64,000 nt of DNA from Anaerohalosphaera lusitana (GTDB lineage: Bacteria > Planctomycetota > Phycisphaerae > Sedimentisphaerales > Anaerohalosphaeraceae), in assembly GCF_002007645.1 (NCBI RefSeq), contig NZ_CP019791.1, forward strand, positions 3,712,593 through 3,776,592, given 5' to 3'. This document shows, piece after piece, positions 1 through 64,000 of the stretch. A program made the translations under genes and the position numbers. Numbering within the stretch: position 1 is the stretch's first letter; each line of letters opens with the position of its first letter. The notes beneath the pieces were generated by a model. The model was not told the DNA's origin, made no database searches, and worked only from the letters and a program-made list of their open reading frames with translations.

Positions 1-303
1 ATAGTCATCACAATCCCAGATACCGCCCGTATGAGCCGCCCGAACGCATACATCGCGATTACTGCAGTCCGCACAGATACCCTTGAGCTGACCCTGCACG
101 GCTCCGACTTTCATGGGCTCGCTCGACAGCTTGCCCGATTCACTGTTGTTAAACTCCGCCGAAGCGCCCGTGTCAAACTCCTCACATTCGATCATGGGTT
201 TGTCAGGCTTGACCTTCAGCGCACATTCGCCGCCCTTGACACATGTTCCGCAAATGTTACCCGCGTTACCGTTATCTGCCCGAATCACTTCTACTGAATC
301 CAT
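1..303 (-). CDS. Cysteine-rich protein with duplicated four-Cys module (3' end off window)
   Basis: The minus-strand frame opens with ATG at 303 and runs off the left edge after 101 codons, so the C-terminus is unknown. Cys residues sit at 18, 21, 27, 40 and again at 77, 80, 86, 98, giving two modules of nearly the same pattern, CxxCx5Cx11-12C. Eight Cys in this layout suggest two metal-binding (zinc or iron-sulfur) knuckles; that is inference, and I do not recognise the family. No signal peptide is visible, so a cytoplasmic location is likely. Upstream spacing to a purine-rich stretch is short and the ribosome site is weak. Confidence 0.6.
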   Translation of the reverse strand, partial: MDSVEVIRADNGNAGNICGTCVKGGECALKVKPDKPMIECEEFDTGASAEFNNSESGKLSSEPMKVGAVQGQLKGICADCSNRDVCVRAAHTGGIWDCDDY

Positions 304-603
304 TTTACATCATCCCGATCAATTAGTTTATCTGAACTCTATTTTATAACCGTGCCGCAATATCAGTGCGACTTATAGTAATTATCAAAAATCCTACTAC
401 CTACGTCAATACTTATTCGCCGCATTTTTCACAAAACAAAAAATTTTTCTTCGAGCCAACTGCACCCAAAAGGCTTTAAAAACTGGTCGCCGATTTTGCC
501 GATTTATCGCAAACATTAAACTTGCGACCCACCCCGCTGATTTGTATCCTGCAGTAATAGAAGTACTTTTTCTCAAAAACCTAAGCTCGCAGGCCTTGAA
601 AAG

Positions 604-1617
604 ATGAGCAAGCCAAAACAAATATTAATACAAACGCTTTTAGCAGCAGCACTTATATCTTCTGCCTTCGCCGAAGAAACTGAAAAAGGTCAGAAGGTTG
701 TGATTACCGCTGCGCCTGCCCGCCGCCTCGCTGGTGCAAGGATAAAAAAAGAGGTCACTTGGCCCGACAATTACAAGCAGGCCATCAGCAAGGCCAAAAG
801 GCAAAAAAAGGACCTGCTCATCGCATTTACCGGGGCGAAAATAACCCAGCCGGCCGCACTCCTCACAGCAAAGGTCCTTTATAAGGAAGATTTCTACGAA
901 AAGGCCTCACGCAGTTTCACAATGCTCAACATAGACTGCCCACCGAACGCCAAGCTCAACGAATACCTCTCCGAGCAGCTCTACGTCCTGACAAACAAAT
1001 ACAAGGTCGATAATCTCCCGACCCTTTTCATAACCTCGCCCGATGGAACCCCCTACCAGGTCACCGGCTTCATCCCCAAAACAGCCACCCCCGAAAAGTA
1101 TCTGCAGCACCTCCTCGAGCTGAAAAAAAAGAAAAATGAAATGGTCGACCTGTTCGAAAAGGCCGAAGATGAAGATTCCGCAACTAAGAAAGCCAAACTC
1201 CTCGACCGAGCCCTCTCCATGACCAACCCCGCTCTCGCACGCAATTTCCATAACGAAAAGATCGACTTTATCATAACTGCCGACAAGGACAACTCACTTG
1301 GCCTGAGAAACAAATACGCCGTCCCACGCCAGCTCGAAAAAGCATACCGAGCCATCGAAACACGCGACTATAAGCTCGCAAAAACCATAATCGACACAAC
1401 CATCCGCGAACTCAGACCCGACGGCCCGCTCCTTCAGCAGCTCTACTACGCACGCTCACAGGCACAGTTCCACCTCGAAAACCCGCAGGGCCAGCTCGAC
1501 AGCCTCAACCGCGCCCTCCAGGCCGCCCCTCAATCACCAATGGCCGACCAGATAAAACGAACCATCGCATACTACTTCACCGCCCCGACTGAAAATTCCA
1601 CCCAGTTGCCGCGATAG
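604..1617 (+). CDS. Exported thioredoxin-fold protein lacking the CxxC active site
   Basis: The 337-residue protein begins with a short basic stretch, a hydrophobic segment and an Ala-rich cleavage region ending near residue 23, so export is likely. Residues about 50-170 read as a thioredoxin-like fold: a DLLIAFTG strand, a long helix, then NLPTLFITSPDGT, which carries the cis-Pro loop typical of thioredoxins. Where a redox CxxC should follow the first strand, the sequence is FTGAKITQP, so disulfide chemistry is unlikely. The C-terminal half (about 230-325) is helical and TPR-like. It may be a binding or scaffold protein of the envelope. The function is unknown. Confidence 0.7.
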   Translation: MSKPKQILIQTLLAAALISSAFAEETEKGQKVVITAAPARRLAGARIKKEVTWPDNYKQAISKAKRQKKDLLIAFTGAKITQPAALLTAKVLYKEDFYEKASRSFTMLNIDCPPNAKLNEYLSEQLYVLTNKYKVDNLPTLFITSPDGTPYQVTGFIPKTATPEKYLQHLLELKKKKNEMVDLFEKAEDEDSATKKAKLLDRALSMTNPALARNFHNEKIDFIITADKDNSLGLRNKYAVPRQLEKAYRAIETRDYKLAKTIIDTTIRELRPDGPLLQQLYYARSQAQFHLENPQGQLDSLNRALQAAPQSPMADQIKRTIAYYFTAPTENSTQLPR

Positions 1618-1672
1618 AATAAGTAACCCAATCACTGCAAAACGCGTACTGCCTTGTGAACTCAACAAAAAC

Positions 1673-1702
1673 TTGCTTTACGCAACACAAGCCGGGTATA
1701 AT
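1673..1702 (+). promoter_or_regulatory. Sigma70-type promoter for the CsgG-like lipoprotein gene
   Basis: TTGCTT at 1673-1678 and a perfect TATAAT at 1697-1702 are separated by 18 bases. A GGAGG ribosome site at about 1726-1730 and the ATG at 1740 follow at normal distances. This is sequence match only. Confidence 0.6.
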
Positions 1703-1739
1703 CAAGCCCTCATTATTATCTTTTTTGGAGGCATAACAA

Positions 1740-2405
1740 ATGCGGTCTATAACAATCATACTTTTATCTCTCGTCATCATCGCATCAGCCGGCTGTTCTT
1801 CCGGCGAAGGCTATTCACGCCAGGGATACGACTTCTCCACCGTAGACACCGTCGCGGTCATCAGCGTAGAAGGCAGGATCGCCGGCGCAGCCGCCAAAAA
1901 CCAGATCAGCGACTACTTCATCGCCGAGCTGCTCCAGAAAGGTTACGCACCCGTCGAACGTGCCGAAGTAGAGAAACTGCTCGAAGAGCACGAGTTCCAG
2001 GCCTCAGGCCTTACCAGCAACACCAACGCCGCCCAGGCAGGCCGAATTCTCAACGTCCCCGCGGTTATCATAGTGAACATCCCGGAGTTCAAGGACAACA
2101 TCGCGATCTCAGCCAAGATGGTCGACGTCGAGGACGGCAGCATCCTCTGGCTCGCAACAGGTGAGGGCAAAGTCGGCGAATTCCTCACAACCCTCGGCGG
2201 CGCAGCAGCAGGTGCAGCAGCAGGCATCGCCGTCTCAGGCGAAGACGACGAAGCGGTTGGCGGCATCGCAGGCGGCGTACTTGGCGGAGTGGTCGCAAAC
2301 CAGATGACGCCACAGAAAGAGAAAAAGGCCAAAGAGATAATCGACAAAATGTGCGAATCCCTGCCCTCCCTGATGACCAAACCCGAAAAGAAGGGCTGGT
2401 TCTAA
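1740..2405 (+). CDS. CsgG/LpoB-like outer-membrane lipoprotein
   Basis: The 221-residue protein has a lipoprotein signal peptide with the lipobox ending in Cys19 (SAGC). The mature part holds a strand-helix core, VAVISVEGR near 40 and a helix leading to GYAPVERAEVEKLLEEHEFQ. That pattern is typical of the CsgG/curli-assembly and LpoB family, where a regulator is asked for by name from an ageing operon. A Gly/Ala-rich hydrophobic stretch (about 155-190) looks like a glycine-zipper segment. The start is set by GGAGG nine bases upstream. The gene has its own promoter and ends at a shared terminator facing the MltA gene, suggesting an envelope role. The precise role is unknown. Confidence 0.75.
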   Translation: MRSITIILLSLVIIASAGCSSGEGYSRQGYDFSTVDTVAVISVEGRIAGAAAKNQISDYFIAELLQKGYAPVERAEVEKLLEEHEFQASGLTSNTNAAQAGRILNVPAVIIVNIPEFKDNIAISAKMVDVEDGSILWLATGEGKVGEFLTTLGGAAAGAAAGIAVSGEDDEAVGGIAGGVLGGVVANQMTPQKEKKAKEIIDKMCESLPSLMTKPEKKGWF

Positions 2406-2448
2406 ATTTCACCCCACCCAGGCCATAAGCACAAAACTTCCGATAGAA

Positions 2449-2483
2449 AAAAGGCTGTGAGTCGCAAAACTCACAGCCTTTTG
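2449..2483. terminator. Bidirectional intrinsic terminator
   Basis: A 10-bp perfect stem (GGCTGTGAGT at 2453-2462 with ACTCACAGCC at 2469-2478) has a run of A on its left and TTTTG on its right. It can therefore end transcription of both convergent genes, the CsgG-like gene and the MltA gene. Confidence 0.85.
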
Positions 2484-2524
2484 TTATGCACTAAAAACAG
2501 TTCCAACAGTTTCGCCAGCCAAGA

Positions 2525-3832
2525 CTACTCCCATTCCTCTCGCTGCTGAGACTGAGAACGTGATCTCCATGTATTTGAGCTTCCGCCCGTCCCTGCCCCA
2601 CTGCTATCATCAGGCGAAGCAAATACATTCGAAGGCATATGCTCAGGCTTCAGGAACAGATAATAAAGTTTCCCCTCGTGATAGACCTGACCAGCAAGCC
2701 GACCGGCCTCCTCGCCCTGTCCCAGATAAACATCGCACCTGCCCGGAGCCCTGATCGCTCCGCCCGTATCCTGGTCCAGCACGAACCCGGTATAATTGCT
2801 CGTCACCGTCCGACCGCCGATCGAACGCGGCATCTTCGAAGACATAAACACCAGCGACGCCCTCGGATATACCGACTTGTCGGTCGCTATCGTCCTCCAC
2901 GGCGTAACGGGCTCATTCAGGCTCCCCCGCGGCGCGCCCCTGCTTATCTGGAAGAAAACAAAACGCGGATTCTGGCTCACATAATCGTCAACCTCCTCCG
3001 GGTGCACCTTGAAATAATCGATCATCGCCTTGAGACTCATCTTGTCCGCCGGGATCGCACTGTTCTTGAGCATCTGTTTCGAAACGCTCTGATACTTGTG
3101 TCCGTTTGTCGCCGCGTACCCGACCGTGATCAGCTTCCCGTCAGGCAGACGGATCTTCGCAGAGCCCTGCACGTGTGCGATATAGACCTCGAACGGATCG
3201 CTCAACCACACAAGCTCATTGCCCTCCAGCATATCCGACGCCTCGATATCCGTCCGCGAAGGATAATCAACAATGCTCCCGTTCGCCGTTCGCCGACCGA
3301 GTATCTCACCATTGGCCCCCTTCACCAGATCGTCAGGCTTAGAATACAGCGGATACTTAAAACGCGCCGTCCGTTTCATCGAACCATCAAATATCGGCGT
3401 GTAATAACCTGTAAACAGCACCGTCCCCATATTGTCACAACCAACCGAAATATAAACATCATACTTCCGCTTGATCGCCGCCGCCAGCTCCCTGCCAGAC
3501 AACCCGCTGTCGAGCATGTTCACGAATTCCTGCAGACTCGCCACTACTTTACGATGCGAAATGTCACCATACGGAAAGAACTGCTGACTCGAAGGCTTTG
3601 CCATGTAATTAAGACTGTTCTTGATCGCCGACCGAAGATTGCTCGTATCACACGCTGCAATTGTGAAATCCGGAATCTGACTCGGATCCGTGATCTTTCT
3701 CAGCGCCAACTGTCCCGGCGGCAGCGGTTTTTCGTAATCCTTCTCGTCTTCCTCAACAACCTGATCCTGCTGACAACCCGCAAACAGCAAACCCATCAAC
3801 GCCAACACAACAAGTAATCCCTTACGCCTCAT
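2525..3832 (-). CDS. mltA: MltA-type membrane-bound lytic murein transglycosylase
   Basis: This lipoprotein has the lipobox LLFAGC close to the N-terminus. It carries the MltA core (FTGYYTPIFDGS about one third in, with RFKYPLYSKP after it) and the C-terminal 3D-like barrel with GFVLDQDTGGAIRAPGRCD. The Asp of LDQDTGGAI is the expected catalytic acid. The family cleaves the MurNAc-GlcNAc bond of peptidoglycan, leaving 1,6-anhydroMurNAc, from the inner face of the outer membrane. I place the start at 3832 because GGAG lies six bases before that ATG. Upstream in-frame Met codons at 3835 and 3865 are less well spaced. The Ser/Gly-rich tail after residue about 410 looks disordered. Presence in this lineage implies a real peptidoglycan wall. 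Confidence 0.88.
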   Translation of the reverse strand: MRRKGLLVVLALMGLLFAGCQQDQVVEEDEKDYEKPLPPGQLALRKITDPSQIPDFTIAACDTSNLRSAIKNSLNYMAKPSSQQFFPYGDISHRKVVASLQEFVNMLDSGLSGRELAAAIKRKYDVYISVGCDNMGTVLFTGYYTPIFDGSMKRTARFKYPLYSKPDDLVKGANGEILGRRTANGSIVDYPSRTDIEASDMLEGNELVWLSDPFEVYIAHVQGSAKIRLPDGKLITVGYAATNGHKYQSVSKQMLKNSAIPADKMSLKAMIDYFKVHPEEVDDYVSQNPRFVFFQISRGAPRGSLNEPVTPWRTIATDKSVYPRASLVFMSSKMPRSIGGRTVTSNYTGFVLDQDTGGAIRAPGRCDVYLGQGEEAGRLAGQVYHEGKLYYLFLKPEHMPSNVFASPDDSSGAGTGGSSNTWRSRSQSQQREEWE

Positions 3833-4137
3833 CATTATCTCCATATAGTTACACACATTTATCACTTACACTTACACTTACATATCGGGCATAATAACAA
3901 AATTCTCCCTGTTTTTGTATGTCATTTCAAAAAATGCATCACCTGTTATCTCCCCCTCCGCTCGACTGGAGTTCTAAGCACCCTTTATGATTCCGCTCTG
4001 GCCTCTCTTTTTGCCCGAATTACCTTTGAAACCACAATCTTTTTAGTATATCATGCCAGCCTCATTTGCTGGCCCAAAGTCAGCGGGAAGCGTGGAGTTA
4101 ACTGGTTTATCAACTTGTATCACGAAAGGTCAAACGT

Positions 4138-5445
4138 ATGGAGATCAAAGCCTTCAAGGGACTGCGATTCAACCCCGATGTCGTAGGTGATGCCGGAAGC
4201 TGCATCTCACCGCCCTATGACGTCATCGACGAAGACATGCAGCAGGCATTGTATGACGCCAATCCTTACAATATCGTACGCGTAATTCAGGGCAAAAAAT
4301 CATCCGAAGATTCATCGGACAATAACCAGTACACCCGCGCAGCCGAGTTCCTCAAAGATGCCCAGCAAGAACAGGCTCTCAAGCAGGATGAAAAAGATAC
4401 CATCTACGCCTACGTCCAGGATTTCGAGATCAACGGCCAGCAGCAAACTCGAAGCGGCTTTGTCGCCCTCGGCAAAATCGAAGATTTCGGCTCCGGCGTG
4501 AAAGCTCACGAAAAAACTCTCGACGGTCCCAAAGCCGACCGCCTAAACCTCATGCGGGCAACCGCAGCCCAGTTCGGACAGATCTTCATGCTCTTCAACG
4601 ACCCTGAAAAAGTCGCCGACAAGATCATGGAAAAAGCCGCCCAGGGCGCTCCCCTGCTTTCGTTCACCGATGACATGAATGTAGTCCACAAACTGTTCGC
4701 CATTGATGACCCAGCCGATGTCGAAGCCGTCAAGAACATGATGGGCGACAAACAGGCTATCATCGCGGACGGACACCACCGCTACGAAACGGCCCTCAAC
4801 TACTGGAAAGAAACCCAGAACCCCGACGCACAGTACCGCATGATGACATTCGTCAACATGCACAATGAAGGCCTCGTCATCCAGCCTACTCACAGACTCG
4901 TCATGAACATGCCCGAATTTGATGTCGAAAAGCTGGTCGAGCAGCTCAAAGACGACTTTGCCGTCGTTCAGTTCAACTTCAACAGCGACGAAGCAAAACA
5001 GCTCGCACGCAAAAAGATGTTCGAGCAGATGAATAAGGCTTTCGAAAACGAAAAGGCAGCGCTTGGCATCTATGCAGCATCAGGATCATTCTACGTCGTC
5101 ACCCTCAAAGACTTCGCATCCATGAACGACTTCGCCGACATGAGCGACGCAGCCAAAAAGCTCGACGTCAACGTATTGCATAACCTCATCCTCGATCGCG
5201 CAATGGGCATCGACGACGCAGCATTGGCAAAACAGAGCAACCTCAAGTACATCAAAGACATAGGCGACGCCATCGAACGCTCGATCGACGCTGTTGACTC
5301 CGGCCAAAGCCAGGTCGTATTCTTCATGAACCCCACGCGCATCGAACAGGTCAACGCCGTTGCAATGGCCGGCGAAAAAATGCCGCAGAAATCAACGTTC
5401 TTCCATCCCAAGGTCTTTACCGGCCTCGTGATCAACAAACTGTAA
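4138..5445 (+). CDS. DUF1015 family protein
   Basis: The 435-residue protein starts MEIKAFKGLRFNPDVVGD and contains SPPYDVID near residue 22 and ADGHHRYETAL near residue 210, both hallmarks of DUF1015. The family is cytosolic, of uncertain biochemical function, and commonly sits beside serine-biosynthesis genes such as serA and serC in other bacteria (family knowledge). Here it is followed 47 bases later by a class V aminotransferase, consistent with that link. The ribosome site is GAAAGG. A possible promoter, TTGAAA at 4026-4031 with TATATC at 4047-4052, has a short 15-base spacer and is weak. Confidence 0.85.
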   Translation: MEIKAFKGLRFNPDVVGDAGSCISPPYDVIDEDMQQALYDANPYNIVRVIQGKKSSEDSSDNNQYTRAAEFLKDAQQEQALKQDEKDTIYAYVQDFEINGQQQTRSGFVALGKIEDFGSGVKAHEKTLDGPKADRLNLMRATAAQFGQIFMLFNDPEKVADKIMEKAAQGAPLLSFTDDMNVVHKLFAIDDPADVEAVKNMMGDKQAIIADGHHRYETALNYWKETQNPDAQYRMMTFVNMHNEGLVIQPTHRLVMNMPEFDVEKLVEQLKDDFAVVQFNFNSDEAKQLARKKMFEQMNKAFENEKAALGIYAASGSFYVVTLKDFASMNDFADMSDAAKKLDVNVLHNLILDRAMGIDDAALAKQSNLKYIKDIGDAIERSIDAVDSGQSQVVFFMNPTRIEQVNAVAMAGEKMPQKSTFFHPKVFTGLVINKL

Positions 5446-5492
5446 AAATGCAAAGGTACTTATTACCAATTTTATTAAGAGGAGTTTAGCAA

Positions 5493-6581
5493 ATGACCGA
5501 TTGGAAAAATCCTCCAAGACTGTTCATCCCCGGCCCCGTAAAGGTCGATGAGGACGTGCTGCAGCAGCTCGCCCGACCGACCCTGGGCCACAGGCTCAAA
5601 GAGTACGTCCAACTGCACAAAGAGACAGTGGACATGCTCAAAAAGATTCTCTATACCGACCAGAACATCTTCCTCAGTTCTTCATCAGCTTCAGGCATCT
5701 GGGAAGCTTCCATACGCAACTGCGTACAGATGGACGAAAAGGTCCTCTGCACAATGTGCGGTGCGTTCTCGGATAAATTCGCTTCGATCACCCGTTCCTG
5801 CGGCCGTGAAGCCGACGAGCTCAAGGTAGACTGGGGCCAGGCCATCACACCTGAAATGGTCGACGAAAAACTCGCATCCGGCAACTACACTGCCGTAACG
5901 ATGGTCTACAACGAAACAAGCACAGGCGTAGCTAACCCTGTCTATGAGATCAGCGAAATGCTCCGCGAAAAATACCCGGACGTCCTCGTCTTTGTCGACG
6001 CAGTTTCCGGCATGGTCGGCCTGCCCATCCACTTCGACAAGCTCGGATGGGACGTAGTATTCGCATCGGTGCAAAAAGCCTGGGCCATCCCGCCGGGACT
6101 CACCGTAGCAGCAGTCAGCGACAGAGCTCTCGAAAAAGCCAAAGAGGTCCCCAACCGCGGCTACTACTTCGACTTCCTCGAATTCGCAAAAAGAGCCGAA
6201 AAACACCAGACGCCTACCACGCCTGCAATCCCCCACATCATGGCTCTGCACTACCAGTGCACCAAGCTGCTCGATGAGGGCATGGAAAACGTATGGAAGC
6301 GTCACAAGGAAATGGGCGACTTCGTCCGAGCATGGGCAAAAGAGAATTTCGCCCTCTTCGCACCCGAAGAATATGTCTCGGACACCCTCACCACGATCAA
6401 GAACACAAAAGGCATCGACGTCGCCGCCGTAAACAACGCTCTGCAGGAAAAGCACAACACAGTCTTCGGTAACGGCTACGGCAAGCTCAAGAATGAGACC
6501 TTCCGAATCGCTCACATGGGCGACATCAACATGGCCGACCTCAAGGAACTGCTCGGCTGGATCGACGAAGAGATCAAGTAA
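5493..6581 (+). CDS. Class V aminotransferase (SerC/alanine-glyoxylate transaminase type)
   Basis: The 362-residue PLP enzyme starts in the usual family way (PRLFIPGPVKVDEDVLQQ) and has FVDAVSGMVGLPIHFDKLGWDVVFASVQKAW, with the PLP Schiff-base Lys at about residue 195. The family swaps amino groups between small amino acids and oxo-acids. With a DUF1015 neighbour, phosphoserine or serine-glyoxylate transamination is the most likely reaction (inference from context). The start is fixed by GAGGAG twelve bases upstream. It forms an operon with the DUF1015 gene and ends at a strong terminator at 6603-6640. Confidence 0.85.
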   Translation: MTDWKNPPRLFIPGPVKVDEDVLQQLARPTLGHRLKEYVQLHKETVDMLKKILYTDQNIFLSSSSASGIWEASIRNCVQMDEKVLCTMCGAFSDKFASITRSCGREADELKVDWGQAITPEMVDEKLASGNYTAVTMVYNETSTGVANPVYEISEMLREKYPDVLVFVDAVSGMVGLPIHFDKLGWDVVFASVQKAWAIPPGLTVAAVSDRALEKAKEVPNRGYYFDFLEFAKRAEKHQTPTTPAIPHIMALHYQCTKLLDEGMENVWKRHKEMGDFVRAWAKENFALFAPEEYVSDTLTTIKNTKGIDVAAVNNALQEKHNTVFGNGYGKLKNETFRIAHMGDINMADLKELLGWIDEEIK

Positions 6582-6602
6582 ACCAGCCCCCTAGGAAATG
6601 CG

Positions 6603-6640
6603 AAAAGGCCTGCGGCTATCTCATACCGCAGGCCTTTCTT
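6603..6640. terminator. Bidirectional intrinsic terminator
   Basis: The stem AAAGGCCTGCGG (6604-6615) pairs perfectly with CCGCAGGCCTTT (6626-6637) around a 10-base loop. It is flanked by A on the left and CTT on the right. It lies between the convergent aminotransferase and PEP-CTERM genes. Confidence 0.85.
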
Positions 6641-6668
6641 ATTGCCAGGTAATTCTCTCCACTCCGGT

Positions 6669-7295
6669 CTATGCTGTTTTCTTCCTGCCGGCAGCAACGA
6701 ACAGTCCACCCGTTACAAGCAGTGCAATCGTAGCAGGCTCTGGAACCGGAACACTGTCGGGCGTATTGACCGCCCATTCGCTCGACCCGTCAGGCAGCGC
6801 GATCACATGGGCACCGACACGAAGGGTCTGATCATTCATTGCCGAAACGATATCGTCAAAGTCAACCCATGGAGCAGTTGTGAAATTGAATCCGACATGC
6901 TCACCCGAATTCACTCCATCATGTGGAGGCCGGCGCATAGGTCCGGCACTGTAAGTCGTGTTGAATGCAAGACCTCCGCCAAGCTGTGGAGGACTTGCGC
7001 CGTGCCAGAAATCAACTCCTGAACCGTTGTCTATAACTGGAGCACCAAGCGCCGCCAGACCGTCATCGAAGTATACTCCGGCTATGGAACTGGATGCTGC
7101 CGTACTGTCATTGCGGAACTCAAACCTTACCATACCGGCAGTGGGCTCTGAAACGTCCACCAGCAGGGTAAGCTGTTCGCTGTCGTTATAGGCCCCATTG
7201 TCCGTGAATGGATTAACCTCGAATATCACACCCCCAGCCGCCTGCCCCCACGGCAGAACAGCAAGACCTATTAAAATCAACGTTAACCTTTTCAT
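6669..7295 (-). CDS. PEP-CTERM sorted exported protein
   Basis: The 208-residue protein has an N-terminal signal peptide (MKRLTLILIGLAVLPWGQA) and a C-terminal VPEPATIALLVTGG motif, a hydrophobic helix and a basic end (GRKK). That is the PEP-CTERM sorting signal processed by exosortase. The body is a beta-rich sequence with no recognised catalytic motif. A GGAG ribosome site lies a few bases before ATG. No exosortase gene is in this window. The product is probably a surface or extracellular-matrix protein. Confidence 0.88.
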   Translation of the reverse strand: MKRLTLILIGLAVLPWGQAAGGVIFEVNPFTDNGAYNDSEQLTLLVDVSEPTAGMVRFEFRNDSTAASSSIAGVYFDDGLAALGAPVIDNGSGVDFWHGASPPQLGGGLAFNTTYSAGPMRRPPHDGVNSGEHVGFNFTTAPWVDFDDIVSAMNDQTLRVGAHVIALPDGSSEWAVNTPDSVPVPEPATIALLVTGGLFVAAGRKKTA

Positions 7296-7627
7296 AATGC
7301 TCTCCTCTGATCAATTGATTTCCATTTAAAGACGGCCTTGGAACTTTTAACGACGGCCCAAGGCTTCATGGAAAACATAGGAAACAAAATCAATTCATCC
7401 AAACCGTTATTTTTTCAAAGAGCAGAAAACTTGTTTTTTCTATGCACTCTGTTATATTCCTTTCTACCCTATACGTCGACCAGCACCATGAGTCGGACTG
7501 AATTAGTGCATTTTTCTGCTAAGATCTCAGATGAATGGCCAAATAGTACTCAATAATACATATGTGACGATTGTAGCAATAAAAGAGGCTCTCAATTACG
7601 TCCACTACAAAAGACGGGTAAGTAATA
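7296..7627. other. Gene-free stretch between PEP-CTERM gene and msrC
   Basis: This divergent intergenic stretch is AT-rich. The only candidate site I see is TTGTTT (7431-7436) with TATATT (7453-7458), spacer 16, which could drive the rightward msrC gene although it lies about 170 bases upstream. The short frames inside look random. Confidence 0.35.
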
Positions 7628-8089
7628 ATGAATTCTGACGCAAAATCCAGGCGATATGAACGAATCCACTCCCAACTGTCGGACCTTCTAAGCCAAACCC
7701 CCGATACGACCGCTCGAATGGCCACCACAGCCGCACTGCTGCACCACAAATTCAAGTCCTTTTTCTGGACAGGATTCTACCGCCTCATCGACGGCCAACT
7801 CACAGTCGGCCCATACCAGGGCCCCCTGGCTTGCCAGATCCTCGAAAAAGACAAAGGCGTCTGCTGGGCGGGCGTAAACTCACGCGAACCCGTCGTTGTA
7901 CCCAACGTCCATGAATTCCCCGGCCACATCGCTTGCGACTCACGCTCCAAATCCGAGATCGTCGTCCCCTGCAAAGATAAAAACGGCAATATCTACGCAG
8001 TTCTTGACATAGACAGCACCGACTTCGACACCTTCGATGAAACAGATGCCGCCGGACTTGAAAATATCACCGCCCTGCTGACCCGCTGA
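7628..8089 (+). CDS. msrC: Free methionine-(R)-sulfoxide reductase, GAF domain
   Basis: At 153 residues this is a single GAF domain matching the fRMsr/YebR family: FFWTGFYRL, then VGPYQGPLACQI, GVCW, GHIACDSRSKSEIVVP and VLDIDS. The three family Cys are all present at 69, 79 and 103, so an active enzyme is expected. It reduces free L-methionine-(R)-sulfoxide in the cytosol using thioredoxin-recycled disulfides. It is convergent with the histidine kinase at 8119, with no clear terminator between them. The weak ribosome site (GGGTAAGTAATA) leaves the start slightly uncertain, but the length agrees with the family. Confidence 0.9.
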   Translation: MNSDAKSRRYERIHSQLSDLLSQTPDTTARMATTAALLHHKFKSFFWTGFYRLIDGQLTVGPYQGPLACQILEKDKGVCWAGVNSREPVVVPNVHEFPGHIACDSRSKSEIVVPCKDKNGNIYAVLDIDSTDFDTFDETDAAGLENITALLTR

Positions 8090-8118
8090 AACCGCTGCTC
8101 CCCCATTTACACAGCAAC

Positions 8119-9891
8119 TCAGATAACACTGGCAGGCAGTTCGATATAAAAGCACGTCCCCTCACCTGGCTCAGATTCCAGCCAAACCCTGCCGCCCAGC
8201 CGGTTTATCACCCTCCTCACTATCGTCAAACCCAACCCCTGCCCTTCAACCAGCCCCCCAGGCTCGAGCCTGTGGAACAGCTCGAATATTTTCTGCTGAT
8301 GCTCCCTCTGTATCCCGATCCCGTTGTCACAAACTTTATACAAGCATCCCCCGTCCTGAACCTCACCGCTTATCTCTATCTCGCATCTCTTGCCGTCGCG
8401 ATCCCTGTACTTGATCGCATTATCGATAAGATTCGTAAACACCTGGCTCAACTGAACATGGTCTCCACGGCAGCCGGGCACCTCACCAACCGTCAGCCGC
8501 ACATCGTTCTCCTGCACAAGGTATGCCACCCCCTCAGCCACCTCTCCCAGTAGACCGTTCATGTTCACATTTTCTATCTTGAGCTCGGTTCGTCCAACCC
8601 TCGACAGTCTCAACAGACCCTTCAGCAGCATATCCATCTGCTCCACACCGCCCGTTATGTATCCCACACTCTCTTTAGCATCTTCACGCAGAAGTTTATG
8701 AATATCATCGATTGATTGGGCATTAAACTCTTCAGGCCCACCAATATCATTCAGCTTCTCATCCAGCTCTTCGACAGTCCGCTCCAGCTCATGACTGAAA
8801 CCGCTGATATTCACAAGAGGCGATCTCAGATCATGACTGGCCACATAGACCAGGCTCTCCAGCTCTTCGTTCTTCATCTCCAGCTCACGAACAAGCTCCT
8901 CGCGCGCCTGTTCCGCTTGCTTACGGACTGTGATATCCGTAAACACAGCCACAAACTGACCTTTTTGCGGGCAATACGCAGCGATGTCAAACCATCGCCC
9001 GAGATTGGGATCATATTCCTCGAACCGCGTCGGCTCACCGGTCATCGCAACTTGCCCGAATCGCCTTATGAACGGACCGTTCTCAACTCCCGGCACAACT
9101 TCAGTCACCCGCTTGCCGATTGTTTCCGCACCGACAAGACCGGTCAGTCGCTCAAACGACTTGTTGACCTCCAGGAAAACGTAATCAACGGGCTCGCCCT
9201 TATCGTCCAGAACTATTTCGTGCAGTGCATACGCATTTATCGAATTTTCGAAAAGCTCCCTGAATCGCTTTTCGCTCACAGCCAGCTTTTCTCTGATCTC
9301 ATACTCCTCCGTAACATCACGAAAAACAAGCACAACCCCCGCAGTCTTGCCGTCACTCAACACCACAGGCGCAGCCGAATCCGCGATCTGATACTCCCTC
9401 CCGTCCTTGGCTATCAGCGCTGTGTGATTCGCAAGCCCCACGATCTGCCCCGTCGCCAGAACTTTTTCGACAGGATTCTTGCAAACCTCCCTGCTTTTCG
9501 CATTGATAATATGAAAAACTTCCTGCAAAGGCCTGCCCTTCGCCTCACCCAGCTTCCAGCCGGTCAGCGACTCGGCGATAGGATTCATTCGCACCACACA
9601 CCCTTGCGCATCGGTCGCGATCACTGCATCTCCTATGGAGTTGAGAGTCGCACGTGTGTTCTCCTCGTTCTCTTCCCTGGCATAGACAAGCCTGGCGACG
9701 ATCAAACCGTACAGACATGATATCATCAGTACGAAAATTCTAACGTATATTTCGTGCCCGGGCACATCAGAAATGAATATCTGCAGAAAACTCAGATCTT
9801 CAAAGATAAGCAGATCAACAACACTGTCGAACACCCAAAAACCTAACCCGCCGAGAACTGAAAGCAGAAAAACTTTTTTTGGAGTACTCAA
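8119..9891 (-). CDS. Membrane PAS sensor histidine kinase
   Basis: The 590-residue protein starts at TTG, set by GGGAG six bases upstream. Two N-terminal membrane helices (about 7-30 and 45-68) flank a short external loop. A PAS domain (80-200, TLNSIGDAVIATDAQG) and a second PAS (about 205-325) follow, then a coiled coil and HisKA with phospho-acceptor His353 in ASHDLRSPL. The HATPase_c has DNAIKYRD, DNGIGI and GQGLGLTIV boxes. All catalytic motifs look intact. No receiver or response regulator is adjacent, so its partner is unknown. It is a close paralogue of the next gene in sequence and architecture, including the PGHEIYVR motif between the two membrane helices. Confidence 0.9.
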   Translation of the reverse strand: MSTPKKVFLLSVLGGLGFWVFDSVVDLLIFEDLSFLQIFISDVPGHEIYVRIFVLMISCLYGLIVARLVYAREENEENTRATLNSIGDAVIATDAQGCVVRMNPIAESLTGWKLGEAKGRPLQEVFHIINAKSREVCKNPVEKVLATGQIVGLANHTALIAKDGREYQIADSAAPVVLSDGKTAGVVLVFRDVTEEYEIREKLAVSEKRFRELFENSINAYALHEIVLDDKGEPVDYVFLEVNKSFERLTGLVGAETIGKRVTEVVPGVENGPFIRRFGQVAMTGEPTRFEEYDPNLGRWFDIAAYCPQKGQFVAVFTDITVRKQAEQAREELVRELEMKNEELESLVYVASHDLRSPLVNISGFSHELERTVEELDEKLNDIGGPEEFNAQSIDDIHKLLREDAKESVGYITGGVEQMDMLLKGLLRLSRVGRTELKIENVNMNGLLGEVAEGVAYLVQENDVRLTVGEVPGCRGDHVQLSQVFTNLIDNAIKYRDRDGKRCEIEISGEVQDGGCLYKVCDNGIGIQREHQQKIFELFHRLEPGGLVEGQGLGLTIVRRVINRLGGRVWLESEPGEGTCFYIELPASVI

Positions 9892-10051
9892 AAGAAAGCT
9901 CCCGAATAAAAACTCCCCCGCCCATCACCAAGACAAAAAACCGCTTACACTGCCAGCACAACGCTGTAACATAATAAAGTCACGATCCCAACACTTCAAA
10001 CTAAAAAAACATTTTAACTGCTTCTTATGCTGACTTTACAGGTCGGAGTGC

Positions 10052-11812
10052 TTAACCCTGGATCGATTCACTTGCCGCCGGCAGGGAAACACAGAAACAG
10101 CAGCCCTTCCCCTCTTCCGACTCAATCCAGAGCTTGCCCCCGAGCCTGCTGATTATCCGCTTTACCGTCGCCAGTCCTATTCCCTCGCCCGGCACCGGTC
10201 CGTCAGGCTCCAGCCTGTGGAAGACCTCGAAGATCTTCGCCTGATAATCCTCATGTATACCCACGCCATTGTCGCTCACATAATAAACACAACGGCCACC
10301 ATCCAGCTCACCCCCTACCTCGATCTCACAGCTTTCCCTGGCAGACTCGCGATATTTGATCGCATTATCAATCAGATTAGTAAACACCTGGATCAACTGT
10401 CCGTAATCCCCCATGCATGACGGAAGCGATCCGACTTTCAAGTCGATACCGGCATCCTGCAACTGATATGCAAGCCCGTCAACAACCTTTGTGATCAACC
10501 CGTTCATATCAACATCTTCGATCTTCAACTCAACACGACCAACACGGGAGAGACTCAGCAGGCCTTTAAGAAGCACGTCCATCTTCTCGGCACTTGCAAC
10601 TATGAATTGAAGACTCTCGAACACCCCGCCGCCGACAACCTCGCGAACCTTGCTCTTCAATTGAGCCTCGGATAACCCCTCAGCGTTTTCAACTGTTTCT
10701 TTCAACTGTTCCACGCTCGCCTGCAATTCATGACTGAATCCGTGAATATTGACCAGAGGCGAACGCAGATCGTGGCTTGCAACATATATCAGGCTCTCCA
10801 GCTCTTCGTTCTTGAGCTCCAGCTCCTGCAGCAGCTTATCACGAATTTGCTCATCCCTCTTGCGGTCGGTTATGTCTCTCACCCATTCCACGAAGTAGCT
10901 CTCTTGCCCATTTGGATCGAGCACAGGCATTACCCTGATGTCCAGCCACGTCCCGTCGGGCAGCTCACTCTCCACCTGCCACGGCTTTTCCGTTTTGGCG
11001 ATCTTCCTCACAGGACAGTCCGGACACATCTCCTTGCAATTCCGATAAACGCCGTAACACTTATCAAGTTCATTTCGTTTTTCCTTATCAATATCGCGGA
11101 CTCCCTTCCAGTTGCTGTACACAACATTCATTTCACTGTCCTGTAGCGAGATCAGATCAGGCACAACATCCATGACTTTCTCTAATTGATCCTCGGTAAC
11201 CCTTATCTTCTCGTGCATCTGTTTGGATTCCGTAAGATCGCGAAATGACAACACCACACCGAAAGTATCGCTTCCTTCCCATCGAACCGGTGCCGCCGAA
11301 TCAGCTATCTGATGCTCTACTCCATCGTGACTTACGAGCACCTTATCGTTGCTCCATTCAACCGCTTCACCCGTCGCTATCACCTTTTCGACCGGGTTCC
11401 CAACTGCCTCACCGCTCTCAGCATCTTTTGTTTTGAATACGTCCCTGACAAGCTGACCTTTGACAGCTTCCTGCTTAAAACCCGTCAGTATCTCAGCAGC
11501 AGGATTCATTCTAACAACCCTTCCCGAGACATCCGTAACAATTACACCATCACCGATCGAATTAAGCGCCGCTCTCACGTTTCCTTCGCTCTTATCACGT
11601 TGCCTGAGAAACCTGGAGACAAGAATACCCGAAAAAACCGACACAAAAAGCACAACCAGACGCACATATATCTCATGGCCCGGCACCTGCGTAAAAAGCA
11701 TGTCAACAAAAGTAACACCCTCAAAAACAATAGAATCGACAAACGCATCAAACACCCAAAAACCCAAACCGATCACGATTGAATATATTAAAATTTTATT
11801 CGGAGCACTCAT
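10052..11812 (-). CDS. Membrane PAS sensor histidine kinase, paralogue of 8119-9891
   Basis: The start is taken at 11812 (MSAPNKILI), because GGGGG precedes it and it aligns with the paralogue. An in-frame ATG at 11842 is less likely. Two membrane helices flank VPGHEIYVR, and PAS1 (NSIGDGVIVTDVSG) follows. A second PAS-like segment contains a Cys cluster, CYGVYRNCKEMCPDCP, near the middle that could bind a metal or [Fe-S] and is absent from the paralogue. HisKA follows with His347 in ASHDLRSPL, then HATPase_c with DNAIKYRE, DNGVGI and GEGIGLATV. The Cys cluster suggests a different stimulus, perhaps redox (inference). Confidence 0.9.
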   Translation of the reverse strand: MSAPNKILIYSIVIGLGFWVFDAFVDSIVFEGVTFVDMLFTQVPGHEIYVRLVVLFVSVFSGILVSRFLRQRDKSEGNVRAALNSIGDGVIVTDVSGRVVRMNPAAEILTGFKQEAVKGQLVRDVFKTKDAESGEAVGNPVEKVIATGEAVEWSNDKVLVSHDGVEHQIADSAAPVRWEGSDTFGVVLSFRDLTESKQMHEKIRVTEDQLEKVMDVVPDLISLQDSEMNVVYSNWKGVRDIDKEKRNELDKCYGVYRNCKEMCPDCPVRKIAKTEKPWQVESELPDGTWLDIRVMPVLDPNGQESYFVEWVRDITDRKRDEQIRDKLLQELELKNEELESLIYVASHDLRSPLVNIHGFSHELQASVEQLKETVENAEGLSEAQLKSKVREVVGGGVFESLQFIVASAEKMDVLLKGLLSLSRVGRVELKIEDVDMNGLITKVVDGLAYQLQDAGIDLKVGSLPSCMGDYGQLIQVFTNLIDNAIKYRESARESCEIEVGGELDGGRCVYYVSDNGVGIHEDYQAKIFEVFHRLEPDGPVPGEGIGLATVKRIISRLGGKLWIESEEGKGCCFCVSLPAASESIQG

Positions 11813-12225
11813 AGTACCCCCATCAAAAAACCACATTGTCAAACCGTTCTTACAACCCCATGCTGCAAGCCATTCACATATCTATACTACTGCAGCACAA
11901 ACAAAGACCGCAAAATCCTATGGAATTTCTAGGGTTTGCGCGTTTTCATCTTAATACCTAAAACACCACCCTTCGGTCCCTGACGACCGCAAATAAAATC
12001 TCAAATCCCTGCAATGTGTATTTCTGCTTTGCATGTGCCACATACCTGTCACCGGCCAAACTTGAAAACTTCCCTGTCCATCCGATATTTGTTAGGCTCT
12101 GTCTGGACGAATCACAGCAAAAAACGACTCGTAGTAATATGCCCGATCGCCGGACTTGCCTAAACTGGCAGCGGTGCGCTGTGACCGTGTCCACCCGGCA
12201 TCGGGTATTTCTTCAGGGGGATTGA
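11813..12225. other. Divergent intergenic stretch
   Basis: This lies between the leftward kinase and the rightward toprim-like gene. I see no convincing promoter, RNA gene or conserved frame. The last 15 bases hold the AGGGGG ribosome site of the gene at 12226. Confidence 0.4.
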
Positions 12226-13074
12226 ATGAGTTCCGCACAGCAGGCATTCAGTACAAAAAACGCAACACTTACCAACCACCACAAACCACTTTCACTAACT
12301 AAAGACCAAACAAGAGCCGCGATCTGGGCATCCAGACTTTTCCTCAGCCGCAAAAAGATCACACCCCAAACCCCCAAGGTACTCCATTATTACGCCCTCA
12401 CCCTCGACAGCTTCCAACTGCCCGACGGCCGACCATACACCAACACCGTCTCAGCACTACAAACACTCTCAGCCTCGCTCGACTACGCCCGACTCCTGCA
12501 CCTGCTTCCGCCCAACTCAATAATCGAACCGTCCCCATATCTCAAACTAATACCCCAGCACAAAAACCCTAATTCTGCCTCCGGCCCATATCACGTCGAA
12601 ATATGGGCAGAAAACACATCCGCAGGTTACCTGTTCAGCCATTTCGCACAGCAAAACAACATCCCGCTCATCGCTTCTCCGGAGATTTTCACCCACACCA
12701 CATACTGGCACTTCGCACGCAGAGCCGCCCACATCCGCCAACCGATAAAAATCATACACCTGACCGACATTTCAAGCGCAAACAGTCAACCCACCTCTAT
12801 TGTCTGCATGAAAATACAGCAAATATTACAAAGCTATCGACTGCACAGATTCACCGTCAACGTGATCTCTCTCACTCCGGACCCGAACCCCCTGAAACTG
12901 CCCTCATGCCCCCAAAATCAAATCGGGAAATACCAAACAGCACACCCCACCCTTTACGAGCTGGAGGCATGGCATGCGATCGCACCCGGCGCTCCGCTCA
13001 ATATGGTTCGCACCTGCATGAAAAGTCTCAAAAACGTCCCTGCCGGCCGCACTTCCCGATCTCATAAACGCTGA
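12226..13074 (+). CDS. Degenerate toprim / topoisomerase-VI-A-like protein
   Basis: The 282-residue protein has an AGGGGG ribosome site. I read its middle as a decayed version of the Topo VI subunit A-like toprim proteins found on phages and plasmids. HVEIWAENTSAG (about 122-133) matches the VEVWVEKDA strand holding the toprim Glu. IPLIASPEIF follows like the PLLVNRGY segment, and IKIIHLTDISSAN stands where the family has LYLGDHDPSG. The second acidic pair is lost (LTDIS instead of GDHD), so metal-dependent chemistry is doubtful. The C-terminal YELEAWHAIAPGAPLNMV matches the family's ELDAL end. The assignment is from memory of the pattern, without a search. Codons are rich in CC and AC dinucleotides. 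Confidence 0.5.
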   Translation: MSSAQQAFSTKNATLTNHHKPLSLTKDQTRAAIWASRLFLSRKKITPQTPKVLHYYALTLDSFQLPDGRPYTNTVSALQTLSASLDYARLLHLLPPNSIIEPSPYLKLIPQHKNPNSASGPYHVEIWAENTSAGYLFSHFAQQNNIPLIASPEIFTHTTYWHFARRAAHIRQPIKIIHLTDISSANSQPTSIVCMKIQQILQSYRLHRFTVNVISLTPDPNPLKLPSCPQNQIGKYQTAHPTLYELEAWHAIAPGAPLNMVRTCMKSLKNVPAGRTSRSHKR

Positions 13075-13082
13075 ACAAAACT

Positions 13083-13544
13083 CTATTGCGACGGATAACT
13101 GAAGCTCATAACCGTTGGCTTTGCCAAACGTTTATACTCCGACATCTCCATCCTGATCGCGTTCTCATGGGTCCCGCCCTGGAAGACGATATAGTCCTCC
13201 TCGGCAAGCGTCTCATCGACAAAGGTCGTCAACCCATACAAGTTGCCGAAAGGCGGCTCGGCCCCCAATGCGCAGTCACCGAACATCTTGGCCATCTCGC
13301 CTTCCTCAGCCAGCTCCAGGCTCTCGGCACCCAACTGACGCTTCAGCATATCAAAGTCGATCTTGTAGCTCGCCGGCAGCACGCACATATAGTAGCTCTC
13401 ATCCGCCTTTATCACCACAGGCTTAGCTACATGTATCCCCGGCACATGCTCCTCCGCTGCCATCTCCTGTGCCGTAAACGTCGGCCTGTGCTGTTTCACC
13501 TCATACTTTGCATGGATCTTGTCCAGATAGTCCATCAGTTGCAT
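13083..13544 (-). CDS. YbaK/ProX-type aminoacyl-tRNA deacylase
   Basis: The 153-residue protein spans one YbaK/aaRS-associated editing domain. VAKPVVIKADESYYMCVLPASYKID carries the conserved Lys of the family, and the later GAEPPFGNLYGLTTFVDETL fits the GxxxPxG loop. Members hydrolyse mischarged tRNAs such as Ala-tRNA-Pro or Cys-tRNA-Pro in the cytosol. Specificity cannot be read here. The start is fixed by AAGGAGG eight bases upstream. It is convergent with the gene at 12226, with an 8-base gap. Confidence 0.85.
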   Translation of the reverse strand: MQLMDYLDKIHAKYEVKQHRPTFTAQEMAAEEHVPGIHVAKPVVIKADESYYMCVLPASYKIDFDMLKRQLGAESLELAEEGEMAKMFGDCALGAEPPFGNLYGLTTFVDETLAEEDYIVFQGGTHENAIRMEMSEYKRLAKPTVMSFSYPSQ

Positions 13545-13572
13545 AACTTCCTCCTTTCTTTAGTACCTCTTT

Positions 13573-13848
13573 TTACCGCCCCGAATTACCTGCCTCACTC
13601 AACTCACAAACCGTATTTGTAGAAGCTGTTTCAAAACAGCTCAAAATTGTTGAATATGTTTCGAAATCTCCCTTTGCTCTTCGACTGAATATCAAAAACA
13701 GCAAAATAATAGCCGCAAGCAGCACCACCCTGACCATATGCCACAAATGCCTGGAAGTCAAAAAATCCCGATGGTCATCCACATAGTGACGCACATCATC
13801 AAAATGCAAATGCTCCCCAAGTCGGCTCATTGCAACAAAAACACTCAT
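13573..13848 (-). CDS. Small single-helix membrane protein, unknown
   Basis: The 91-residue frame has GGGGG seven bases before ATG. The N-terminal 38 residues are charged and His-rich (HLHFDDVRHYVDDHRDFL). A membrane helix (VRVVLLAAIILLFLIF, about 40-55) and a basic RRAKG stop follow. The last 30 residues are encoded partly by a palindromic repeat (see 13613-13643), so the natural C-terminus may have been altered. It lies directly upstream of the YbaK gene on the same strand. I do not recognise it. Confidence 0.5.
   Translation of the reverse strand: MSVFVAMSRLGEHLHFDDVRHYVDDHRDFLTSRHLWHMVRVVLLAAIILLFLIFSRRAKGDFETYSTILSCFETASTNTVCELSEAGNSGR
13613..13643 (-). repeat. Short palindromic repeat, copy 1
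   Basis: On the minus strand this reads TGAGCTGTTTTGAAACAGCT followed by TCTACAAATAC. The core is a perfect 8-bp inverted repeat (AGCTGTTT/AAACAGCT). A related sequence lies at 28609-28637 on the plus strand (21 of the first 24 bases identical). This copy sits inside the 3' end of a small reading frame. Confidence 0.4.
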
Positions 13849-14084
13849 AAAGCCCCCGATATTTCCTCATACCTCTTACCAAACGCATGACTATCATAAT
13901 ACCATACGTATGCCGCCAGCATAAGTCTGTCCCGCACAGCAACATTTCAAATCACACATCCATCCCTGCGCTGTCCGCAAACCGCACTCATCCATAACTG
14001 GCTTCTAAAATCAATTATAACCCCCAGCCCGTTTTTGAGAACCCAAAAAAAACCGACTTCGCACATCTTCCCACCCATATCACA

Positions 14085-15611
14085 TCAGTCCGCAGCCGGC
14101 AGCGCAACAAAAAACTTGCTCCCCTTACCAACCTCAGAATCTACCCATATCCTGCCCTCATGCCCGCTCACGATACGCCGCACAATAGTAAGGCCAAGCC
14201 CCTCACCCTCCGAACCGTCCGGGTCAAGCCTGTAAAACATCTCAAAAATCCTGTCAAGCTGATCCTGCTCGATACCGCCCCCATTATCCTCAACACAATA
14301 TTCCGACCAGTCCCCCTTGCGCTCGCCGCTAACCCGAATAACGCCCTTACGCGAACCATCCAGATACTTCACGGCATTACCCATCAAATTGGAAAAAACC
14401 TGACTGATCTGCGTCGGATCCCCCATACACCCAGGTAAACCTTCTTCGACGATCACATCCACTTCCTTTTCCTGGATCTGAAATTCCATACTGTGCTTTA
14501 TATTCGTAACAAGCATATTCATGTCCAACGGCTGAATATCCAACGCCGCCGTACCTATCCTGGCAAGTCTCAGCAGCGAACTGATCAGCGAATCCATCTT
14601 ATCCGTACCGGCCGAGATAAACTTCAGCGATTCCGGCACCTCCGCACCGAGCAGTTCCTGAAGATCTTTTTCCTTTTCCTGTCCCAGTTCGACGTCTTTC
14701 AGCAACTCACCAATTCGCTCACAAGCATCTGCCAGCTCCATACCGAACCCGCGTATCGTCACCAGAGGCGACCGCAGATCGTGCGATGCAATATGTATGA
14801 TCTGCTCCAGCTCCTTATTCTTTTGCTCCAGCAGCTTAAGGCACCTCTCCTTCTCCTCTTCTGCCACCCTCGCCTCCGTCACATCCCGCATAACACAATG
14901 CGTCTGAACAAACCGCCCGTTCTCATCATGGCAGATATTGCCGTCTGCCTCAATAAACCTTTTCCTTCCATCTGAACAAACCATGCAAACACTATGTCCA
15001 CGCAGCTTCCCCGACTCCTTAAAGTCTTTGAACATACCATCAAAACCCTCGCTCGAACTCTCCATCAGAAATTCCTTAATACTCCTGCCCAGCACCTCCG
15101 ACCGCTCGTAACCAAGCATCTCCAGCCACGCCGGATTAACCTCCAGTATACGCCCCTCAGCATCCAGCGACTGATACGCGACAGGCGAATTCTCATAAAA
15201 CAATCGAAACCTCGCCTCACTCTCCTCGAGCTGCTTTGCCGACCTCATCCGGTAAACCGCCGCCTCGATTCCGTGCTGCAGTTCCTGATCCCCGAACGGC
15301 ACATACAATGTGTAGCAAACGCCCATATCCTCCGGCACCGGTCGATTCTGACTCTTTTCATCGAACACATAAACAGCGGGCATCCCCTCCCGCGCGCACC
15401 AATCCCCCAGCACCTCATACGCCCGCGCACCGTCATTAAACTGGGCATCGGCTACCATCACATCTGATTCAATATCCCTCAGCCTTTCCGCTACGTCTCC
15501 ACCACCGCGAACCACATCCGCAACCGTATATCCAAGCCTGTTTAATACCTCTGCCAGATCTCTTGCCTCAGAATTCACCCCCTCTACTATAACCACACGT
15601 TTTTCCACCAT
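14085..15611 (-). CDS. Cytoplasmic receiver-like/PAS histidine kinase
   Basis: The start is placed at 15611 (MVEKRVVIVEG), since the extra 15 residues upstream look unlike protein. Residues 1-115 resemble a response-regulator receiver fold, but without a clear acidic pocket; the only candidate Asp lies in SDVMVADAQF. A PAS domain follows (about 130-250, LFYENSPVAYQSLDAEG), then a coiled coil, HisKA with His277 in ASHDLRSPLV and HATPase_c with GNAVKYLD, DNGGGI and GEGLGLTIV. No membrane helix is present. Its kinase core is close to the two kinases at 8-12 kb. No partner regulator is adjacent. Confidence 0.87.
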   Translation of the reverse strand: MVEKRVVIVEGVNSEARDLAEVLNRLGYTVADVVRGGGDVAERLRDIESDVMVADAQFNDGARAYEVLGDWCAREGMPAVYVFDEKSQNRPVPEDMGVCYTLYVPFGDQELQHGIEAAVYRMRSAKQLEESEARFRLFYENSPVAYQSLDAEGRILEVNPAWLEMLGYERSEVLGRSIKEFLMESSSEGFDGMFKDFKESGKLRGHSVCMVCSDGRKRFIEADGNICHDENGRFVQTHCVMRDVTEARVAEEEKERCLKLLEQKNKELEQIIHIASHDLRSPLVTIRGFGMELADACERIGELLKDVELGQEKEKDLQELLGAEVPESLKFISAGTDKMDSLISSLLRLARIGTAALDIQPLDMNMLVTNIKHSMEFQIQEKEVDVIVEEGLPGCMGDPTQISQVFSNLMGNAVKYLDGSRKGVIRVSGERKGDWSEYCVEDNGGGIEQDQLDRIFEMFYRLDPDGSEGEGLGLTIVRRIVSGHEGRIWVDSEVGKGSKFFVALPAAD

Positions 15612-15769
15612 TCCGCAAAACCTTTCCACATCACATTGTCTCTGACAAACCGGCAAAAGCTCACTGCACCCGCTTCAGCTTTGCGGTCCACCAACACCGG
15701 CACCCACTTACCGGTCACTCTTGTTCACAACTCTTCACTGAACTTCACACATTAAACCCACCACAAGCC

Positions 15770-16489
15770 TCAGCCTCGGTCACCCTCACTCTCGTCATCC
15801 GCTCCCCGCTCCTGCTCGGGCACCGCCTCATCCTCTTCGGCCTCACCCTCCTTCTTCAGCTTCTCCTCGCTTCCACGCATCTCCACCGCTCGGCTGTGCT
15901 GCTCTTCCAACGGCCGCCTTGCCTCTCCAACTTCCGCCGGACGTGCTTCCTCAGGCTCAACCTTCCTTCTCGGCGCGGTCACCACCAGCAGCACACCGCC
16001 AACCGCAACTATACTCAACGTCAGTATCGCTCGGCTGACACCCGTGTACTCCAAGATGGTCATCTCTCCAAAATTCCACATCGAGTCGAGATACAGAAAC
16101 GCCGGGTAAGCCAAAATAAAGAAATACGCACCGACCAGCATACCGATTACAGTAAAAATTGCATCGATCCTGCCAGCAGCCGCACACGCAAGCCCCGTCC
16201 CCGGACAGTACCCCGTCATGCCGAAGCCGATCCCCAGCAGCGCCCCGCCGACACCGTTGCCCAGCATCGCCGCTGGCTTGACATTGAAATTCGCCCATCC
16301 AGCCAGATCAAGTATCCACACGCCCAGCATGCCCACGAGAATAAACACCACGATCACACGAAGAGCATGAAAATCCTTCAGCCTCAATGTTCCTATTATC
16401 TTGTCCGGATTCGCCAGCCCCGAAAGGATCAGCGACGCACCGAACAACGCACCAACTACAAAACCTGTCCAGTCAACATTAATATCCAT
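15770..16489 (-). CDS. YeeE/YedE sulfur-transport protein, subunit 2
   Basis: The 239-residue protein has several hydrophobic helices and the signature GMTGYCPGTGLACAAAGR (about residues 100-117), with the Cys expected in the conducting path of YeeE/YedE (DUF395, sulf_transp) proteins. The family moves thiosulfate or other sulfur compounds across the inner membrane. The last 60 residues are a highly charged cytoplasmic tail, rich in Glu, Arg and Lys, that is not part of the usual fold. It lies four bases after the stop of the companion gene, so the two form a split transporter operon (PmpA/PmpB-like). Confidence 0.85.
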   Translation of the reverse strand: MDINVDWTGFVVGALFGASLILSGLANPDKIIGTLRLKDFHALRVIVVFILVGMLGVWILDLAGWANFNVKPAAMLGNGVGGALLGIGFGMTGYCPGTGLACAAAGRIDAIFTVIGMLVGAYFFILAYPAFLYLDSMWNFGEMTILEYTGVSRAILTLSIVAVGGVLLVVTAPRRKVEPEEARPAEVGEARRPLEEQHSRAVEMRGSEEKLKKEGEAEEDEAVPEQERGADDESEGDRG

Positions 16490-16493
16490 TCCT

Positions 16494-17030
16494 CTACCTC
16501 TCTATCTTCGGTACCCCGGGATATACAAGATGCGCAGTAAACACGCCGAACACGAACATCGCGATCGTAAATGGTATCACCGACAGCGAAAGCTGGGCCC
16601 ATCCGCTTGCAAACTGCCCGCTCGTACAACCATGAGCGATACGGGCTCCAAGCAGAATGAAAAAACCTCCGAAAAACCCTGTCACGAGCCGACTTAATAT
16701 CCCTCGATTCAGCGTCGCCCTCCACCATACAGTAGTAAACCTGGGCCTCCACCGCCCAATCGCAACAGCCGCTACAAACGCCCCTACGATCAGCCCGATG
16801 TCCAGCCACCAACCATACCCGAACTTCTGATACTTCTCATGGCTTATAAGCTCATGCTCCTGTGCATATTCCGGCGCAACCTTGTGCATTACCTTGCTGT
16901 CCGCAACCACGAACTGCGTGCTCACCCCCAAAGGCTTCTCCAGCGCCACCGCAAGTATCTGCGTCAGCCCAAGCAAGATACCCCCGATCCACCACACAAG
17001 CGGTGCCCGTCTTACCTCTAACTCCGACAT
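16494..17030 (-). CDS. YeeE/YedE sulfur-transport protein, subunit 1
   Basis: The 178-residue membrane protein has an N-terminal helix (WWIGGILLGLTQILAVAL), a longer periplasmic loop with several His and Tyr, then helices with GARIAHGCTSGQFASGWAQLS, the GxCTSG signature of YeeE/YedE. It is the first gene of the pair. An AGGAGG site lies just before the ATG at 17030. It pairs with the gene at 15770 to make the two-half transporter. Confidence 0.87.
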   Translation of the reverse strand: MSELEVRRAPLVWWIGGILLGLTQILAVALEKPLGVSTQFVVADSKVMHKVAPEYAQEHELISHEKYQKFGYGWWLDIGLIVGAFVAAVAIGRWRPRFTTVWWRATLNRGILSRLVTGFFGGFFILLGARIAHGCTSGQFASGWAQLSLSVIPFTIAMFVFGVFTAHLVYPGVPKIER

Positions 17031-17248
17031 AAACGCCTCCTTTTATTTTTCCAAAAATGAAATTTGATTGGAAACCACAGATGACAATACGCTATATCAA
17101 TTTTAACCCCCAAACACTTTACCGATTATCTCACCCTATCAAACACTGTCAAGAATAAATATCCTCTAACACCCAAGACTGCTGATTTACTGACTGGAAC
17201 TCGCAGTCCGCACGCAATTTATTCGATAACTGAGCAATTAAAAAACAT

Positions 17249-17277
17249 TTGCAAATAAAGAGAAGTTGTTTTTTAAT
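17249..17277 (+). promoter_or_regulatory. Promoter of the GH20 gene
   Basis: TTGCAA (17249-17254), a 17-base spacer and TTTAAT (17272-17277) lie 41 bases before the gene's start codon in an AT-rich stretch. Sequence match only. Confidence 0.5.
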
Positions 17278-17318
17278 AGCAGAAACATATGTCCTACATA
17301 TTTCATCAGGAGCCCCAA

Positions 17319-19904
17319 ATGAGAACTAACGTTTACAGATCAGCCCTTTACTTCCTGCTTCTCTGCGTCCTCGCCTGCTGCACATCCACCACCTTCGCCG
17401 CCGAAGTCTACCTCGATGAACTGCAGATCGAAAACATCACCCAGGGCTGGGGCTCCCCGCAGACAAACAGATCCGTCGACGGCAACCCCATCTCCATATC
17501 CGGCAACGCCTTCAAACGCGGCATAGGCACCCACGCCCCCGCCACCATCGTCCTCGAACTGCACAAAACCGCAAAATCTTTCACCGCCCAGGTAGGCGTC
17601 GACGACGAACTCGGCCCCAACAGAGGCTCAGTCACATTCAAAGCCTCCACACCCGACAAAACACTCAACGAAACACCCGTCATGACCGCTGGCGACAAAC
17701 CCCGCGAATTCACCGTCGACCTCACAAACCTCCGCTACCTTATCCTCGAAGTCACCGACGCTGGCGACGGCAACGGCCAGGACCACGCAGACCTCGCCAA
17801 CGCAAAAATAACCTACACAGGCCAAAAACCCCGGATCATCCCCATCTCGCAACTCCCCCGCCCCGTCTCACCGACCAACCGCGCCAACGCCCCCGCAGCA
17901 CTGATCCCCTACCCGCAAAAAGTCGAATGGACCGGCAAAAGATTCAATCTGATCGACTCGACAAGAGTTTCAATAAACAACACCGATTACAACTCAAAGA
18001 ACCTGGAAAACGTTTTAAGTTTTCTCATCGCCGAACTTCAACCCCACGGAATAGACCGTACAAAGGGGTTTTTCATAGGCAGGCCCAATTACCTCATACT
18101 GCCGAACCAGATACGCCTTCATATAGACGAAATCTCCAAAGCCCCCGTAAACGCGGACCAGGCATACTCTATCACCGTCACCGACAAAGGCGCAACTGTC
18201 ACCGCGCCAAACGCACAGGGCCTATACCACGGCACGCAGACCCTCCTCCAGCTCGTCAAAACCGACGGCGATCAGCCCTATATCCCCACATGCAAAATAA
18301 CCGACTGGCCCGCATTCAAATACCGCGGCCTCATGCACGACCTCGGCCGCAACTACCAGTCGCCCGACCTGCTCAAAAAACAGATCGACCTGCTCGCCCA
18401 GTACAAGTTCAACGTCTTCCACATGCACCTGACCGACTACCCCGGCTTCCGCATCGAATCCATAAAATACCCAGAGCTCAACGACCCCGCCAACTACCGC
18501 GCCACCCGTCAGCCGGGCAAATTCTACACCTATGACCAGCTCAACGAGATCATCAACTACTGCCGCGACCGCCACATCCTCGTCATCCCCGAAATAGACA
18601 TGCCCGGCCACAGCACATACTTCAACGAAACCTTCGGCGTCGACATGCAGTCCGAAAAAGGTACCGAGATCCTCAAAAACATCCTTGACGAATTCTTCGA
18701 CCACATCGACCTGCCCATCATCCACATCGGCTCCGACGAGGTCCACATCAGCAACCCCGACTTCATGCCCACAATGGTAGACTTCATCCGCAAACACGAC
18801 AAGGACATAGTAGTCTGGCGGCCAGGTCACCTCCCCGACAAAAAAGTCATTACCCAGCTCTGGAGCCGAGGCCCCAAGCCCGTCCCCGGCGTCCGCTACA
18901 TCGACTCACAGGCAAACTACGTCAACCACATGGACCCGCTCATGGGCCCCGTCCGCGCATTCTTCCAGCAGCCCTGCCGTGTACCCCAAAGCACCGACCT
19001 CGCACTCGGCGGCATACTCTGCCACTGGCCCGACAACAACGTAGGCAAACAGATCAACATTTACCGCCAATCCCCCGTCTTCCCCGCCATGCTCGCTTAC
19101 GCAGACCGCATCTGGCGCGGCGCACAACATAACCGCTACGACCTCTGGGCAAAGCTCCCCGCACCCCACACAGACGTCTTCGACGAATTTGCCCAATTCG
19201 AATCCGACATGCTCGCCCACCGCGACAAATACTTCACCGACATGCCCTTCCCCTACGTCAAACAGACCGACATCCGCTGGCGCATCGCAGGCCCCTTCGA
19301 CCACCAGGGCGACTTCGACTCATCCTTCCCGCCCGAAGACTCCATTCAGCCCGACTACACCTTCGGAAACGAAACCTACAACTGGCGCCCCGCAACCGGC
19401 GGCACCGTCTTCCTCAGACACCACTTCGGCTTCCCCTCATACATAACCTCCGCCGACAAAGGCACCGTCTACGCCCTCGGCTTTATAAAAAGCGACCACG
19501 CCCAGGACGCACACATGTGGATCGGCTTCCATGACTACTCCCGCTCAGGCGGCCGTCGCGGCGGACCCTTCGCACAACTGGGCCAGTGGCATACCACCGA
19601 CCCGAAGATCTGGCTCAACGACGAACCCATCGACCCGCCCGAATGGAACAACCCCGGGCTCGCGCGCAACACCAAGGAGATCCCCTTCACCGACGAAGGC
19701 TATATATACCGCGAACCCACAAAGATCAAGCTCCGCAAAGGCTGGAACAAGATATTCCTGAAGGTCCCTCACGGCGGCACAAGCTGGAAGTGGATGTTCA
19801 CCGCCGTACCCGTCAAATGGGACGGCAAACGCGCAACCGAGCTCACCTCCGTCCGCTTCGCAACCGACGCCGAATACGACCGACTAATAAAACAGCAAAA
19901 ATAA
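17319..19904 (+). CDS. Exported GH20 beta-N-acetylhexosaminidase with NPCBM domain
   Basis: The start at 17319 has AGGAG at the right distance; an upstream in-frame ATG at 17289 does not. The 861-residue product has a signal peptide (1-27), an NPCBM/NEW2 carbohydrate-binding domain (about 28-165, GIGTHAPATIVLEL) and the GH20b N-domain (about 190-320). The GH20 barrel starts at YRGLMHDLGRNYQSPDLLKKQIDLL. HIGSDEV gives the catalytic Asp-Glu pair near residues 472-473, which act with the substrate acetamido group. The last 200 residues form a beta-rich module. It removes terminal GlcNAc or GalNAc outside the cytoplasm. It has its own promoter and terminator. Confidence 0.92.
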   Translation: MRTNVYRSALYFLLLCVLACCTSTTFAAEVYLDELQIENITQGWGSPQTNRSVDGNPISISGNAFKRGIGTHAPATIVLELHKTAKSFTAQVGVDDELGPNRGSVTFKASTPDKTLNETPVMTAGDKPREFTVDLTNLRYLILEVTDAGDGNGQDHADLANAKITYTGQKPRIIPISQLPRPVSPTNRANAPAALIPYPQKVEWTGKRFNLIDSTRVSINNTDYNSKNLENVLSFLIAELQPHGIDRTKGFFIGRPNYLILPNQIRLHIDEISKAPVNADQAYSITVTDKGATVTAPNAQGLYHGTQTLLQLVKTDGDQPYIPTCKITDWPAFKYRGLMHDLGRNYQSPDLLKKQIDLLAQYKFNVFHMHLTDYPGFRIESIKYPELNDPANYRATRQPGKFYTYDQLNEIINYCRDRHILVIPEIDMPGHSTYFNETFGVDMQSEKGTEILKNILDEFFDHIDLPIIHIGSDEVHISNPDFMPTMVDFIRKHDKDIVVWRPGHLPDKKVITQLWSRGPKPVPGVRYIDSQANYVNHMDPLMGPVRAFFQQPCRVPQSTDLALGGILCHWPDNNVGKQINIYRQSPVFPAMLAYADRIWRGAQHNRYDLWAKLPAPHTDVFDEFAQFESDMLAHRDKYFTDMPFPYVKQTDIRWRIAGPFDHQGDFDSSFPPEDSIQPDYTFGNETYNWRPATGGTVFLRHHFGFPSYITSADKGTVYALGFIKSDHAQDAHMWIGFHDYSRSGGRRGGPFAQLGQWHTTDPKIWLNDEPIDPPEWNNPGLARNTKEIPFTDEGYIYREPTKIKLRKGWNKIFLKVPHGGTSWKWMFTAVPVKWDGKRATELTSVRFATDAEYDRLIKQQK

Positions 19905-19922
19905 CATCCATGCAACCGACAA

Positions 19923-19954
19923 CAAAGGCCCGTCAACAGCGGGCCTTTCTTTTG
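19923..19954 (+). terminator. Intrinsic terminator of the GH20 gene
   Basis: The stem AAAGGCCCG (19924-19932) with CGGGCCTTT (19940-19948) has a 7-base loop and is followed by CTTTTG. Confidence 0.85.
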
Positions 19955-20453
19955 AACATCACGAATATCGCTCAACAGAAACATTCAAGGTACTTCCTCC
20001 TGTTTACCAGGTCCCCAGCCGCATAATTTCACAGCTCGCCAAGAATGGACCCAGCGGAAAGTTCGTCGGAGGCGTGGCTGTTAAATTCTGCGGCGGCCAA
20101 CTTGGTGCTGCTCATTATTCTGCGGCAACCTTTCTTTTGCGCCGAAAATCACCACTCAACCTTAAGAAATCCACCCCCAAATGTCGATGCATACCTTACC
20201 GGCAGTCGAATCAGCATGAGCCAATCCCCATAAATTGGCCCTGTTGAGCGAATGAAGATAGATCACCCTGAAGAAATTAAATAAAAAGCTCCGGCCGCTG
20301 ACGAACATTAATCGTAATCTGGCGAAATGAATTGTGCCCATCAAAGACAAAATAGTCACCATGCATCACGCCGGAATACGAAATTCGTAACGATTCAAAA
20401 ACCCTCCTAAACAGGAGTTGACTTTTACAAACGCATTAAGTAGAGTACCGCCC
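19955..20453. other. Gene-free stretch carrying repeat copy 1
   Basis: Apart from the 82-bp element, I see no gene. The only ribosome-like site (AGGAG at 20413) touches a TTG and is not usable for it. Confidence 0.4.
20017..20098 (+). repeat. 82-bp imperfect-palindrome element, copy 1
   Basis: Identical in length and 75/82 in sequence to 28690-28771. The ends pair: GCCGCATAATTTCACAGC at the left against GCTGTTAAATTCTGCGGC at the right (16 of 18 positions), continued by CGCC/GGCG with one bulged base. That leaves an internal loop of about 30 bases. It lies downstream of the GH20 terminator in a gene-free stretch. It may be a structured RNA or a non-autonomous mobile element. Confidence 0.7.
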
Positions 20454-21755
20454 ATGAGACGAGACATAGTACATGAAGGCTCAGGCCAACTGAAATACGA
20501 GATCCGTGAGATCGTCGCCATCGCCAAACAGCTCGAACAGCTAGGCGTGCCGATCACATGGGAAAATATCGGAGACCCCGTCATCAAGGGCGAACCCGTC
20601 CCCGCGTGGATAAAAGAAATAATCGGCGAACTCGCTGCACAGGACACAACCTACGGCTATGTGCCCACCCAGGGCGTAGTCGAAACGCGAGAATTCCTCG
20701 CCCAAAAGGTAAACGAACGCGACGGCTGCAAGATAACCCCCGACGACATCCTCTTCTTCAACGGACTTGGCGACGCCGTCGCGCGCATATTCGGCTACCT
20801 CCGCCGCGAGGCACGCGTGCTCGGCCCCTCACCCGCATACTCGACCCACTCCTCCGCCGAAGCTGCGCACTCAGGCTACGAGCACCTCACCTACGAACTA
20901 GACCCCAGCAACGGCTGGATGCCCGACCTCCAGGACCTCGAGAACAAGGTAAAGTACAACGACTCCATCGCGGGCCTCCTGCTCATCAACCCCGACAACC
21001 CAACCGGCTCCGTCTACTCGCGCGAGCTCCTCGAACAGATGATAGACATTGCCCGCAGACACGACATCTTCGTGATCTGCGACGAAATATACTCACACAT
21101 CGTCTACAACGGCGCAAAGACAACGCACCTCAGCGAGGTCATCGGCGACGTACCAGGCATCGCCCTCCGCGGCATATCCAAAGAATACCCTTGGCCCGGC
21201 GGACGCTGCGGCTGGCTCGAAGCATACAACCAGGACAAATCACCGATGTTCGCCCAGTACATAAACACCATCATCCACGCCAAGATGCTCGAAGTCTGCT
21301 CCACTTCTCTGCCTCAGTATTCCATACCGCGCGTCATCGGCGATCCGCGTTACCCGGACCACCTCGAGCGCCGTGCAAAAATGTTCGAACATCGCGCAAT
21401 CCAGGCCCACGAGATCCTCTCGAAGGTGCCCGGCATCAACGTCGTAAAACCCCAGGGAGCATTCTACATGTCAGTAACCTTCGACGAAGGCGTACTCAAC
21501 GACAACCAGCACCTCTCCGTCGAAAACACCGCCGCACGCGAATACATCGAATCGCTCGTCCCCTCACTCGAGGTCGACAAACGTTTCGTCTACTACCTCC
21601 TCGCCGCACACGGCATATGCGTGGTCCCCCTCACAGGCTTCTGCTGCAAGCGCAAGGGCTTCCGAGTAACCCTGCTCGAATGCGACGACGAAAAACGAAA
21701 ATGGACCTGGCAAACCATCGCCGAAAGCATCCACACCTACCTCAACTCCGCATAA
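20454..21755 (+). CDS. Class I/II PLP-dependent aminotransferase
   Basis: The start is placed at 20454 (MRRDIVHEGSGQLKYEIREIV). The longer frame from 20418 would need TTG directly touching its Shine-Dalgarno sequence. The 433-residue fold-type I enzyme has ENIGDP near 30, TYGYVPTQG near 65, LLINPDNPTG near 180 and CDEIYSHI. RGISKEYPWPGGRCGW carries the PLP-binding Lys at about 243, and RVTLLE the carboxylate-binding Arg near the end. It transfers an amino group between an amino acid (aspartate/alanine/aromatic range) and 2-oxoglutarate; the exact substrate is not readable. It stands alone. Confidence 0.88.
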   Translation: MRRDIVHEGSGQLKYEIREIVAIAKQLEQLGVPITWENIGDPVIKGEPVPAWIKEIIGELAAQDTTYGYVPTQGVVETREFLAQKVNERDGCKITPDDILFFNGLGDAVARIFGYLRREARVLGPSPAYSTHSSAEAAHSGYEHLTYELDPSNGWMPDLQDLENKVKYNDSIAGLLLINPDNPTGSVYSRELLEQMIDIARRHDIFVICDEIYSHIVYNGAKTTHLSEVIGDVPGIALRGISKEYPWPGGRCGWLEAYNQDKSPMFAQYINTIIHAKMLEVCSTSLPQYSIPRVIGDPRYPDHLERRAKMFEHRAIQAHEILSKVPGINVVKPQGAFYMSVTFDEGVLNDNQHLSVENTAAREYIESLVPSLEVDKRFVYYLLAAHGICVVPLTGFCCKRKGFRVTLLECDDEKRKWTWQTIAESIHTYLNSA

Positions 21756-21951
21756 ACAGGTCCAAATCACCTTGCATCATCTAAGCTGAATCTCGCTTAT
21801 TAAGACGAAAACTTCATGCTGCGCAAAAATACCAGTCTTTTATCAAAAATCCTTAACTTTTATGGGACTATCCCCGAACGTATCCCCAACTGCCCCTGTA
21901 CAACCGGTGCATCTGCACATTATTTAACAAAAAGGTCTTCCCTGAGCACAT

Positions 21952-24756
21952 ATGACCGGCATAACCAGAAAAATAAAAACTCAGTTCTCGATCATAAAAT
22001 GGCTAGGCTTCGCGATCGTCTTCCTGTTCATAGCCGTTTGCGCAACACTTTATTACATAGAAAAACGGTCGCATATACAGGCAGCCAAGGCCCTCGGCGA
22101 GCACACAACCCGCCATGTCGCCCTTATGTTCGAAGAATGGCTTGACGACCAGATAAACCTTCTCGATCTGATCGGAACCGACCCGCGAGTCATAAACGCC
22201 TGCAAAAACCCAACCGACCCGCAGGCAAGGAATCGGGCACGCGACTTCCTGATGAGCATCCAGTCAAAGTTCCCCTACTACGAAAACATCCCCATGGCCA
22301 TCAATCTGCCCCCAGACCGGACCATACACATCGACGTCAACGGACACAACGTCCCTGTTTCCTCCGGCCAGGGATTCATCGACACCGCAGGCGGAGTCAC
22401 CGTCGGAAAAGGCGGCTTCGAGTACAGCTACATCGACGAAATAGTAAACAACGGCAAAAAATATTACATCAGTGAAGTATACCCCTCCATCACCGGCGGC
22501 AACCCCGTCGCCGTGATCGCTCGAGGCGTCTACCATGAAACCGGCGACCTCATCGGAGGCATCGCCCTCGCACCCCGAATGAGCTACTTCACCTCCAACT
22601 TCGTTGATTCAGTCAAGATCGGCAAAACCGGCTACATGTTCTTCATGGACGACAGAAAGCTGCTAATCTCGCACCCAGACACTTCACTGATTCTTCAACC
22701 GCGATCAAACTTCGCCGACAGCACCATCGCCAACAGAATAATTGCGGGCCACTCCAGCTTCTCCGCAGAATACAAAGGCGTAAAGAAAACCTACATAACA
22801 CGCAAAATAAACTTGCCCCCCCAAATGCACGAAAACGACTGGTACCTGGCATTCACCCAGGAAAACACCGAAATCTTCGCCTCAGCCCGCCGATTCCTCA
22901 AAACCCTCATAGCACTCGGTGTAGGCTTCATAGGTCTCCACCTCTTCGCAATGGCCATCACCCACCGCCTCGTCACACGCAAAACCGTCGAACTCGCCCG
23001 CACAAACGAACTCCTCCATTCACAGGTCGAATACCGAAAAAAGACCCAGGCCGAACTCGACAAGGCCCGCAGATCCGCAGAACAGGCAAACCGCGCAAAG
23101 TCCCAGTTCCTTGCAAACATGAGCCACGAGATACGCACCCCCATGAACGGCGTCATAGGCATGGCAGAACTCGCCCTGATGGACCAACCCTCACCCGAAC
23201 AGGCAGCATACCTCACCCAGATCAAAAAATCCGCTCACGACCTGCTCGATATCATCAACGACATTCTGGACTTCTCGAAGATCGAAGCATCCCGCCTCGA
23301 ACTCGAAAACATCGCCTTCGACCTCACCGAAACCATCGCCAACACCATAAACATCATCAGCCCAAAGGCCCGCGAAAAAGGCCTCACCCTCACCGTCGAC
23401 ATCGACCCCACCATCGAACCCATCCTCAAAGGCGACCCCACCCGCCTCAAGCAGATCCTCCTCAACCTTCTCTCCAACGCCGTAAAATTCACGAACGAAG
23501 GCTCTGTCTCGCTGAAGGTCCAAATGTCCGGCCCCGCCGCCAACACCACAAACTATATCAAGTGCGGCTTCCAAACCAGAACCGAACTGACCTTCACCGT
23601 CACCGACACCGGCCCGGGCATACCAACCGAAAAACAGGAAAAGCTCTTCACAGCATTCACACAGGCCGACTCCTCTACCACCCGACAATACGGCGGCACG
23701 GGCCTCGGCCTCGCCATCTCCGCCAAACTCGTAAAACTCATGCAGGGCAGGCTATCCGTCGACAGCACCCCAGGCCAAGGCACCTCCTTCACCTTCAACG
23801 CGCGCTTCACGATACCTACGGAATTCGAGCTCTACAAGATCCGTCGTAACCCCGACTTCGACTCCTTCGCATCCACCCGGCCGAACCTCACCCTCCCCGC
23901 CGAAACCACAATACTCATCGCCGACGACAGCATACTAAATCTCCGCATCACCGAGCAAATGCTCAAACGAACCGGCGCCAAAACAACTCTCGCCTTCAAC
24001 GGACTCGAAGCCGTCGACAAATTCGTCACCGAAAAACCCCACCTCATCCTCATGGACTGCCAGATGCCCGAAATGGACGGCTACACCGCCGCTCGTAAGA
24101 TCCGCGCAATGGAAAAGGACGCCGACCAGCACACACCCATCATAGCCCTCACCGCCTCCGCCGACAAACAGGCACGTAAAAACGCACTTGACGCCGGCAT
24201 GGACGATCACCTCGCAAAACCCCTCCTCGTCGCCACACTCTACGAGACGCTTTCAAAGCATCTCCGCACCCCCGAAACCGCCGCACAACTGCAGCAGCCC
24301 GAAAACGTAAAACCCGACGTCAGCAAAAACAACGCAGAACAAAGTACTCACAACCAGCCGTCTCGCTCAGACGATGCCTCGATTCCCGCCAACCCGGACT
24401 CCGACCTCATCGACATCCAGGGCCTGCTCGCAACCTTCAACAATGACCGCAGCGAACTCGCCGAACTCTTCCAGCTCCTTTTCGAAAATTTACCCGCCGA
24501 CATGCACAAGCTCGACCAGCACCTCCACAACTCCGACCGCGAAAACCTCAAAAAAACCGCACACCGCCTCAAAGGCATGCTCTCCGCCCTACGCATCTCA
24601 TGCTCGACCACCTTCTACCACATCGAAAAAAACGCCCCCGACGCCCCCCTCGACGAACTGGAAAACCTCTGCACCCGCGCCCGCGACCAGATCGACCGCA
24701 CCACCCAGTACATCAAAGATCAAAACCTCCACACACCAACAGACAATCCAGCCTAA
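21952..24756 (+). CDS. Hybrid sensor kinase: periplasmic sensor, HisKA, HATPase, REC, HPt
   Basis: The 934-residue protein has membrane helices near 20-42 and 312-335 flanking a dCache-like periplasmic ligand domain. A coiled coil follows, then HisKA with His392 ([11 protein letters not shown]), HATPase_c ([24 protein letters not shown]), and a receiver domain with phospho-Asp702 ([13 protein letters not shown]). A C-terminal HPt domain carries His871 (TAHRLKGM). All phosphorelay residues are intact, so it should run an internal His-Asp-His relay to an unseen regulator. The ribosome site is weak. The start agrees with a membrane protein N-terminus. Confidence 0.92.
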
Positions 24757-24797
24757 CCGTATCCTGCCCCCTCATATCCGCACAACATCAGCCCTGG

Positions 24798-26219
24798 CTA
24801 AAATCCGCACCCCGGTCCCACACAGCCCAGCCAGTTCCCCGCCATCTCCGCCAGCTCTGCCATCCCGTAATCAACCGTCCACCCCCGGCAAAGTTCCGCA
24901 AAATCCTCCAGATCCACATAGCAGTCACCCGTAAGATCCCCAGCCAATTTTGAATCATACCCCGGATCACCGCACCCCATATCCCGCACCAGCCGAGCGT
25001 AATTATAGATCCGTATCGCGTCCCCCTGCGGCCCATGTCCCGTCGGATAATCCGCCGGATCGCCCGCCTTCGGATCGCTCCGTTGCGCACCCGCCCCGTG
25101 CACATCCATCCACGTACCCCGCATGTATCCCATCGCCCTGCCAAACGCCACATATGCACCCGACTCCCCCGGCCTCTGCGTCCAGTTGCGATGCGTCGTA
25201 CCGCTCCAGTAGCACGGCCAATCCGCCTGCCCTGCCTCGTTCGTTATCTGCGTGCACTCAAAAACCGTATCGATCGCAGCCGACCCCGTGATATCCGGCG
25301 ACCGCGTGTAATCGACAATACTCTGCAGCTCCTTCACGTTCGGCAACCGCCAGTCACCGTATCCCAGGTGGTTCTCCGCATTCTTAGCCGCCGCCCACGC
25401 CAGGGCCTCACTCCAGTCCAGCCCCGTCCCGCTGTCCGCCTTAGCCCACATCAGCCCCGTCGCAGCATCCGAAACGGTCCCGTCACCATTATCCGCAAAC
25501 TCGTTGGTCCCGTAACTCGCACTACCCCGCACATACAGAACATAAAAAGTCTTCGCCTCAGTCTGCCCCGGCATCACCCCCTTCGGATACCCCTTGATCC
25601 GCCCGTCCGCAAAATTCACCCCGAACATCGTCTCCGCCCCGCCCATCGTCGTACTCACATACAGCGTACTCGTAGCGAACTGCGCATCTATAAGCCTCTC
25701 GCCCGCACTCGTATCACCGTACGCAAAATCGAAATAATCCGTATCTATGAAAGGCACCAGCCCAGACGCATCCGTCCCGTTATAACCGCTCGGATCTTCA
25801 CCCCGAAAATCGATCAGCGAATAAAGCTCCTTTATCGTCGGCAGCCGCCAGTCAGAATAACCCGCCAGCCCGAACGAATCCGCCCCAGCCAGCGCATCGG
25901 CATAGCTCATCTTGTCCGCCGCGTCGATATCCCCATCACCATCCATATCCGAACTCTTCGCCCACATCAGCGCGGTCACATTGTCCGTCACCGTCCCTTC
26001 GCCGTTGTCCGTATAGCTCGGCCCATCCCCTGCGTACTGAGCATCCTGCCCGTAAAACGCATCCCCCGCTCCCGGACACACCGACAACTCATAACTGTCG
26101 TCATAACAGACATCCTGCCCCGTATCCACCACCGCCGAACTCAGCCCCCCGGCAAACACAACCCCACCACAAAAACCAAGCACCACCCCAAAAAACGCAA
26201 ATTTACCAAATAGCTTCAT
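24798..26219 (-). CDS. Exported Lcl-domain (DUF1566) protein with dockerin-like end
   Basis: The 473-residue protein has a signal peptide (MKLFGKFAFFGVVLGFCGGVVFA). Two Lcl_C/DUF1566 units follow, each with a TDNGDGTVTD...LMWAK start and a WRLPTIKEL or WRLPNVKEL core (near 70-150 and 240-330). A calcium-loop-like stretch, DMDGDGDIDAAD, lies in the first unit. The C-terminus, GDLTGDCYVDLEDFAELCRGW, is the dockerin-like tail often seen on exported proteins of this lineage. It is probably secreted or cell-surface bound, with unknown ligand. The AGGAGG ribosome site lies just upstream. It faces the hybrid kinase gene 42 bases away without a visible terminator. Confidence 0.8.
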   Translation of the reverse strand: MKLFGKFAFFGVVLGFCGGVVFAGGLSSAVVDTGQDVCYDDSYELSVCPGAGDAFYGQDAQYAGDGPSYTDNGEGTVTDNVTALMWAKSSDMDGDGDIDAADKMSYADALAGADSFGLAGYSDWRLPTIKELYSLIDFRGEDPSGYNGTDASGLVPFIDTDYFDFAYGDTSAGERLIDAQFATSTLYVSTTMGGAETMFGVNFADGRIKGYPKGVMPGQTEAKTFYVLYVRGSASYGTNEFADNGDGTVSDAATGLMWAKADSGTGLDWSEALAWAAAKNAENHLGYGDWRLPNVKELQSIVDYTRSPDITGSAAIDTVFECTQITNEAGQADWPCYWSGTTHRNWTQRPGESGAYVAFGRAMGYMRGTWMDVHGAGAQRSDPKAGDPADYPTGHGPQGDAIRIYNYARLVRDMGCGDPGYDSKLAGDLTGDCYVDLEDFAELCRGWTVDYGMAELAEMAGNWLGCVGPGCGF

Positions 26220-26395
26220 ACAAACCTCCTAAAACACATTTCCAGCCCTCAAGACCCTCCAATCATACAAAATCCCCCTCCCAGAATCTACACCTTACCT
26301 CTTGGCCCACCCCGGACATCCCCAGAAAAAAGAAAACAGGCCCAGCCGCAAAAGACAGCCGAGCCCGCAGAGGTCATTCCTGCTCGTCCTCAAAA

Positions 26396-27391
26396 TCATT
26401 CTTCAGTCTCAATTGTCACCCAGTCACTTACACCACTTTCTTCGACCAGCTTCTTAAGTTTGGATGTCAAACCGCTGCTGCTTCCTCTCTGATCTGAATA
26501 TTCCTCCACAGTAAATACCAGAGGGAGTATACAAGGATCTGACAAATTATGATCGCTGGCTTTCAAAAACGCCTCTAATGTAACCTCTCTGTGTGACCGC
26601 CCACCCAAAAACAAGTAGACCTCTTTTTGTCGGTTGGCTGCTTGTATACGAACAGTTTGCGGTTCTAATATATGTATTCTGCTGCCCAGATCAATCTTGT
26701 GTAGCAAGTCTTTTTGACTGCTGAAATAGGACTTAAGTCCTTCCCTAAGTGCTAATGCATGGTCATACTCACTTGGCATTGCCGCAAATGTAATTCTGGC
26801 GGGAAAAGCATTAGTCCCTTCTAACAATTGTTTTATGCCTTCTTTCACCCTCTCCGACGGCACAAATTTTGCGTCTGCACTATTGTTCTTACAAACATCA
26901 TTTTCAAACGGCCTCTTCAGGTTGCATAGCCGAATGGCACCGTCCAGAAAATCAACATGAATCCAGGTATGCAGTTCTTCTGTCTTCTTTGGCCCCAGTG
27001 GGGTCGAAGGAACGATGCCCATGGTTTCTCTTAGTTCGGCAATTATAGAGACGCTTTCAGCTTTAAGTGATGCCAGAGCAATTACTAGTTCAGGTCTAAC
27101 GCTGTCGCTAAGATTCTTGCTGCCTAGCTTCTTTTCAGTCTGATTGATCTTCTCGTTCAACAGTTTGATTTGAGCATACTTTTCCGTAACTAAACGCACA
27201 ACTTTGCCTTTAGGTGAATCAGCAGGCAAATTCTCAACCGCAATGCGTATCAGCTCAGCCAGCTCCGGGTCCTCCACCTTCCGCACACGTTCCAGCACCG
27301 TAGGCTCATCTTCCGCCGCCAACGCACTCCCCGCCGTCCCAAACACAACTGCCGCAAACACAACCGCCGTCGTCATCATTCTGATCTTCAT
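26396..27391 (-). CDS. Exported protein of the sigma-factor operon, unknown
   Basis: The start at 27391 (MKIRMMTTAVV) has AAAGGA eight bases upstream. An ATG at 27409 is an alternative. The product has a signal peptide ending near ALA (residue about 25), then a helical, charged N-half with a coiled-coil stretch (LLNEKINQTEKKLG) and an alpha/beta C-half with FTVEEYSDQRG near the end. It lies 18 bases behind the anti-sigma gene, making three genes of one operon. Codon use is less GC-rich than its upstream neighbours, a hint of different origin. I do not recognise the family. Confidence 0.65.
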   Translation of the reverse strand: MKIRMMTTAVVFAAVVFGTAGSALAAEDEPTVLERVRKVEDPELAELIRIAVENLPADSPKGKVVRLVTEKYAQIKLLNEKINQTEKKLGSKNLSDSVRPELVIALASLKAESVSIIAELRETMGIVPSTPLGPKKTEELHTWIHVDFLDGAIRLCNLKRPFENDVCKNNSADAKFVPSERVKEGIKQLLEGTNAFPARITFAAMPSEYDHALALREGLKSYFSSQKDLLHKIDLGSRIHILEPQTVRIQAANRQKEVYLFLGGRSHREVTLEAFLKASDHNLSDPCILPLVFTVEEYSDQRGSSSGLTSKLKKLVEESGVSDWVTIETEE

Positions 27392-27409
27392 CGCTCTATC
27401 CTTTCGCAT

Positions 27410-27934
27410 TTATCTGCCGCTCACATTGCTCAAAAACGCACCATCGATCCCTGCCAGCACACCGCCCCGCCGACCGTCTCCGTCCACCGCCCGATCACCG
27501 CCGGCCTCCTCCGCGATCATCATATCCTCCTCTATCGGCACCAGGCTGATAGCCCGATCGAACGCCTCCCCCGCCCTGTCCTCCATCTGTATACTCGTAA
27601 AGAACCGCCCCGCATCCACCCACGCAAGAAACTCTCGCGGCACAGCTATCCTCACCATATCCTCGTCCACTCGCTCATCCCCCGAATCCGCAACCGCCCC
27701 CCGATCATGCTCCGCACCAGCCGTACCTGCCCCCGTCTGCGCCCGCCCCGCCGAAAATGCGATCAGCCCCACAAGCAGCAGCGAAGCAGCATAACTGCCC
27801 CACCGAACCGCCCGCCGAACAAAACATTTCCGCCGCAGCACCCGCGAAGAATTCGCCAGCACCTCTCGCTCGAAAGCCTCCGACGCCCGCGACTCAACCC
27901 CTTCAAACATCTTTTCGAAATCATGCTCTTTCAT
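27410..27934 (-). CDS. Membrane protein next to ECF sigma factor, likely anti-sigma
   Basis: The start at 27934 (MKEHDFEKMFEGVESRASEAFE) is set by GAGGTG five bases upstream, which overlaps the end of the sigma gene. The cytoplasmic part is about 48 residues, followed by one membrane helix (YAASLLLVGLIAFSAG, near 52-67) and an external domain with a Gly/Asp-rich, poorly ordered part. Gene order and single-helix topology are those of anti-sigma factors. The zinc-binding HxxxCxxC motif of the common class is absent. The role is inference from context. Confidence 0.65.
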   Translation of the reverse strand: MKEHDFEKMFEGVESRASEAFEREVLANSSRVLRRKCFVRRAVRWGSYAASLLLVGLIAFSAGRAQTGAGTAGAEHDRGAVADSGDERVDEDMVRIAVPREFLAWVDAGRFFTSIQMEDRAGEAFDRAISLVPIEEDMMIAEEAGGDRAVDGDGRRGGVLAGIDGAFLSNVSGR

Positions 27935-27944
27935 GATATCACCT

Positions 27945-28490
27945 CTATATACAAAACTCTTCCTTTGCAAGTCCCTGATAAACGCTCTTGAATTTCTCCC
28001 TCGCCCTCGTCAGCCGACTCTCTATCGCCCGCTCGCTCGCATCCATCTCCGCCGCCAGCTCCGCCACCGAACGCTTATGAAAATACTTCGCCTCCAGCAC
28101 CGTCCTGTAATGCCCCGGCAGCCGTGCCAGCGTCTCGAGCACCAGCCGCTTATGCGAAAACTCATCCCCGCGATCCGCCCCCGCCTCAACCGTCTGCGAA
28201 TCATAAACCACCGGCGACCTCTTCGACACATGCTTGCGGCAGCAGTTCCTCGCTATCCCGAACAGCCACGCCCGAAACCCGCCCCGCTCACTGTCAAACC
28301 GATGCAGCTTCTTCGCCGCCGTAATAAACGTCTGCTGCGTAACCTCCTCCGCATCATCAACCCGTCCCCTGACAAGCCCCAGCACAAAACTGTAAACCGG
28401 CCCAAAGTGCCCGCGGAACAACACCGCCCAGGCCCGCTCATCACCCCCGCAGGCCCGCTCAACCAAAGCCGATTCATAAACTGCATCCAT
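27945..28490 (-). CDS. ECF-type RNA polymerase sigma factor
   Basis: The 181-residue protein has region 2 (residues 6-75, with VDDAEEVTQQTFITAAKKL and FRAWLFGIARNCCR) and region 4 (about 115-170, LPGHYRTVLEAKYFHKRSVAELAAEMDASERAIESRLTRAREK) with a helix-turn-helix for the -35 element. The lack of a region 3 marks it as ECF. The stop codon overlaps the ribosome site of the next gene, so translation is coupled with the presumed anti-sigma factor. Planctomycete genomes carry many such units. The target promoter is not visible. Confidence 0.9.
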   Translation of the reverse strand: MDAVYESALVERACGGDERAWAVLFRGHFGPVYSFVLGLVRGRVDDAEEVTQQTFITAAKKLHRFDSERGGFRAWLFGIARNCCRKHVSKRSPVVYDSQTVEAGADRGDEFSHKRLVLETLARLPGHYRTVLEAKYFHKRSVAELAAEMDASERAIESRLTRAREKFKSVYQGLAKEEFCI

Positions 28491-28608
28491 AGCAACCCAT
28501 CACACTGAAGTAATTAACCCTCCACCAACCCTTGCCCAAAACCACCAGAAATCCTTCGCAAAAAACCAAAAACTTCCACAAAAAACCAAAATACTTGATT
28601 CATCACTA

Positions 28609-28637
28609 TGAGCTGTTTCAAAACTGCTTCTAAATAC
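28609..28637 (+). repeat. Short palindromic repeat, copy 2
   Basis: TGAGCTGTTTCAAAACTGCT followed by TCTAAATAC matches 13613-13643 (minus) apart from three substitutions and a two-base deletion. The palindrome is imperfect here. Confidence 0.4.
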
Positions 28638-28689
28638 CACGAATCGGAAACAACATTAGGACATTACCCGTCCGTTCCTCGAACTAACT

Positions 28690-28771
28690 AGCCGCATAAT
28701 TTCATAGCCCGCCGAGAATGGACCCAACGGACAGTACGTCGGAGGCGCGGCTGTTAAATTCTGCGGCGGCC
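28690..28771 (+). repeat. 82-bp imperfect-palindrome element, copy 2
   Basis: Same length as copy 1 at 20017-20098, with seven substitutions. Two of the changed bases lie in the stem (C to T and T to C on the left arm) and both keep pairing with the facing G. A third (T to C) is the bulged base. Selection on, or recent copying of, a folded form would explain this. Confidence 0.7.
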
Positions 28772-28931
28772 AGTTGACTGTTGTCCTTTATTTCAGGATG
28801 AACCACAATATTAAACATATGGCTTTTTTCATACAGTTTTAAGAATAAAGCAATTGGATAGAATCTATCGGATCAGCCGATGTATAAATGCACAAGCCAT
28901 CAAATTTCTGTTGTTATTTTATAGGGCTACA

Positions 28932-29114
28932 ATGACAATCCGAATTCACCATCCCACAAAATCAAAACCTCAGAACAACAAACATGATTCACCGGCGCAA
29001 AAATCTGCAAATTACGATCTAACTCGCGAACCGCTCATTCAAGACATCGTCACCCAGCTCCGAAATAAAGACATCCTCTACCTCATCGCCCTACACGAAT
29101 GGCTGAGCGGCTAA
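28932..29114 (+). CDS. Small hypothetical protein, 60 residues
   Basis: The frame MTIRIHHPTKSKPQ ... ALHEWLSG has AGGG six bases before its ATG. It ends four bases into the stop of the opposite gene at 29111. It has a basic, disordered first half and a helical C-half (LIQDIVTQLRNKDILYLIALHEWL). No family recognised. It may not be expressed. Confidence 0.4.
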   Translation: MTIRIHHPTKSKPQNNKHDSPAQKSANYDLTREPLIQDIVTQLRNKDILYLIALHEWLSG

Positions 29115-29890
29115 TCACCGGCTGCCGACACACTGAACGGTCTGTCTTCCCAATCATACAAAACATATTGGAAAGCATCTTGAAAATCTGCACCCATTAA
29201 ACTATTGATGTGCTCTTGTCGTTCGGGTTGAATGAACTTGATATCTCCGTTGCTGCCGTCGCAGAATCCAATTATGTTGTTCTGCCATGCCTGCTCGCGG
29301 CGTACCGCATCAAGTAGAGGCTGCATTGCCAGTCCCAGCCAAGTGTCAGAATACTCTGCCTCAAAGCCTTCAAGGTTGTTTTGCAGTGCCTTGAGTTGTA
29401 CTAAGGTACAAGCCAGATTAGCAACCACCATTGTCTTGCGTTCGGTTGTTGAAGATTGAGCCAAGATGTTCGTGCAGTTATAGCGAATATTAGCAATTGT
29501 CTCAAGCGTTCCTGCATGAGAACCAACGATCCATGCTTTGCCAAGGCTTGTTTGGGCGGCATTTATTTGGCTCTTCACATCACCAAGCACGTTCACGATC
29601 TGATCAGCGGTTTCCAATACTTCCTTCGCCTCGGTTTTGTCTTTCTCAGCCTCCGCGAGTTTCGCCCGCATCTCGCTCTGCGTGGTCTTGGTGGTCAGCA
29701 CACCGCCCAAAAATCCGCCCAGCAGGCACAGCAACCCCACGATCACGCACCAGATGATCAGTGCCGAACGCTCGTTCTGCTCGACAAAGAACTGATGCCC
29801 GCACCCGCTACACCTAAGCGGCCGATCCCCCAGATCGCCGTCCACCTCATAAACCGCACCACATTCCGGACAATTCGTCTGCATGCTCAT
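29111..29890 (-). CDS. Zinc-ribbon, single-helix membrane protein with coiled coil
   Basis: Residues 7-36 form an MJ0042-type zinc ribbon, CPECGAVYEVDGDLGDRPLRC followed by SGCGHQF. One membrane helix follows (LIIWCVIVGLLCLLGGFLGGVL, about 44-66). A coiled coil (about 70-110) and an alpha-helical domain of 150 residues lie beyond. The start has AGGAGG seven bases upstream. The ribbon should face the cytoplasm and the rest the outside. The function is unknown; the class is frequent in planctomycetes and myxobacteria. Confidence 0.72.
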   Translation of the reverse strand: MSMQTNCPECGAVYEVDGDLGDRPLRCSGCGHQFFVEQNERSALIIWCVIVGLLCLLGGFLGGVLTTKTTQSEMRAKLAEAEKDKTEAKEVLETADQIVNVLGDVKSQINAAQTSLGKAWIVGSHAGTLETIANIRYNCTNILAQSSTTERKTMVVANLACTLVQLKALQNNLEGFEAEYSDTWLGLAMQPLLDAVRREQAWQNNIIGFCDGSNGDIKFIQPERQEHINSLMGADFQDAFQYVLYDWEDRPFSVSAAGD

Positions 29891-29979
29891 TAGAACACCT
29901 CCTGATTTTTAACCTGCCTTATCCTGCGAATGCTCAGATTTTTCACGGCATTTTTGCAACACCCCTCGATGGGCTTTTT

Positions 29980-30013
29980 AAGTAAAATATACGCCGTAAA
30001 ACCCACTACGGCA
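29980..30013 (-). terminator. Possible terminator of the sulfatase gene
   Basis: On the minus strand the 6-bp stem GCCGTA/TACGGC (30012-30007 with 29998-29993) is followed by GTATATTTTACTT. The stem is short, so this is only a candidate. Confidence 0.35.
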
Positions 30014-30051
30014 AACAAAAACTCGGGTCACCAATACCTGCTACACCCTCT

Positions 30052-31647
30052 CTACTTCATAAACTCAGGATTATACTCCCTCTTCTTAAAGCCCGGATAC
30101 TTCCGCATTGTTCCCCTCATGCGCGGATAGCTGTCAAAGACATCCCCATTACCCATCACCCGCGGATCCTCCTGCTCGGCCAGAATGCCCTTGAGCCTTT
30201 CCCACAGCTCCGACTTCACATTCGCATATTTCGGATCATCCGCGATGTTGTCAACACAATCCGGATCCTTGCTAAGATCGTACAGCTCTTCTGCGGGCCG
30301 TTTCGCAACCGCCAGCTCATAAAACTTGCTCTCCGGGTCCTCCAGCACTACCTTCTTCGAAGGACCGCCGTCGATATCCGCCGCCCACTGATCGTAAGGA
30401 TCGCGCGGATTCCCCATCGGCCACCGCTCCGGCTTGAAATTGCGTATATACAGATACTCGTCCGTCTGGATCGAACGCGCAGGGTAGCCGACATTGTCCG
30501 CCCTGGCATGCGTATGTCTTTCCCTCCCCGCAACCGCAAAACCCCTCGATGCATCAACCCTGCCGGCCTTGCCCGATCTCAGCTCCGCCAGAAAGCTCCT
30601 GCCAGACATCGTATCAGGAACCGCCTGGCCCGCTGCCTCCAGAAACGTCGGCGCAAGATCGATAAAACTAACGAAATCCGTCATCATCTCACTCCGCGCG
30701 GGCACCTCCCCCGCCCAGCACACAGCCATTGGCACATGTATCCCCGCCGCATAGACGTTGGCCTTGGCACGCGGGAACGGCATGCCGTTGTCACCCGTCA
30801 CCACCACCAGCGTATTCTCCCACTCGCCGATCTCCTTGAGCTTTTCGATGATCCTGCCCAGGTGATCATCGAAATGCTCTATCTCACGGGCATAGTCCAG
30901 CAGGTCCGTACGCACGGTTTCATTGTCCGGCAGATACCCGGGTACATCTACATCGTCACGTTCTCCCTCGCCGCTGCCGTATTCATAAAACCGATGCGGC
31001 TCAAACCCGCCGTACCAGAAACAGAACGGCTGATCAGGGTCACGGTCCCCCAGGAACAGATTGAAATTCTCAGCATAATCAAGGTAACTGATGCCTCTGG
31101 TGGGTCGCTCCTTCAGTTTGGCCTTGTTATACCCCCTGCCGACAGGATTCTTATCCCAGCCTTTCGTCCGCCAGTCGCCCGGCCCCCACGGCTTGCCCGT
31201 GTATCCGACATGATAACCCGCCTGCTCCAGCAGCTCCGTATACACGGGCCAATTCTTCGGAAAATAACTGCCGTGCGTACCCGCTTCCTCGTTCTGCCAT
31301 ATGTTCCGACCCGTCAGAAGACTCGCCCGCGAAGGACTGCACTGAGGCGCGGGACAAAACGCATTCTTCATGAGCACCCCGACCCTTGCAACCTCATCAA
31401 ATGACGGCGTGTTGACAAATTCACAGCCGTACGCACTGGCATGCGGATACGAATGATCATCCGAGATCGCCAGCAGTATGTTAGGACGCTTGCGAGATGC
31501 TTTCTCCGCACCAGCGGATTCGGACTGTTTTTCATTTGACACCCGAGCCTCACCAACACCGCCTATCAACCGAGCCGCTGGAAACACAGCGACACCGGCA
31601 GCAACCTGCTTAAGAAACCACCGCCTGGAGCTGATCGAACCGTTCAT
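30052..31647 (-). CDS. Tat-exported type I sulfatase
   Basis: The 531-residue protein starts with a twin-arginine signal (SSRRWFLKQVAAG). The alkaline-phosphatase-fold core has RPNILLAISDDHSYPHASAYG for metal binding. CSPSRASLLTGR has Cys103 as the residue converted to formylglycine. The later GYTGKPWGPGDW and VVTGDNGMPFPRAK segments complete the site. It hydrolyses sulfate esters or N-sulfate of glycans. Closeness to heparan N-sulfatase-type (S1_8) members is my impression only. AAAGGG precedes the ATG. With the GH20 enzyme it suggests use of sulfated amino-sugar polysaccharides. Confidence 0.9.
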   Translation of the reverse strand: MNGSISSRRWFLKQVAAGVAVFPAARLIGGVGEARVSNEKQSESAGAEKASRKRPNILLAISDDHSYPHASAYGCEFVNTPSFDEVARVGVLMKNAFCPAPQCSPSRASLLTGRNIWQNEEAGTHGSYFPKNWPVYTELLEQAGYHVGYTGKPWGPGDWRTKGWDKNPVGRGYNKAKLKERPTRGISYLDYAENFNLFLGDRDPDQPFCFWYGGFEPHRFYEYGSGEGERDDVDVPGYLPDNETVRTDLLDYAREIEHFDDHLGRIIEKLKEIGEWENTLVVVTGDNGMPFPRAKANVYAAGIHVPMAVCWAGEVPARSEMMTDFVSFIDLAPTFLEAAGQAVPDTMSGRSFLAELRSGKAGRVDASRGFAVAGRERHTHARADNVGYPARSIQTDEYLYIRNFKPERWPMGNPRDPYDQWAADIDGGPSKKVVLEDPESKFYELAVAKRPAEELYDLSKDPDCVDNIADDPKYANVKSELWERLKGILAEQEDPRVMGNGDVFDSYPRMRGTMRKYPGFKKREYNPEFMK

Positions 31648-31729
31648 ATTAAAAACCCTTTCAGAAACTCACACCACACCCTGTTGAGATGTGTCTACCG
31701 GACTCGCAACATATTTTTTACCATACAAC

Positions 31730-31758
31730 TTGACAATTTTCCAGTAGGCGTGTAAATT
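31730..31758 (+). promoter_or_regulatory. Sigma70-type promoter before gene 31902
   Basis: A perfect TTGACA (31730-31735), a 17-base spacer and TAAATT (31753-31758) lie 144 bases upstream of the start codon, giving a leader of about 135 bases. Confidence 0.6.
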
Positions 31759-31766
31759 GACCGCAA

Positions 31767-31806
31767 GACGCTGTTGAAAGATGAATTTAAGTCATAAAAC
31801 AGCGTC
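31767..31806 (+). promoter_or_regulatory. Leader hairpin of gene 31902
   Basis: GACGCTGTT (31767-31775) pairs perfectly with AACAGCGTC (31798-31806) across a 22-base loop. It begins eight bases after the -10 box, so it would lie at the very 5' end of the message. It could protect the transcript or regulate it. Confidence 0.45.
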
Positions 31807-31901
31807 CAGTAACAGGGTGGAACCGAGCTCTGGTTTTCCAACTCCCTCCCAAGCCCTTCTTAACTGCTTATTTTATAACGAGTTAGTGAAAGGAGCGGCA
31901 A

Positions 31902-32297
31902 ATGAATTCTACCGCACATCGCAGCACCCAAACCCCATCTACAAATCGCAATGAAAGCATTTCTGCAGAAACACCACCCCAAAAACCATCGCAGGGACTG
32001 TTATTTTCCGAACCCGCGATCGCAGAAACCGGCGTATGGTGTGAGCTCAACGAAGGCATAGACCCCGCCCAGTGGGCACAGCTTTGCCGACAGCTAGGCT
32101 CGATGTCGCCCGGACAGTTCAAAAGGGCACAGAAAAAGCTTCTGCCAAACCCCGACGGCCTGATCCAGAGACTCAAACGAATGTTCACCCCGGACGCAAA
32201 CCCCAACACCGACACACCACTCGTAAGCCTGGGCCCATCAGGCATTTACGGCAATTATCAAAAGGAAGTTTACTCCGGCAGTGCTACGATAGCATGA
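31902..32297 (+). CDS. Hypothetical protein, last host gene before the prophage
   Basis: The 131-residue frame has AAAGGAG eight bases upstream and a clear promoter and leader. The first 35 residues are Ser/Thr/Pro-rich and disordered. The middle, GIDPAQWAQLCRQLGSMSPGQFKRAQKKLL (about 52-82), is helical. The end is Gly/Ser-rich. No signal peptide. I do not recognise it. The strong regulation signals make it worth attention. Confidence 0.6.
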   Translation: MNSTAHRSTQTPSTNRNESISAETPPQKPSQGLLFSEPAIAETGVWCELNEGIDPAQWAQLCRQLGSMSPGQFKRAQKKLLPNPDGLIQRLKRMFTPDANPNTDTPLVSLGPSGIYGNYQKEVYSGSATIA

Positions 32298-32416
32298 TCA
32301 AGAGTTATCCATTTCACGCCTGAATATTCGCAAATAGCGATCCAGAAAAGTCACATGGCTGACTGGAGGTTTGCGTACAGTTTGAAAATTGTGATACAAG
32401 GGCAGCTCTGCGCATG

Positions 32417-32452
32417 AAAAAGTCCCTGCAAGTGCATAACCTGCAAGGACTT
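32417..32452 (-). terminator. Terminator of the tRNA-Pro gene (host side)
   Basis: Read on the minus strand, AAGTCCTTGCAG pairs with CTTGCAGGGACTT with one G-T, followed by TTTC. It lies directly behind the 3' end of the tRNA fragment, as expected for the original host tRNA terminator. Confidence 0.75.
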
Positions 32453-32454
32453 AC

Positions 32455-32497
32455 GTCGGGGCGACAGGACTTGAACCTGCGACCTCAGCACCCCCAG
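32455..32497 (-). other. Attachment site: 3' half of tRNA-Pro(GGG)
   Basis: The minus strand from 32497 reads as anticodon loop CTGGGGG (anticodon GGG), 3' anticodon stem TGCTG, variable loop AGGTC, T stem GCAGG, T loop TTCAAGT, T stem CCTGT, acceptor CGCCCCG and discriminator A. Upstream of the loop the bases TGCCC cannot pair with TGCTG, so the 5' half is missing and identity stops at the anticodon loop. This is the usual footprint of phage integration into a tRNA gene. CCA is not encoded. Confidence 0.8.
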
Positions 32498-33180
32498 GGG
32501 CAGCTTCGGTCCGGTTGTGGTCTTTTGGGTCAACAATTTAAATCGAGGTGTTTTAAAAGCTTATTTGCGGCTGCGGCCGCCTGAACCATTTGTTTTTATG
32601 TGCCGAAAATGACCCTTTTTGGCACACCACCGTTCACACGTCAAATCACGCCTTACGCATCGAAAAACGAGGTGCGGCGGCGTTGCAAGCCCGCCCAAAA
32701 TTGAATACAGTTTGGGCGTGTTGCCCTGTACAGTCAATCCCCTCGACTGTCAATCATCACAACGCAATCTCGCGGCGGGTACGTCCGTGCCGACTCATGG
32801 ACGGGTCGGTCCGCCGCACCTCATCTCAAAAAACAACCGAACAGTTTTCTCCCATTAACTGATCGGCGGCGGAAGGTCTTTTTTTTACTCATGACTGTCT
32901 CCTTTGGCCTTCCGCCTCTCTCTCTATTTTTCAAACCGATGCGTAAATTCAGCGAATCAAACTTTTCATCACCCTCCTCCAGGCGGTGCCGGGGCCGATA
33001 CGTACCGGCCCGCCATATATCAGCGGCGAGGGTGACAGACGAGACGGACAGCTCGCCGGTCAGCGGAGAAAGCCCGCGAGCTCGTCGGTTGCTGCGGCGG
33101 GTCGCCGCGGCGGTACACTTTCGACCGGCGGGGTGAGATTCCCCGCCGTGTTTTGATCATGATCGAGGAGTGACTTTAGA
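32498..33180. other. Left end of the prophage, non-coding
   Basis: About 680 bases without a convincing gene. It contains a small palindrome (ACAGTC/GACTGT around 32738-32758) and GC-rich stretches able to fold. No integrase is present, so if the element is complete the integrase should be at the far end. Confidence 0.45.
33126..33154 (+). terminator. GC-rich hairpin followed by T run
   Basis: CGGCGGGG (33126-33133) pairs perfectly with CCCCGCCG (33141-33148) and TGTTTTG follows. It would stop any transcript entering from the host side before the first phage gene. Confidence 0.55.
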
Positions 33181-33435
33181 ATGATAATCGGCGTTGCAGT
33201 AACACCGGAATTTTATGACACCGCGATTGAGTCTAGGTGTGTGCAGATGGCAGTTGATGACGGCTCAGCCGCCATCGAGCCATGCGAGCAGCCGGCGGAT
33301 GAGCCGGAGCAGCAGCACAAGCAAAAACAGCCGGCGGGCCGCGATGACGCGGTTCGCGATGAGAACAAGTCCGAGCCTGCACAAACCCACGGCAGGCCGG
33401 GCGATGAGCCGCCGTTCCCCAGCGGCGAAGATTGA
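33181..33435 (+). CDS. Possible small acidic phage protein
   Basis: The 84-residue frame starts about ten bases after GAGGAG. After a short ordered N-terminus (MIIGVAVTPEFYDTA) it is low in complexity, rich in Glu, Gln, Pro and Asp. Codon bias is like the genes downstream, but a chance frame cannot be excluded. Confidence 0.35.
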   Translation: MIIGVAVTPEFYDTAIESRCVQMAVDDGSAAIEPCEQPADEPEQQHKQKQPAGRDDAVRDENKSEPAQTHGRPGDEPPFPSGED

Positions 33436-33621
33436 ATCGGCAGCCGCCGCGTGGGCGGCTGAAAATAAACGCACCGGAGAGCGTCCTTGCCGAAGCGGCA
33501 CATCACGGCGCATCCGGACGACCACGCCGGAACCGGTCGCTGCGTCGGCGACGCGGTTCGGCAGGCATTGATTACGAAGCAAAAAAATGCTTGATGCACT
33601 TTTCCAATGAAGAATGAAAGT

Positions 33622-33671
33622 GCCGGGCGGGTCGACAGACAAGCGGCATCGCCCGCCCGGTTTCTTGTTTT
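33622..33671 (+). terminator. Intrinsic terminator upstream of gene 33691
   Basis: The 9-bp perfect stem CCGGGCGGG (33623-33631) with CCCGCCCGG (33652-33660) is followed by TTTCTTGTTTTC. The loop is 20 bases long. It ends a leader region just 20 bases before the next start codon's ribosome site. Confidence 0.6.
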
Positions 33672-33690
33672 CAAACGATTGGAGGCAGTC

Positions 33691-34008
33691 ATGGGACACG
33701 CGGCGGAAAAAACAGAATCTCGGAAAATGTTGAACGCGACCGACAAGCAGATCATCGCGGCTAAGGCCGAGGGCCTGATGCTGTTTGACTTCGGCGAGCT
33801 GGGGATGATCGTGGCAAAGAGCCGAGCCAACGCGCAGCGGATGATGATCGAGCGGGGCAACAGCGAAGGCTCTGTAAGATACTGGCACGGCACGGTGGTC
33901 ACCGGCAAGGTCGAGCTGTGCGATCGATGGGGCGAGAATTCGTACATGGAATCGCCCGATGTGATCATTGCCCAGGGCGAGGGTTTTAGAGTGACGGATA
34001 TCGACTGA
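33691..34008 (+). CDS. Phage early protein, unknown
   Basis: The start has GGAGG five bases upstream; the frame extends further left without a site. The 105-residue product has a helical N-half (ATDKQIIAAKAEGLMLFDFGELGMIVAKSRANAQRMM) and a short beta-rich C-half. No recognised domain. It is the first well-supported rightward phage gene. Confidence 0.6.
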   Translation: MGHAAEKTESRKMLNATDKQIIAAKAEGLMLFDFGELGMIVAKSRANAQRMMIERGNSEGSVRYWHGTVVTGKVELCDRWGENSYMESPDVIIAQGEGFRVTDID

Positions 34009-34052
34009 GGAATTTTGATTGTTCAAACAGTCTTAAATAAGCGGAGGCGAAT

Positions 34053-34319
34053 ATGCCGGTGAAGATGTTAAAAATCGAAAACGAATACGACGGCGGGCTG
34101 TTCCCTGTGGCTGCAAATATTTCTGAGTATGAGATCAGCGACGAGGAGCAAGCGCACGAGCTGCTCGAAGAGATAATCGACAGCGTCAACCCCGTTGAGG
34201 GCGGTCGGCTCAATGAGCGGGCACATTTCGCGCTCTCGCTCCGCGATGCGGGTGTACGCGGGCGGTCGTTTCTGGACGCGATGGCGGAATTTGACAGCAA
34301 GGGGCAGGCAGATGGATGA
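34053..34319 (+). CDS. Small phage protein, unknown
   Basis: 88 residues with GGAGG before ATG. It is acidic and helical (DEEQAHELLEEIIDSVNPVEGG). The last codons overlap the next start. No family recognised. Confidence 0.6.
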   Translation: MPVKMLKIENEYDGGLFPVAANISEYEISDEEQAHELLEEIIDSVNPVEGGRLNERAHFALSLRDAGVRGRSFLDAMAEFDSKGQADG

Positions 34320-34422
34320 ATTGGTGATTATCGTAGCAGCATTGTTGACCGTTTTGAATTTGTGCATACTGTTTTTGGACAAAAAAAATGAGGACGAAGG
34401 GCAAAAAAGAAAGGAGGGCTGA
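34312..34422 (+). CDS. 36-residue single-helix membrane peptide
   Basis: The ATG at 34312 overlaps the previous stop. MDELVIIVAALLTVLNLCILFLD is one membrane helix, followed by a charged tail (KKNEDEGQKRKEG). The last codons contain the AGGAGG site of the next gene, so coupling is tight. Size and topology suit a phage inner-membrane peptide (holin- or exclusion-like), but no function can be assigned. Confidence 0.55.
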   Translation: MDELVIIVAALLTVLNLCILFLDKKNEDEGQKRKEG

Positions 34423-34425
34423 GCG

Positions 34426-35115
34426 ATGCGGTGGATTATCGTGTCAGCGGCATTCTTCGGCATTGCTATCGTATTTGCGGCGGCGTGCAGAGATATAAAA
34501 CGGACACTCGAAAGGACAAAGGGGGCAGCGAAAATGAAAAAGCGGAATAAAAATAAAAACAAGAAAAACCTGGCTGCGCAGATATACGAGCGGGGCTTTG
34601 AGCTGGGGATGCAAGGCTACACGTTTCAGGAATATTTGCGTGAGCGTGAGAAGATAAGACGTGAGCTGGGCGGCAGGCTCACCGGCGGACAGATGGAAGA
34701 TGTGGTGCAGGAGCTTCGCAACGGTGTTGTCGAGGGTGCTGAGTGCAGGCTGGGGAAAAAACAGGATGAGTCCGCGGCGGACGCAAACGATGCGGTACAA
34801 AGAATGTTCGCCGACGGCGGGATGTTCGCCGACGCGGTTTTAAGCGGCGACGTCGGCAGCGGCGACTGCGAGACAATGCTGGAGGCGCTGGGATTTTTAA
34901 AGGCCGGGCCGGTGACCGGATCGATCACACCCTATGACCGCGCGGACGGCGTGCAGTTCGGGCGGGTGTTAAAAGACCTGTGCCGCGAACAGGACGAGCA
35001 TATGACCATCACCGCCAAGGCGAAGTATTTAAGCATCTTCGAAAACACCTTTGGCGAACGTCGCTGGCCGGAGATCAAGGCGAGGATGGCGGAAAGGTAC
35101 GGAGGCAAGCAATGA
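34426..35115 (+). CDS. Membrane-anchored phage protein, unknown
   Basis: AGGAGG lies seven bases before ATG. The 229 residues begin with a membrane helix (IIVSAAFFGIAIVFAAA), then a very basic linker, MKKRNKNKNKKN, then a helical domain. The Met at 34534 (start of the basic linker) is a second possible start, which would give a soluble protein. No family recognised. Confidence 0.55.
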   Translation: MRWIIVSAAFFGIAIVFAAACRDIKRTLERTKGAAKMKKRNKNKNKKNLAAQIYERGFELGMQGYTFQEYLREREKIRRELGGRLTGGQMEDVVQELRNGVVEGAECRLGKKQDESAADANDAVQRMFADGGMFADAVLSGDVGSGDCETMLEALGFLKAGPVTGSITPYDRADGVQFGRVLKDLCREQDEHMTITAKAKYLSIFENTFGERRWPEIKARMAERYGGKQ

Positions 35116-35432
35116 AAAACTGTGACTGCAGGAGCTGCGCGAAATTCGAAAAAGTCTGCAGCGGCAGGACCGATCTGGGCGGATGCATCGGCTGGGTGGA
35201 ACAGTCTGTTGTTTTCACCGGCGGCGGCACTTCCGGGTCTGAAACTAAAAAACCTCTCAGCTCGATGCAGGTGTGGGGCGAGGACGGCGTCGAGGTCGGC
35301 GTTCGACCCGACATCGAGGCGATAAACACGCGGTGCCCGCACGTCGGCGGCAGACACTGCGACGCATGGGACGGCAGCCGTTGCCTGTACGAGGGCGGGT
35401 GTCTGTATGACGAGAGCGAGGTGGATGGATGA
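35112..35432 (+). CDS. Cys-rich small phage protein
   Basis: The ATG overlaps the preceding stop (ATGA). The 106 residues hold a Cys cluster at each end: CDCRSCAKFEKVC and later CPHVGGRHCDAWDGSRC. The spacing suggests two metal sites. No family recognised. Confidence 0.6.
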   Translation: MKNCDCRSCAKFEKVCSGRTDLGGCIGWVEQSVVFTGGGTSGSETKKPLSSMQVWGEDGVEVGVRPDIEAINTRCPHVGGRHCDAWDGSRCLYEGGCLYDESEVDG

Positions 35433-35665
35433 GTGAGGTGGTATTCGTAAGCGGTGACGGTCATGATGACAGCGACGAAAAGCTCAGGCGGCTGAGCCGC
35501 AAGTTAGAAAATGCCAGCAATATATGCGAAGAGCTCGGCGAACGCATCGACAGGCTCGAAGAGGTGCTTTTGGAGTGGCGAAAGTGCGGTGTGCCGATCA
35601 TGGGTGCTGAGCTGATGGCGAAAACAGATAAGGTTCTGGGACTGCGGAAGCGAGGTAAAGGATGA
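35429..35665 (+). CDS. Small coiled-coil phage protein
   Basis: 78 residues overlapping the previous gene by four bases. Residues 18-50 form a coiled coil (KLRRLSRKLENASNICEELGERIDRLEEVL) and the end is basic. No family recognised. Confidence 0.6.
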   Translation: MSEVVFVSGDGHDDSDEKLRRLSRKLENASNICEELGERIDRLEEVLLEWRKCGVPIMGAELMAKTDKVLGLRKRGKG

Positions 35666-36045
35666 GTGAGCGGCGGGCGGCGGTGCGGTTTATGCCGGAG
35701 CGGTACAAACGCGGGCTCGGGGCGATACTGATACCCGACTGCGAGTTTCCCGAGCCAAACGAGCGGCTGCACACGTGGCTGTTCACCGGCGAGGGCACGC
35801 TGGCGAAGTGGACCAACTGCCCGGGCGAGAAGCTGCTGACCGCCTGGGGCGTGCGGATCCCCGGCATCGGAAAGTACCGTCGGTCGGTCGCCGTCGACGA
35901 GCTTTCGAGGTACGCGGGCGAGCAGGGATTTTCACTGGTGTACGTCGCCGGGGTGTACGGGCCGAACAGCTTTGCCGACGCGTCGGCGATGAACGTTGAG
36001 AACAATATCATGGATAACTATAAAAAAATGGCCGGAACGAGATAG
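35662..36045 (+). CDS. Phage protein, unknown
   Basis: 127 residues, ATGA overlap with the previous gene. Mixed alpha/beta with CEFPEPNERLHTWLFTGEGTLAKW. No recognised motif. Confidence 0.6.
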   Translation: MSERRAAVRFMPERYKRGLGAILIPDCEFPEPNERLHTWLFTGEGTLAKWTNCPGEKLLTAWGVRIPGIGKYRRSVAVDELSRYAGEQGFSLVYVAGVYGPNSFADASAMNVENNIMDNYKKMAGTR

Positions 36046-36057
36046 AAAGGGCACGAG

Positions 36058-36210
36058 ATGGGAAGCAGGCGAAGGATAACAAAGGATCTGATGAAAGCCA
36101 AGGGCGTGCAGACGAAGCACAAAGAGACGCGATACGATGAGCGGGGACGGCCCTACTCGGTGCTGGTCAGCTCGATCGCCTCGACGGGACTGCGGGTGAA
36201 GGAGGCTTGA
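36058..36210 (+). CDS. 50-residue basic phage protein
   Basis: MGSRRRITKDLMKAKGVQ starts after GAAAGGGCACGAG. The sequence is strongly basic and could bind nucleic acid. The stop overlaps the next start. No family recognised. Confidence 0.5.
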   Translation: MGSRRRITKDLMKAKGVQTKHKETRYDERGRPYSVLVSSIASTGLRVKEA

Positions 36211-36317
36211 TGGAGGTTCTGTTTTTGCTGATAATCATCGCGATGCTGTGCTGGTGCGACGATGACGAAAATGAATTGAATGTACACGATTTCGAGGACG
36301 AAGATGACGACGGTTAA
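36210..36317 (+). CDS. 35-residue membrane peptide with acidic tail
   Basis: MEVLFLLIIIAMLCWC is one short membrane helix, followed by a tail with 13 Asp/Glu in 19 residues. It starts inside the previous stop and overlaps the next gene by 14 bases, with GAAGGAGG upstream. Function unknown. Confidence 0.5.
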   Translation: MEVLFLLIIIAMLCWCDDDENELNVHDFEDEDDDG

Positions 36318-37140
36318 GAATAATAGGACGGGGGCGGAAAGGCTCAACGATCTGGTCGAGCGGGCCCAGCAGTACGGTCTGACCGGTCAGTTCGGAGCCG
36401 AGCAGTACAGGAGGATCATCGACAGCGGTCTTGACGAGTACCCCAAGAATGTGCCGTACTTCGAGACGGTCGGCTGGCACGACAGCGGCAAGAGCATGTT
36501 CATCGCGAACGAGAGGCTGCGGCGGATCGCGCAGAACCTGATCGACTGCGTGCCCGAGCACCGGCACCTGCAGGAGGCAAAAATACTTTTGCTGGTACGA
36601 AGCGACGACGGCATCCGCCGAAAGCTCGAGGGCGGCAAGAAAGCGGTGCTGGGCAAGGGCGTGGAGGCACGCGAGGTGGATTTTGTCGTCTGGATATCCG
36701 GCGACTGGCTCGACCGGCTGGGCGTTACCAAAGAGCGGGGCTGTGAGGCGGAATTTGACGGGGCCGGTTTGCTGGGCGGCTGGGAGCCGATGCAGAGGAC
36801 GGCGGCGCTGATCGATCACGAGCTGCTGCACTGCGGGGCAAAAATACTCGGCGAGTTCGTTAGGCGGAAGGATCTCGAGAAGAAGGTGGAAAGGCTGGGC
36901 GCAGCGTTTATCGAGGTCTGCGAGGACATCGTCTGCGAGGCGACCGACTCGGTGCTGGTGCGTTTTTACGATGTCGACGGCGGATTTAAATTTTGCATGC
37001 GAAAACATGACGTCGAGGAGTTTCACGGTGTGGCCTGCCGGCACGGGAGCTGGAACCGCCAGCTCGGCCGGCTGGTAGATGCGATCGTGCACCCGGATCC
37101 GCAAAAAGAGCTGCCGTTGGGCGATGGGGGTGAGGCGTGA
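36304..37140 (+). CDS. Putative phage metallopeptidase (HExxH)
   Basis: The start at 36304 is chosen for GAGG six bases upstream. The 278-residue protein contains AALIDHELLHCG, giving HELLH at residues 172-176, the zinc-binding motif of the putative phage metallopeptidase family (PF18894-like, by pattern). KNVPYFETVGWHDSGKSMF near 45 is also typical of these proteins. Substrates are unknown; it is soluble and intracellular by sequence. It lies in the early-type gene cluster, not with lysis or tail genes, so roles in host takeover or defence evasion are as likely as structural maturation. Confidence 0.7.
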   Translation: MTTVKNNRTGAERLNDLVERAQQYGLTGQFGAEQYRRIIDSGLDEYPKNVPYFETVGWHDSGKSMFIANERLRRIAQNLIDCVPEHRHLQEAKILLLVRSDDGIRRKLEGGKKAVLGKGVEAREVDFVVWISGDWLDRLGVTKERGCEAEFDGAGLLGGWEPMQRTAALIDHELLHCGAKILGEFVRRKDLEKKVERLGAAFIEVCEDIVCEATDSVLVRFYDVDGGFKFCMRKHDVEEFHGVACRHGSWNRQLGRLVDAIVHPDPQKELPLGDGGEA

Positions 37141-37460
37141 GCGGGTTTGAGATGGTCGGCGGCGAGCTGGGCTACTTTGTGAAACGCTGCGGCGTGGACG
37201 GCTACCAGATACCGGTGTTTTTCGTGGTCAGGGGCGAGGAACTAGCCGCCAGGATATTCTGGCACCCGGCGGCGGGCGATTACGCACTGACCACCAAAGA
37301 AGACATGTCAATGACGCGTGAGACGCTGGCGCGGTGCCTGGAGATCATGAACACGCAGTCGCTGCGGATCATGCGGCGGAAGTCTGAACGGCTGCAGAAG
37401 AATTATCTGTTAAAAAGGCAAAGCGAAAAGGCAAAGCGAAGGGATAAAGATGGCGAGTGA
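37137..37460 (+). CDS. Phage protein, unknown (GTG start)
   Basis: GTGA overlaps the previous stop. 107 residues with an N-terminal alpha/beta part (QIPVFFVVRGEELAARIFWHP) and a strongly basic helical C-terminus (RRKSERLQKNYLLKRQ). The 3' end overlaps the ParB-like gene by 11 bases. No family recognised. Confidence 0.6.
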   Translation: MSGFEMVGGELGYFVKRCGVDGYQIPVFFVVRGEELAARIFWHPAAGDYALTTKEDMSMTRETLARCLEIMNTQSLRIMRRKSERLQKNYLLKRQSEKAKRRDKDGE

Positions 37461-39159
37461 AAATGATATGAAAAATGGAAATGGAAAAATGACAAGCAGG
37501 ACGACGGAGCTGGAAGTCAAGAGCATTATCGTGCCGGACGGCAACAACAACCGGCAGCGGTTTGATAACCAAAAGCTGTTTGAGCTGGGCGAGAGTTTCA
37601 AGGAGAATTCGCAGCTTCAGCCGATCATCGTCAACCGCGTCAACGATCACAACTATTTGATCGCGGGCGAGCGGCGGCTGCGGGCGGCCAGGGCCGCGGG
37701 GCTGGCGTTCGTGGAGGCGAAGGTCTTTGAGGATCTCGACGAGCTGACGGTGCTGCGGATGCACATCGCGGAGAACCGCGACCGCGAGCAATTGAATGTG
37801 CTCGAAGAGGCACGCGGGATGCAGCGGCTGGCCGATCACGGCTGGGAGGTGAAAAAGATCGCAGAGGAATACCACGTCACCGACAGCACGGTTCGCAAGC
37901 GTTTGAATCTGTTAAAACTGCCGGACGATGTGCAGGAGATGATCGTGCGCGATGAGAATCCACTGCCCACGCATCAGGCGCTTTGTCTGGTCGGGCTCAG
38001 CGAATCCGAGGCTCGTCAACTGGCCCGCAGGGCAGCGCCGTTTCTGGGGCCGGTGGCCGGCGAAGCCGAGGTGCGAGGCTGGGTCAACGAGCTCAAGGAG
38101 GCGAAGGCGGGCCCGAAACTGGTGGACGACCCCCCCGCCCCGCCCAAGACGGTTACGGACGAGGAGCTGGGCAGTGAAGATGAAATAACCCGCGAGAACG
38201 TCGGGGCTGGCTCGCCGGTGAACGCTCCGGCGACCGGTGATGACTTCAAGAGCAAGCTGGGTTCTCGGTGGATCCCCAAAACGGGCAGGCATGCCGGGCA
38301 TGTGGGAGTTTGTATTGGAGAATCTTCTGGACCGGGGGAACCAACTCAGGCATGTTTGGAATTCGCCGACGGCAGCGTAGAGTATTTCACGCGTGATTTG
38401 ATCGATCCAACGACAAGATGGGAGGCGGCTCCGGAACGCAAGCCGCAGCATCCGAAAGAACCGAACGCGGGAGCGAAGGAGGATTTTCGCGGCACAAAAT
38501 GGCTGAACCTTTGCGATGCGAATTACCAGAACAAGATAGGCACTTTCTACGGCACGTTCGACCCGAAGGATGCCGAGAGCAAGGTGTGGCTGGAGATCGA
38601 CGGCGTAAGACGCAACGGCGGCTACTTCTGGCCGGGCGATCTGTGGCGGGTTTATGAGACGAGCGAGGAGCACAACCCCCGCCCCGGTTCGCTGTGGCGG
38701 GTGACGGTCGGGACTTACAACGGGCGGATCGGCAAGCACAAGGGCTGGAACGCAAAAAGGGACATCCTCGGCGACGATGACGACGAGCGTTGGTGCCTGC
38801 AGTTCGCGGACGGCGAGGCGGACTACTTCAGGCCGGACGATCTTGTCATGGCCAGCGAGGCGGAGGCCAAGCCGCAGTGGTCGGTCGCAGACGGCGATGC
38901 GATCGCGGACGGACTGACGCCGGTCAAGGTGCAGGTGACGATTCACGGCACGCTGGAGATCGACGAGAACGGCCAGCCGGTGATCTGCCAAAGCGAGGCA
39001 CAGGTGCGGTCGACACCCGACGGCAAGACAGCGCTGAGCAGCGGAATCAGTTGCGAGAATTTGTGGCTGGACGACTGCACCGGACACGCGGCGGAGAAGC
39101 TGATACGCCATCTGACCATCGCACAGTCACAGTTGGACAAGGGGGAAAATGAAAAGTGA
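37450..39159 (+). CDS. ParB-like protein with three tandem C-terminal modules
   Basis: The 569-residue protein has an N-terminal ParB/Srx nuclease-type domain (about 20-125) with box II-like LIAGERRLRAAR and IAENRDREQLN. A helix-turn-helix follows (about 130-160, KKIAEEYHVTDSTVRKRL). After an acidic linker come three related units of about 50 residues (from about 271, 348 and 413). Each starts GSRW/GTKW/GSLW and ends in FADGSVEYFTRDLI or similar. The last 80 residues contain VTIHGTLEIDENG. The front half suggests binding of a centromere-like site, transcription control or CTP-dependent clamping. The repeated modules look SH3/Tudor-like and I have not seen them on ParB. Confidence 0.75.
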   Translation: MASENDMKNGNGKMTSRTTELEVKSIIVPDGNNNRQRFDNQKLFELGESFKENSQLQPIIVNRVNDHNYLIAGERRLRAARAAGLAFVEAKVFEDLDELTVLRMHIAENRDREQLNVLEEARGMQRLADHGWEVKKIAEEYHVTDSTVRKRLNLLKLPDDVQEMIVRDENPLPTHQALCLVGLSESEARQLARRAAPFLGPVAGEAEVRGWVNELKEAKAGPKLVDDPPAPPKTVTDEELGSEDEITRENVGAGSPVNAPATGDDFKSKLGSRWIPKTGRHAGHVGVCIGESSGPGEPTQACLEFADGSVEYFTRDLIDPTTRWEAAPERKPQHPKEPNAGAKEDFRGTKWLNLCDANYQNKIGTFYGTFDPKDAESKVWLEIDGVRRNGGYFWPGDLWRVYETSEEHNPRPGSLWRVTVGTYNGRIGKHKGWNAKRDILGDDDDERWCLQFADGEADYFRPDDLVMASEAEAKPQWSVADGDAIADGLTPVKVQVTIHGTLEIDENGQPVICQSEAQVRSTPDGKTALSSGISCENLWLDDCTGHAAEKLIRHLTIAQSQLDKGENEK

Positions 39160-39380
39160 TCTATCGTTTTGAAAAGGTCGACGGCGGGGTCTGCATCGAT
39201 TCGCCGATGAGCTGCCCGTTTCGCACGATGGAAAGTGCAGAGGGATTTTGCCGTCTGGAAAGCCGCCTCGTGCGCGGCAAAGAGATAAAAAAGTTGTGTC
39301 CCGATCATGAAAACTTTCCGCCCCTTTGCCCGTTGCTGATGGGTGTGACACTGGCGGCGAAAGCGAGAAAGGTGGAGTGA
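39156..39380 (+). CDS. Small Cys-rich phage protein (GTG start)
   Basis: GTGA overlap with the ParB-like gene. 74 residues with Cys at about 13, 20, 32, 48 and 58. Possible metal binding. No family recognised. Confidence 0.5.
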   Translation: MIYRFEKVDGGVCIDSPMSCPFRTMESAEGFCRLESRLVRGKEIKKLCPDHENFPPLCPLLMGVTLAAKARKVE

Positions 39381-39388
39381 GCTTTAAT

Positions 39389-39733
39389 ATGAGAGACGGC
39401 GATATTAAAAAGTATGAGCGGCGGGTGGTGTTCGGTTCCGGCGAGTTGTTCGGTGTCTGGCGGATCGATCTCAACGACCAGGGTGCGCCCGATAAACAGG
39501 AGGCACAGCGGATCGAGCAGCTCACCGGCGAGAGCACAGCCTGGAGGTGCGGCGACAGGATAATGACGCGAATCACGTGTCCGTATCGCTCGAACGCAAA
39601 GTGGTCCTCTCGCGAGAGCTGCAGTACGAGCTGTGCGTTTTTCCACGTCGAGCAGTGCGGAGTCGGTACGAAAGCGGCAAAGTGCGGTGATCATGTGATC
39701 GGGTTTATCGATGATGAGGACGGTACGGCATGA
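39389..39733 (+). CDS. Small Cys-rich phage protein
   Basis: The first Met with any ribosome site is at 39389 (GGTGGAG about eleven bases away). The 114 residues include a cluster near the end: CPYRSNAKWSSRESCSTSC, then CGVGTKAAKC. It is likely a metal-binding fold. Third Cys-rich small gene of this cluster. Confidence 0.55.
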   Translation: MRDGDIKKYERRVVFGSGELFGVWRIDLNDQGAPDKQEAQRIEQLTGESTAWRCGDRIMTRITCPYRSNAKWSSRESCSTSCAFFHVEQCGVGTKAAKCGDHVIGFIDDEDGTA

Positions 39734-39777
39734 TGGAGCTTTCGAAAGTAATTAGTTAAAAGGTCTAAGAGGGATCG

Positions 39778-41628
39778 ATGGCTGGGAAAAAGGCTACAGG
39801 GAAAAGATCGGGCACGAAGACAGCGGCCAAGAAAAACGGCGGCGCGGCAAAGGCGTCGGCGAAGGCGAAGACCGCGAAGCCGAAGACGAAAAAGCGGTCT
39901 GGGCGGCGGTCTCGTATTAAAAAGGTGTGGCGGGTGTACCGGTTCGGCCCGCGGTACGAGCTGGCCGACGATATACGGATATGCCGGGAGTCGCCGCTGA
40001 AATTCACCAAGGACTTTGTGGGAAGCGGCACCGACGATGAGAGCGTGGGATACGCACAGCAGATGGTGATGCTCAAGAACCTGCCCAACTGGCTGACGCT
40101 GCGGGGGGCGTTCGCGGAACTGAAGAATATCGCGGCGAATCAGAGCAGGCTGTATCGGGGGTATTTGCTGTTTCAGTTCGAACCGGCTCAGCCGCGGCAC
40201 ATCGCGATGATGCTGGGCATCGACGAGGAGCGGGCGAAGGTGATATTGGAGGCGCTGGAAAGCGTGGGGCTGCTGGAGAAGGTGGCGATGCCGGAGTTTG
40301 TCGAGGACGATGAGGGCGATCCGCCGCCCGGAGGGGATGACGGCGATGGTGGGGATAGAAGAGGCGGCAAGGGTAAGGGAACGAAAAAGGGTACCGCTGA
40401 CCGTGGGAAAAACAGCGGAACGATGCAGGACGGCGCTGCTAGTGGGAATCACAGCCGAACGAACGCAGGAACGAGAGAACCGCTAAAAGACGGGCAGGAC
40501 ACAATCGGCACGTCAGCGGGCGTGCAGGACAAGAGCGACGATCTTCGGTCGCAGGGTACCATTGCCCAACACAATGGAACGTCAGCGGAATCAAATGAAG
40601 CGGAATTAAAAAACGTAAACGAAACTGAAAAATCCTTAACCTCGTTAGGGGGGTGCGCATCCGAACGATCGGCGAGGACAGAGCCCGGGGCCGATGGGCC
40701 GCTGAATGCGGGCGCATCCGCTGAAAACGGCGATTTGGGGGGTGATTTCCGAACGCGGGGTCGGGGCACTGAATTCCGGAGTGTTCCCGAACAGCCCGGA
40801 ACGCTCGGGAACGCTCGGGAAAATCCTTTGGAAGGGGAAGGGGAATGTAAAACCTCGGCCTTCGGCCTCGGCAGGGAAGAGAAAGGGGAAAAAGAAACGG
40901 CTGCGGCTGCGCCTCCGCCGGAAGTGCAAGCCGAAGTGAAAGGAAAAGCCGAACAGCGGGCTGCGGCTGCGCCTGTGCCCGCTGGGAAAGCCGAAATGCC
41001 AGCCGAGGGGAAAGTGCAAGCGGAGGCAGAACGGACGCTGAGCGGACGCACAGGGGCGGTGAAAGGGGAACGACAGGAGCCGAAGGGGATGGGGGAATAC
41101 ACAGATGAACGCGGCGAGGTGAACGCTGGCGGGCAGCGGGGAACGGACGAGAGCCCCTGCACTACCCCGGCCGCCACCCCGCCGATTGAGCCGAATGAGC
41201 CGACCAGAGCCGACGTTTCTGGGGCGTTACCGTCTGAGGGCGGGCGTCCCGGGGCGTCGCATGATCGGGGTGATGAGGATGAGGAAGCGAGGCTGCGGAT
41301 GTGCGGGGCGAGGATCGGGATGCGGGGGCGGTACGGCCGGGAGGCGCTGGAGTTTGCGGGCGAGATATATGAGCTGCTGAGTTTGCCGTATGACCCGAGG
41401 AGCGAGACGGGCAAGCGTGAGCTGGGGGCGTTCGCCGCGGCGTGGCAGAGGGCGACGCTGGCGGGCCTGGGCGAGGTGGAGCTGGGCAAGCTGCGCGACA
41501 AGAGCGTCAAGGAGGCGAAGAAGATCAGGCGTGTCGGGCGGAGTCGAAAGCCCGGCGCGGTGTGGCTGTCGGTGTTCGGCAAGCGGCTCAATGCGATGGT
41601 GGGCGGGGCGAGAGCGGCCGCGGGATGA
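39778..41628 (+). CDS. Large phage protein: histone-H1-like tail, winged helix, long disordered middle
   Basis: 616 residues. Residues 1-48 are Lys/Ala-rich (KKNGGAAKASAKAKTAKPK), like histone H1 tails. Residues 50-165 are ordered, ending in a likely winged helix (RHIAMMLGIDEERAKVILEALESVGLLEKV). Residues about 180-505 are low-complexity, charged and Gly-rich. The C-terminal 100 residues are helical and basic. The layout resembles phage replication-initiator or organizer proteins with a DNA-binding head, but no known family is recognised. No helicase or primase motifs. Confidence 0.6.
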   Translation: MAGKKATGKRSGTKTAAKKNGGAAKASAKAKTAKPKTKKRSGRRSRIKKVWRVYRFGPRYELADDIRICRESPLKFTKDFVGSGTDDESVGYAQQMVMLKNLPNWLTLRGAFAELKNIAANQSRLYRGYLLFQFEPAQPRHIAMMLGIDEERAKVILEALESVGLLEKVAMPEFVEDDEGDPPPGGDDGDGGDRRGGKGKGTKKGTADRGKNSGTMQDGAASGNHSRTNAGTREPLKDGQDTIGTSAGVQDKSDDLRSQGTIAQHNGTSAESNEAELKNVNETEKSLTSLGGCASERSARTEPGADGPLNAGASAENGDLGGDFRTRGRGTEFRSVPEQPGTLGNARENPLEGEGECKTSAFGLGREEKGEKETAAAAPPPEVQAEVKGKAEQRAAAAPVPAGKAEMPAEGKVQAEAERTLSGRTGAVKGERQEPKGMGEYTDERGEVNAGGQRGTDESPCTTPAATPPIEPNEPTRADVSGALPSEGGRPGASHDRGDEDEEARLRMCGARIGMRGRYGREALEFAGEIYELLSLPYDPRSETGKRELGAFAAAWQRATLAGLGEVELGKLRDKSVKEAKKIRRVGRSRKPGAVWLSVFGKRLNAMVGGARAAAG

Positions 41629-41902
41629 TGCGGAAATGATGTAAGGTGTTGTAAATGCAGGAGTTAGCATGTTTTTGATGACGTGTACAATCAGGCGGAT
41701 GGCGGGCAGATGTGGCGGCGATGCGGCTGTAAGTCCTTGCCCTGCCGCGACTTACACAGCGGGTCCTTCCCAGCCTCAAGAGCGCGGGATGGTGTGCGGT
41801 GGCGCGCAAAAAGCGCTTAATAATTTTTTATTTATCACCTTACATACTGTGAATAAAGGACTTATGAAAATATCGGCTGTGTGAACGGCCGGGTCTGGAT
41901 AT
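41629..41902. promoter_or_regulatory. Folded leader region before the packaging genes
   Basis: The only sizeable gap in the phage half before the late genes. A 10-base inverted repeat (ATGTAAGGTG at 41639-41648, CACCTTACAT at 41836-41845) frames it. Inside is a hairpin, GCTGTAAGTC (41726-41735) with GACTTACACAGC (41749-41760). An AT-rich stretch at 41815-41850 could hold a promoter. A 71-codon frame at 41669 has AGGAG upstream but runs through the hairpin and looks random. Confidence 0.4.
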
Positions 41903-43363
41903 ATGGCGAAGCGTAAGAAGACAACTAAAAACAGCGATAACAAGCCGGAAACGCAGGTTTCAGGCAGGTCGGCGAAGCGGGGCAAAACCGCCGCCTCCGG
42001 CGGTGCGGGCAAGACGGCGTGCAAAGGCTCAAAGCGGACTCAGCGGGTTGTAAAGTCGGGACCGAAGAAGGCGGACGGCGGCAGGTCTGTCAAGTCGGCG
42101 GGCAGCTCGAAGTCGCAATCTTCTTCCGGCGGCGATCGCGGTGTTGTTGTCGCTGAACAAGTTGCGGACATATCGTCAGCCGGTGCGGGTGACCATTTGC
42201 GCGGCGGTACGAAAAAGGCAGCGGGCAAGTCTTCCAGGAGCGGCAAAGCGGCAGCCGCGAAACCTGCAAGCAAGTCCGGATCCAAAACAAAGGCGTCGAA
42301 GCGAAAAGGCAAGTCCGGATCATCCGCCGCCCCTGCGAAAGCCTCCACCAGGGGCAAGTCAAAGAAGTCCGTCAAGAAAAAGGTCAGCAAGAAAAAGCTG
42401 CCGGTGGCTGTTGCGGTTATACGCGATCTGGCTTTTCACTCGGACAGCTTTACCGACGCTGCGAGCAAGTTTGTCGAGCTGGCCGCCAAGCGGAGGTGCA
42501 AGCGTGATCTGCAGGCGATTCTGGATGAGCACCAGGACCTGCAGGACGCATGGCAGCGCGGGCGGCTGTTGAAAAACATCGGTGAGCTGGCGGCGACAGG
42601 GGTAAACATCGGCGAGGCGGAGCATCATCTGAAACTGGCGACCGGTGAGCTCAAGGCGATGATGGCCGAGCAGTCGGAGGTGGCGGATATCTGGAACCAG
42701 TCGCGGCTGAAGCTGACGATCGATCTCAAGCAGGCGGTTGTCGCCAACGCCTTGCAGGGCAAGGTCGGCGCGTTGAAACAGGTTGAGACGCTTTTGCGGC
42801 GAGAGATAGCCCGCCCCAGCGCGGACTTTCACAGCCTGTCGATCGCCGATATGTGCGAGATACTGGGCATCACCCGGCAGACGCTGCATGATTGGTACAA
42901 AGAGAGAGGCTGCCCGCGTAACAGCGACGGCAGTTATGATCTGTGCCAGTTTTTTGAGTGGTACGAAAGGCACATCATCGAGACCAGGGGCACGGCGGGT
43001 AAGTCCGCGGCTCCGAAGCTGGATCCGTTGAAAGCCGCAAAGGCCCAGAAAATGGAAAAGGAGCTGGCGGAGCTGGAGGGTCGGCTGCTCGATCGTCAGC
43101 AGGTGGTTATGGGTCTGATGGCCAGGCATCAAAAATTTGTCAACGAGAGCGGCCGAGGTCTGCACGATCTGGCGATGCGGTGCCATAAACGGGACAGCGA
43201 GGATATCTTAAAATTACTGAACGAGCACATGACGGATCTGCGGCAGAAGATGTGTGAGGTGCCCGCCGAGATGCGGCTGCCGAGCGATGCGGAAAACAAA
43301 TTGATCGAGGTTATGAGCATGCTGGCACCGGCGGAAGGTGACGGCGGAAAGGGGCAAGTGTAA
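41903..43363 (+). CDS. Terminase small subunit, Nu1-like, with long basic tail
   Basis: 486 residues, much longer than the usual 150-200. Residues 1-160 are a Lys/Ser/Ala-rich, histone-like tail. About 165-310 is helical. About 310-355 matches the Nu1/phage DNA-packaging winged helix (MCEILGITRQTLHDWYKERG then YDLCQFFEWY). A coiled coil follows. Nu1-type proteins bind the cos or pac site and load the large subunit. A GpA-type large terminase lies 3.2 kb downstream, supporting the role. The basic tail may hold non-specific DNA. Confidence 0.7.
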   Translation: MAKRKKTTKNSDNKPETQVSGRSAKRGKTAASGGAGKTACKGSKRTQRVVKSGPKKADGGRSVKSAGSSKSQSSSGGDRGVVVAEQVADISSAGAGDHLRGGTKKAAGKSSRSGKAAAAKPASKSGSKTKASKRKGKSGSSAAPAKASTRGKSKKSVKKKVSKKKLPVAVAVIRDLAFHSDSFTDAASKFVELAAKRRCKRDLQAILDEHQDLQDAWQRGRLLKNIGELAATGVNIGEAEHHLKLATGELKAMMAEQSEVADIWNQSRLKLTIDLKQAVVANALQGKVGALKQVETLLRREIARPSADFHSLSIADMCEILGITRQTLHDWYKERGCPRNSDGSYDLCQFFEWYERHIIETRGTAGKSAAPKLDPLKAAKAQKMEKELAELEGRLLDRQQVVMGLMARHQKFVNESGRGLHDLAMRCHKRDSEDILKLLNEHMTDLRQKMCEVPAEMRLPSDAENKLIEVMSMLAPAEGDGGKGQV

Positions 43364-43713
43364 TGGGTTTAGATTTTAGTCATTGTGACGCAAGGTGGGG
43401 ATATTTCAGTTTCGATGAATTTCGTAAACGACTTGCGACTCAAATTGGAATTGACTTGGACTCTATGGTTGGCCACGGCGGTACAAGGCCCTGGGAGGAC
43501 GTGGATGATCCATTGAAGCCATTTCTGCATCATAGCGATTGCGACGGCGAATTGACAGTTGAGGAATGCAAGCAAGTTTATCCGAGACTGGAGCAGCTTT
43601 TGCAATCTTGGCCAGACGGTGATAATCCGTTTAGTCACAAGCGCAAAGGTATGGAGCTTGTCCGGGGCATGAAGCGTGCAATTGCACAAGGCGAACCGTT
43701 GGAGTTTCTTTAG
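43363..43713 (+). CDS. Conserved hypothetical protein with HSDCDGE motif
   Basis: The ATG overlaps the terS stop (TAATG). The 116-residue protein starts MGLDFSHCDARWGYFSFDEFRKRLA and carries LHHSDCDGELTVEECKQVYPRL. I recall this pattern (MGLDxSHxxW..., HSDCDGxI) from a widespread family of unknown function in actinomycetes and other bacteria. Its AT-richer codon use than its neighbours suggests a late acquisition (moron). Confidence 0.6.
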   Translation: MGLDFSHCDARWGYFSFDEFRKRLATQIGIDLDSMVGHGGTRPWEDVDDPLKPFLHHSDCDGELTVEECKQVYPRLEQLLQSWPDGDNPFSHKRKGMELVRGMKRAIAQGEPLEFL

Positions 43714-43740
43714 GCAAATTTTAATTAAGGGGCAAGAGCA

Positions 43741-44754
43741 ATGACTAAATCAAAGATCGAATGGACGGATCAGACGTGGAACCCGGTAGTCGGGTGCTCT
43801 AGGATTTCGGAGGGCTGCCAGAATTGCTACGCCGAGCGGATGGCCGGTCGGTTGGCAAACATGAACGTGCCGCAGTACAAACAGGTAGTGCTTTTTGAAG
43901 ATATAGCAAATAGCCGGTTGTCGCCGGAAATCAAAGTAACCGGTTGGAACGGTGCTACGGCGTTTGTCGAGTCGGCCTTGCAAAAGCCCCTGCACTGGAA
44001 AAAGCCCAGAATGATATTTGTCTGCTCGATGGGTGATCTGTTTCATGAATCGGTTCCGTTTGAGTGGATCGACAAGGTGTTTGCGGTGATGGATCTGTGC
44101 CCGCAGCATACTTTTCAGGTACTGACTAAGCGGGCGGCGCGGATGCGGGAGTATTTTAAATCGGTAAAGGAGCTGCCAGTTGGGTCGCCCAGGGACATGG
44201 CAATATTTGACGGCTGGCGTGCTGTGTATGGTACTAAGCTGAATGAGCGGTTGTGGCCCCTGCCTAACGTCTGGCTGGGGGTTACTGCCGAGAACCAAAC
44301 ACGGGCGGATGAGCGGATCCCGGAATTGCTGCGATGCCCCGCCGTCGTGCGGTTTGTTTCGGTGGAACCGATGCTGGGAGCGGTTGTAATGCCCGAAGAC
44401 GGGACGGCGTGTGAGTTCTGTGGACGTAATTATGAGTCGGTGACCGTCGACTGCGGTGACTGGTGTGAGGAGTTTTGCGCAAAGTGCCGCGATTATGACC
44501 CAGATGCCGTGAGCACGATTATTACCAATCACTTGGGTGACGGGCAATCGCATATAAACTGGGTTATCTGCGGAGGTGAGTCGGGGCCGGGGGCTCGTCC
44601 GTTGCATCCCAACTGGGTGCGGGGACTGCGTGACCAGTGCAGCGAGGCGGGCGTGCCGTTTTTGTTTAAGCAGTGGGGTGGGGCTAACAAGAAAAAAGCC
44701 GGGCGGCTGCTGGACGGTGTTTTGCATGATGAGTTTCCGGAGGTGAAGGTATGA
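43741..44754 (+). CDS. Phage Gp37/Gp68-like DUF5131 protein (three-Cys motif)
   Basis: The 337-residue protein opens MTKSKIEWTDQTWNPVVGCSR, with the three-Cys motif at Cys19, Cys26 and Cys29 (CSRISEGCQNCYAER). VLTKRAARM, WLGVTAENQ, RFVSVEPMLG and WVICGGESGPGARP follow, all DUF5131 marks. The motif is close to radical-SAM iron-sulfur sites, but the chemistry is not established. The family often has a TcmP partner; none is seen here. A second Cys group (CEFCGRNY, CGDWCEEFCAKC) lies near 220-245. The ribosome site is GGGGCAAGAGCA. The upstream neighbour also looks like a moron. Confidence 0.85.
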   Translation: MTKSKIEWTDQTWNPVVGCSRISEGCQNCYAERMAGRLANMNVPQYKQVVLFEDIANSRLSPEIKVTGWNGATAFVESALQKPLHWKKPRMIFVCSMGDLFHESVPFEWIDKVFAVMDLCPQHTFQVLTKRAARMREYFKSVKELPVGSPRDMAIFDGWRAVYGTKLNERLWPLPNVWLGVTAENQTRADERIPELLRCPAVVRFVSVEPMLGAVVMPEDGTACEFCGRNYESVTVDCGDWCEEFCAKCRDYDPDAVSTIITNHLGDGQSHINWVICGGESGPGARPLHPNWVRGLRDQCSEAGVPFLFKQWGGANKKKAGRLLDGVLHDEFPEVKV

Positions 44755-44957
44755 ACGAGAGTGAAAAGGATAAACTGTTTGATGAGGCTGTGCGGGTGGT
44801 GCGGGAGGCGGATCGGGGCAGCGTGTCATTGCTGCAGCGGCGGCTGGGGATCGGCTATGCACGAGCCGCCCGGCTGATAAATTCGCTGGAAGAAGCCGGC
44901 GTGATCGGTGCGTATCGAGTCGGCAAGGCGCGTGAGGTTTTGAAAGGGAAGATATGA
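44751..44957 (+). CDS. Stand-alone FtsK gamma (KOPS-binding) domain
   Basis: The 68-residue frame overlaps the previous stop (ATGA). It is a complete FtsK gamma winged helix and nothing else: LFDEAVRVVREADRGSVSLL, then LQRRLGIGYARAARLINSLEEAGVI and REVL. In FtsK this C-terminal domain recognises polar 8-base KOPS motifs and activates XerD. The usual Asn of GYNRAAR is Ala37 and the Glu three residues after the last Arg is Asn44. As I recall both touch DNA, so the target may differ from host KOPS. Confidence 0.85.
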   Translation: MNESEKDKLFDEAVRVVREADRGSVSLLQRRLGIGYARAARLINSLEEAGVIGAYRVGKAREVLKGKI

Positions 44958-45214
44958 TTATGGATAAGACAATGAAAAGAAAGATTGAAGGGCTGGCGAG
45001 TATCGCCTGCGGACTTTTGCTGTGGGCGGTTTTCGGCTTGCTGGTCCTGTCGTGTCATCTGTGGTGGCAGGATGAGTGGACAAGTGAGGTTTACACTTCT
45101 GCGAAGTTCGGGCCGATGCTGTTTTTTGGCATCACCGGCATTATCCTGATCGTGGGATCCTTGGGGCTGGTTGCGTTCGGTGTGATCAGGTTTTTCGATG
45201 TCAAAGTTGATTGA
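44954..45214 (+). CDS. Two-helix membrane protein, holin-like topology
   Basis: 86 residues, ATG in the previous stop. Two membrane helices (IACGLLLWAVFGLLVLSCHLWW near 17-38 and MLFFGITGIILIVGSLGLVAFGVI near 55-78) with a short loop. Size and shape fit a class II holin, but position inside the packaging cluster gives no support. Confidence 0.5.
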   Translation: MIMDKTMKRKIEGLASIACGLLLWAVFGLLVLSCHLWWQDEWTSEVYTSAKFGPMLFFGITGIILIVGSLGLVAFGVIRFFDVKVD

Positions 45215-45222
45215 GGTGAATT

Positions 45223-45402
45223 ATGAAATGGTATTTAAAGTTGCTGGGCTCGACGCTGCTGTTTCTGGCGGGGTATGGAGTGTACGCATTGATATGCAAG
45301 TTTACTCCATGGCAATTCGATAATCAAAACGCTTATATCCTGGGCCTGATATTCACTTGCGGTCACTGGTATGAATGGAAAGGCGGCGAAGATGGCAGTT
45401 GA
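45223..45402 (+). CDS. 59-residue membrane protein
   Basis: MKWYLKLLGSTLLFLAGYGVYAL is one helix and YILGLIFTCGHWYEW a second short one. GAGGTGAATT precedes ATG. Its 3' end overlaps the start of the next gene by 11 bases. With the preceding gene it makes a pair of tiny membrane proteins; together they might be a holin/antiholin pair. Confidence 0.5.
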   Translation: MKWYLKLLGSTLLFLAGYGVYALICKFTPWQFDNQNAYILGLIFTCGHWYEWKGGEDGS

Positions 45403-46510
45403 AAATTCTAAATTAAAATCAAAATCAAAATTAAAATCAAAATGTTTTCAGGCGGCGGAGGTTTTAAAACATTACAGCGACGGGCCGGTGGATGTCTGGG
45501 ACGAGCAGTACGGCGTCGAGACGGACGATCAGCGGTCTGCGCTGCTGGGGGCGAACGCGCAGATTCTCTACAGCTTTTTCTGCGAGCAGGTGAGCCTGCA
45601 GGCGAGCGAGTGTTATTACGCCGGGCAGGTGGAGGATCTGACGGCCAATCTCGCCGAGCATGTTGAGAAAATTCAGCAGTTGGAAAAGCAGATCAGTGAA
45701 TGGCGGCGTGCCACTTGTGCCAACGAGCCCAAAAACGCCTGCTCGCACGGCGAGATAAGAGACATCTTCCGCGAACATCTTGCGGAAAATTTGAAAGTCG
45801 AGATACCTACCGACAAACCCATAGAGCAGTGGATCCGAGGCGAGTTTATCCGGCGTGAGAACAGGATCGCGGAGATGAGCGAGAGAATTACGCAGGAGCG
45901 GGGGCGGGCGACGAAATTCGAACGGAAGATGAACGAGGTCAGGGCCGAACTGGCGGATGCGCAGGTCGAGATCATGGAGCTCAAGGGCAGGCGTACGGAG
46001 CCGACGGCTCGCGGGAGCGGCGGCAAGACCGAGAAGCCCAAAAAGATCGGGCGGCCGAGGAAGGGTAATCTCGACGCGAGGTTTATGAAGATACCGGCGA
46101 CTGCATCTTCGCAGGTGCCTGCGGCGTTCGGTGATGCGGTCCGAACGAGCGGCCGGGGCAGCTCGGTTTATCGCGGGGCGTGTTATTACAAGCTCAAGGG
46201 CTGCTGGCGGGCTCAGCTTTGGGTTGAAGACAATGTTAAGACGCTGGGGCAGTATGAGATCGAGGAAGAGGCGGCTGCGGCGGTGCAGCGGGAATTGAGT
46301 AACGAACGGCTGGCGGTGGAGATGGAAGAGTTTGCACAACGCAAGAAGGCGGCGTTTCTGAAGGGCCGGCTGGATCAGTTCTACGCGATCGAGACGGGTT
46401 TGAAAGAGTCGCTCGGGCAGTGGATGTGCGGCGGGTGCGGGCACAACTACGAAGGCAGCAGGCCGGAGAAGTGCGTGAAGTGCAACGGCAGCAGTTTTGA
46501 GGCGGTGTAG
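45392..46510 (+). CDS. Coiled-coil, AP2-domain and zinc-ribbon protein
   Basis: The start is set at 45392 (MAVENSK); an ATG at 45371 is possible. Residues 7-18 come from an AAATCA-type hexamer repeat. A helical region with a coiled coil follows (about 40-210). An AP2/ERF-like DNA-binding domain is next (about 255-305: VYRGACYYKLKGCWRAQLWV, KTLGQYEIEEEAAAAVQ), then a helix. A C-terminal zinc ribbon (about 343-366) reads MCGGCGHNY, then KCVKCNG. AP2 domains in phages are mostly linked to homing endonucleases; here no nuclease part is visible. It lies directly before the large terminase, so a DNA-site role in packaging or a regulator is plausible. Confidence 0.72.
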   Translation: MAVENSKLKSKSKLKSKCFQAAEVLKHYSDGPVDVWDEQYGVETDDQRSALLGANAQILYSFFCEQVSLQASECYYAGQVEDLTANLAEHVEKIQQLEKQISEWRRATCANEPKNACSHGEIRDIFREHLAENLKVEIPTDKPIEQWIRGEFIRRENRIAEMSERITQERGRATKFERKMNEVRAELADAQVEIMELKGRRTEPTARGSGGKTEKPKKIGRPRKGNLDARFMKIPATASSQVPAAFGDAVRTSGRGSSVYRGACYYKLKGCWRAQLWVEDNVKTLGQYEIEEEAAAAVQRELSNERLAVEMEEFAQRKKAAFLKGRLDQFYAIETGLKESLGQWMCGGCGHNYEGSRPEKCVKCNGSSFEAV

Positions 46511-46530
46511 TTTTTTTAATCCAGAAAAAG

Positions 46531-48453
46531 ATGGTAAAGCCCAAACCGAAAACTGAAGATACGCCCTTGCGGTGGCCCGAACCTTTGCCGATGCAGGCGG
46601 ATGAGCTGGCGGTGCTGCGTCCGCCCGAGCGGGTGACGATGGATGTTTGGGCGGAGCAGAACTATGTGCTCAGCGCAAAGACCGCCGAACGGCACGGCCC
46701 GTGGAGCAACGACATGGTGCCGTTTCTGGTGGAGCCGATGCGGAGGCTGTCGGACCCGGCCGTGCGGCAGGTGACCGCGATGGCGTGCAGCCAGGCGGGC
46801 AAGACGGAGCTGGCGAACATCTTTATCGGCTACACGATCGAGATGAACCCAGCGCCTACGCTGATCGTGATGCCGACCGAGGCGACCGTGCAGCGGCGTG
46901 TGAATACGCGGCTGCGGCCGATGTTCGAGGCGTGCCCGCAGCTTTTGCGGCATATCGGCGGCGACATCGAGAAGCTGAACGTCGGCAAGGAAACGATGCT
47001 CGACAACATGATACTGTACCTGGGCTGGGCGGGCTCTGCGATCGCGCTGGCGGACATCCCGGTGTGCAACGTGATATTTGATGAGCCGGGCAAATATCCC
47101 GACGGCAGCGGCAAAGAGGCGGACCCGATAAGCCTGGGCAAGAAGCGGCAAAGGACGTTCTCGACGCGGTCGAAGACGCTGGCGATCTCTACGCCGGTGC
47201 TGAAAAACGACCACATACACCGTGAGTTCGAGGCGGGCGACAAGCGGGAGTACTGGATAAAGTGTCAGCACTGCGGCGACTACCACCCGCCGAAGTGGAA
47301 GAACGTATTTCTGGAAAAAGACGAGAACGGCAGGCTGCTCGATCCGGAGACTTACCGCGCGGGCGGGCACAGCTGGTACGCGTGCCCGGAGTGCGGGGCG
47401 AAGTGGAGCGAGATCGAACGCTGGAAGGCCGTGCTGGCCGGCGTGTGGTGCCCGGAGGGGTGCACGGTGGACGGCGACGGCGTGGTACGCGGCGAGATAC
47501 CGGTGACCACGCATCACAGCTACCACATAAACGCGATGATGCTGCATCCATCGTTCCAGACGATCGCGGACCTGGCGGGCGACTGGGCGTACGCTCAGCA
47601 GCAGCGGCGGGCGGGCAACATAAAACCCCTGCAGGATTTTATCAATTCCGAGCTTGGCGAGCCGTTCGAGGAGCGGGAGAAGCCGACCGAGATCACGGTC
47701 TTGAAAAGCCATGTCGGCGGATATCCGCCCGCGATCGTACCCGACGGCGTGCAGATGCTGACCTGCGGCATCGACGTGCAGATCGACCATGTGTGGTACT
47801 GGCTGGCGGGGTACGGGTATCTCTCGGAGGCATGGCAGATCGAGTGCGGCAGGATCGAGACCGGCGACACCTCGCGTCTGGAGAATTTCGAGCTGGTCGC
47901 TCAACTGCTGGAATCGTCGTGGCCGTTGGCGAACTCCGCCGAGGACCGGATCGCCATTAGGAGATCCGCGATCGACGCCAGCTACCGCACCGACGTGGTG
48001 CAGGACTTTTGCCTGCGGTGCGCATCGGACGTGGTGCCGGTGATGGGCGATCATACCGTCAAGGCCAGGCTGTACCGCCGCACGCCGGTGATGGGCGGCA
48101 AGGTGCATCGGTATGACATCTGCGTGAACACGATCAAGGACAGGATATACCGGCTGATGTACGAATCGGAGTCGCCGGGGCCGGGCTTTTATCATTTTCA
48201 CCGCGAGGTGAGCGAGGACACGCTCAATCAGCTCGCCTCCGAAGAGGTAAAAAACGAACGCAAGGGGCGAAAGATAATCAAGGGGTGGTTCCCAAAATAC
48301 GAGGGGCGGGCGAATCACCTTTGGGATGCGGCGGTTTACGCCGATTTCGCGGGCGAGCTGGCCGGTGCGAGGACGCTTCGGGATCCGGCGAAGCCGAAAA
48401 AGCGGATAAGGCTCAGCGATCGGCAAAAACGCGGGCGCACGAAACGATTTTAG
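46531..48453 (+). CDS. Terminase large subunit, lambda GpA type
   Basis: 640 residues, typical length. The ATPase half has a Walker A-like loop, CSQAGKTELANIF (about 89-101), and Walker B VIFDEPGKYP (about 180-189). A GpA-type zinc-binding insertion follows with CQHCGDYHPP and CPECGAKW. The nuclease half starts at CGIDVQIDHVWYWLAGYG (about 413-430), with acidic residues matching the RNase H-like site. It packages DNA into proheads and cuts it. The ribosome site is poor, suggesting coupling to the AP2 gene 20 bases upstream. Confidence 0.92.
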   Translation: MVKPKPKTEDTPLRWPEPLPMQADELAVLRPPERVTMDVWAEQNYVLSAKTAERHGPWSNDMVPFLVEPMRRLSDPAVRQVTAMACSQAGKTELANIFIGYTIEMNPAPTLIVMPTEATVQRRVNTRLRPMFEACPQLLRHIGGDIEKLNVGKETMLDNMILYLGWAGSAIALADIPVCNVIFDEPGKYPDGSGKEADPISLGKKRQRTFSTRSKTLAISTPVLKNDHIHREFEAGDKREYWIKCQHCGDYHPPKWKNVFLEKDENGRLLDPETYRAGGHSWYACPECGAKWSEIERWKAVLAGVWCPEGCTVDGDGVVRGEIPVTTHHSYHINAMMLHPSFQTIADLAGDWAYAQQQRRAGNIKPLQDFINSELGEPFEEREKPTEITVLKSHVGGYPPAIVPDGVQMLTCGIDVQIDHVWYWLAGYGYLSEAWQIECGRIETGDTSRLENFELVAQLLESSWPLANSAEDRIAIRRSAIDASYRTDVVQDFCLRCASDVVPVMGDHTVKARLYRRTPVMGGKVHRYDICVNTIKDRIYRLMYESESPGPGFYHFHREVSEDTLNQLASEEVKNERKGRKIIKGWFPKYEGRANHLWDAAVYADFAGELAGARTLRDPAKPKKRIRLSDRQKRGRTKRF

Positions 48454-48471
48454 GCGGAGACGATTTTAAAA

Positions 48472-48678
48472 ATGCTCGGACGCAAGAAAAAGGACAGGGA
48501 AGGCAAAGAGAAGAAAGGGATCGTGTGCCCGAAATGCGGGTGTGCCGATCTTCGGTACGCGGACGGGCGGCCGTGGAACGTCTTGAAGACGGTGCCGGGG
48601 GCGAACTCGATCAGGCGGCGGAGGGTGTGCCGAAACTGCGGGAAATACGTCTGGACGCGCGAAGTTATCGAGGAATAG
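48472..48678 (+). CDS. Small double-CxxC zinc-ribbon protein
   Basis: 68 residues: CPKCGCADLRY near 19 and VCRNCGKYVWTREVI near 52, with a basic NSIRRRR stretch between. It resembles the zinc ribbon of NrdR or the Ogr/Delta late activators. It could bind DNA and regulate late transcription. The assignment is structural only. Confidence 0.6.
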   Translation: MLGRKKKDREGKEKKGIVCPKCGCADLRYADGRPWNVLKTVPGANSIRRRRVCRNCGKYVWTREVIEE

Positions 48679-48864
48679 GGGCGGAGTCTAGCGCAAAAAA
48701 ACAAAAAAAATGGCCCAAACGGTATATATGTAGACCATTTTGGGGTGCGGACGCGGAAAATGCACACAAGGAGCTGGATTTTTATAAAATAGTTTTGGCT
48801 CAGTACAAGTGAATAACGGGTTTTGCCTGCGGTCGGCCAACTGCAGGCGAACGCAAGAACAGAT

Positions 48865-48908
48865 AAGGCGGCATTTGGGTGCCCAAACACCCGAGTGCCG
48901 CCTTTTTT
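48865..48908 (+). terminator. Strong intrinsic terminator inside the late cluster
   Basis: AAGGCGGCA (48865-48873) pairs perfectly with TGCCGCCTT (48896-48904). An inner GGGTG/CACCC extension lengthens the stem and TTTTTT follows. It separates the packaging genes from the portal group and lies in a 265-base gap. Confidence 0.85.
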
Positions 48909-48943
48909 GTTGCCCGCAGATAAGGATCAAGAGTTGGAGAATC

Positions 48944-49159
48944 ATGGCGGTAAGCTACCAGGCAATAATCGACAAGATCGACCAGGCGATACTCGACGGC
49001 GTTGACGGGCCGGTGAAGTTTTCACTCAGCGGCCGCAGCTTTGAATACAACAGCCTGGACGAGCTGCTCAACGCCCGCGCGAAGTACGCCAGGCTCAACG
49101 CCGGCAAGAAACGCCCGGGCGGTGTACGCATCGCCAAGACCGTGGTGGGGGGATATTAA
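48944..49159 (+). CDS. gpW-like head-tail joining protein
   Basis: The start at 48944 has GGAG. The 71 residues read MAVSYQAIIDKIDQAILDG then VKFSLSGRSFEYNSLDELLNARAKYARL, the gpW fold (helix, hairpin, helix). In lambda, gpW lies between terminase and portal, as here. It plugs the portal after DNA packaging. The next gene starts five bases later. Confidence 0.8.
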   Translation: MAVSYQAIIDKIDQAILDGVDGPVKFSLSGRSFEYNSLDELLNARAKYARLNAGKKRPGGVRIAKTVVGGY

Positions 49160-49163
49160 AAAC

Positions 49164-50717
49164 GTGCGGATACCTTTTCTGAACAATCGAAAGAAAAAGG
49201 GCAAGCGGGCCCCCGGCCGCAAAGATATGGAGCGGCAGGTCCGCCAGGCCGTGCAGCGGTATTACGAGGTGGCAGCCAGCAACGCACAGACGATCAAATC
49301 CTTTGGCACCGCCCAGGCGGGCGACCCCAACGACTGGCTCAGCGACGATGTGCAGACGCTGAGGGCACGCGCGAGCTACGAGATCCGCCACAACGGTTAT
49401 GCAAAGGGCATGACGCGGACGCGGGCGAACGACCTGATCGGGACGAGGCCGAGACTGCAGTTTCGCAGCGGCAACGCCAAATTCGACGAGGCGGTCGAGC
49501 GTGAATGGGCACTGTGGGCGGGCACGAGTGACAACCCAGTGTGGGGAGTCGGCTATTGCGACGCCGAGGGCACCAAGTCGCTGAGCGATATATTAAAAAT
49601 TGCCTGCGCACGCCACCAGGACGACAGCGGCGACGGCTACATCATAATGACACGCGAGAGGCGAGGACCGGGCAACTGGCGGCAGCGAGGCGACCGGGGC
49701 GTGCGGCTGCGTCTGAGGCTGGTCCATCCGGATCGGATAATGACGCCCTGGGGAGTCGACGACGACAGCGTAAAGGACGGCATCGAGTACGACGCGAACG
49801 GCCGACCCGCCTATTACTACGTGATGAAGGAACACCCCAACTCCGCGACGGCGGATCTGGTGGGCAAGTACGAAAAGATCCCGGCAAAGTACGTGCTGCA
49901 CTATTTCGAATTCGAATACGCCGACCAGGCGCACGGCGAGCCGAGAATCACGCCGTCTCTGTGGACGTGGAACAAGATGCGGAGGTACACCGAGGCTGTG
50001 GTGGGCTCTGCGGAGCTGGCGGCGTGCCTGGCGGGGATCATCACCGGCGATTCCGACCCGGACGACGACGAGGTGCTCGATTGGGACACAGTGGAGATCG
50101 TCAAGAACGCACTGATGACCGTGCCCGGAGGCGGCGACATCCACCAGTTCAAGGCCGAGCAGCCCACAGGCACATACAAGGAGTTCAAGGCCGAGCTGCT
50201 CAATGAGGCGGCAAGGCCGTCGAACATGCCCTACAACGTCGCTGCGGGCAATTCCAGCGGCTACAACTACTCATCGGGGAGGCTCGACAAGCAGGAATAT
50301 CAGAAGGACACCGCCAACGAACGCCACGGCGTGGAGACGAGGATCCTGGCTGCGATCGCCGCCGAATGGCTCCGCGAGGCGATGCTGATACCCGGATTTC
50401 TGCCTTCCGCCCCGCCGGAGGTGCTGCGTAACGCACGCGGCGGCTGGTACTGGGACGGTGTGGGCCACGTGGATCCGCAAAAAGAGGCGAACGCGCAGGA
50501 AACCCGCCTGCACAGGAGCAAGGTGTCAAACTTCGCGGACGAATGCGCCAAGGACGGCAAGGACTGGCAGCAGGTGATGATCCAGCGGGCGAAGGAAAAG
50601 GAATTTGCCGAGAGTCTCGGGCTCAATTACGAGCAGGCGGCGGTCGCGGATATGCCGCCGCAGAATGGCAATGATGACCAGGACGATGATGACGAGGACG
50701 AAGACGATGAGCAATAA
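49164..50717 (+). CDS. Portal protein, lambda gpB family (GTG start)
   Basis: 517 residues from GTG at 49164; longer frames to the left overlap gpW. SNAQTIKSFG, DVQTLRARASYEIRHNGYAKGMTRTRANDLIGTRPRL and HYFEFEYADQAHGEPRITPSL are typical of lambda-type portals. Twelve copies form the DNA entrance ring at one vertex. The C-terminus is a strongly acidic tail (DDQDDDDEDEDD) that contains the ribosome site and start of the next gene. Confidence 0.9.
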   Translation: MRIPFLNNRKKKGKRAPGRKDMERQVRQAVQRYYEVAASNAQTIKSFGTAQAGDPNDWLSDDVQTLRARASYEIRHNGYAKGMTRTRANDLIGTRPRLQFRSGNAKFDEAVEREWALWAGTSDNPVWGVGYCDAEGTKSLSDILKIACARHQDDSGDGYIIMTRERRGPGNWRQRGDRGVRLRLRLVHPDRIMTPWGVDDDSVKDGIEYDANGRPAYYYVMKEHPNSATADLVGKYEKIPAKYVLHYFEFEYADQAHGEPRITPSLWTWNKMRRYTEAVVGSAELAACLAGIITGDSDPDDDEVLDWDTVEIVKNALMTVPGGGDIHQFKAEQPTGTYKEFKAELLNEAARPSNMPYNVAAGNSSGYNYSSGRLDKQEYQKDTANERHGVETRILAAIAAEWLREAMLIPGFLPSAPPEVLRNARGGWYWDGVGHVDPQKEANAQETRLHRSKVSNFADECAKDGKDWQQVMIQRAKEKEFAESLGLNYEQAAVADMPPQNGNDDQDDDDEDEDDEQ

Positions 50718-52992
50718 AAATCGCAAGAAACGCCGGAGCAAGGGACGCAAGCGGGTGATCGAGCAGCTCCGCAGCGAGAACGCACAGCTCAAGAATACTC
50801 CGGACGACGAGAAGCTCGCCGAGGAGATGCAGCAGCGGAACCTGACCACGCGGCAGTTTTCGGTTCGAGCGCAGACACTGGACGAGAAGGAACGGACGGT
50901 CGAGGCGGTGATCGCCACCGAGGAGCGGGTAGTGGTGCTGGACTGGCGTCGGTGGGAGCCGATCGAGGAGATACTGCGGATGGACGGGGTGGTTCTGCCC
51001 GACAGCCGGCAGGTGCCGATGTTCGACACTCACATGCGTTGGGGCGGCACGGCGTCGGTAATGGGCAGCACACGCGACATACACGTAGAGGGCGGCAAGC
51101 TGGTCGGGACGAATCACTTTTCGAGCAGGCAGGCCAGCGAAGAGGCGTGGACGCTCGTCAGAGAGGGACATCTGACGGACAACAGCATCGGATACCGGGT
51201 GCTGGATTACGAAAAGATCGAGCCGGGCGAGACCGCGACCATCGGCGGCAGAAAATACACCGCATCGCCGAAGATGGCGCTTCGCGTGGCGACCGAGTGG
51301 GAGGTGATCGAAAACAGCATCTGCCCGATCGGAGCGGACCGCACCGCCAAGAATCGCGGTGATCAACATACAGAGCAGGACAGGAAGCCAAATCAAAAAC
51401 AAAACCAAAACCATTTTCAAGTTCACAAAAAGCAGGAGAAACGAACCATGAAGTTCAATGAATGGCTGAAAGAGAGAGGGTTCGACCCGGAAACGATCAG
51501 CGAAGAGCAGCGAGCCAGCCTCGAAGAGCTCTACAAAGCTGAGCAGAGCCGGAGCGAACCGGAAACGGAACCGAAGACGAAGACGAAGAAAAAGACCGAG
51601 CCCGAGCAAGGCAGCCGGTCGGCAGGCGAGGACCCCGCGGCCATGCGCGAGGCGATCAAGGCCGAGATGGAGGCGGTTCGCGAACAAGAGCGCGCCGAGC
51701 GTGCCAGGGTCGACGAGCAGATCAGAAAGCTCGGCGAAGAGGTCGGCATCGAGCAGTCGCTGATAGACGATGCGATCCACGGCGGCAAGACCGTCGAGGG
51801 CGCACAGCGGTATTTTCTCGAAAAGATCCGCAGCGACCGACCGGAGGTAGGATCCGCACCGGCGATCATCAGCCGCGACAACACGGTCAACCGCGAGGTG
51901 ATCGAGGATGCGATGCTGCTGCGTGCCGGGTACGAAGATCAGGTGGTCGAAGACAGCAACGGCGAAAAGCGTGCCGACAAGGCCGATCGCTTCCGCGATA
52001 TGTCGGTGCTGGAGATCGCTCGTCAGTCGCTTCGCATGGCCGGTCAGCCGGTGCCCTACGGTACCGAAGAGGTCATTCGGGCGGCGTTCGAGATGGACAT
52101 GCGGGGATTCTCGAATTACTCGCTTTCGACGATGCTCGGCAACGTCGCCAACAAGTCGCTGCTCCGCGGCTACGAGCTGGTCAAAAAGACCTGGCAGGCG
52201 TGGTGCACGACCGGCAGCGTGAGCGACTTCAAAGAAGTCACGAGAAATCGCTTCACCCTCCAGGACGGCTTCCAGGAGGTCAAGAACGGCGGCAGGATCG
52301 ATCACACCACCGCGACCGAAGAGGCCGAGAAGTACAGCATCACGACCTACGCGCAGATGTTCGCGATTACCCGAAACGACATCATCAACGACGACCTGAA
52401 TCAGTTCACGAAGGTCCCGATGCACATGGGTCGAGACGCCGGTCTGCTCGCGGGCAAGCTGGTCTACGCAATTCTCACCGGCAACCCGAAGATGGGCGAC
52501 GGCAAGAGCCTGTTCGTCAGCGGCCACAGCAACCTCAACACCTCGACCGGCCTGACGATGGACAACCTCAAGAGCTCGATCACGACTTTTGAGAAGCAGA
52601 CGGACAAGGGCAGCAGAAACATCCGCCTGAGCCCGAAGTACATCATCGTGCCGTCGGCACTGTACTGGACGGCCAAGGAGCTGCTGCAGTCGACGCTGAT
52701 CGTCGCCACCGGCAGCACCGACGCGGTCAAGGGCAACAAGAACGTGGTCGCGGGCGAGGTCGAGCCGATCAAGGAACCGATCCTCAACGACGACTCGGCC
52801 ACCACCTGGTATCTGGCGGCGGATCCGAGCGAGGCCGACACCGTAGAGGTCGCTTACCTCAACGGCAAGCAGACGCCTACGGTCGAAAAGTTCCCGATGA
52901 CGCCGGACGTGCTGGGCGTGCAGTATCGGGCGTATCTCGACGTCGGTGCCAAGGCTCTCGACTGGCGGACGCTTCAGAAGAACACCGCGTAA
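50707..52992 (+). CDS. Prohead protease-major capsid fusion
   Basis: 761 residues starting 11 bases before the portal stop. Residues about 45-225 match the prohead protease of HK97-like (S78) type, with His109 in FDTHMRW and Ser160 in LTDNSIGYRV, and VIENSICPIGAD closing the domain. Residues about 230-400 are a charged coiled-coil region, probably the scaffold (EAIKAEMEAVREQERAERARVDEQI). Residues about 405-761 match the Mu gpT-like major head protein (VIEDAMLLRAGY, ITRNDIINDDLNQF). An internal start at 51448 could make scaffold-capsid alone. Confidence 0.85.
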   Translation: MSNKNRKKRRSKGRKRVIEQLRSENAQLKNTPDDEKLAEEMQQRNLTTRQFSVRAQTLDEKERTVEAVIATEERVVVLDWRRWEPIEEILRMDGVVLPDSRQVPMFDTHMRWGGTASVMGSTRDIHVEGGKLVGTNHFSSRQASEEAWTLVREGHLTDNSIGYRVLDYEKIEPGETATIGGRKYTASPKMALRVATEWEVIENSICPIGADRTAKNRGDQHTEQDRKPNQKQNQNHFQVHKKQEKRTMKFNEWLKERGFDPETISEEQRASLEELYKAEQSRSEPETEPKTKTKKKTEPEQGSRSAGEDPAAMREAIKAEMEAVREQERAERARVDEQIRKLGEEVGIEQSLIDDAIHGGKTVEGAQRYFLEKIRSDRPEVGSAPAIISRDNTVNREVIEDAMLLRAGYEDQVVEDSNGEKRADKADRFRDMSVLEIARQSLRMAGQPVPYGTEEVIRAAFEMDMRGFSNYSLSTMLGNVANKSLLRGYELVKKTWQAWCTTGSVSDFKEVTRNRFTLQDGFQEVKNGGRIDHTTATEEAEKYSITTYAQMFAITRNDIINDDLNQFTKVPMHMGRDAGLLAGKLVYAILTGNPKMGDGKSLFVSGHSNLNTSTGLTMDNLKSSITTFEKQTDKGSRNIRLSPKYIIVPSALYWTAKELLQSTLIVATGSTDAVKGNKNVVAGEVEPIKEPILNDDSATTWYLAADPSEADTVEVAYLNGKQTPTVEKFPMTPDVLGVQYRAYLDVGAKALDWRTLQKNTA
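51434..51450 (+). promoter_or_regulatory. Internal ribosome site and start in the protease-capsid gene
   Basis: AGGAG (51434-51438), nine bases, then in-frame ATG at 51448-51450, opening MKFNEWLKERGFDPETIS. That is a natural N-terminus, and it follows a low-complexity linker (NQKQNQNHFQVHKKQEKR). Use would produce a 514-residue scaffold-capsid protein. Lambda C/Nu3 uses the same trick. Confidence 0.6.
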
Positions 52993-53101
52993 ACCGGTTA
53001 GCAAGATAACGCTGCGGCGGGCGGGCTGATGCTCGACCCGCGGCGGCCTTGTTTTGAGCGGATAAAACAAATTGCAAATCAGATTTTGATGGAGAATAAA
53101 A

Positions 53102-53839
53102 ATGGAACTCGAATCGATTTTTAAACTAGGTTACGGCCGGCTCGACTACACCGCCGGCGGCGACGGCGCCACCAGCGGCCAGGTCGTGCAGGTAGCGGGC
53201 AAGGCCGGTGTCGTGACGCGTGATCTCGACGACAGCGAGGCCGGTTACGCGGACGTTGAAGGCATATTCCAGATACGTGCGGCGGCCGTAGTCGGCAATG
53301 CAGGCGACAACGCCTGGTGGGACGAAGACGGCGACCCCTACGGCGACAGCGACAACGCCGGTAAAGGCGCACTGACCACGATCGCCAGCGACGGCGATTT
53401 CTGGGTGGGCACGCTCGTCGAGGACCTTGCGGCCACAGACGGCGAGGTAAAAGTAGCTCTCAACGTCGAAACGCCCGGTCTGCCCGCGTGGACAGGCAAG
53501 ACGCACGAGACCAAGGACGACGACTACACCGTCGACGCACAGGACAACGGCAAGGTGCTGCACATCGCCACCGACGCCAAGACGTTCACGCTGCCGGCGA
53601 CATCCGCGGGCTTTGAGATCACGTTCGTCAACGACGGCGCTGATGCCGTCGTCGAGCTGACGGTGAGCCCGAACGCCAACGACAAGATCACCGGAGTCGA
53701 CCTGGCGGGCGCAGACAACAAGGATATCGTCAACACCAAGGCGACCGCCGAACACGGCGACTTTATCACCCTGGTGGGCAACGGCGGCGACGGCTGGTAC
53801 ATCAAGGCGATCCGCGGCACCTGGGCACTCGAGACCTAG
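53102..53839 (+). CDS. Capsid decoration protein with DUF2190-like N-half
   Basis: 245 residues. The first part (about 20-120: GQVVQVAGKAGVVTRDLDDSEAG, IFQIRAAAVV) resembles the DUF2190 beta-barrel found next to capsid genes. The second (about 130-245: DDDYTVDAQDNGKVLHI to GDGWYIKAIRGTWALET) is a beta-rich module often seen at the end of decoration or fibre proteins. It probably stabilises the capsid surface. A GGAG ribosome site is present. It lies 109 bases behind the capsid gene. Confidence 0.7.
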   Translation: MELESIFKLGYGRLDYTAGGDGATSGQVVQVAGKAGVVTRDLDDSEAGYADVEGIFQIRAAAVVGNAGDNAWWDEDGDPYGDSDNAGKGALTTIASDGDFWVGTLVEDLAATDGEVKVALNVETPGLPAWTGKTHETKDDDYTVDAQDNGKVLHIATDAKTFTLPATSAGFEITFVNDGADAVVELTVSPNANDKITGVDLAGADNKDIVNTKATAEHGDFITLVGNGGDGWYIKAIRGTWALET

Positions 53840-53965
53840 CAGATAGCCTCACAATAAACACACCTCGATCAGCCGGGCGGTCTTTCATGCCGGGCCGTCC
53901 GGCAGTCTTGATCGGGGTGGGAACCGAAGGCGGAGTTTACAGACGAAAAAGGAAAGGGCAAAACG

Positions 53966-54313
53966 ATGCAGGACTCTCATTCAAATTTTCATTTTGACAA
54001 AACGCCGACCAAACACAAGCTCGCCGCCAATATCGCGGTGGCGATGCTGCTTTACGTGATCATTCTGCTGGCGATCGCCGCGGGCGGCTGCACGGACGAC
54101 AAATTCGTCCATCAGACGTTCGACGAGGCGGGCAACCTCACCAGCCTGACGGAGATCACGCACTTCACCGCCGGCGGCAAGGAATACAAGGGTCTTCGCG
54201 GCCAGGCGCCCAACGGCTGGCTGATCGAGCTGGAGGGAAGCGCCAGCCAGGAAGTGGAGATCGAGACGTTTACCGCAAAGCTCATCGAATGGATGCAGGC
54301 GCAGTCAAAATGA
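53966..54313 (+). CDS. Membrane/lipoprotein-like phage protein
   Basis: 115 residues with a hydrophobic segment (IAVAMLLYVIILLAIAAGGC) ending in a lipobox-like AAGGC at Cys43. The external part is beta-rich. AAAGGG precedes ATG. It could be an outer-membrane spanin component or a superinfection-exclusion lipoprotein; neither can be shown. Confidence 0.5.
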   Translation: MQDSHSNFHFDKTPTKHKLAANIAVAMLLYVIILLAIAAGGCTDDKFVHQTFDEAGNLTSLTEITHFTAGGKEYKGLRGQAPNGWLIELEGSASQEVEIETFTAKLIEWMQAQSK

Positions 54314-54855
54314 GCCGACAGATCAGCTACATACCGCCGATAGTCGAGCTGCTCGACAACGGCAACATAAGACTGTCGCGTGGATGGCGTGTCCGCGCGG
54401 GCGACTGGAGTTTTATCGCAAGACAAGGATTCGTCAGCGACGGCAACTCCGTGCCCTGGCTGTTCCGCGGGCTCGTCCCCAAGTTCGGCCGAAACACGGT
54501 TGCAGGTATCGCCCATGACTGGCTGTATTACAGCGGTGAGATGATCAACAGCAGTGGACGTGCTGTCCAGATCAGCCAGAGACAGGCTGACATGATCAGG
54601 CTCGAATTGTGCCGGTGGTGCAGCGTGCCGTGGTGGCAGCGGCTGGTGAGCTATATCGGTCTGAGGATCGGCGGCTGGTACGCCTGGCGAAAGCACCGCA
54701 AACGAAGAGCAGGTGCCGAACGAAGAGCAGTTACCGGCCAGCGGAATCAAGCCTCTCAACCCGACAATGAAGATGGTGCCACGGGGGCCGGTCGAATTGT
54801 AAAAGAGCCAGCGGCAGGGCCGAGCCCCCGCACCAAATCGCAGGAGGATTTGTAG
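54310..54855 (+). CDS. DUF1353 phage protein
   Basis: The ATGA overlap sets the start at 54310. Residues about 30-95 match DUF1353: FIARQGFVSDGNSVPWLFRG, then AGIAHDWLYYSG. The following helical part is normal, but residues from about 130 are an Arg- and Ala-rich disordered tail. DUF1353 proteins occur in the head-tail region of many phages with unknown function. Confidence 0.8.
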   Translation: MSRQISYIPPIVELLDNGNIRLSRGWRVRAGDWSFIARQGFVSDGNSVPWLFRGLVPKFGRNTVAGIAHDWLYYSGEMINSSGRAVQISQRQADMIRLELCRWCSVPWWQRLVSYIGLRIGGWYAWRKHRKRRAGAERRAVTGQRNQASQPDNEDGATGAGRIVKEPAAGPSPRTKSQEDL

Positions 54856-54858
54856 GCG

Positions 54859-55224
54859 ATGAGCGACTTTGAGACACTGGTAAAGGATGCGGAGGCGAAG
54901 GCAATGACCAAGGTCGGCGGCGAGATCACCGCCACGCCGGCGGGCGGCGATGCGATCACGATCAGCTCGGCGATAGTCGGACCCGCAGACAAGGTCAGAA
55001 GCTACGACCAGCAGGGCAACCAGACGGTCGAACGCAGGAGCGTAACGATACTGCGAAGCGAATGGAACTCGCCCGCGATCGACGACACGCTGACCATCGA
55101 GGGGGCGAGCTGGCGGATCGACGACATCGACGAGCAGGACTTTTCAATCACGACCGTCACCGCGGTCAAGACGACCGACAACGCCCGACACAGCGACGGC
55201 CACTTCGTGAGGGCGGAGACGTAA
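54859..55224 (+). CDS. Head-tail joining-type protein
   Basis: 121 residues, beta-rich after a short helix, VERRSVTILRSEWNSP and DDTLTIEGASWRIDDIDEQDFSITTV. This strand pattern is like small phage head-tail connector proteins. AGGAGG is present upstream. Position after the capsid genes supports the role. Confidence 0.55.
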   Translation: MSDFETLVKDAEAKAMTKVGGEITATPAGGDAITISSAIVGPADKVRSYDQQGNQTVERRSVTILRSEWNSPAIDDTLTIEGASWRIDDIDEQDFSITTVTAVKTTDNARHSDGHFVRAET

Positions 55225-55272
55225 AGTAAAGTTATTTTCAAAACAGAAACGAAAAATGGAGATCATGGCAGA

Positions 55273-55470
55273 ATGCCCGACAACGAACATCAACCGGATT
55301 GCCCTCACCACGGCGAGATCAACGCGGAGATCCGAAATTTGAAGGCAAGCGACGCCAGGCAGTGGGACGTTTTGGAACGTGTGCAGAACCGGCTGCCGGT
55401 CTGGGCGACGACTTGGATCGGCGTGCTCATGGCCATCGCCGGGGCGCTGGGGACGGCGCTGCTGACATGA
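55273..55470 (+). CDS. Small XhlA/holin-like membrane protein
   Basis: 65 residues: an N-terminal charged helix (HHGEINAEIRNLKASDARQWDVLERVQNRL) and a C-terminal membrane helix (VWATTWIGVLMAIAGALGTALL). This tail-anchored shape resembles XhlA-type hemolysin/holin partners. Its stop overlaps the next start. Confidence 0.55.
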   Translation: MPDNEHQPDCPHHGEINAEIRNLKASDARQWDVLERVQNRLPVWATTWIGVLMAIAGALGTALLT

Positions 55471-55634
55471 TGAGTCCGCCGAAAACCACGCAGGAAAAAC
55501 GGCTGGCCGAAGAGATCAAACGGCTCAGCAGGTGGCGGGATGAGCTGAACGAACACATTACGACGCTGGAGATGCGACTGGCGTTGCAGATAAACGAAAG
55601 AGAACACAGGCAGAACGGAGAGCAGCAGATATGA
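55467..55634 (+). CDS. 55-residue coiled-coil protein
   Basis: MMSPPKTTQEKRLAEEIKRL begins a single charged coiled coil to residue 48. It starts in the previous stop and ends in the next start. No signal peptide, so not an obvious spanin. Possibly a partner of the XhlA-like protein. Confidence 0.5.
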   Translation: MMSPPKTTQEKRLAEEIKRLSRWRDELNEHITTLEMRLALQINEREHRQNGEQQI

Positions 55635-56146
55635 CCGGAACCGAATGGAAAGAACTCAGGGCACTTACGAGCGAGGCCGACACCGGCCCGGCCGTCGATG
55701 CGATCGACTGGGATACGATGCTGGCGACCGGCAGGGTTAAGCCCGGGCACGTAAACGCATACAAGTCCGGCGGGCTGTGGTTTTTCCGCGCGTACGGCAA
55801 GGGCAGCACCGGCGATACGATCCGAATGGCGGTGTGGGCGGCAAGACAGGAAGGCGGCGACTTCGCTTTGGTGTTCGTGGCAAAGTTCACGCTGGGAGCG
55901 ACGCCCGTACCAGGCATGAGCGGCTACTACTTCGCCGAGGCGGTCACGATCGAATACCAGCCGTGGCCGCGTGATGTGGTCGCTGAAAACGGCGAGCACT
56001 ACGTCATGGGCACGGGAGCCACCGCAAACGCGGGTGTCGCCACCGTCGCCGTCGATTCGCTGGAAGCGGCACGCCTGATCGGGTTTATGGAAAGCGTCAG
56101 CGGAGCCACCGAGTGGGCGGCGGAATTCGCACAGGCAGTAGTATAA
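55631..56146 (+). CDS. Phage structural protein, unknown
   Basis: 171 residues, ATGA overlap. Beta-rich with LWFFRAYGKGSTGDTIRMAVWAARQ, probably a virion component. No family recognised. Confidence 0.5.
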   Translation: MTGTEWKELRALTSEADTGPAVDAIDWDTMLATGRVKPGHVNAYKSGGLWFFRAYGKGSTGDTIRMAVWAARQEGGDFALVFVAKFTLGATPVPGMSGYYFAEAVTIEYQPWPRDVVAENGEHYVMGTGATANAGVATVAVDSLEAARLIGFMESVSGATEWAAEFAQAVV

Positions 56147-56160
56147 GAAGGGAAATAACC

Positions 56161-56472
56161 ATGACCCAAGAAGAACTCGAACAACAAACACAGTCTTTAC
56201 GCGACAGGCTTGATGCGGCTACTGATCCAGTGGAGATCAACATACTTAACAAGCTGATACCTGTTAATGAGGACCCGAACGTATACGGCTTTTATACCGA
56301 TGTCGAGATCGACGGCCTGCTGCGACTTCGCAACGACTACCTGAATGAGCAGGGCCAGGCATTGTTTGATGAGCTGCTCGAAAACCCGACGATCTATCAG
56401 CCTGAAGACATCATAACTGAGATTATCGCCGAAGTGCGGTACAGGCTGACTGGTGCGAGGATTCGCGAATGA
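56161..56472 (+). CDS. Small helical phage protein
   Basis: 103 residues from ATG at 56161 with GAAGGG upstream. All-helical and acidic (EELEQQTQSLRDRLDAATDP). It lies directly before the fibre-like gene, overlapping it by four bases. Could be a fibre or baseplate chaperone by position. Confidence 0.5.
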   Translation: MTQEELEQQTQSLRDRLDAATDPVEINILNKLIPVNEDPNVYGFYTDVEIDGLLRLRNDYLNEQGQALFDELLENPTIYQPEDIITEIIAEVRYRLTGARIRE

Positions 56473-58076
56473 TAGAACTGCTGCCAATCACGGTATTTGA
56501 TACGGTCGGCGACACGTCCGATTGGACGAAAGGTGCTGGCTGGTCTGAAACCGCCGGCGGAGAATTCAAGGCCGTTGGCGATGACTCCACCGTCGGCTCC
56601 GGCGTAGCGTACATCACAATGCCAATCATTGCAGGCAGAACGTATGCGCTGACTTTTACGGTGTCATCCGTCAGCGTAGGTGCCGACGTAACGCTTGACA
56701 TTGGACTGGGCGGCGGTACGCCGGTCAGTGTTGTGCCGGAACTTAACGAAGGACCCTCGCCCAAAGAGTACACCTGCTCTGTCACTGCCGGTGCGGGCAA
56801 CAGCTATTTGAGTATGGAGTTGTTGAGCTCCAGCGGGCCTTTGGAGTCGACTGAGTACGTTCAGCTCTCCGCACTCTCCCTGCAAGTTGCCGACATGACC
56901 GGCGAGACTCCCTCAGAGCCCGATGCGGTGTATGTCGGTGCCAAAGGCGATGCTTCCGTCCCCGATGGCGATGGCGGGACTGCTCCGGCTCCCTGCGGTG
57001 TGTACGTTTGGGATTCGGACACTGACCACGGCGGCGAGCAGCTTGGCTATTATAACGGCGAGCGGGTGTACATTTCGCAGGACACGCACCCTGACGGGGC
57101 GGGTGGTGATCCGGTGAAGTGGTATATATATTTCAAAAGTAGTTCAAGCCTGTATATAATTGGTACTGTTGTGACTGAGGCGGGTCAACCAACTGGAGGT
57201 TGGTACACAGACGCCCTTATCGCTGATGTATATATCCCATCAACGCAGTTAACCGGCACCCTGCAAGTCTCCCGCTACAACCAGCTTGCCAAATCCACAC
57301 GGCAGGTGGGGATAAAGACAGACGGCGTGAGCGGCTATGCTGTATGTGCTCAGGCAGGCAGTTGGCTCAACCAGCACAAGGACGGCAAGTTTGCGGTGGG
57401 GATAAGCACTAAGGGTTTAAGTGTATCCGCTAATTACGAGCGATACGTGTCTTCGGAGACGGCGGAATCAGTGGGGATACAGGTATTTGAAACAAATGAT
57501 GGCGATGCAAACTTCTATTGGTTTTCCGACGGAAATGTCAGCAATGCCAAGTTTCAGTTTGATCGTCCGTATAACTCTGACTATTGGCATGGCTTTTGCG
57601 ACGGAGCTATAGCGTATCCCTCTAACATAGCCTTAGCTGGCCCTCTGGAGGACATGGCCGCTGGCATATATATAGGCTCCACGCCTGCCTTAACAAAGGA
57701 GTCTAGGGTCAGAGCCGCATCCATCCACCTGCTCGACCTCGATGCCTGCACAATTACAGAGGCATGGCGTAACGATGTTGCGGCGATATTGGAGCGGTAC
57801 AAGACCCAGCCACACACAGCGGCGGCAAAGCTGGTTGAGTATGACTCTAATATAGAGGGCATATACTACGCCTTCAACGAGACGGCAAGTCCCGCAGGCA
57901 CGTACATGCACGCATACGACATACAGACGCAGACTGCACTTGAGACTGGCGGGTATGTGACTATGGTGAGTGAGGATGGGGTGAGGGCGGTTAGTTTGGG
58001 TGCCGACCCGTTCGGACGCGGGCGATATAATCTCTCTTTGCCACTGCCGCCGGTACGAGGGAGGTATGACGCGTGA
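56469..58076 (+). CDS. Fibre/receptor-binding-type protein
   Basis: 535 residues. The N-terminal 140 residues form a carbohydrate-binding-like beta sandwich (DTSDWTKGAGWSETAGGEF, TYALTFTVSSVSVG). The middle and C-terminal parts are beta-rich, Gly/Ser/Thr-rich and compatible with a LamG-like adhesin (RAASIHLLDLDACTI, AWRNDVAAILERYK). From about 57120 to 57960 the DNA is clearly AT-richer than the surrounding genes, consistent with exchange of a host-recognition part. Adhesion to surface glycans is inference. Confidence 0.55.
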   Translation: MIELLPITVFDTVGDTSDWTKGAGWSETAGGEFKAVGDDSTVGSGVAYITMPIIAGRTYALTFTVSSVSVGADVTLDIGLGGGTPVSVVPELNEGPSPKEYTCSVTAGAGNSYLSMELLSSSGPLESTEYVQLSALSLQVADMTGETPSEPDAVYVGAKGDASVPDGDGGTAPAPCGVYVWDSDTDHGGEQLGYYNGERVYISQDTHPDGAGGDPVKWYIYFKSSSSLYIIGTVVTEAGQPTGGWYTDALIADVYIPSTQLTGTLQVSRYNQLAKSTRQVGIKTDGVSGYAVCAQAGSWLNQHKDGKFAVGISTKGLSVSANYERYVSSETAESVGIQVFETNDGDANFYWFSDGNVSNAKFQFDRPYNSDYWHGFCDGAIAYPSNIALAGPLEDMAAGIYIGSTPALTKESRVRAASIHLLDLDACTITEAWRNDVAAILERYKTQPHTAAAKLVEYDSNIEGIYYAFNETASPAGTYMHAYDIQTQTALETGGYVTMVSEDGVRAVSLGADPFGRGRYNLSLPLPPVRGRYDA

Positions 58077-58855
58077 TCCTCACACGACCGACAATTACAT
58101 ACATGCTCGACGGCACTACGCTGACCGCGGCGGTGACCAGCAGCTACGATGTGCAGATGTACGTCAAGAGCGACGCCGACGCCGACTGGACGGATGCGGG
58201 GCTCGTCACCGGGCCCAGCGATGCCGACGAGCTGGTGATCGCCGACCTCGATGCGTCCAGGGTCTACGCAGCACTGGGCGTGGCCAGAAGCGACAGTCTC
58301 GCCGCGATCTCCGCACCCACCGCCGCAAAGATATTCCGCCCGGTCGCAACAGAGACCGAGGTGACCGCGACCGGGGCGTTCGGCAAGGCCGCCGCCGCCC
58401 TGCGAGATATGATCGCGGCAAGCTCCACCTTCCAAAACGACATCGGAGCCGTCGGCACCGACGAAGAAAAACAGGCTCAGGCAAAACAGTATATTCACAT
58501 CGCGCTGTACGACCCGGACACCGAGTTCGAGCGTCCGTTCGTTCTGATCAGCCCGACAGACAGCGACAGATCCGAGCTCTATGCCGAGGCAGCGTACGCG
58601 GGCAGCGGGCAGCTAAAGGTCGAGTTCGAGCGGTCGATACCGACAGCGTACCAGGCCGCCGAGCAGACCGCCAACGCCGAGCTGGACTTTCACAACTTCG
58701 TCGACGGCGTGATAGACGACTGCCAAAAACTCTCCAGCGAGCCCGGCTATCTGCTCACGCGAGAATGGAACCGGATAATGCAGCCGGCACGCTACGCACA
58801 TGACATCGAGGCGTATTTGACCGCGTTCCACGTGCTGTGGGGCCTGACCGATTAA
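58073..58855 (+). CDS. Phage tail-completion-type protein (GTG start)
   Basis: GTG overlaps the previous gene. 260 residues. The first about 85 look like a fibronectin type III-like sandwich (SSYDVQMYVKSDADADWTDAG). The rest is an alpha/beta domain (FERPFVLISPTDSD, LKVEFERSIP) in the position of a tail terminator. No firm family. Confidence 0.5.
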   Translation: MILTRPTITYMLDGTTLTAAVTSSYDVQMYVKSDADADWTDAGLVTGPSDADELVIADLDASRVYAALGVARSDSLAAISAPTAAKIFRPVATETEVTATGAFGKAAAALRDMIAASSTFQNDIGAVGTDEEKQAQAKQYIHIALYDPDTEFERPFVLISPTDSDRSELYAEAAYAGSGQLKVEFERSIPTAYQAAEQTANAELDFHNFVDGVIDDCQKLSSEPGYLLTREWNRIMQPARYAHDIEAYLTAFHVLWGLTD

Positions 58856-58891
58856 AAAACGTTACAAAACGAATTGAAAGGACGATAAAAA

Positions 58892-59803
58892 ATGTCATAC
58901 ACAATGCACACACTGGCAGGTGTTAAATACGACACCACGCTGATCAAGGGCATCACCGCCCAGACGTTTTCGCAGCAGCTCGTCGAGCTGCTCGAGGGCG
59001 GCAACGGCAGCGTCGACAACGGATTTTCCGCAGTGGCGGGCGCAGATCCGCAGTTGACATTTACCACCACCGCCATCAAGACCGCCCTGGCCACGCTGGG
59101 CGATATCGACGGCAAGGCGATCGCCGCCAGCAATTTTGTCATGTGGTTCCAGGCGGTAACGAACGGCGGCACACGCGAAGGCGCAACCAGCCATATCAAG
59201 GGCACCGCGGTGCAGGGTTTGATAATACCGCAGACGCTCACCCTGCCGCATCGAGGCAAGGCGACGCTGCAGTATCTGTGCATCTTCGTCAGCTCCGACG
59301 GATCCACCGCCCCGATCGCGTTCACCGGTTCGCAGTCACTGGACACCGGCGAGGGAGCCGCCGACGAGCTGTACACGCTGGGCGCATGCGAGATCAACGG
59401 CACAGCCGTCGAGGCCGTGCAGCAGGCGGTGATCGACTTCGGCATCACGCCCTGGACCGAAGGCGGCAGCGGCGACAAGTACCGCAGCTTCGCGGCCATC
59501 GGCACCCGCCAGCCGACCATCACGCTGGAAACCAGCCAGATCGGCAACATCACCTCCGACAACTGGGGCATACTCGGCGCCGCCCAGGACGAGACCGAGG
59601 GCTCCGAGAGCGTGATCAACGCGGCGGCACTGACCAACGGCGGTACGCTGGCGGGCACCAACGTATCGTTCACGGTCAACCGCGGGCGGATCCAGCTCGA
59701 ACCGATCTCCGGCAGCTCCGGTCAGCGGCTGGGCACCAGCATCAAAATAACGCCGATCTACGACGGCAGCAACGACGTGATCGCCGTCGGCGGGCTGGCG
59801 TAA
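58892..59803 (+). CDS. Major tail tube protein
   Basis: 303 residues with GAAAGGACG upstream. The pattern is that of tail tube proteins: a beta-rich core with a long insertion loop (TLPHRGKATLQYLCIFVSSDGS), AVIDFGITPWTEGG, and a final RLGTSIKITPIYDGSND strand set. Position before the frameshifted chaperone gene and the tape measure supports it. Confidence 0.75.
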   Translation: MSYTMHTLAGVKYDTTLIKGITAQTFSQQLVELLEGGNGSVDNGFSAVAGADPQLTFTTTAIKTALATLGDIDGKAIAASNFVMWFQAVTNGGTREGATSHIKGTAVQGLIIPQTLTLPHRGKATLQYLCIFVSSDGSTAPIAFTGSQSLDTGEGAADELYTLGACEINGTAVEAVQQAVIDFGITPWTEGGSGDKYRSFAAIGTRQPTITLETSQIGNITSDNWGILGAAQDETEGSESVINAAALTNGGTLAGTNVSFTVNRGRIQLEPISGSSGQRLGTSIKITPIYDGSNDVIAVGGLA

Positions 59804-59869
59804 TTGTTTAAAATAAAAAGCAGCTAAAACGGCAAAACGAAAAAGGGAAAAAGGGAAAAAGGGAAAACG

Positions 59870-60595
59870 ATGGGACAGTTTTTATATTTTATCGCGGCGG
59901 GCGAAAAGGCAGACACGCTCTGCTCGCGACTGCGTTCGATGGCCGAGCAGGGTATCGAGATCACCAGGCGAAAATGCAAAGGGCCCGAAGGCAAAGACGG
60001 CAGCATACACACCGCCGAACCGGCCAAACGAGCGATGTACCTTGAGAACGAGCAGACGTGGATGCCCAGCGCGTGCGGCGAATTCCATGTCGGCTACTAC
60101 GACGACGACCCGCCAGGGCCCGCCGACATCCAGCGGCCGGACGCGATCGGCGGCCATCCGGTCGAGATGTGCGGACAAAAATGGCTCGTGCCCGCGATAC
60201 GTTTGATCGACGGAGGGTCGGCACTGCCGCAGGCGATGACGTTCGAGAACGGCCGGGTGATCGCCGAGCCGATACCGAGATACGCCGAGCTGAGCAGCCG
60301 CGTGGAAAAATTCTTCGACGAGTTCGTCGCCGCCCACTCGCCCGACAGCGACGGCGTCGTGGGCACCTGGGCGGACCCGATGGGCTCGCTTGAGCTGATA
60401 GCGGACGCGATGAGCCTGAACTATTACATCGGAGTAAACGAGCTTGCCGTGCTCAGAGCGGTGACGACGCACTCGATGAAAGAGGCGATGATGGCGATGA
60501 TCGACTGGCCGACCGTCAAGAAAGCGGCGGAGGCGGAGGCTAAAAAAAAACGCACCGACGAAAACTGCGATACTGCCGATGGCGTGCCGGGCTGA
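59870..60595 (+). CDS. Tail assembly chaperone (G-like, zero frame)
   Basis: 241 residues. It starts after three GAAAAAGG repeats, of which the last provides the ribosome site. The fold is mixed, with a helical C-terminal half (SLELIADAMSLNYYIGVNELAVLRAVTTHSMKEAMMAM). It lies between the tail tube and tape measure, like lambda G. Nine A residues at 60542-60550 near the 3' end allow a -1 frameshift. The zero frame stops at 60595, while the -1 frame runs to 60654. Confidence 0.65.
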   Translation: MGQFLYFIAAGEKADTLCSRLRSMAEQGIEITRRKCKGPEGKDGSIHTAEPAKRAMYLENEQTWMPSACGEFHVGYYDDDPPGPADIQRPDAIGGHPVEMCGQKWLVPAIRLIDGGSALPQAMTFENGRVIAEPIPRYAELSSRVEKFFDEFVAAHSPDSDGVVGTWADPMGSLELIADAMSLNYYIGVNELAVLRAVTTHSMKEAMMAMIDWPTVKKAAEAEAKKKRTDENCDTADGVPG

Positions 60596-60654
60596 TACCC
60601 GGCTACCTGCCGACGTTCGCGGATGTGTACTGGTTTAACTGCGAGATGGGCTGA
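60542..60654 (+). other. Programmed -1 frameshift site and extension (GT-like)
   Basis: A9 at 60542-60550 spans three AAA codons of the zero frame. After a -1 slip the frame continues ACG CAC CGA for 34 codons to a TGA at 60652-60654. The added peptide ends RWRAGLIPGYLPTFADVYWF plus NCEMG and looks protein-like. A GCCGGG/CCCGGC hairpin lies about 35 bases after the slip site, around the zero-frame stop. The next gene begins six bases after the extension's stop. Confidence 0.6.
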
Positions 60655-60660
60655 TAAAAA

Positions 60661-61128
60661 ATGATCGTAATGGAACTTGAAATGCGGGGCTCGCTGGAGG
60701 GCAAGAAGATGCGGTTCAAGTCCGCCACCAAGGCCGCCCTCAAGACGGTGGTCAAGAGCTGGCACAAACAGGCCCTGCCAAAACATTTCAAGTCCGGCGC
60801 AAAGCGGCGGTACGACTACGACGCCCGGCACCCGCGTTACGCACGCTACAAACGCAGAAAGGGCCTGCCGCCGTTGGTGTTCTCGGGCCGGTCGAAAAAA
60901 CAGCTCACGCGAACGATCAAGGTCGTCGACTCCGGCGGCGTGGTGAAAGGAAAATTCGTCACCGACAACCGCGTGCGATACTTCTGGATGACACCGCCGG
61001 GCCATCCGAAAAAGGGCGAAGAACTGATCGCCACCAGCAAAAGCGAACAGCGGGACATGGCCGCGGCGATCACGGAGATGATCGAGGACGACCTGGAAAA
61101 AGTCAACGACAAAAAGGTGTACAAATAA
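60661..61128 (+). CDS. Phage morphogenesis-type basic protein
   Basis: 155 residues, strongly basic (KSGAKRRYDYDARHPRYARYKRRKGLPPLVFSG). The segment FSGRSKKQLTRTIKV followed by RYFWMTPPGHPKKGEELIA resembles phage virion-morphogenesis or neck proteins. Its stop overlaps the tape measure start. Confidence 0.55.
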   Translation: MIVMELEMRGSLEGKKMRFKSATKAALKTVVKSWHKQALPKHFKSGAKRRYDYDARHPRYARYKRRKGLPPLVFSGRSKKQLTRTIKVVDSGGVVKGKFVTDNRVRYFWMTPPGHPKKGEELIATSKSEQRDMAAAITEMIEDDLEKVNDKKVYK

Positions 61129-62720
61129 TGGCTGGAAAAATAGATTTCAAAATCTCGGCGGATCCCGACAAGGCCCAGGCGGACATGGCCAAGGTCATCA
61201 ACAAGCAGGACAAGATGATCGAAAAGCTCAAGTCCCAGAACAAACAGACCAAACGCACCAGCAAATCCACCAAGGGGCTGACCAGGTCGATTATGGAGAT
61301 AGGCGGAGGGTTCGCAGCCGGGCAGTTTGCGCTGGATAAATTTAAATCAGGGGTGGAGTTACTAAAAAACGAATATGACGATCTTATCCGCAAACAAGAC
61401 GAAGCCGCAAAAGCACATATGACGGTTGCCGAATCTGCTATCGATGCGATTCGCGGTTCAATGGGTTTCGCAGATCCGCAGGCGGCGGACAAGATGATCA
61501 GCGACATCTACGCGGAGGCGGCTAAGGCCCCCAACCTTTCCAGGCGGCAGGCGGTTGGAGCTTACGAGGTTTGGACAGGTGCTGATCCGACGTTCACAAA
61601 AGAAGAGGCTTTGCAGGCGGTCAAATTCTCATCGGGCACTACTGCGGGTGCTCGCGATAATACGGTCAAACTGGCCGGTCAACTTCAGCTTCTGCTCGGC
61701 GGCGACGTAGGGGACAATTTCGATCTTGCCCAGTTTCTCAGCGAGCAGGCGGGCGAATACGATGAGCAGTTACCCGCCGCCATGCAGGGTATATTTAAAA
61801 GCGTCAAAATGGGTGCCGACCCCGAAGATATGATAGCCAGGTTAACGACCGTCGTACAGCAGAAACAGAAACCACGGGCGCTATCAACATTTGCAAATTT
61901 AATGGCGCAAGTGGATAACAAGGCCCGCATCGAACGCAAACCAGGGCAGAAGCTGACCGAAGAACAAATACTGCAAAATCAGCTTCTGGACATGAGCGTG
62001 CCCGAGAGGATGGCATGGGCCGACCAAGCCAGCAAAGATGAGCTCGTAAAAGCTTTCGGCCCGACAGTTGCGACCGTCGCTCCGATGTTCGGACCAGGCG
62101 TCGGCGAACGCGGGCGAGCGGCATTAGATAAGGCCCGGGAGGAAGACTACTATGTCCGGACATTCCAAAACATGAAAAAAAGCGAATACGGCAGTCAGGT
62201 CCTCGCCGATCAGATTGGGCAGGCGGCCGCCGAAGACATTAAGCTGGTGGACAAACGTGCTGCAGCCGCAGGGCAGGCGCGTAAAACATTCGAAAACGTT
62301 TTACGAAATACCCCGGGGATTGGCTATACTGAAAAAGAAATAGCTCAAAAACTCCTGGAAATAGAAAGCACGATGGGCGATAGGCCCATTGAGCCGTTTA
62401 TACAGCAAGCCGAACTGATTAGAAGCCGCGTTTCTGATCCGACACTCGAAAAGAAACTGCCCGGTGGAACCGTGCCTGGTGTTTATTACACTAAGGAAGT
62501 TCCTAATCCCGCCTACAACCCGGAATCAGAGAAGCGATGGGAAGACGTTCTGCGATCTCTTGAAATGCAGCAACAGGCGTATCGGGAGCAAATGGAAATA
62601 CAAAAGCAGCAGCTCGAAGAGACTAAAAGCCTCAAGGAAGAGACCAAAAAGCTCAACCAGAACATGGAAAACAGCAATCAAGGCGTGCCGGTGGGCGGGT
62701 CGATGGGAGGGCTGGATTAA
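61128..62720 (+). CDS. Tail length tape-measure-like protein (short)
   Basis: 530 residues, helical throughout. It has an N-terminal coiled coil (KAQADMAKVINKQDKMIEKL), a Gly/Ala-rich hydrophobic stretch (SIMEIGGGFAAGQFALD, about 54-70), repeated helices and a C-terminal coiled coil (YREQMEIQKQQLEETKSLKEETKKL). At the usual 0.15 nm per residue the tail would be roughly 80 nm. The position agrees with a tape measure. Codon use is more AT-rich than neighbours. Confidence 0.65.
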   Translation: MAGKIDFKISADPDKAQADMAKVINKQDKMIEKLKSQNKQTKRTSKSTKGLTRSIMEIGGGFAAGQFALDKFKSGVELLKNEYDDLIRKQDEAAKAHMTVAESAIDAIRGSMGFADPQAADKMISDIYAEAAKAPNLSRRQAVGAYEVWTGADPTFTKEEALQAVKFSSGTTAGARDNTVKLAGQLQLLLGGDVGDNFDLAQFLSEQAGEYDEQLPAAMQGIFKSVKMGADPEDMIARLTTVVQQKQKPRALSTFANLMAQVDNKARIERKPGQKLTEEQILQNQLLDMSVPERMAWADQASKDELVKAFGPTVATVAPMFGPGVGERGRAALDKAREEDYYVRTFQNMKKSEYGSQVLADQIGQAAAEDIKLVDKRAAAAGQARKTFENVLRNTPGIGYTEKEIAQKLLEIESTMGDRPIEPFIQQAELIRSRVSDPTLEKKLPGGTVPGVYYTKEVPNPAYNPESEKRWEDVLRSLEMQQQAYREQMEIQKQQLEETKSLKEETKKLNQNMENSNQGVPVGGSMGGLD

Positions 62721-62723
62721 ACA

Positions 62724-63098
62724 ATGAGCACGATCGGAACCATCACATTTTTGAGGATGACAGGCCCGCAGCTTCCCTCGCTGTCGACGGTGGTCGTTCC
62801 GTTCCAGCGGCCCGGCGTCGCCGGTGCGGGTTTTCGCAAGGAAGCCGCTAAGGCCGACGACTACGTCCTGGAGACCGTCCAGGCGGTCGGCTCGCAGGTA
62901 TCGGCAAACCAGGCGGCCAACGCCTACGCCGCCTACAAGGGTCAGCTCGTCACCGTAGTCGACGACACCGGCAAGACGACCAACGCGGTGATGGTGCTCG
63001 ATGCACGCGTGACGCGGGTCGCCCGCGTGGCCACCAGCATACCGGCGGGCACGGAGTACCTGGTCTACGGCAGGTGGTCTCTCAAGCCCACGGCATAG
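62724..63098 (+). CDS. Small tail protein
   Basis: 124 residues of beta-rich sequence (MSTIGTITFLRMTGPQLPSLSTVVVPFQRPGVAGAGF). It starts three bases after the tape measure stop and precedes the large tail gene. It probably caps or joins the tail tip. No family recognised. Confidence 0.55.
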   Translation: MSTIGTITFLRMTGPQLPSLSTVVVPFQRPGVAGAGFRKEAAKADDYVLETVQAVGSQVSANQAANAYAAYKGQLVTVVDDTGKTTNAVMVLDARVTRVARVATSIPAGTEYLVYGRWSLKPTA

Positions 63099-63130
63099 CG
63101 GGTGGTAAAAAAAAGGAATAGCGATAAACG

Positions 63131-64000
63131 ATGGCACAGAAGAGTTATCAAAACAAACAGATACACGTCTGGATGAAGTCTCGCTGGCACGCCCAGTGGA
63201 TCGCCCGCCCGGACATCGAGCCGTTGAGCAGCGAGCAGACGGTCGCCCCGAAGGTGGGCACCGCCGAGCTGAAGATCCGATACGGCGAGGGCTTTTTCGC
63301 GCACGGTCAGTCCCTGCTCAGCGGCGACTACGCAGCCAGCCACGGCGATCAGTACGTGCAGATCATCGCCGCCGACGACGCCTACGGCACCAACCGCCAA
63401 ATATGGTTCACCGGCGTGATCCCCGCCGAGCAGTTCGACATCCTCGGCGAGAGCGGCGGCGTAAAGACCGCCGACCAGACCGTCAAGGCGTACTCGCTGG
63501 AATATCTGCTCGACACCCGCATGGAGAGCGGGCGGATCGAGACCGGCGGCGGCATCGCGGGCCCCGGCAGCGACCCCGTCGAGCTTGGCTATCTGCCCAC
63601 GTTCAACCAGCTCGCCGTCTCGGGCGAGATGATCGGCAACCGCAGCGACAAAAAGTACGAATTCACCAGCGACGTCGAGACTTATAAAACGTACATCTTC
63701 AACGCCGCCCAGGACGACAAGTGGAGCCACTACGATGTGCTCGAATACATCGTCGGCCATTTTCAAAAGTCGCCCGGGCCGCGGATCCGCCTGTGGATGC
63801 CCGCGGCGATCAAGGAGATGCTGGCGGGCATGTACTCGATGATGGATCTTTCGTCGCTGAGCCTCCGCCAGGCGGTCAACGCGATCGTCAACCGCAGCCG
63901 CGGTCTGTGCTGGTACATCTACACCGACCTCGACGCCAACGCCTGGCTGGTGGTTCGATCGATGATCGACGAGTCGATCGAGATATCCGGCGTCACCATC
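63131..64000 (+). CDS. Tail-tip protein (3' end off window)
   Basis: 290 residues seen, cut by the right edge. An N-terminal beta domain (IHVWMKSRWHAQWIARPDIEPL, AELKIRYGEGFF, RQIWFTGVIPAEQFDI) and then an alpha/beta part (DVLEYIVGHFQKSPGPRIRL, LRQAVNAIVNRSRGLCWYIYTD) resemble tail hub or baseplate proteins of the gpD/gp27 type. Function by position and shape. Confidence 0.55.
   Translation, partial: MAQKSYQNKQIHVWMKSRWHAQWIARPDIEPLSSEQTVAPKVGTAELKIRYGEGFFAHGQSLLSGDYAASHGDQYVQIIAADDAYGTNRQIWFTGVIPAEQFDILGESGGVKTADQTVKAYSLEYLLDTRMESGRIETGGGIAGPGSDPVELGYLPTFNQLAVSGEMIGNRSDKKYEFTSDVETYKTYIFNAAQDDKWSHYDVLEYIVGHFQKSPGPRIRLWMPAAIKEMLAGMYSMMDLSSLSLRQAVNAIVNRSRGLCWYIYTDLDANAWLVVRSMIDESIEISGVTI

Follow-up and report, generated by a model that had tools for sequence, protein, structure and literature searches.

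In lambda, according to its annotation, an in-frame start inside the protease-scaffold gene (C/Nu3) gives rise to a scaffold without the protease, and the capsid protein E is the product of a separate gene; the best internal Shine-Dalgarno (SD)-ATG of C is found at codon 309. A tripartite capsid gene was reportedly described by Effantin in 2010 for Gifsy-2. For gp5 of the Pseudomonas phage MD8 all three functions, protease, scaffold and capsid, have been proposed for one gene, in a paper that nowhere uses the word "internal" (PMC8508860). The tripartite fusion is itself already known, then, from the families NF045541 and NF045540, from Gifsy-2 and from MD8.

The locus presented here belongs to a window of 64,000 nucleotides (the whole stretch of DNA that was analysed) and, as the original prediction held, it joins protease, scaffold and capsid in a single ORF, whose product is matched over nearly its full length by NF045541 (prohead protease/MCP fusion, with profile positions 1-632 of 634 covered) and by phrog_4523 ("major head and protease protein"), both with the same domain order (Table 1). 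At 469 bits the protein does not reach the curated cut-off of NF045541 (525 bits), which was passed by none of the 397 genomes of the class, and it is a relative of that family, not a member of it. It begins inside the portal frame, the overlap from its ATG onward being 11 bases (portal stop at 50715-50717); this upstream neighbour is a lambda-type portal gene (PF05136, 8.7e-55), and a gpA-type terminase is found farther upstream. Since the fusion gene is also found inside an IMG/VR viral contig of 40,802 bases (L003/L185), it is most likely a component of a prophage carried by the host (G000, a genome of 4.25 Mb).

Table 1. Features of the fusion gene, with positions given in the numbering of the window.
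Feature	Coordinates	Strand	Description
Protease-scaffold-capsid fusion gene	50707..52992	+	761 aa; NF045541 2.6e-140, phrog_4523 3.2e-137
ATG of full-length product	50707..50709	+	SD energy -5.9, weak RNA structure
Prohead protease domain	50839..51324	+	Residues 45-206; T4 gp21 / herpesvirus-assemblin-like fold; NF045541 and PHROG matches
His109, likely catalytic	51031..51033	+	Invariant in 21/21 aligned rows
Ser160, likely catalytic nucleophile	51184..51186	+	Invariant in 21/21 aligned rows
Linker	51328..51447	+	Residues 208-247; mostly predicted disordered, pLDDT <50 at 208-245; low GC (35-42%), start-site-like composition
AGGAG, Shine-Dalgarno of internal start	51434..51438	+	Nine bases ahead of ATG 51448
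Internal ATG, residue 248 (M248)	51448..51450	+	Start of putative 514-aa scaffold-capsid product
Two-helix N-terminal element of scaffold (M-x-F-x-x-W-L-x-x-x-G-F type)	51448..51555	+	Predicted helices 250-256, 266-282; block pLDDT ~87
Long-helix scaffold (delta-like) region	51634..51837	+	Residues 310-377; predicted helices 310-346, 350-358, 363-377
Likely maturation cleavage zone	51841..51891	+	Residues 379-395; proposed from disorder
Major capsid protein	51892..52989	+	Residues 396-761; HK97 fold, PF25209

The S78 sequence-profile matches of the protease are weak (PF04586 scores residues 1-247 at 19.1 bits, below its gathering score of 21), and the matches of phrog_4523 and NF045541 run through the protease from residues 38 and 58 onward, respectively. 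The protease was folded and fold-searched alone; the search with the whole full-length model (pLDDT 77.9) yielded matches to the capsid part. Modelled by itself, this N-terminal part of 247 residues (pLDDT 80.3) aligns with the T4 gp21 prohead protease (5jbl) at a Z of 12.4, with an rmsd of 2.5 Å over 137 residues, and with the herpesvirus proteases at a Z of 4.3-6.4, well below gp21. The two residues singled out in the original prediction, His109 and Ser160, are unchanged in every one of the 21 aligned rows, and also in the 16/16 rows of another alignment set. Judged by sequence and by model, this is an S78/T4-gp21-like prohead protease.

The scaffold that had been claimed between protease and capsid agrees with the predicted helices of that region, and its two-helix N-terminal element recurs among relatives. 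As the disordered linker (208-245) is followed by this folded element (250-282), M248 is located at the edge of the linker, directly ahead of the element. The capsid, which had been called gpT-like, is matched by the gpT family PF10124 (1.3e-9) and by PF25209 (1.4e-44, 153.8 bits against a threshold of 27), and its model presents the HK97 fold (best Z 15.0). The likely cleavage zone has been placed between scaffold and capsid because pLDDT is <50 at 379-392, immediately before the capsid fold.

With respect to the internal start, the AGGAG and the in-frame ATG that had been noticed at 51434-51450 are both present. The SD energy of this ATG is the second-best among the 26 ATGs of the ORF (22 of them in frame), and a folding energy above -5 kcal/mol is found only at 51448 and at 50707 (-4.6 and -4.3, respectively), the next best ATG having -6.0. 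In the window, 23 of 1829 ATGs have an AGGAG at -15..-5. The GC content is 35-42% over 51350-51469, and a similar drop accompanies the real start of the following gene, at about 53060-53119. The SD of the full-length start is also fair (-5.9, versus -7.4 for the internal one), so that the relative yields of the two starts are not readable from the SD.

The relatives, which come in part from a single phylum, comprised 274 usable loci, and in 245 of them protease and capsid are read in a single frame; the remaining 29 are contig-edge cuts, fusions with other proteases, capsids alone, stops elsewhere, and four splits at the junction. Clustering below 60% identity gave 101 non-redundant loci, and in 79 of these the protease end could be placed. 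Outside this first count there were 22 loci: two edge cuts (L033, L296), three junction splits (L118, L245, L281), one stop within the scaffold (L167), two capsids alone (L297, L269), and fourteen fused loci. In 77 of the 79 relatives an in-frame ATG is found 7-60 residues past the protease end. When the first of these ATGs is taken in each gene, 62 of the 77 have an SD core, compared with 109 of the 1021 in-frame ATGs found elsewhere in these genes (Fisher 1e-40) and 115 of 984 out-of-frame ones; the median duplex energy is -6.9, versus -2.1 in the control. When the codons upstream are reshuffled synonymously, 34.2±3.1 are obtained (maximum 44 in 500 rounds) against the 62 observed. If any in-frame ATG with an SD core within the 53-codon window after the protease is considered, 71 of 79 relatives have one, compared with 8.6% for other windows of the same genes. 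The core 4-mers are concentrated at -14..-8 and are near zero elsewhere, and they occur in all three registers and in 27 amino-acid contexts. Chance as the origin of the SD-ATG is ruled out by these three controls (other ATGs, synonymous reshuffling and slid windows), and the SD-ATG at 51448 is more than chance would provide.

According to the original prediction, the absence of the site from homologues would refute it. Given the 71 of 79, the prediction was not refuted by this comparison, and the absence is real in some relatives: among all 241 motif-bearing loci, redundant ones included, 208 have an SD-core ATG and 219 have a start if ATG, GTG and TTG are counted (23% in control windows with the three codons), leaving 33 and 22, respectively, that lack it, and a usable internal start was not found in a Rhodopirellula-like group (L169, L170, L175-L178, L183), nor in L040, a second copy carried by the same genome. 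Relatives of this kind, together with the fused frame of the 245 loci, would suit the explanation that only the full-length protein is made, that the ATG and its AGGAG are a fossil of formerly separate genes or a coincidence, and that proteolysis alone gives the capsid protein. However, a fossil would be expected to decay, and the site has been kept in distant proteins (25-47% identical to that of the window), with the register and the amino acids changing, and it coincides with the minimum of synonymous diversity in the ClpP-type genes described below. We regard this explanation as highly improbable.

The ClpP-type set (79 of 80 loci gave the frame, with 74 distinct sequences) has its gene-wide minimum of 7-codon synonymous diversity at the SD segment (0.109 versus a mean of 0.41), and there the SD codon, that of the first glutamate, is GAG in 74/74 and the start is ATG in 74/74. 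In the Pseudomonas S78-type set the fused ORF was obtained by anchor in 60 of 81 loci, of which 18 distinct sequences were retained after a second anchor and the rest dropped; GAGGAA and the ATG are unchanged in 18/18, and the adjacent residues vary. The 12 codons around the ClpP-type ATG rank 2 of 570 windows for low synonymous diversity, and the seven codons ahead of the Pseudomonas ATG rank 13 of 599, although the sequences of these sets are related and the ranks are, therefore, descriptive. Conservation at the protein level is ruled out as the cause, because the register and the encoded residues vary and synonymous diversity is minimal at the site. All five of the ClpP-type genes read (CF67a, Ayreon, LLS, Providencia and Gifsy-2) have an internal SD-ATG, its Met being residue 211 in LLS, a presence that would be no proof by itself, since the peptide KRxEEFxxMP is conserved in its own right; four S78-like phage genes have it as well (RcOceanus, LPPA33, Paenibacillus and, with a weaker site, a Vibrio phage).

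The fourteen uncounted fused loci extend the picture to other proteases. Near the junction, nine of them offer an ATG backed by an SD core or by a good SD energy (L098, L102, L271, L286, L273, L233, L275, L095, L080), another has a GTG (L278), and in four (L096, L261, L092, L103) a clear site was not found. The S49-type fusions (L098, L102) carry a start at the same boundary, as do L271, L275 and L286 with ATG and L278 with GTG, the proteases of these last four having no match in Pfam. We are inclined to believe that tripartite tailed-phage genes are, as a rule, two-product genes, and that the start at the protease boundary has been selected in S78-type, ClpP-type, S49-type and unclassified-protease fusions, so that it would belong to the scaffold-capsid module and outlast the exchange of the protease.

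In four loci (L118, L122, L245, L281) nature has provided a separate scaffold-capsid gene at the matching position. In L118 (Desulforhopalus singaporensis) and L122 (Desulfobulbaceae) the protease ends at a stop and the scaffold-capsid gene opens at an ATG whose SD is AGGAG/AAGGAG; L245 has the stop of the protease and the start of the capsid overlapping in an ATGA, and the N-terminus created in this way, MTFEEWLQAKGF, is the same element as MKFNEWLKERGF in the window protein; and in L281 a protease of another type ends upstream and the scaffold-capsid opens at an AGGAG-ATG. From these separate genes, and from the GC content and RNA structure of the junction, which resemble those of a real gene start, it could be proposed that only the internal start matters for the capsid, the protease being an upstream gene that has lost its stop, and the read-through fusion being incidental. 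This seems quite improbable, because 93 of the 101 non-redundant loci stay fused and 3 are split (the 5 others being the edge cuts, the scaffold stop and the capsids alone mentioned above), and about half of the linkers, with a median of 18 codons, would contain a stop by chance (a mean of 38.9 of 77 shuffled linkers are stop-free). The real linkers are stop-free in 77/77 in frame, versus 43/77 and 41/77 in the other frames, a comparison in which frame 0 was a condition of selection; with the same caveat, an untranslated linker is disfavoured by the retained fusion. The retention of the fusion suggests that the long product is needed, and that of the internal start suggests the same for the short one. 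In other words, to judge from the sequences, both products appear to be under selection.

The sequences themselves show that the frame is fused, that it holds an internal SD-ATG and that this is conserved, and from there we arrive at a reading to which we would give a probability of about 0.8: the gene would be translated from two in-frame starts, and the long form would bring a limited amount of protease into the procapsid. Ribosomes starting at 50707, adjoining the portal stop, would make the full protease-scaffold-capsid chain, and those starting at 51448 would make scaffold-capsid without protease. The two products could co-assemble, since both end in the same shell-forming C-terminus, and the protease domains inside the procapsid would be limited in number to those of the long form; once the shell has assembled, the protease would remove both the scaffold and its own domain, probably by cutting within residues 379-395. 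We infer in this way the synthesis of both products, their co-assembly, the ratio of protease to capsid, and the cleavage. The short product might instead serve a role other than dosage, such as timing, with scaffold-capsid made first and the protease chains later, or the placement of the protease at the portal vertex; the overlap of the long-form start with the portal gene would fit a local delivery, but dosage is the simpler reading, and we consider such another role very unlikely.

If tripartite genes do as a rule make two products, these capsids would share a general principle of design, in which internal initiation doses the encapsulated protease. A protease on every capsid subunit would presumably put hundreds of proteases inside the procapsid, and the conserved internal start would explain how fused genes could escape this. 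Similar capsid genes now annotated with one product would then be predicted to have a second, and synonymous constraint can expose such nested capsid products. Among the titles and abstract openings covered, with few subscription papers, none was recognised as dealing with a conserved internal start of a tripartite gene. What would be new here is this start, that is, the logic of lambda C/Nu3 with the capsid included.

The comparison with lambda made in the original prediction has proved apt. An in-frame internal SD-ATG comes after the protease in the window gene. The layout would be the same as in C/Nu3; however, the capsid, separate in lambda, would be part of both products of the window gene, and a capsid-free scaffold of the lambda type is not found, the frame reading on through the capsid domain. 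HK97 gp5 is similar to the window gene in that its capsid protein carries the scaffold as an N-terminal domain, which the maturation protease degrades, but the HK97 protease, gp4, is a separate gene (PMC8508860). MD8 gp5 is proposed to unite the three functions in one gene as here, but with a ClpP-like protease (PMC8508860). Gifsy-2 and the NF045540 ClpP-type fusions also combine the three parts in a single frame, with a ClpP-like protease in place of the S78/gp21-like one, and share with the window gene the conserved internal SD-ATG.

In the Rhodopirellula-like group of relatives (L169, L170, L175–L178 and L183) the protease-scaffold-capsid fusion is retained, and the internal start, that is, the in-frame Shine-Dalgarno sequence and ATG just after the protease, seems to have been lost; the group offers a natural test case for assembly from the full-length product only. 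The host genome itself carries a second protease-capsid fusion (see table), the capsid part of which is about 33% identical to that of the window gene, and no recognisable internal start was found in its frame.

Second fusion copy in the host genome
Locus	Feature	Genome and contig	Coordinates	Frame
L040	second protease-capsid fusion	G000 C1	1237000-1244000	666 aa

At three other loci, L221 (1530-4464 and 2491-3925), L167 (1557) and L305 (2776), the protease and the capsid are in different frames, or a stop interrupts them elsewhere than at the boundary between the two parts, which could reflect decay, an assembly error or another arrangement.

The curated cut-off of NF045541, the NCBIfam model for such fusions, was passed in none of the 397 genomes searched from the class of the host, although 106 of them gave matches at E <= 1e-20, and the curated model therefore overlooks this branch. 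A motif resembling D-P-A-A-N-P-x-G-(L/M) lies close to the end of the protease domain in five relatives, in one of which (L281) the protease is separate from the scaffold-capsid module; the other four (L271, L275, L278 and L286), fused to that same module, had no match in a Pfam search of their proteases.

In lambda gene C, the comparison system with a nested scaffold start, the Shine-Dalgarno sequence is poor at the annotated start of Nu3 (codon 239 of C; energy -2.7), and the best among the internal ATGs is at codon 309 (AGGAGG; -9.7); the Nu3 start as annotated may be wrong.

Follow-up and report, generated by a model that had tools for sequence, protein, structure and literature searches.

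A nine-adenine slip site in a putative tail assembly chaperone gene of an Anaerohalosphaera lusitana prophage, and its probable use by RNA polymerase

Frameshifting in tail assembly chaperone genes of phages is a textbook example of ribosomal recoding. The window analyzed here (64 kb of the Anaerohalosphaera lusitana genome) is a prophage in the single-contig genome (4.25 Mb) of this member of the Planctomycetota, and one of its tail genes ends shortly after a run of nine A's (A9). We asked whether this run produces a second, longer protein from the same gene and, if so, whether the reading frame is changed by the ribosome or by the RNA polymerase (RNAP).

The A9 run and its tail gene context

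The putative chaperone gene is an open reading frame of 241 amino acids (59870–60595, + strand), which corresponds to a short, G-like form in the zero frame. The slip site A9 (60542–60550, +), recognized from the sequence and from its relatives, is read as AAA AAA AAA (codon phase 0) and contains the heptamer A_AAA_AAA in frame at 60544–60550. The zero-frame stop TGA (60593–60595) is codon 15 past the run, and the zero-frame product ends in EAEAKKKRTDENCDTADGVPG. The −1 frame is blocked by a TAA at 60541–60543; it therefore opens exactly at the run and can be entered solely within it. Past A9, it remains open for 34 codons up to a TGA (60652–60654), which lies 6 nt ahead of the ATG of the next gene (60661). 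This extension (60551–60654, +), a T-like domain recognized by a conserved motif and its pN/pS, has the peptide sequence GLIPGYLPTFADVYWFNCEMG, and the trans-frame product (59870–60654, +) comprises 261 amino acids. The initial annotation had described three AAA codons 15 codons before the stop and a −1 frame of 34 codons filling the gap to the next gene, and both descriptions were exact. A9 is the sole A or T run of at least nine nucleotides in the window, and exact A9 runs occur 23 times in the host genome (both strands together). No Rfam families or tRNAs were found in the window.

The gene upstream encodes a tail tube (major tail) protein of 303 amino acids (58892–59803, +), for which the AlphaFold2 model (pLDDT of 86.5) had a two-domain fold. 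The model matched the T5 tail-tip core protein in Foldseek (E-value of 1.3e-9) and the tail tube proteins of SH-Ab15497, P74-26, and T5 in VIA (Z-scores of 17.1, 17.0, and 16.6, respectively). Downstream of the chaperone gene are a small gene of 155 amino acids (60661–61128, +), which is present in part of the relatives, and a probable tape measure gene of 530 amino acids (61128–62720, +). The latter was assigned by its position and by one of 11 counterparts, which matched PHROG 167 ('tail length tape measure protein') with an E-value of 0.0025; the protein of the window itself matched no profile. The order in the window is thus tail tube, chaperone, small gene, and probable tape measure, and the order from tube to chaperone is the same in the relatives. 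The earlier placement of the gene was borne out on the tail tube side by the fold of the neighbor (Z-score of 17); on the other side, the probable tape measure gene fits by its position. Elsewhere in the window, a lambda-type portal gene (49041–50717) adjoins an ORF of 795 amino acids (50605–52992), in which a weak match to a prohead protease (PF04586, under the cut-off) is fused to a major capsid domain (PF25209).

The chaperone model (241 amino acids, pLDDT of 91) had a helical domain at its end, just ahead of the run. Its most informative match in BFVD was a phage 'tail assembly chaperone' (probability of 0.99, E-value of 0.022). The zero-frame protein is larger than lambda G, and its N-terminal part is predicted to be beta-rich. 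Neither the chaperone nor the tube protein had a significant match to a Pfam or PHROG family, and tblastn with three proteins of the chaperone's family found no match among 50,697 phage records. A fold search of the chaperone against the PDB gave nothing with an E-value below 0.001, and VIA gave no row with a Z-score of at least 5; a new fold should not be concluded from these absences. Considering the gene context, the anatomy of the protein, and the frame switch together, a role of the G/GT type is likely for this gene, as a matter of function rather than of demonstrated homology to lambda G.

Conservation of the run together with the extension

We looked for the chaperone gene in genomes from the host's phylum, class, and family, in the IMG/VR database, and in GTDB contigs. 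It was found in 191 loci, 99 of which were non-redundant at 90% protein identity, and most of the pairs inspected shared 20–35% identity. The −1 extension and a slip site were present together in 83 of the 99 relatives, and the slip sites were A9 (68 loci), A10 (nine), A8 (one), A7 (two), and G_GGA_AAA or G_GGA_AAC (three). Eight complete relatives (L008, L033, L034, L051, L053, L105, L109, and L186) had neither, and their zero frame reached straight to the next gene. Five loci were cut or partial and were uninformative. In L211 and L213, the domain was found in the −1 frame with no clear slip site (zero-frame stops at 2251 and 2254, respectively). L219, the sole direction switch seen among the relatives, had A10 approximately 12 codons before its zero-frame stop at 2230 and carried the extension in the +1 frame. 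The same locus as in viral contig L037 was found in a Methylophaga MAG (Gammaproteobacteria; L108, DEXE01000003.1), and the family may reach beyond Planctomycetota unless this MAG was mis-binned.

The extension has the consensus KKK....RWL.YRRW..GL.P.Y.PT.ADL..L, and this motif was present in all of the first 63 loci, with P invariant, W in 57, G in 58, and D or E in 62. In ten pairs of relatives, the pooled pN/pS of the −1-frame extension was 0.36, indicating purifying selection, and amino acid identity in the zero frame was similar or lower. Outside the slip site, no A or T run of at least nine was found in the related loci (360,695 bp). As the run and the extension are kept across approximately 80 relatives, A9 reflects more than chance. 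Loss of the run or of the open −1 frame in related phages had been named as the observation that would speak against a frameshift; the relatives keep both, and those without the extension are also without the run. This co-occurrence supports the proposal of a −1 switch at A9 making a longer, GT-like form of the chaperone.

The extension might instead be translated separately by re-initiation, with no frame switch. Such an arrangement is conceivable in L211, where the extension could be a small gene of its own that starts at a TGATGA overlap, and in L219, where ATGATG lies right behind the run; some start codon precedes the motif in nine of 80 loci. No ATG, GTG, or TTG lies between the run and the motif in the other 71 loci or in the window, and the slip site would have no explanation, making re-initiation very improbable. 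Sequencing and replication are both prone to indels at long A runs, and the real gene could be one continuous frame that is disrupted by a sequencing error or by phase variation at the DNA level. Either process would give a mix of in-frame and out-of-frame states. The same out-of-frame state was found with runs of 7, 8, 9, or 10 A's as well as with GGGAAA sites in approximately 80 independent contigs, including complete single-contig genomes, so that an artifact or phase variation is, if anything, more improbable still. We therefore discarded all three of these alternatives. With a conserved site and motif, selection on the extension, and few start codons, we regard the frame switch at A9 as programmed, which is nearly certain on this comparative evidence.

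RNA polymerase or ribosome

The two mechanisms make different demands on the length of the run. For tandem slippage on A_AAA_AAA, the ribosome requires a minimum of nine, eight, or seven A's when the first A occupies codon position 1, 2, or 3 (phase 0, 1, or 2), respectively. Phase 0 runs were A9 in all 26 cases. The 34 phase 1 runs comprised 26 A9, seven A10, and one A8 (at least nine in 33), and the 20 phase 2 runs comprised 16 A9, two A10, and two A7 (at least nine in 18); exact A9 loci therefore numbered 26, 26, and 16 in phases 0, 1, and 2. Given the measured chance of 21% for an A after an AAA codon, the binomial p-values for at least nine A's were approximately 1e-21 in phase 1 and 6e-19 in phase 2, although these values overstate the independence of the loci, which are related. 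On a tree of 71 rows, in which many inner branches are weak, the phase and type labels required 36 changes, compared with 41.0 for shuffled labels; hence, changes of phase were frequent, whereas the length was retained. A run of about nine or more, as expected of programmed slippage, was found in 77 of the 83 loci (A9 or A10). In the whole family, no run exceeded ten, and A10 occurred in phase 1 (seven) and phase 2 (two) and in none of the 26 phase 0 runs. An upper limit on run length seems to exist, and it may depend on the phase.

A length of nine A's that is free of codon phase is what an enzyme with an RNA–DNA hybrid of 9–10 bp would impose, and it points to RNAP slippage over tandem tRNA slippage. 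PMC5009743 describes efficient slippage of bacterial RNAP in vivo on nine A's or T's and a hybrid of 9–10 bp. On runs of 7–11 A's, insertion is reported to exceed deletion in efficiency by a factor of two or more (PMC6260861), and insertion opens the −1 frame. We therefore propose that RNAP would slip on A9 and add one extra A to the mRNA, which brings the −1 frame into register for normal reading by ribosomes. One gene would thus yield two chaperones: the zero-frame form of 241 amino acids and, in the smaller share of expression events, a form of 261 amino acids that ends in 34 residues encoded in the −1 frame. If lambda G/GT is taken as the model, the part shared by both forms would bind the tape measure protein, while the extension would recruit tube subunits. 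RNAP slippage at A9 is probably the main route to the long form.

A purely ribosomal −1 shift, in which two tRNA-Lys slip in tandem on A_AAA_AAA in the manner of lambda G/GT and RNAP does not slip, has several observations in its favor. The heptamer is in frame at every A-run site, and the tail chaperones of other systems are ribosomal (PMC5009743). In all 83 slip-site loci, the extension is in the −1 frame, and only L219 has it in the +1 frame. This counts against RNAP slippage: both directions were found in confirmed slippage families such as the IS630 transposases, and the authors of GeneTack took a single direction as a sign of ribosomal shifting (PMC3711429). Shine–Dalgarno-like motifs were found up to 20 nt upstream of the run in 24 of 63 loci compared with 9.1 expected, an enrichment that is confounded by Glu codons. 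Six relatives have sites that are too short for efficient RNAP slippage. A ribosomal mechanism leaves unexplained why phases 1 and 2 have nine A's rather than eight or seven and why no A_AAA_AAG site with fewer than nine A's occurs among the slip-site loci; furthermore, it would have to operate without stimulators at the A9 sites.

Stimulators were assessed by comparing the folding energy downstream of the site with that of sequences that keep the −1-frame protein while swapping synonymous codons. A stimulatory stem-loop, usually though not obligatorily placed about 5–9 nt downstream, was not indicated for A9 in the window, where the z-scores were +1.2 (5–45 nt, p = 0.91) and −0.3 (5–60 nt). 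A GCCGGG/CCCGGC hairpin noted in the initial annotation is present as an inverted repeat (GCCGGG-CTGATA-CCCGGC; 60586–60603, +). It lies 35 nt past A9, and its strength does not exceed what synonymous codons would give; a role as a stimulator is not supported by these measures, and the repeat is probably not functional. At 5–45 nt past the heptamer, structure with p of at most 0.05 was found at two of the 77 A9 and A10 sites (mean z of +0.18), which is the level of chance, compared with four of the six short sites (Fisher p = 1e-4). The four are L044 and L068 (A7), L006 (G_GGA_AAA), and L029 (G_GGA_AAC), and each has a stem 5–6 nt downstream. Other folding ranges gave Fisher p-values of 3e-4, 0.04, and 0.10 and Mann–Whitney p-values of 0.003 to 0.04; the contrast rests on six short sites, depends on the range chosen, and was spotted after inspecting the data. 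It suggests that RNAP slips on the long runs and that the ribosome shifts frame on the short sites. Upstream stem-loops, which would stimulate RNAP slippage, were not detected (mean z of −0.20 compared with −0.19 to +0.01 in controls).

On balance, a purely ribosomal mechanism for the A9 loci is unlikely but deserves to be taken seriously, and RNAP slippage remains our preferred reading of A9. In the few relatives with short sites (A7, GGGAAAA, and GGGAAAC), it is probably the ribosome that shifts to the −1 frame to make the long form. The suggestion that the gene uses the same device as lambda is accordingly doubtful, as the phase-independent length of nine A's points to RNAP slippage, with a possible ribosomal contribution. 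If RNAP slips, GCAAAAAAACGC (A7 with the heptamer kept) would retain the ribosomal shift and lose RNAP slippage, while replacing A9 with AAGAAGAAG would abolish both.

Parallels in dnaX and other slippage genes

The same two mechanisms are used by dnaX: that of Thermus thermophilus relies on RNAP slippage at A9, and that of Escherichia coli relies on ribosomal frameshifting at A_AAA_AAG. The dnaX of the host (G000 C1:635430–636596, − strand; L235) contains TTA AAA AAA AAC, an A9 run, at codon 403 of the open frame. Among 29 placeable dnaX frames of the host's class (relatives L237–L265), 23, the host's own and 22 others, had a run (A10 in 20 and A9 in three), located at codons of approximately 385–475 in all phases. 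The shifted frames past these runs closed after a median of 8 codons (−1) and 7 codons (+1), compared with 36.5 and 21 codons in controls (p = 3e-7 and 1e-5, respectively). Stops in both frames fit RNAP slippage of the Thermus type and not a −1-only ribosomal shift, and such slippage looks widespread in the dnaX genes of this class. Past the chaperone run, the +1 frame is not closed early (median of 23 codons compared with 28, p = 0.24). The host has tRNA-Lys of both the UUU and CUU types, as does Thermus, and PMC5009743 suggests that having two tRNA-Lys may be why Thermus relies on RNAP slippage. The preferred run is A10 in dnaX of the host's class and A9 in the chaperone. PMC5009743 gives about equal dnaX products for Thermus and E. 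coli and approximately 30 G per GT for lambda; the preference for A10 or A9 may reflect a tuning of the yield.

The chaperone gene resembles lambda G/GT (reviewed in PMC5009743) in lying between the tail tube and the probable tape measure gene and in a short product and a −1-frame extended product. It differs in that no sequence similarity was found, the extension has only 34 amino acids, the zero-frame protein is larger and has a predicted beta-rich N-terminal part, and the site is A9, with its length kept whatever the codon phase, rather than a short ribosomal site. With Thermus dnaX, it shares a run of nine A's that needs no stimulator, a host with two tRNA-Lys, and, if our interpretation is correct, mRNA heterogeneity made by RNAP and orthologues elsewhere that use ribosomal frameshifting with a stem. 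Unlike in Thermus dnaX, the switch makes the longer product, the gene is a phage tail gene, and a low yield presumably suffices. Slippage on an A or T run of 9–10 nt also gives C-terminally extended proteins in Shigella spa13 and mxiE, and that of spa13 affects the expression of a needle-length regulator (PMC5009743, PMC6260861). These secretion-system proteins are unrelated to the chaperone and are not phage tail proteins. Frameshifted tail chaperones are known, and the cases reviewed in PMC5009743 are ribosomal. No RNAP slippage in a tail assembly chaperone gene was found in the literature searched, which included little of the subscription literature.

Judging from the comparison of these genomes, we lean towards a large, undescribed chaperone family in which the product ratio would be set by RNAP slippage on a phase-drifting run of nine A's, RNAP and ribosome would have replaced each other several times, and the dnaX of the hosts would be expressed likewise. 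As the family is missing from Pfam and PHROGs, annotation pipelines likely miss both the chaperone and its extension. The approximately 80 natural variants (A9 and A10 in three phases, A7, and GGGAAA, some with stems) constitute a ready-made experiment for separating the two mechanisms. If the A9 family uses RNAP, the control of tail length would have been solved at two steps of expression in one orthologous gene, providing a phage parallel to the dnaX genes of Thermus and E. coli.
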